Positions 1-11,617 of a DNA stretch of 11,617 nt are shown here, piece by piece; positions within the stretch are counted from its first letter, which is position 1, and every line of letters starts with the position of its first letter. The stretch spans positions 1-11,617 of the forward strand of contig JAGHSU010000127.1 in assembly GCA_018065685.1 (NCBI GenBank), in the 5' to 3' direction. The notes under the pieces are model-generated. The model was not told the origin of the DNA. It made no database searches and saw only the letters and a program-made list of their open reading frames with translations. Made by a program: the position numbers and the translations under genes. Source of the stretch: Candidatus Methanocorpusculum equi (GTDB taxonomy: Archaea > Halobacteriota > Methanomicrobia > Methanomicrobiales > Methanocorpusculaceae).

Positions 1-51
1 TGGATGCGATTCAGAATCAGATAAATACTGAACTAATTTCGGAATACTACA
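1..51 (+). repeat. Left copy of a 51-bp inverted repeat
   Basis: Base i pairs with base 11600-i over i = 1-51, with 49 of 51 matching; the mismatches are at 32 and 43. The repeat contains an 11-bp near-perfect palindrome, GATTC-A-GAATC, at 8-18, and a TATA-like GATAAATACT at 20-29. It lies 53 bp before dapA. The match ends sharply at base 51. It may continue to the left, because the window begins inside it. Its function is unknown; it could be the end of a dispersed repeat or a shared upstream regulatory module. Confidence 0.85.
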
Positions 52-93
52 GAATCTGAATTGTATGCAAAACTACGTTAAAGCATAAAACAA

Positions 94-105
94 ATATTAT
101 AATAT
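94..105. promoter_or_regulatory. Perfect 12-bp AT palindrome at dapA start
   Basis: ATATTATAATAT reads the same on both strands and overlaps the first two bases of the dapA start codon. It could be an operator or a part of the initiation region that melts easily. It could also be chance in an AT-rich leader. No clear TATA box sits about 27 bases before this start. The nearest TATA-like element is inside the terminal repeat at 20-29, which would give a leader of roughly 50 nt. Confidence 0.3.
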
Positions 106-997
106 GTTCGAAGGAATTATTCCTGCATTAATTACCCCGTTCCATGATGATGCCTCAATGTCTCTCGACATTGAAGGTTTCAGAAACTGTGTGGAACATG
201 TCATAAAAGGAGGTGTTCACGCGCTGTGTGCCTGCGGATCGACCGGAGAATCCGCAACTATGACACACGCGGAACATATCCGCATCATTGAAGAGACCGT
301 ATCTGCCTCGAGCAACCGTACCCCGGTCATTGCAGGTACCGGCTCAAACAATACCGAAGAAGCGCTTCTCATGACCCGCGGTGCAAAGCATGCGGGAGCA
401 GACGCAGTCCTTTTAATCAGCCCGTATTACAACAAGCCGAACCGCTCGGGGCTTTTAAAGCACTACAAAAAGGTAGCAGACATCGGTCTTCCGACCATTG
501 TCTACAACATCCCGGGAAGAACCAGACAGAATCTCTCCCCCGATCTGATTCTGGAAATGGCGCAGACAATTCCGAACATTGTCGCCGTAAAAGAGGCAAG
601 CGGAAACCTCGACCAGATGATGACCATCATTCACGGCATCAGAGACCTTGACCGCGACGAACCGTTCACCCTGTTATCAGGGGACGACTCGCTTACGCTC
701 CCGATTCTCTCCCTCGGCGGAATGGGTGCGGTCTCCGTTACCGCAAACATCGAACCTGCCCGCATGGTTGAGATGTACAACAGATACAAGAAGGGCGATA
801 CACAGGGTGCAATGGACATGCACTATGAATTAATGGAACTTTCAAAAGCCCTGTTCATAGATGTAAACCCGGTCCCGGTAAAACGCGCTGCAGAGCTTTG
901 CGGACTGATTAAGTGCGGAAACGTCAGACTCCCGCTTGACTCTTTAAGCCCTGAAATGACACAGAAATTAAAAGAGGTGCTTGCACGCTATGACTAA
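104..997 (+). CDS. dapA: 4-hydroxy-tetrahydrodipicolinate synthase
   Basis: DapA condenses pyruvate with aspartate semialdehyde in the cytoplasm, the first committed step of diaminopimelate/lysine synthesis. The 297-residue length is normal for the family, and the whole protein is one TIM barrel. Visible active-site elements are GSTGES at 45-50 (the usual GTTGES, with Ser in place of the first Thr), the catalytic Tyr134 in YNIPGRT with Arg139, the Schiff-base lysine Lys163 in AVKEAS, and SGDDSL at 192-197. The ATG at 104 gives the normal [13 protein letters not shown] start. The gene overlaps dapB by 8 bases, so the two are very likely co-transcribed. A related aldolase (N-acetylneuraminate lyase or KDG aldolase type) is less likely, because the Arg of YNxPGR and the dapB neighbour both point to DapA. 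Confidence 0.96.
973..978 (+). promoter_or_regulatory. Ribosome binding site deciding the dapB start
   Basis: GAGGTG lies inside the end of dapA, 11 bases before the ATG at 990. It is too close (2 bases) to the TTG at 981 to serve that codon, so ATG 990 is the preferred start. It is one of the few convincing Shine-Dalgarno sites here, which fits a gene internal to an operon. Confidence 0.6.
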
Positions 998-1751
998 AAC
1001 AAAAGTATTTGTCTGCGGTATCTGCGGCAGAATGGGCACTGTCATCTCACAGATGGTAAAAGCAAATCCGAATCTTGAACTGGCAGGAGGGATTGACATC
1101 GCTGCAGGTGAAGCACACGGGGTAAAGGTAGTAACCACCAAAGACCTTGCCGCATTCATCGACGAGGTACACCCGGATGTCATGATTGACTTTACTGTTG
1201 CCGCGGCAACGATGCAGAATGCAAAAATTGCTGCTGCAAAGGGAGTAAATCTTGTAATCGGCACGACCGGATTTGCCGATGAACAGGAGGCCGAATTAAA
1301 AGAGGCCGTCAAAAACGTCGCAGTCGTCAAGACCGGGAACTTCAGCATGGGCGTAAACATCTTCTGGGAGCTTGTCCGCGAAGCGGCAAAACGCCTTGGA
1401 GACTATGATATTGAAGTCATCGAAGCACACCACCGCAACAAAAAGGATGCCCCGTCAGGAACCGCAAAAACCATTTTGCGCATCTTAGAGGAGGAAACCG
1501 GAAAGACCGAGGAGATGTACGGCAGATGCGGCATGACCGAACGCAAAGATGAAATCGGCGTGCATGTCATCCGCGGAGGAGACGTCGTAGGAGACCACAC
1601 GGTTCAGTTCCACCAGAACTATGAGACCATCTCCTTAACCCACCGTGCATACGACAGGTCAGTCTTCGCCCGCGGCGCGGTAAAGGCAGCCGAGTGGACT
1701 GCATCCGCAAAGCCCGGAATGTACACAATGAAAGAGGTTTTAGGTCTGTAA
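990..1751 (+). CDS. dapB: 4-hydroxy-tetrahydrodipicolinate reductase
   Basis: DapB reduces the DapA product to tetrahydrodipicolinate with NAD(P)H. The 253-residue protein starts [16 protein letters not shown], a Rossmann nucleotide-binding loop. It carries GTTGF at about 88-92, then GNFSMGVN, and the family signature [15 protein letters not shown], in which the second His and the Lys are catalytic residues. C-terminal features such as [16 protein letters not shown] are typical. I chose ATG 990 over TTG 981 because of the ribosome binding site spacing. It overlaps dapA by 8 bases, so translation is probably coupled. An upstream promoter is expected to drive both; none is visible between them. 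Confidence 0.96.
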
Positions 1752-1780
1752 AAACAGAAACCTATATCCCGTTTTATGAT

Positions 1781-1790
1781 AAATATATAA
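1781..1790 (+). promoter_or_regulatory. TATA box of ferredoxin gene
   Basis: AAATATATAA lies 24 bases before the ferredoxin ATG, with its centre about 28 bases upstream. Archaeal transcription normally starts about 26 bases past the centre, so the mRNA would begin only a few bases before the ATG. This separates the ferredoxin from the dapAB unit. Confidence 0.65.
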
Positions 1791-1813
1791 GAAACAAAAA
1801 CAGGTGTAAAAAA

Positions 1814-1987
1814 ATGCCCGCAAAAGTTGATGTTAACACATGCACCGGATGCACATCCTGTGTTGATGCCTGCCCTGCAGAAGCAATCGAAATCGAAAAC
1901 GACAAAGCAAAAATTATCGCAGCTGACTGTGTCGACTGCGAAACCTGTGTTGATGAGTGCCCCGCAGGCGCCATCTCCATGGAATAA
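1814..1987 (+). CDS. Small 2x[4Fe-4S] ferredoxin
   Basis: A 57-residue cytoplasmic electron carrier. Two cluster motifs of the C-x2-C-x2-C-x3-C-P type are complete: Cys10, 13, 16, 20 and Cys39, 42, 45, 49. The two halves are internally similar, as in clostridial-type ferredoxins. The ATG at 1814 is favoured by the TATA box at 1781-1790; the frame is open further upstream into the end of dapB, but that part is not ferredoxin-like. A weak GGTG lies 8 bases before the start. In methanogens such ferredoxins serve CO2 reduction, hydrogenases and heterodisulfide reductase, but the exact partner cannot be read from the sequence. Confidence 0.95.
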   Translation: MPAKVDVNTCTGCTSCVDACPAEAIEIENDKAKIIAADCVDCETCVDECPAGAISME

Positions 1988-1988
1988 A

Positions 1989-1995
1989 TTTTTTT
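1989..1995 (+). terminator. Oligo-T terminator after ferredoxin
   Basis: A run of seven T begins one base after the ferredoxin stop codon. Oligo-T tracts are the usual archaeal termination signal. cstA starts only 14 bases further on, so termination may be partial. Confidence 0.5.
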
Positions 1996-2009
1996 CCAGC
2001 CCTTTCCTT

Positions 2010-2140
2010 ATGTACACGTTTCTCATCGGAATTGCAATCCTTGTTGTCGGATATTTTACCTGGGGGAAATAGCAGAGAAGATTTTTTCTCCCGATAATCG
2101 ACTTACTCCCGCCATAGCAGAACGGGACAACACAGACAGG
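2010..2140 (+). pseudogene. Detached N-terminal part of cstA (frameshift)
   Basis: From ATG 2010 the frame reads a 20-residue membrane segment, MYTFLIGIAILVVGYFTWGK, then meets TAG at 2070-2072. In the next frame, from 2069 onward, the sequence continues as IAEKIFSPDNRLTPAIAERD and runs without a stop into the body that begins at 2141. CstA proteins normally have such a first helix followed by a D-x-R-x-TPA segment, so this is the true start of the transporter. One missing base in the GGGGGAAA run (2062-2069) would explain the break. It is either a real null mutation or a sequence error. Confidence 0.8.
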
Positions 2141-3763
2141 ATGCCACTTCCCAATAAGAGAAACATGCTCATACAGCTGCTTAATATTGCAGGTATAGGG
2201 CCTATTGTAGGAGTTGCCCTTGGAATACTGTTTGGCCCGATTGTCTTTATTATCATGCCAATCGGAAATGTTCTCGGCGGCGCAATTCATGATTATTTTT
2301 CAGGCATGATTTCTCTCAGGAATAACGGGAAAGATTTGCCGCTGCTGATTTCAAAATTTCTTGGAAAAAAGGTAACCTGGATATTTTCTCTCTTTCTCAT
2401 CGCCGCTATATTACTGGTAGTGGCGACGTTTGTTAATATTCCGGCGAATTTTATTGCAGAAATGATTCCTCTCGGATCATCCGTGTTCGTGGTTGCTGTC
2501 ATTTGTATTTTTCTCTACTATATCATATCATCAATCGCTCCGATTGATAAAATAATAGGCAGGATATACCCGTTTATGGGAGTACTGATTCTGATAGTGA
2601 CAGGGGTTGTTGCTGTTGTCCTCATGGCAACCCACGCTGGAGACATCCCGGATATCCCATTGACAGTTGACGGATTTTTGGGGGCGTGGAATGCCCATCC
2701 GACCGGACAGCCGCTGATACCTATGCTCTTTGTAACAATTGCCTGTGGAATTCTCTCCGGATTCCATGCAACCCAGAGTCCGATTGTGGCACGTACGCTT
2801 ACCTCGGAACACGCCGGAAGAAGGGTGTTTTACGGGATGATGATTGTTGAAGGGCTGATTGGTATGGTCTGGGCGGCAGCAGCATCCGTATTCTACGTCG
2901 CAAACACGGAAGTACTAACCGCAAACTTATCAGGAACAACCGTTATTTATGAGACTCTTGAATATCTTCTGCCTGTCCCGCTGATTTTCCTGTCTGTAGT
3001 TGCATTTATTTTTCTCTCAGTCACCTCCGGAGACACAGCACTTCGGGTACTTCGGACGTCAACCGCAACCCAACTAAATATCCCGCAGAATAAACCGATA
3101 AAGCGCGTTCTCCTTCTTCTCCCCTTCATTGGGGTAGTTACGCTGCTTCTTTTCTGGCCAAACCTGTCAGGCAACGGATTTGCCATTCTCTGGAACTATT
3201 TCTCATGGTTTAATCAGGTCATTGCCTGCTTCGCACTTCTGACGATTACCGTCTACCTTGCATCAAAAAAGAAGATATGGATTATATCAGCAGTCCCTGC
3301 AGCATGTATTATTTTTGTCTGCGTAAGTTACATCACATGGATAAGTCCGGAACATCTTGCAGGAGCCCCTGTCGGATTCGGGCTGCCGCTTGAAGTTTCA
3401 TATATTATTGCCGCAGTGTTTGCAATTGGTCTCACGGTCCTCGCTGTTCTGCGGGGAAGAGCACTATCCAGATGGAAAAGTTTCTCCGCTGACACTCAGC
3501 CTGTCTATCCACCGGCAGAAAAAACAGTGAGTGAACACATTGTTTTACTCCGTTTTTCCAGCTTCTTTTTTGCGAACCTCAGACCACTTTTAATATTCTC
3601 AGAAGATCCAGGGGGCTTTCAGCAAACAGCCGCGGACGCACCTCGTTTTCATGCCTGTCCCCGTATTTTGCATGAATTGCTGCCATTCCAACCGCAGACG
3701 CCGGTTCAATGTCGCGGCGCATTGAGTCTCCGACATAGGCCGCCTCATACGGTTTACAGTTGA
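2141..3763 (+). CDS. cstA: Carbon starvation protein A-like peptide transporter (body)
   Basis: Integral membrane transporter of the CstA family, which takes up peptides (or pyruvate in some bacteria). Family hallmarks are visible: LLNIAGIGPIVG near 13-24 of this open frame, AIHDYFSGMISLRNNG at about 48-63, SGFHATQSPIVART at 206-219 and SVTSGDTALRVLR at 293-305. Many hydrophobic helices run to about residue 435. The native start is at 2010, before a frameshift. The last ~80 residues, after PPAEK, are low in family character. They read through T-tracts and the antisense of the HAD gene. With one A fewer in the A6 run at 3519-3524 the protein would end as PAEKQ with a TGA at 3528-3530, just before a T-rich terminator, and would total about 506 residues. 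The gene is therefore damaged or mis-sequenced at both ends. Confidence 0.88.
   Translation: MPLPNKRNMLIQLLNIAGIGPIVGVALGILFGPIVFIIMPIGNVLGGAIHDYFSGMISLRNNGKDLPLLISKFLGKKVTWIFSLFLIAAILLVVATFVNIPANFIAEMIPLGSSVFVVAVICIFLYYIISSIAPIDKIIGRIYPFMGVLILIVTGVVAVVLMATHAGDIPDIPLTVDGFLGAWNAHPTGQPLIPMLFVTIACGILSGFHATQSPIVARTLTSEHAGRRVFYGMMIVEGLIGMVWAAAASVFYVANTEVLTANLSGTTVIYETLEYLLPVPLIFLSVVAFIFLSVTSGDTALRVLRTSTATQLNIPQNKPIKRVLLLLPFIGVVTLLLFWPNLSGNGFAILWNYFSWFNQVIACFALLTITVYLASKKKIWIISAVPAACIIFVCVSYITWISPEHLAGAPVGFGLPLEVSYIIAAVFAIGLTVLAVLRGRALSRWKSFSADTQPVYPPAEKTVSEHIVLLRFSSFFFANLRPLLIFSEDPGGFQQTAADAPRFHACPRILHELLPFQPQTPVQCRGALSLRHRPPHTVYS
3543..3571 (+). terminator. T-tract terminator of cstA
   Basis: Three T runs (4, 5 and 6 long) within 29 bases lie just past the proposed native cstA stop at 3528-3530 and before the convergent HAD stop at 3579. 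Such a signal inside the currently open cstA frame supports the earlier end of the gene. Confidence 0.5.
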
Positions 3764-4250
3764 GAAGGTCTAAGGCACATTCAAAGGGTGCGTGATGCGG
3801 CTTTTTATATCCTGTGGTATCATACCCCACACACACATCAAAAAATTCAGAAAGCCCGGTTTTTTCCAGCCGCTGGTTGGCGGCATAGGTGTAGGCATCC
3901 GTTACCACAGCAAGCCTGTATCCGCGTTTTTTCAGAAGAGAAAGCGTTGTAGGGATACCTGTGTAAGGAGTGAGAGTGTTCATTTTCGCTTCATCGTAAG
4001 CTGCTGCGGCCTTAAAGTACGCCTCAATCGAAAAACACTCATGTATCTCCATGAACTCCTGCAGATTCATGTGGTCTTCGATTGAGTACCTGCCGCGGAA
4101 GTAGTACCCGTAAAGCTCCTCGGCAGTTCCTTTTCCAAGAAATGACACAGCGGCTTCACATCCTGCCTTCATGCATGAGTATAAATCAAAGAGGGTGTTA
4201 TCCATGTCAAAAATAACGGCCTTGAAGGAAGATGATAAAATCGTCTGCAT
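3579..4250 (-). CDS. HAD-superfamily phosphatase, subfamily IA
   Basis: A 223-residue cytoplasmic hydrolase, probably acting on a small phosphorylated metabolite. The four HAD motifs are present: DMDNT with nucleophile Asp15 and acid/base Asp17; Thr117 in VVTDAY; the lysine of YKKPHH (about 149-150); and GDSMRRD at 174-180 with acidic residues for Mg2+. A helical cap domain lies between motifs I and II, as in phosphoglycolate phosphatase-like and haloacid dehalogenase-like members. The substrate cannot be told. The start ATG shares one base with the stop of the upstream nuclease gene (TAATG), so it is translationally coupled. It converges on cstA with about 50 bp between stops if cstA ends at 3530. 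Confidence 0.9.
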   Translation of the reverse strand: MQTILSSSFKAVIFDMDNTLFDLYSCMKAGCEAAVSFLGKGTAEELYGYYFRGRYSIEDHMNLQEFMEIHECFSIEAYFKAAAAYDEAKMNTLTPYTGIPTTLSLLKKRGYRLAVVTDAYTYAANQRLEKTGLSEFFDVCVGYDTTGYKKPHHAPFECALDLLNCKPYEAAYVGDSMRRDIEPASAVGMAAIHAKYGDRHENEVRPRLFAESPLDLLRILKVV

Positions 4251-4714
4251 TATTCTGTCACCAGCCCTTCCGGAGGAAGGCGGTATCCACCGTTTATCCG
4301 TTCAAGACAGATACAGTTTCTGAACGCATCGATTGGGATGCTGGCAGCAGAGTCAAAGTACTCTAAAACCAGCTTCCACGGCATCAGATATGCCTCGTTT
4401 TTCTTTCCTCCGCGGAATTCTGCGGCAAGATAGCCGTCTCTTCCGGTGTACTGAATAAATCCTGAGATGTTATCAATCTGGTGCACCCCGTCTTTGTCTT
4501 TGTGGAAGTTGCTTGAAAATGAGAGGCGTGTTCCAAGAAGGGATTTGCATTCGATTGCAAGATAATACTCGGGCTCACGCGAATCTACAATGATATCCAC
4601 GTACTGGGTGTTGTAGGTTGACTGCTTTAAACGGTAGGCGAAGCCGCGCATCCGGTGCTCGGTGAAGTATCTGTTCATGCAGATGACCATGTCCCGCTCA
4701 AAGCTGTTCTTCAT
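4250..4714 (-). CDS. PD-(D/E)XK nuclease, Holliday-junction-resolvase-like
   Basis: A 154-residue protein with a recognisable PD-(D/E)XK core: Glu6 in an N-terminal helix, Asp40 in YVDIIV, then Glu55-Cys-Lys57 in YLAIECKS. A HQIDNISGF helix follows at 78-86 and a strand GYLAAEF at 94-100. The order resembles archaeal Hjc and bacterial RecU resolvases, which cut four-way DNA junctions. Specific residues for junction binding cannot be confirmed, so a general DNA endonuclease is also possible. It is the first gene of a two-gene unit with the HAD phosphatase (1-base overlap). A weak TATA-like element lies about 33 bases before the start, with no Shine-Dalgarno site. Confidence 0.75.
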   Translation of the reverse strand: MKNSFERDMVICMNRYFTEHRMRGFAYRLKQSTYNTQYVDIIVDSREPEYYLAIECKSLLGTRLSFSSNFHKDKDGVHQIDNISGFIQYTGRDGYLAAEFRGGKKNEAYLMPWKLVLEYFDSAASIPIDAFRNCICLERINGGYRLPPEGLVTE

Positions 4715-4743
4715 TGTATATGTATTGGTTTTCTGATAACATC

Positions 4744-4751
4744 AAATAAAC
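4744..4751 (-). promoter_or_regulatory. Weak TATA-like element of nuclease gene
   Basis: On the minus strand this reads GTTTATTT, about 33 bases before the ATG at 4714. It is weak in sequence but sits at the distance seen for other first genes in this window. Confidence 0.35.
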
Positions 4752-4794
4752 GGTACAGTATCTCACACAAAGCAGCACCGGGAACAGGACTTGG

Positions 4795-4805
4795 ATATAT
4801 TTATA
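4795..4805 (+). promoter_or_regulatory. TATA box of lipoprotein gene
   Basis: ATATATTTATA is centred at 4800, in the divergent gap shared with the nuclease gene. Transcription would begin near 4826, which lies after the ATG at 4823 and just before those at 4829 and 4838. Confidence 0.6.
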
Positions 4806-4828
4806 GGTACAATGCATAATATATGAGT

Positions 4829-5272
4829 ATGCATCGTATGAAAATCATTACCAAAGCTACCCTGATTGGTTTAATTCTTCTCATAGCAGCTGTGACCATC
4901 ACCGCAGGGTGCGTGGAGACCGGAGATGAAACCACGTCGACGGGATACGAACCAACGGCAGAACCGACACCCGGCGATGTTTCGGAAACACTCGATAAGG
5001 AGATTCCAATCCTTGGGGACTGGAAATATACATTTACCACTGACTCGGGTGAAACAACCATGGTTTATCATTTTGACAGGGATCACGTCGGGACATTTTC
5101 CACAGGAAATTCAACAAGCGGTATTCACTGGCTCTATAACGAAGAAGATCAGACCTACATGGTTAACTACGATAAATTACAGCAGCAGGAAGATATGATT
5201 ATCGTCCTCCATGAAGGTAAATATTACCTCTACTCCCTTGGCGGAGGGTACGCCTGCGAACGTGTTGAATAA
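4829..5272 (+). CDS. Small secreted lipoprotein of unknown function
   Basis: This protein starts with a signal peptide: a basic n-region around MKIITK, a hydrophobic stretch TLIGLILLIAAVTI, then a lipobox TAGC whose Cys would be lipid-modified. A Thr/Pro/Glu-rich linker follows, then a compact region of about 90 residues beginning GDWKYTFTTDSGETTMVYHF, rich in alternating polar and aromatic residues, as in a small beta-barrel or lipocalin-like fold. I do not recognise a family. Three in-frame ATGs are possible (4823, 4829, 4838). The TATA position disfavours the first; 4829 fits the near-leaderless spacing seen elsewhere, and 4838 gives the neatest signal peptide. It is probably anchored on the outer face of the cell membrane. 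Confidence 0.82.
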   Translation: MHRMKIITKATLIGLILLIAAVTITAGCVETGDETTSTGYEPTAEPTPGDVSETLDKEIPILGDWKYTFTTDSGETTMVYHFDRDHVGTFSTGNSTSGIHWLYNEEDQTYMVNYDKLQQQEDMIIVLHEGKYYLYSLGGGYACERVE

Positions 5273-5340
5273 AAATAAAATCTGAAAAATAAATCCGAAA
5301 GATAAAACCAGAAATAAATCCGAAAATAAATTCACAGTTA
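5273..5340. repeat. A/T-rich imperfect tandem repeats in a convergent junction
   Basis: Units resembling AAATAAATCCGAAA recur. The 14-mer at 5287-5300 is repeated exactly at 5312-5325, with degenerate versions at 5273-5286 and 5301-5311. On the minus strand this is a series of T-tracts directly downstream of the TPR gene, so it can act as a multiple oligo-T terminator for hypD-TPR. Confidence 0.6.
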
Positions 5341-5374
5341 CAGGGTCTGAATTTCAGAGACCCTGCTCTTTTTT
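5341..5374 (+). terminator. Hairpin plus T-run terminator
   Basis: An 8-bp stem, CAGGGTCT (5341-5348) with AGACCCTG (5358-5365), encloses a 9-base loop and is followed by CTCTTTTTT. It is a classic intrinsic-type terminator for the plus-strand lipoprotein gene. The hairpin also contains the stop codon of the convergent TPR gene (5354-5356). Confidence 0.6.
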
Positions 5375-5698
5375 CCCGTCAAGTTCTGCTGCCCGCACAA
5401 AACAAAGCGCAGCTCTTTCCGCATCCCCGATGGCCTGATACGCTTTTCCGAGCAGATTTATCGTCTCTGCATCATCCGGGGAGATTACCAGTGCCCGCTC
5501 GAACGCATCAGCGGCATCCAAAAACCGCTCAAGGTTTAACAGGGATTTGCCGCGTCCCGCCCATGCGGCTGCGTCTCCCGGGGTCATCTCGCAGAGCCGT
5601 AAGTAGGCCTCTGCCGCTTTTTCATACCGCCCGTCAGCAAAACACGCATCTGCTGTCTGCTGCCAGAAAAAAGGATTGTTTGTCGGATGAAACGTCAT
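5354..5698 (-). CDS. Small TPR-repeat protein
   Basis: A 114-residue protein made almost wholly of three tetratricopeptide repeats, at about 11-42, 44-76 and 77-109. The motif pattern is visible in YEKAAEAYLRLCEMTP, FLDAADAFERALVISPDD and AERAALCFVRAAELD. TPRs are helical hairpins that bind partner proteins, so a scaffold or adaptor role is likely; no catalytic part exists. There is no signal peptide. It lies 64 bp downstream of hypD on the same strand and has no clear TATA box, so it is probably co-transcribed with hypD. Whether it takes part in hydrogenase maturation is unknown. Confidence 0.85.
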   Translation of the reverse strand: MTFHPTNNPFFWQQTADACFADGRYEKAAEAYLRLCEMTPGDAAAWAGRGKSLLNLERFLDAADAFERALVISPDDAETINLLGKAYQAIGDAERAALCFVRAAELDGKKEQGL

Positions 5699-5711
5699 AT
5701 CACTACTCTCA

Positions 5712-5775
5712 GGATTATTGCTGTTTTGGATTATTGCTGCCCTGGCTTATTGTTGTTTTGTATTACTGCTGCTTT
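5712..5775. repeat. Four 16-bp imperfect tandem repeats, hypD 3' end
   Basis: Units lie at 5712-5727, 5728-5743, 5744-5759 and 5760-5775, around a consensus GGATTATTGCTGTTTT. Each differs from the first at three or four positions. The array fills the hypD-TPR gap and includes the hypD stop codon (5763-5765). The last hypD residues, QRKQQ, look like read-in from the repeat. Sixteen is not a multiple of three, so this is not a protein repeat. Confidence 0.75.
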
Positions 5776-6797
5776 CTCTGGTTGTACTGGTACCAGATTT
5801 TGCATGCGCCTTCGTGTGAGACCATGCAGGGGCCCACAGGGATTCTTGGTGTACAGACCTTTCCAAAGAGTTTGCAGTCTGTCGGGTCAGCGATGCCGCG
5901 GAGCACTTTATCACAGATGCACCCTGCTTTTTTCGTGACCTCTTCAAATGTCAGGTCAAACTTTTTCTGTGCATCGAACTGCTCGAACTCAGGCTTAAGC
6001 TTTAAGCCGGACTCCGGAATAACCGGAAATCCGCGCCATTCCACATCGGCAGGCTCAAAGACCTCTTTCATCGGACGCTGGGCTTTTACGTTACCCTCAC
6101 GGGTTACAACGCGCGGGTAGGCATTGTCAACTTTCGCCTCGCCGTTTTCAATCTGCTCGGCAATCATTAAAAGACCGAGCAGAATATCCTCCGGCTCGAA
6201 TCCTGCAACGACCTGGGGCACCCTGAACTGCTCGTACTCATGATATCCCATGACCGCACAGACATGTCCCGGAAGAAGGAAACCGTCAAGCGATGCCTCA
6301 CCCTGCGACATAAGCCACTTCATTGCGGGAGGCACCAGACGGTGGGAGACCAGGATACTCAGGTTTTCCGGCGGGTTGGCTAAAAGTGTTGCCGCAACCG
6401 TCGGCACCGTTGTTTCAAATCCGACCGAGATGAGGGAGACCTCTTTATCCGGATTCTGCCGCGCGATTTCCGCGGCCTTTGCTGCCCCCTGTACAATTCT
6501 TACGTCGCCATCCGCATGCTCAAGAGAGGTTTTTGTTCCCGGAACACGCAGAAGGTCACCGTAGGTACAGACGATGTTGCCGCGTTCCGCAAGCTGCACT
6601 GCCGCATCGATTTCCCCCTGAGGAGTGATGCAGACGGGGCATCCGGGGCCCATAACGATTTTAAACTGCTTTGGAATAACCGAGCGGATTCCGTACTTTG
6701 CAATGGCTGCTTCGTGTGTTCCGCAGACATGCATGACGCGGATGTCGCGGTCAACCACACGTTCGATTGATTTTGCTATATCTGTGCCGAGCGTCAT
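5763..6797 (-). CDS. hypD: [NiFe] hydrogenase maturation protein HypD
   Basis: HypD is the iron-sulfur scaffold on which, with HypC, the Fe(CN)2CO group of [NiFe] hydrogenases is assembled in the cytoplasm. All signature parts are present in 344 residues: MHVCGTHE with Cys25, GPGCPVC at 50-56 (Cys53, Cys56), GFETT at 126-130, PGHVCAVMGY at 176-185, and the C-terminal cluster region CICDKVLRG (Cys293, 295), Cys308, Cys315 and PVGPCMVSHEGAC (Cys324, 332). No other hyp genes are in the window. A TATA box 31 bases upstream suggests it is the first gene of a unit with the TPR gene. Its presence implies that the organism uses [NiFe] hydrogenases. Confidence 0.97.
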   Translation of the reverse strand: MTLGTDIAKSIERVVDRDIRVMHVCGTHEAAIAKYGIRSVIPKQFKIVMGPGCPVCITPQGEIDAAVQLAERGNIVCTYGDLLRVPGTKTSLEHADGDVRIVQGAAKAAEIARQNPDKEVSLISVGFETTVPTVAATLLANPPENLSILVSHRLVPPAMKWLMSQGEASLDGFLLPGHVCAVMGYHEYEQFRVPQVVAGFEPEDILLGLLMIAEQIENGEAKVDNAYPRVVTREGNVKAQRPMKEVFEPADVEWRGFPVIPESGLKLKPEFEQFDAQKKFDLTFEEVTKKAGCICDKVLRGIADPTDCKLFGKVCTPRIPVGPCMVSHEGACKIWYQYNQRKQQ

Positions 6798-6824
6798 ATA
6801 TAGGTATTATATTGGTTTTTGTTA

Positions 6825-6832
6825 CTTATAAG
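6825..6832 (-). promoter_or_regulatory. TATA box of hypD
   Basis: CTTATAAG (palindromic) is centred 31 bases before the hypD ATG, predicting a leader of about five bases. The AT-rich stretch between it and the start contains no Shine-Dalgarno site. Confidence 0.5.
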
Positions 6833-6920
6833 GAGGAGGTATCCCAGGGTTCAAAAACGCTTCCGCTATCCGGCACGGATTCAGTACAGCGGGGTTTCTG
6901 CGTGCATACCGTATAGAAAC

Positions 6921-6928
6921 ACATATAT
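6921..6928 (+). promoter_or_regulatory. TATA box of UPF0173 gene
   Basis: ACATATAT is centred 27 bases before the ATG at 6952, so transcription should start at or next to the A of the start codon (leaderless). The sequence between is pyrimidine-rich with no Shine-Dalgarno site. Confidence 0.6.
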
Positions 6929-6951
6929 CTCCTCTCTCCGTATTAATTCAC

Positions 6952-7599
6952 ATGAAATTACGTTACGCAGGCCACTCTTGCTTTATTATATCTGCCTCGA
7001 AAAAAATCGTCATTGACCAGATGCCGCCCGGGGATAACATCGACGCAGACATCGTGCTCTTAACCCATGCCCACGGAGACCACCTGGGTGACCACCCCGA
7101 GAAGTTCAGACGTGTGTATGCGGTCCATGAACTTGCCTCATGGCTGTCAGCTAAGGGTGTTGATGCACGGGGAATGAACATCGGAGGGACGGTGACTGAC
7201 GGAGACGTCGAAATAACCATGGTCCGCGCGGAGCACTCCAGTTCAATTATGGAAAACGGCGTACCCGTCTATATGGGGGAGCCGTGCGGATTTATCATCC
7301 GCACAGAAGGTATTACCATCTATCACGCAGGAGATACCGGGCTCTTTTCAGATATGAACCTCATCAGGTCTCTTTATCATCCGGATGTGGCGCTCCTTCC
7401 CGCAGGAGGTCTCTACACCATGGGACCAGCGGAAGCAATGATGGCTGCCGAATTTGTGGGAGCTCCCCTGGTCATTCCGATGCACTACAATACGTTCCCT
7501 GCGATACAGCAGGACTTAACCGGATTTAAGAAGGCGATTGAGGAGACAACCGCGATGAAGGTTGAGCTGCTGCAGCCGGGAAATGAACTGACACTGTAA
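6952..7599 (+). CDS. Metal-dependent hydrolase, UPF0173 (metallo-beta-lactamase fold)
   Basis: A 215-residue cytoplasmic metallohydrolase of the UlaG-like/UPF0173 branch. The first motif, THAHGDH, gives metal ligands His39, His41, Asp43 and His44. His95 in RAEHSS, Asp128 in HAGDTG and His178 in MHYNTFP complete a two-metal site. Length and the short N-terminus (MKLRYAGHSCF) are typical for this family in archaea. The natural substrate is not known for most members; phosphodiester or lactone bonds are possible. It is a single gene: it diverges from hypD (154 bp gap) and converges on uvrA across a repeat-filled 98-bp junction. Confidence 0.92.
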   Translation: MKLRYAGHSCFIISASKKIVIDQMPPGDNIDADIVLLTHAHGDHLGDHPEKFRRVYAVHELASWLSAKGVDARGMNIGGTVTDGDVEITMVRAEHSSSIMENGVPVYMGEPCGFIIRTEGITIYHAGDTGLFSDMNLIRSLYHPDVALLPAGGLYTMGPAEAMMAAEFVGAPLVIPMHYNTFPAIQQDLTGFKKAIEETTAMKVELLQPGNELTL

Positions 7600-7615
7600 C
7601 CGGAAACAGATAAAA

Positions 7616-7685
7616 CAAAAATAAAAACCGCAACAAAACAAAAACCGCAGCAAAAATAAAAACCGCCGCAAAAATAAAACCAGGG
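7616..7685. repeat. 17-18 bp tandem repeats with T-tracts, 3' of uvrA
   Basis: Units at 7616-7633, 7634-7650, 7651-7668 and a partial 7669-7685 follow a consensus CAAAAATAAAAACCGCNG. On the minus strand they form successive TTTTTATTTTT tracts separated by GCGG, starting 12 bases after the uvrA stop. This is a likely multi-site oligo-T terminator for uvrA. Confidence 0.7.
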
Positions 7686-7697
7686 TTCCGGAACAGA

Positions 7698-8192
7698 TTA
7701 CTTCAGCATCTGCTTCAGGAACTGACCGGTATAACTTTTTTTCACCCGTGCCACCTCCTCAGGTGTCCCCTTCGCGATAATCTGCCCTCCGGCACTTCCC
7801 CCTTCCGGCCCTAAGTCCAGGATATAATCCGCCGACTTAATCACATCCAGATTGTGCTCAATGACAATGACCGTGTTTCCCTTTTCAACCAGACTGTCAA
7901 GAACGCCGATTAACTTCTTCACATCATGGAAATGCAGACCGGTTGTCGGCTCATCAAGGATGTAGACGGTTTTTCCGCCGGAGCGTTTCGCAAGCTCGCG
8001 GGTAAGTTTAATCCGCTGCGCCTCGCCTCCGGAAAGGGTGGTCGAACTCTGCCCGAGTTTGATGTAGCCAAGACCTACGTCCGCTAATGTCTGCAGTTTT
8101 GCCGTCACATTCGGATGAGCTGAGAAAAGCTCAAGCGCCTCATCCACACTCATATTCAGAACATCCGAGATGGACTTCCCCTTAAACCTCAC
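7698..8192 (-). CDS. uvrA: UvrA C-terminal fragment (second ATPase half)
   Basis: This is the end of excinuclease subunit A. It holds the second ABC signature LSGGEAQR, Walker [14 protein letters not shown], and the terminal [25 protein letters not shown] typical of UvrA. It is in the same frame as the N-terminal part (8328-10502) but is separated from it by the stop-riddled zinc-finger segment. The GTG at 8190-8192 is only the first possible start after the last stop and corresponds to a Val inside the normal protein ([10 protein letters not shown]). There is no promoter or ribosome site to suggest independent translation. The ending KQMLK is normal for the family, so the 3' end itself is intact. 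Confidence 0.9.
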
Positions 8193-8327
8193 CTCGAGCG
8201 TCTCCGCATTGTAGCGTGTTCCTTTGCACTCCTAACACTACACATACACATCACGGAGCAAGTTCATCTAAATATACATCACACCGTCTCAGCAACAGGC
8301 CTCGCACCCCCCTCCATTTACGTTGAA
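8193..8327 (-). other. Degenerate segment encoding the UvrA C-terminal zinc finger
   Basis: Read in the uvrA frame, this segment has stops at 8289-8291 (TGA), 8268-8270, 8238-8240 and 8232-8234 (TAG), after a TAA at 8328-8330. Between them it still reads FNVNGGGCEAC, DGVMYI, DVYV and [14 protein letters not shown]. This matches the usual F-N-V-x-G-G-x-C-E-A-C ... Y-V-x-C-x-x-C-K-G-x-R-Y-N-x-E-T-L-E-V block with no length change. The four zinc cysteines (codons at 8304, 8295, 8235 and 8226) keep the C-x2-C-x19-C-x2-C spacing. The damage is therefore clustered substitution, not insertion or deletion. Confidence 0.85.
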
Positions 8328-10502
8328 TTAAACACGCCCGGGACCGTACCCGCGGATCTTTGCCTCTTTCGTTTCCGCAAATATCTTCCTGATGTCATCA
8401 AAGACCTTGGTATATGTCGCAGGATTGGAACGCGGGGTTCTGCCGATTGGTGACTGGTCAATTACAATGACATTTTCAAGTTTGCCGTCAAAGGAAAGGG
8501 ATTTGAAAGCTCCCGGTGTTTCCTTTGACTGATGGAGTTTCTGCCTGAGTGCCTGATACAGCGTATCATAAATCAGCGTGGACTTTCCCGAACCGGAGAC
8601 TCCTGTGACAACCGTCAGCGTCCCGAGCGGAATCTTTGCGGTCACATTCTTCAGATTGTTCTCCGTACAACCGGAGATGGTCAGATATGAATCAGAGCTT
8701 CTGCGGGACGCTGGTACCGGAATCTCATACTCTCCTGAAAGGTACTTTCCGGTGAGTGAGTCTTTTGCTTCGGCAATTTCCTGAGGTGTGCCGGCAGCAG
8801 TGATTTTTCCTCCGTAAATCCCCGCCCCGGGGCCGATATCAATGACATAATCCGCAGCACGGATGGTCTCTTCGTCATGCTCGACCACAATAACCGTATT
8901 CCCGAGGTCACGCAGATGTTTTAAGGTTGCTATCAGTTTCTGGTTATCCCTCTGATGCAGACCGATGGAAGGCTCATCAAGGATGTACAAAACCCCCATC
9001 AGATTTGAACCAATCTGCGTTGCAAGGCGTATACGCTGCGCCTCACCCCCTGAAAGCGACCCGGCACTGCGTGAAAGCGTAAGGTATCCGAGCCCAACCT
9101 CCTGCAGGAAGGTAAGACGCGAATGAATCTCGCGAAGAATTAGACGGGCAATCTCTCCCTCTTTTTCCGTCAGCTTAAGGCTGTCAAAGAACGAGAGGGC
9201 ATCATCAATCGACATGTCTGTTACATCAGCAATGGATTTTCCGGCGATTTTTACCGCAAGCACCGACTCTTTCAGACGCTTTCCGTGACATGTAGGGCAG
9301 GGAAGAATCCGCATGAACTTTTCAAGCTCCGCCTTCCGGTAATCAGACTTTGACTCGGAGTGCAGGCGGGCCACCTGCGGAAGGAGCCCCTCCCATGTCC
9401 CGTGATAGGCGAACTCCGCATTCCGCGAACTCTGTTTGAAATGAATCTGTGCATCTCCCGTCCCGTACATCAGCCCGTTGTACTGCTCCCTGGTAAGCTC
9501 CTCAATAGGCGTCATCAGGGTAAACCCGAGATAGTCGCCGACACCTTTCAGATACTGGACGCGGAACCCGTCGAAATAATTTTTATAAGTGGCAACCGCC
9601 CCTTCGGAGATTGAAAGACTCTTATCAGGAATAATCAGATCCGGGTCAAAAATCATCTGGAAGCCGAGACCGTTACAGGTCGGGCACGCCCCGAACGGAC
9701 TGTTGAAGGAAAACATACGCGGCTGCAGCTCCTCAAACGACATGCCGCAGACGGGGCATGCCATCTTTGCAGAGTAGACGGCATCTTTGGTATCTCCGCC
9801 GGATGATACATACACAAGCCCGTCTTCAGCATGTTCCAGCGCTTTTTCCAACGCTTCATTTATTCGGGAACGGTCCGATGCGTCACAGCGGTCGATTACG
9901 ATATCGATGTTGTGCATAATGTAACGTCCGAGTTTTATCTCATCGTCAGTACGGTAAATTTCTCCATCGACACGCACCCTGGTAAAACCGTCCGCGTTTA
10001 AATCGCGGAACAGCTGCTCATACGTTCCTTTCTTCTTTCTGACGACTGGGGCCAGCACAGTCACCATTCCTGAAAAATCCTTCATAACCGCGTCAGCTAT
10101 CTGTGCAGGGCTTCTTGCCTCAATTCTTACATGATGCTTCGGACAGTAGGGCACACCAATGCGGGAGAATAAAAGGCGGAGATAATCATAAATTTCGGTA
10201 ACGGTCCCCACGGTTGAGCGCGGATTCTTCGAAGTGGTCTTTTGTTCAATCGCGATGGAGGGGGAAAGCCCGTCAATAGAATCAACATCAGGCTTTCGCA
10301 TCTGTCCTAAAAACTGTCGCGCATAGGCAGAAAGCGATTCGACATACCGTCTTTGCCCCTCTGCATAAATTGTATCGAACGCGAGAGTGGACTTACCCGA
10401 GCCGGAGACCCCGGTAATTACCGTTAGTTTGTCACGGGGGATGGTCACAGAGATATTCCGGAGATTGTGCTGCCGCGCCCCCTTTACCTCGAGATTTTTC
10501 AT
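8328..10502 (-). CDS. uvrA: Excinuclease ABC subunit A, N-terminal 724 residues (gene interrupted)
   Basis: UvrA is the damage-recognition ATPase of nucleotide excision repair; it dimerises and loads UvrB. Seen here are Walker [10 protein letters not shown] (31-39), the first zinc finger CPVC...CPTC (Cys249, 252, 273, 276), CPTCHGKRL at 402-410, signature LSGGEAQR (483-490), Walker B LYILDEP (505-511) and the second Walker [10 protein letters not shown] (634-642). The frame stops at TAA 8328-8330, just after RGYGPGR, where the family continues FSFNV. The whole locus, 7698-10502, would give 934 residues, the usual length. uvrB and uvrC are not in the window. It lies 31 bp after the TrmB-like gene on the same strand. 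If the stops are real, UvrA lacks its second signature and Walker B and should be inactive. Confidence 0.95.
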
Positions 10503-10528
10503 AGCTGTGTATTAGGTATGACGGGATA

Positions 10529-10536
10529 GGATATTA
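10529..10536 (-). promoter_or_regulatory. Possible TATA box of uvrA
   Basis: TAATATCC on the minus strand is centred about 30 bases before the uvrA ATG and overlaps the stop codon of the TrmB-like gene. It is weak; read-through from the regulator gene is the alternative. Confidence 0.35.
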
Positions 10537-11346
10537 GGGTTTAGAGACCGTCACTTCCCGACCTCTGTAAGGTGGGTAAAGAGAGCCGCATAAATTAAGG
10601 AAAACATCGTCTGTTTCCGGAAATAGATAACAGTCCCGGTGACCCCGCGCTCTGTCATATTTTATACTCAGTATCTCTGTCCGGTCAGAGAGACAGATGA
10701 TACGGTTTTCATTGTGAATCTGCAGAACAAAGTCATCCACGGTTCCAATCTGGTTCAGGATATCCTGACTTAACAGATAACAGGGGAGGGGAATCTGTTC
10801 CGCAAAAACGGGTTCGGCAACGAGGATTCTGAGGAAAAGACGCCGGGACAGCTGCTTTAATGCTTTATCCGAAAAATGCTCCTTAAAATATCCAACATCG
10901 TTTACAAATATCACCATCTCTTCCTTTGCTTTTGAGCAGATGTTCTGCAGATGTGTTTCAATCACCCATTCTGAAGAGAGTTCATAGGATTTGATGGACA
11001 TACGGTCCGGAATATTGTTATGCTGCTCAAAGTTGTTCAGGTATGTCTCGATAGAGGTATAGGTATCGATGGATTCGGCACGCAGCCGGTCGAAAATCTC
11101 CTTCGTATCAACTGCCGCGTATCTCACAGGTTTTCCCCCGCTGTTTTCCACAAACCCGCGCGTTTCAAGAGAGGCTAAAACACTGTATATTTTGTTCCTT
11201 GGAACGCCGCTGAACGCATAAATATCTTTGACAGATGCTGATTTCAGGTGAAATATGATGTAATACACCTTTCCCTCGTTTTCCGAGAGCCCGAGCAGTC
11301 TCATTTTCGAGAGAGACTCCCCGTTGTCTTCAACCGGATTATTCAT
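10534..11346 (-). CDS. TrmB-family transcriptional regulator
   Basis: A 270-residue archaeal DNA-binding regulator. The N-terminal winged helix-turn-helix spans about 13-80: MRLLGLSENEGKVYYII, then VKDIYAFSGVPRNKIYSVL (the recognition part) and the wing GFVENSGGKPVRYAAV. A polar helical stretch at about 84-110 could serve dimerisation. The remaining ~160 residues resemble the PLD-like sensor half found in many TrmB relatives, but no sugar-binding residues can be assigned. TrmB proteins control sugar uptake and central metabolism in several archaea; the ligand here is unknown. uvrA follows after 31 bp. A near-palindrome lies between its TATA box and its start, suggesting autoregulation. Confidence 0.88.
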   Translation of the reverse strand: MNNPVEDNGESLSKMRLLGLSENEGKVYYIIFHLKSASVKDIYAFSGVPRNKIYSVLASLETRGFVENSGGKPVRYAAVDTKEIFDRLRAESIDTYTSIETYLNNFEQHNNIPDRMSIKSYELSSEWVIETHLQNICSKAKEEMVIFVNDVGYFKEHFSDKALKQLSRRLFLRILVAEPVFAEQIPLPCYLLSQDILNQIGTVDDFVLQIHNENRIICLSDRTEILSIKYDRARGHRDCYLFPETDDVFLNLCGSLYPPYRGREVTVSKP

Positions 11347-11356
11347 TAAATTGTGT

Positions 11357-11370
11357 TACCCTTAAAGGTA
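11357..11370. promoter_or_regulatory. Candidate operator at the TrmB-like gene
   Basis: TACCCTTAAAGGTA is a 14-bp palindrome with one mismatched pair. It lies directly between the TATA box (11371-11380) and the start codon, where a bound repressor would block initiation. Known TrmB sites in other archaea are also short inverted repeats, but this sequence differs from them. Confidence 0.4.
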
Positions 11371-11380
11371 CTTATATTTT
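11371..11380 (-). promoter_or_regulatory. TATA box of TrmB-like gene
   Basis: The minus strand reads AAAATATAAG, preceded by ACG so that the context is ACGAAAATATAAG, with a BRE-like purine-rich stretch. Its centre is 29 bases before the ATG at 11346, predicting a very short or absent leader. Confidence 0.6.
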
Positions 11381-11548
11381 CGTATTTTTGGACGGAAATT
11401 CCATTGATGAAAAACGTACCCGGTAATCTCTTCTGGGGGAATAAGGGATTTTTCCCATCTGCATAAGTAGTTTCCCCATCTGAGAGATGGATATTGTGAC
11501 TGATAACTGTTACATAACCTATTTATTATTCTCCCCAAATAATAAAGA
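11381..11548. other. Non-coding stretch with hairpins upstream of the TrmB-like gene
   Basis: No convincing gene is present; the longest plus-strand frame here is a 19-codon ATG frame at 11407-11466 with no support. The stretch holds a direct repeat TTTCCC(C)ATCTG at 11451-11461 and 11471-11482 (20-bp phase), a 6-bp stem CCATCT/AGATGG with a 3-base loop at 11476-11490, and a perfect 9-bp AT stem TTTATTATT/AATAATAAA with a 7-base loop at 11522-11546. The last abuts the terminal inverted repeat. Confidence 0.6.
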
Positions 11549-11599
11549 TGTAGTATCCCGAAATTAGCTCAGTATTTATCTGATTCTGAATCGCATCCA
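11549..11599 (-). repeat. Right copy of a 51-bp inverted repeat
   Basis: This is the reverse complement of bases 1-51, with 49 of 51 matching. Like the left copy it lies upstream of an inward-facing gene, here 203 bp before the TrmB-like start, and carries the same palindrome (11582-11592) and GATAAATACT element (11571-11580, minus strand). Eighteen further bases of the window beyond it cannot be compared with the other copy. Confidence 0.85.
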
Positions 11600-11617
11600 T
11601 CACACGCAGCCCAGAAC

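Follow-up and report, generated by a model that had tools for sequence, protein, structure and literature searches.

UvrA acts in nucleotide excision repair, and its solved relatives, such as 2r6f, match residues 3-933 of the intact orthologue encoded by the closest genome in our same-genus set (G024), which served as the nucleotide reference for the patch described here. The gene studied lies in the window, the whole stretch of DNA that was analysed, which is an entire contig (C73) of 11,617 bases in a draft Methanocorpusculum assembly of 170 contigs (1.15 Mb, 71% complete). This uvrA occupies positions 10502-7698 on the minus strand (2805 bases). Outside one short patch the gene matches UvrA everywhere; the difference is that the frame as printed stops after 724 codons, ahead of the C-terminal zinc-finger stretch. 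We consider it very probable that the patch is a consensus-sequence artefact, left by one poor read that bridged a coverage gap in the fragmented assembly, and that the cell probably carries a functional-length, uninterrupted uvrA.

Analysis of the minus-strand frame indicated that the gene consists of three parts. The first 723 codons (8334-10502, minus strand) are conserved, with 98% protein identity to G024. The patch (8234-8333, minus strand) covers the C-terminal zinc-finger stretch and holds five in-frame stops and 12 window-unique bases without any indel. The last part (7698-8233, minus strand) begins with the last patch codon, after which the same frame encodes 177 conserved residues, the first of them ECKG, up to the normal stop. 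Overall the frame is open for 724 codons, is interrupted by the five stops and is open again up to its normal end. The stop codons start at positions 8330 (TAA), 8291 (TGA), 8270, 8240, and 8234 (TAG each), and re-reading the frame gave the same tally of one TAA, one TGA, and three TAG that a preliminary description had reported. Its statements that the length is unchanged and that the four zinc-ligand cysteines are kept were also borne out: the gene is as long as the intact G024 orthologue, with no gap across the patch, and all four cysteine codons are unchanged. The kept cysteines carry no evidential weight, because the three that lie inside the patch survive in 52% of simulated random placements with the same spectrum. 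Two other statements needed adjustment. The patch had been located correctly, and its extent of 8226-8336 was slightly too wide, as the window-unique changes run, first to last, over 100 bases; a single-step origin had been proposed for three of the stops, and in fact all five are one transversion away from the G024 codon. An alternative genetic code or readthrough was considered and set aside, because TAA, TAG, and TGA are all present and further conserved positions are altered too.

Comparison with relatives revealed that the changes are layered on an otherwise ordinary gene. The G024 orthologue has 934 residues with no stop anywhere, and its alignment to the whole of uvrA is gap-free. DNA differences to G024 number 19 in the 106 bases of 8231-8336, against 169 in 2166 in the upstream gene flank and 40 in 533 in the downstream one. 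In 60-base bins the two patch bins show 10 differences each and two adjoining bins at 8691-8810 show 12 each. Outside the patch, the counts per bin in the gene lie between 1 and 12, so that the raw difference density of the patch is not unique. A protein search also found a UvrA protein encoded on a 15,951-base contig (P0002), which is open through the zinc-finger stretch. At the protein level, the only level at which P0002 was compared, 648 of 656 and 175 of 177 residues are identical on the two sides of the patch (99% in both flanks), whereas the window departs from P0002 in 12 of the 34 codons of the patch, compared with 10 of the 833 residues elsewhere (Fisher P 8e-13). Together with the 98% identity to G024 over 723 residues, these values agree with the earlier claim that the flanks are conserved.

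Ordinary pseudogene decay of uvrA would account for five in-frame stops, and the draft carries many insertion-sequence-like repeat ends, as genomes in decay may have. The conservation of the remainder of the gene against P0002 speaks against such decay, as do the absence of indels from uvrA, the intact uvrB and uvrC genes and a set of changes made up of transversions; we rate it as highly improbable. A similar density of changes along uvrA had been named beforehand as the mark of decay, and the rest of the gene lacks changes of this kind.

To define the changes, the window was compared with the 23 same-genus genomes that hold the region. Eleven of the 12 window-unique bases are transversions whichever relative is taken as reference; the remaining one, at 8309, is ambiguous, as it counts as a transition when G024 is the reference and as a transversion against the other 22 genomes. 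The base at 8293 is common to the window and some relatives, and G024 and P0002 agree against it, which suggests that it is likely a derived transversion in the window. The 12 clear changes used below are thus the 11 unique transversions plus 8293, with 8309 left out as ambiguous and 8253 left out as common to some relatives. Synonymous third-position transitions relative to G024 are interspersed in the patch, as in the rest of the gene. Since these lie beneath the extra changes, uvrA was under selection until very recently. The stretch is thus the lineage's own selected uvrA with extra changes layered on top.

The spectrum of the patch is unlike that of natural substitution, with 12 clear transversions, no clear transition and one further ambiguous change. 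Over 30,269 background codons compared with G024, nonsynonymous differences comprised 1196 transitions and 1002 transversions, and synonymous differences 3976 and 1925, respectively. The probability of zero transitions in 12 changes is 8e-5 at the nonsynonymous background share and 0.008 if all substitutions are equally likely. Read on the plus strand, the 11 unique changes are five C to A, two G to C, two T to A, one G to T, and one A to C, and 8293 adds one more G to C, so that A or C is the end base in 11 of the 12. Five stops exceed random placement of the changes (P 0.0027 with the same spectrum, 0.0006 with random transversions), an excess at least partly explained by the patch having been picked for its stops.

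This spectrum was compared with known sources of sequencing error. In two-colour Illumina chemistry, as passages of PMC10415152 and PMC8002175 describe it, A gives signal in both channels, C and T each give signal in a single channel, and G stays dark. Under this code a transversion is a one-channel change and a transition a two-channel change, so that single-channel noise would give only transversions. On the plus-strand reading, 11 of the 12 changes are one-channel gains of signal and one is a loss (P 0.0007 against random transversions, with the code picked post hoc and the orientation uncorrected). A passage of PMC8002175, a large Illumina survey, reports average errors without a clear dye signature, and the dye chemistry therefore stays a suggestion. 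The one loss of signal counts against the artefact, and so would the change at 8309 if it is a transition, since it would then not fit one-channel noise. Crosstalk in four-colour chemistry (C with A, G with T) would account for seven of the 12 changes, and oxidation of the library, which according to a passage of PMC10415152 turns C:G into A:T, would account for six. Bleed-through from the preceding plus-strand base was tried and rejected, as it explains no more than the spectrum does: it fits six of 11 changes (P 0.014 with random transversions, 0.39 with the same spectrum), in a test for which four neighbours, two orientations and two change sets were tried.

A true burst of mutation could also yield this spectrum. 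A heavily damaged stretch of the coding strand might have been copied once by a lesion-bypass polymerase that inserted A or C across from roughly twelve damaged sites, leaving uvrA dead. Both the exclusive transversions and the end bases on the plus strand are what inserting A or C opposite lost bases would produce, and the normal synonymous divergence underneath would make such an event recent. About a dozen lesions would be needed within 100 bases, however, with the DNA clean on both sides, and they would have to affect all four bases; moreover, no second patch was seen in the sampled 130 genes. On balance we hold such an event to be very unlikely.

A broken uvrA could instead have received the patch from a decayed copy through gene conversion or template switching, for which the sharp borders of the tract and the lack of indels would be expected. 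Such a donor or decayed copy should bring transitions too, yet the 12 clear changes include no transition, with one further change ambiguous. The patch is single-copy in its own assembly, from which, at 71% completeness, a donor could be missing; among the 24 other genomes of the genus that were searched for a donor, the best match is 84% identical. In the window and 60 other contigs of the draft, no template of 13-25 bases that covers at least two of the changes recurs, and the search returned one chance match of 12 bases. We consider this origin very unlikely as well. Targeted diversification, for example by a diversity-generating retroelement, would likewise alter a tract of roughly 100 bases by substitution alone. 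The changes nevertheless start from C, G, T, and A, with no single template base on either strand, and the stretch has no second copy in its own assembly. No RVT_1 match was obtained in that assembly (71% complete), in a search whose control was found in three of 14 known genomes, and this explanation is barely credible.

We searched for similar patches in the window and in parts of 80 contigs out of the remaining 169, compared with 40 G024 stretches, a sample of 130 genes and 42,089 codons in which three contigs were cut at 20,000 bases and 33,767 of the draft's own bases read N. When 37,766 overlapping 34-codon windows were ranked by nonsynonymous transversions minus transitions, the patch came first with a score of 12; its lead is narrow, the runner-up scoring 11 in a faster-evolving gene with 81% identity and no stop. 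No second pair of stops within 34 codons was found in these 130 genes. As a single patch was found in the sample, the assembly is not generally poor. The absence of a second patch also weighs slightly against the artefact. Open frames that resume in phase after a short stop-rich gap number 23 in the draft's own sample, the patch included, vs 26 in the G024 sample, and these counts are uninformative about the patch. Thirteen stops lie outside the patch in the sample, and eight of them were inspected: five are at or before gene starts, one falls late in a frame of 122 codons, one results from misalignment and one is in carB. The carB stop (L167:59, contig C27 of the same draft) lies 59 bases from the contig end at a sense codon of G024, with no other stops near it, and may be a further consensus error, here close to where a contig stops.

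Several other features of the contig were recorded. No tRNA or Rfam RNA was detected in the window at default thresholds. The two contig ends (window positions 1-51, minus strand, and 11549-11617, plus strand) are inverted copies of one repeat end. A 69-base query made from this end gave 36 matches in the draft, many of which lie at the ends of contigs, whereas a search of 24 other genomes gave none. Two types of repeat end share a 23-base terminus, and one type bears a frame in which visual inspection suggests a transposase tail (Pfam rve_3, sub-threshold, E 0.19). The repeat has the appearance of an insertion sequence amplified within this lineage. In addition, a CstA-type frame (2141-3763, plus strand) overlaps the minus-strand frame 3579-4250 by 185 bases; the true end of the CstA-type frame may lie further upstream or may have been altered.

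The consensus artefact is favoured because a transversion-only, strand-biased spectrum coincides with a span the size of a read: the 100 bases of the patch correspond to about one read length, and the flanks are clean. In addition, the normal synonymous divergence, the intact near-identical relative, the intact uvrB and uvrC, the lack of a donor and the fragmentation of the assembly all appear to support it. The preliminary description had named three possible causes, namely mutagenesis confined to the locus, a tract left by gene conversion or repair, and poor assembly consensus; the last of these is the best supported, and the evidence lends no support to local mutagenesis or gene conversion. 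The patch probably arose where coverage of about 100 bases was otherwise thin or absent and a single short read of poor quality, or alternatively the poor middle of one merged read pair, spanned the gap. The miscalls would have entered the contig since no better read competed, while the ends of the read matched the clean flanks. In this course of events we infer the thin local coverage, the origin from one read and the imaging chemistry. Some of the changes could also stem from damage to the library molecule, oxidation for instance. A passage of PMC8021871 describes that MEGAHIT, for example, removes single-copy k-mers yet rescues some.

If the patch is such an artefact, it advises caution, as one bad bridge makes a conserved repair gene seem dead in a public draft genome. 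Its signature would be usable without reads: transversions only, a bias to one strand, a read-sized span, and normal synonymous divergence below. If the patch were real, it would represent a mutation cluster of extreme density that formed in one event, within a gene that itself serves to clear damage from DNA. A literature search for such patches in draft genomes returned no paper on the subject, as judged by title.

The patch resembles the variable repeat of a diversity-generating retroelement in its substitution-only variation over about 100 bases, and differs from it in that no adenine specificity, template copy or reverse transcriptase match was found in the assembly. The likeness to a thin-coverage consensus error of short-read metagenome assembly is limited in that the patch is known from the assembled sequence only, with no second example in the sampled part of the draft. 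Within that limit the two agree in consisting of substitutions only, in a read-sized span and in clean flanks, and further in the normal divergence underneath and in the intact copy carried by a near-identical relative.
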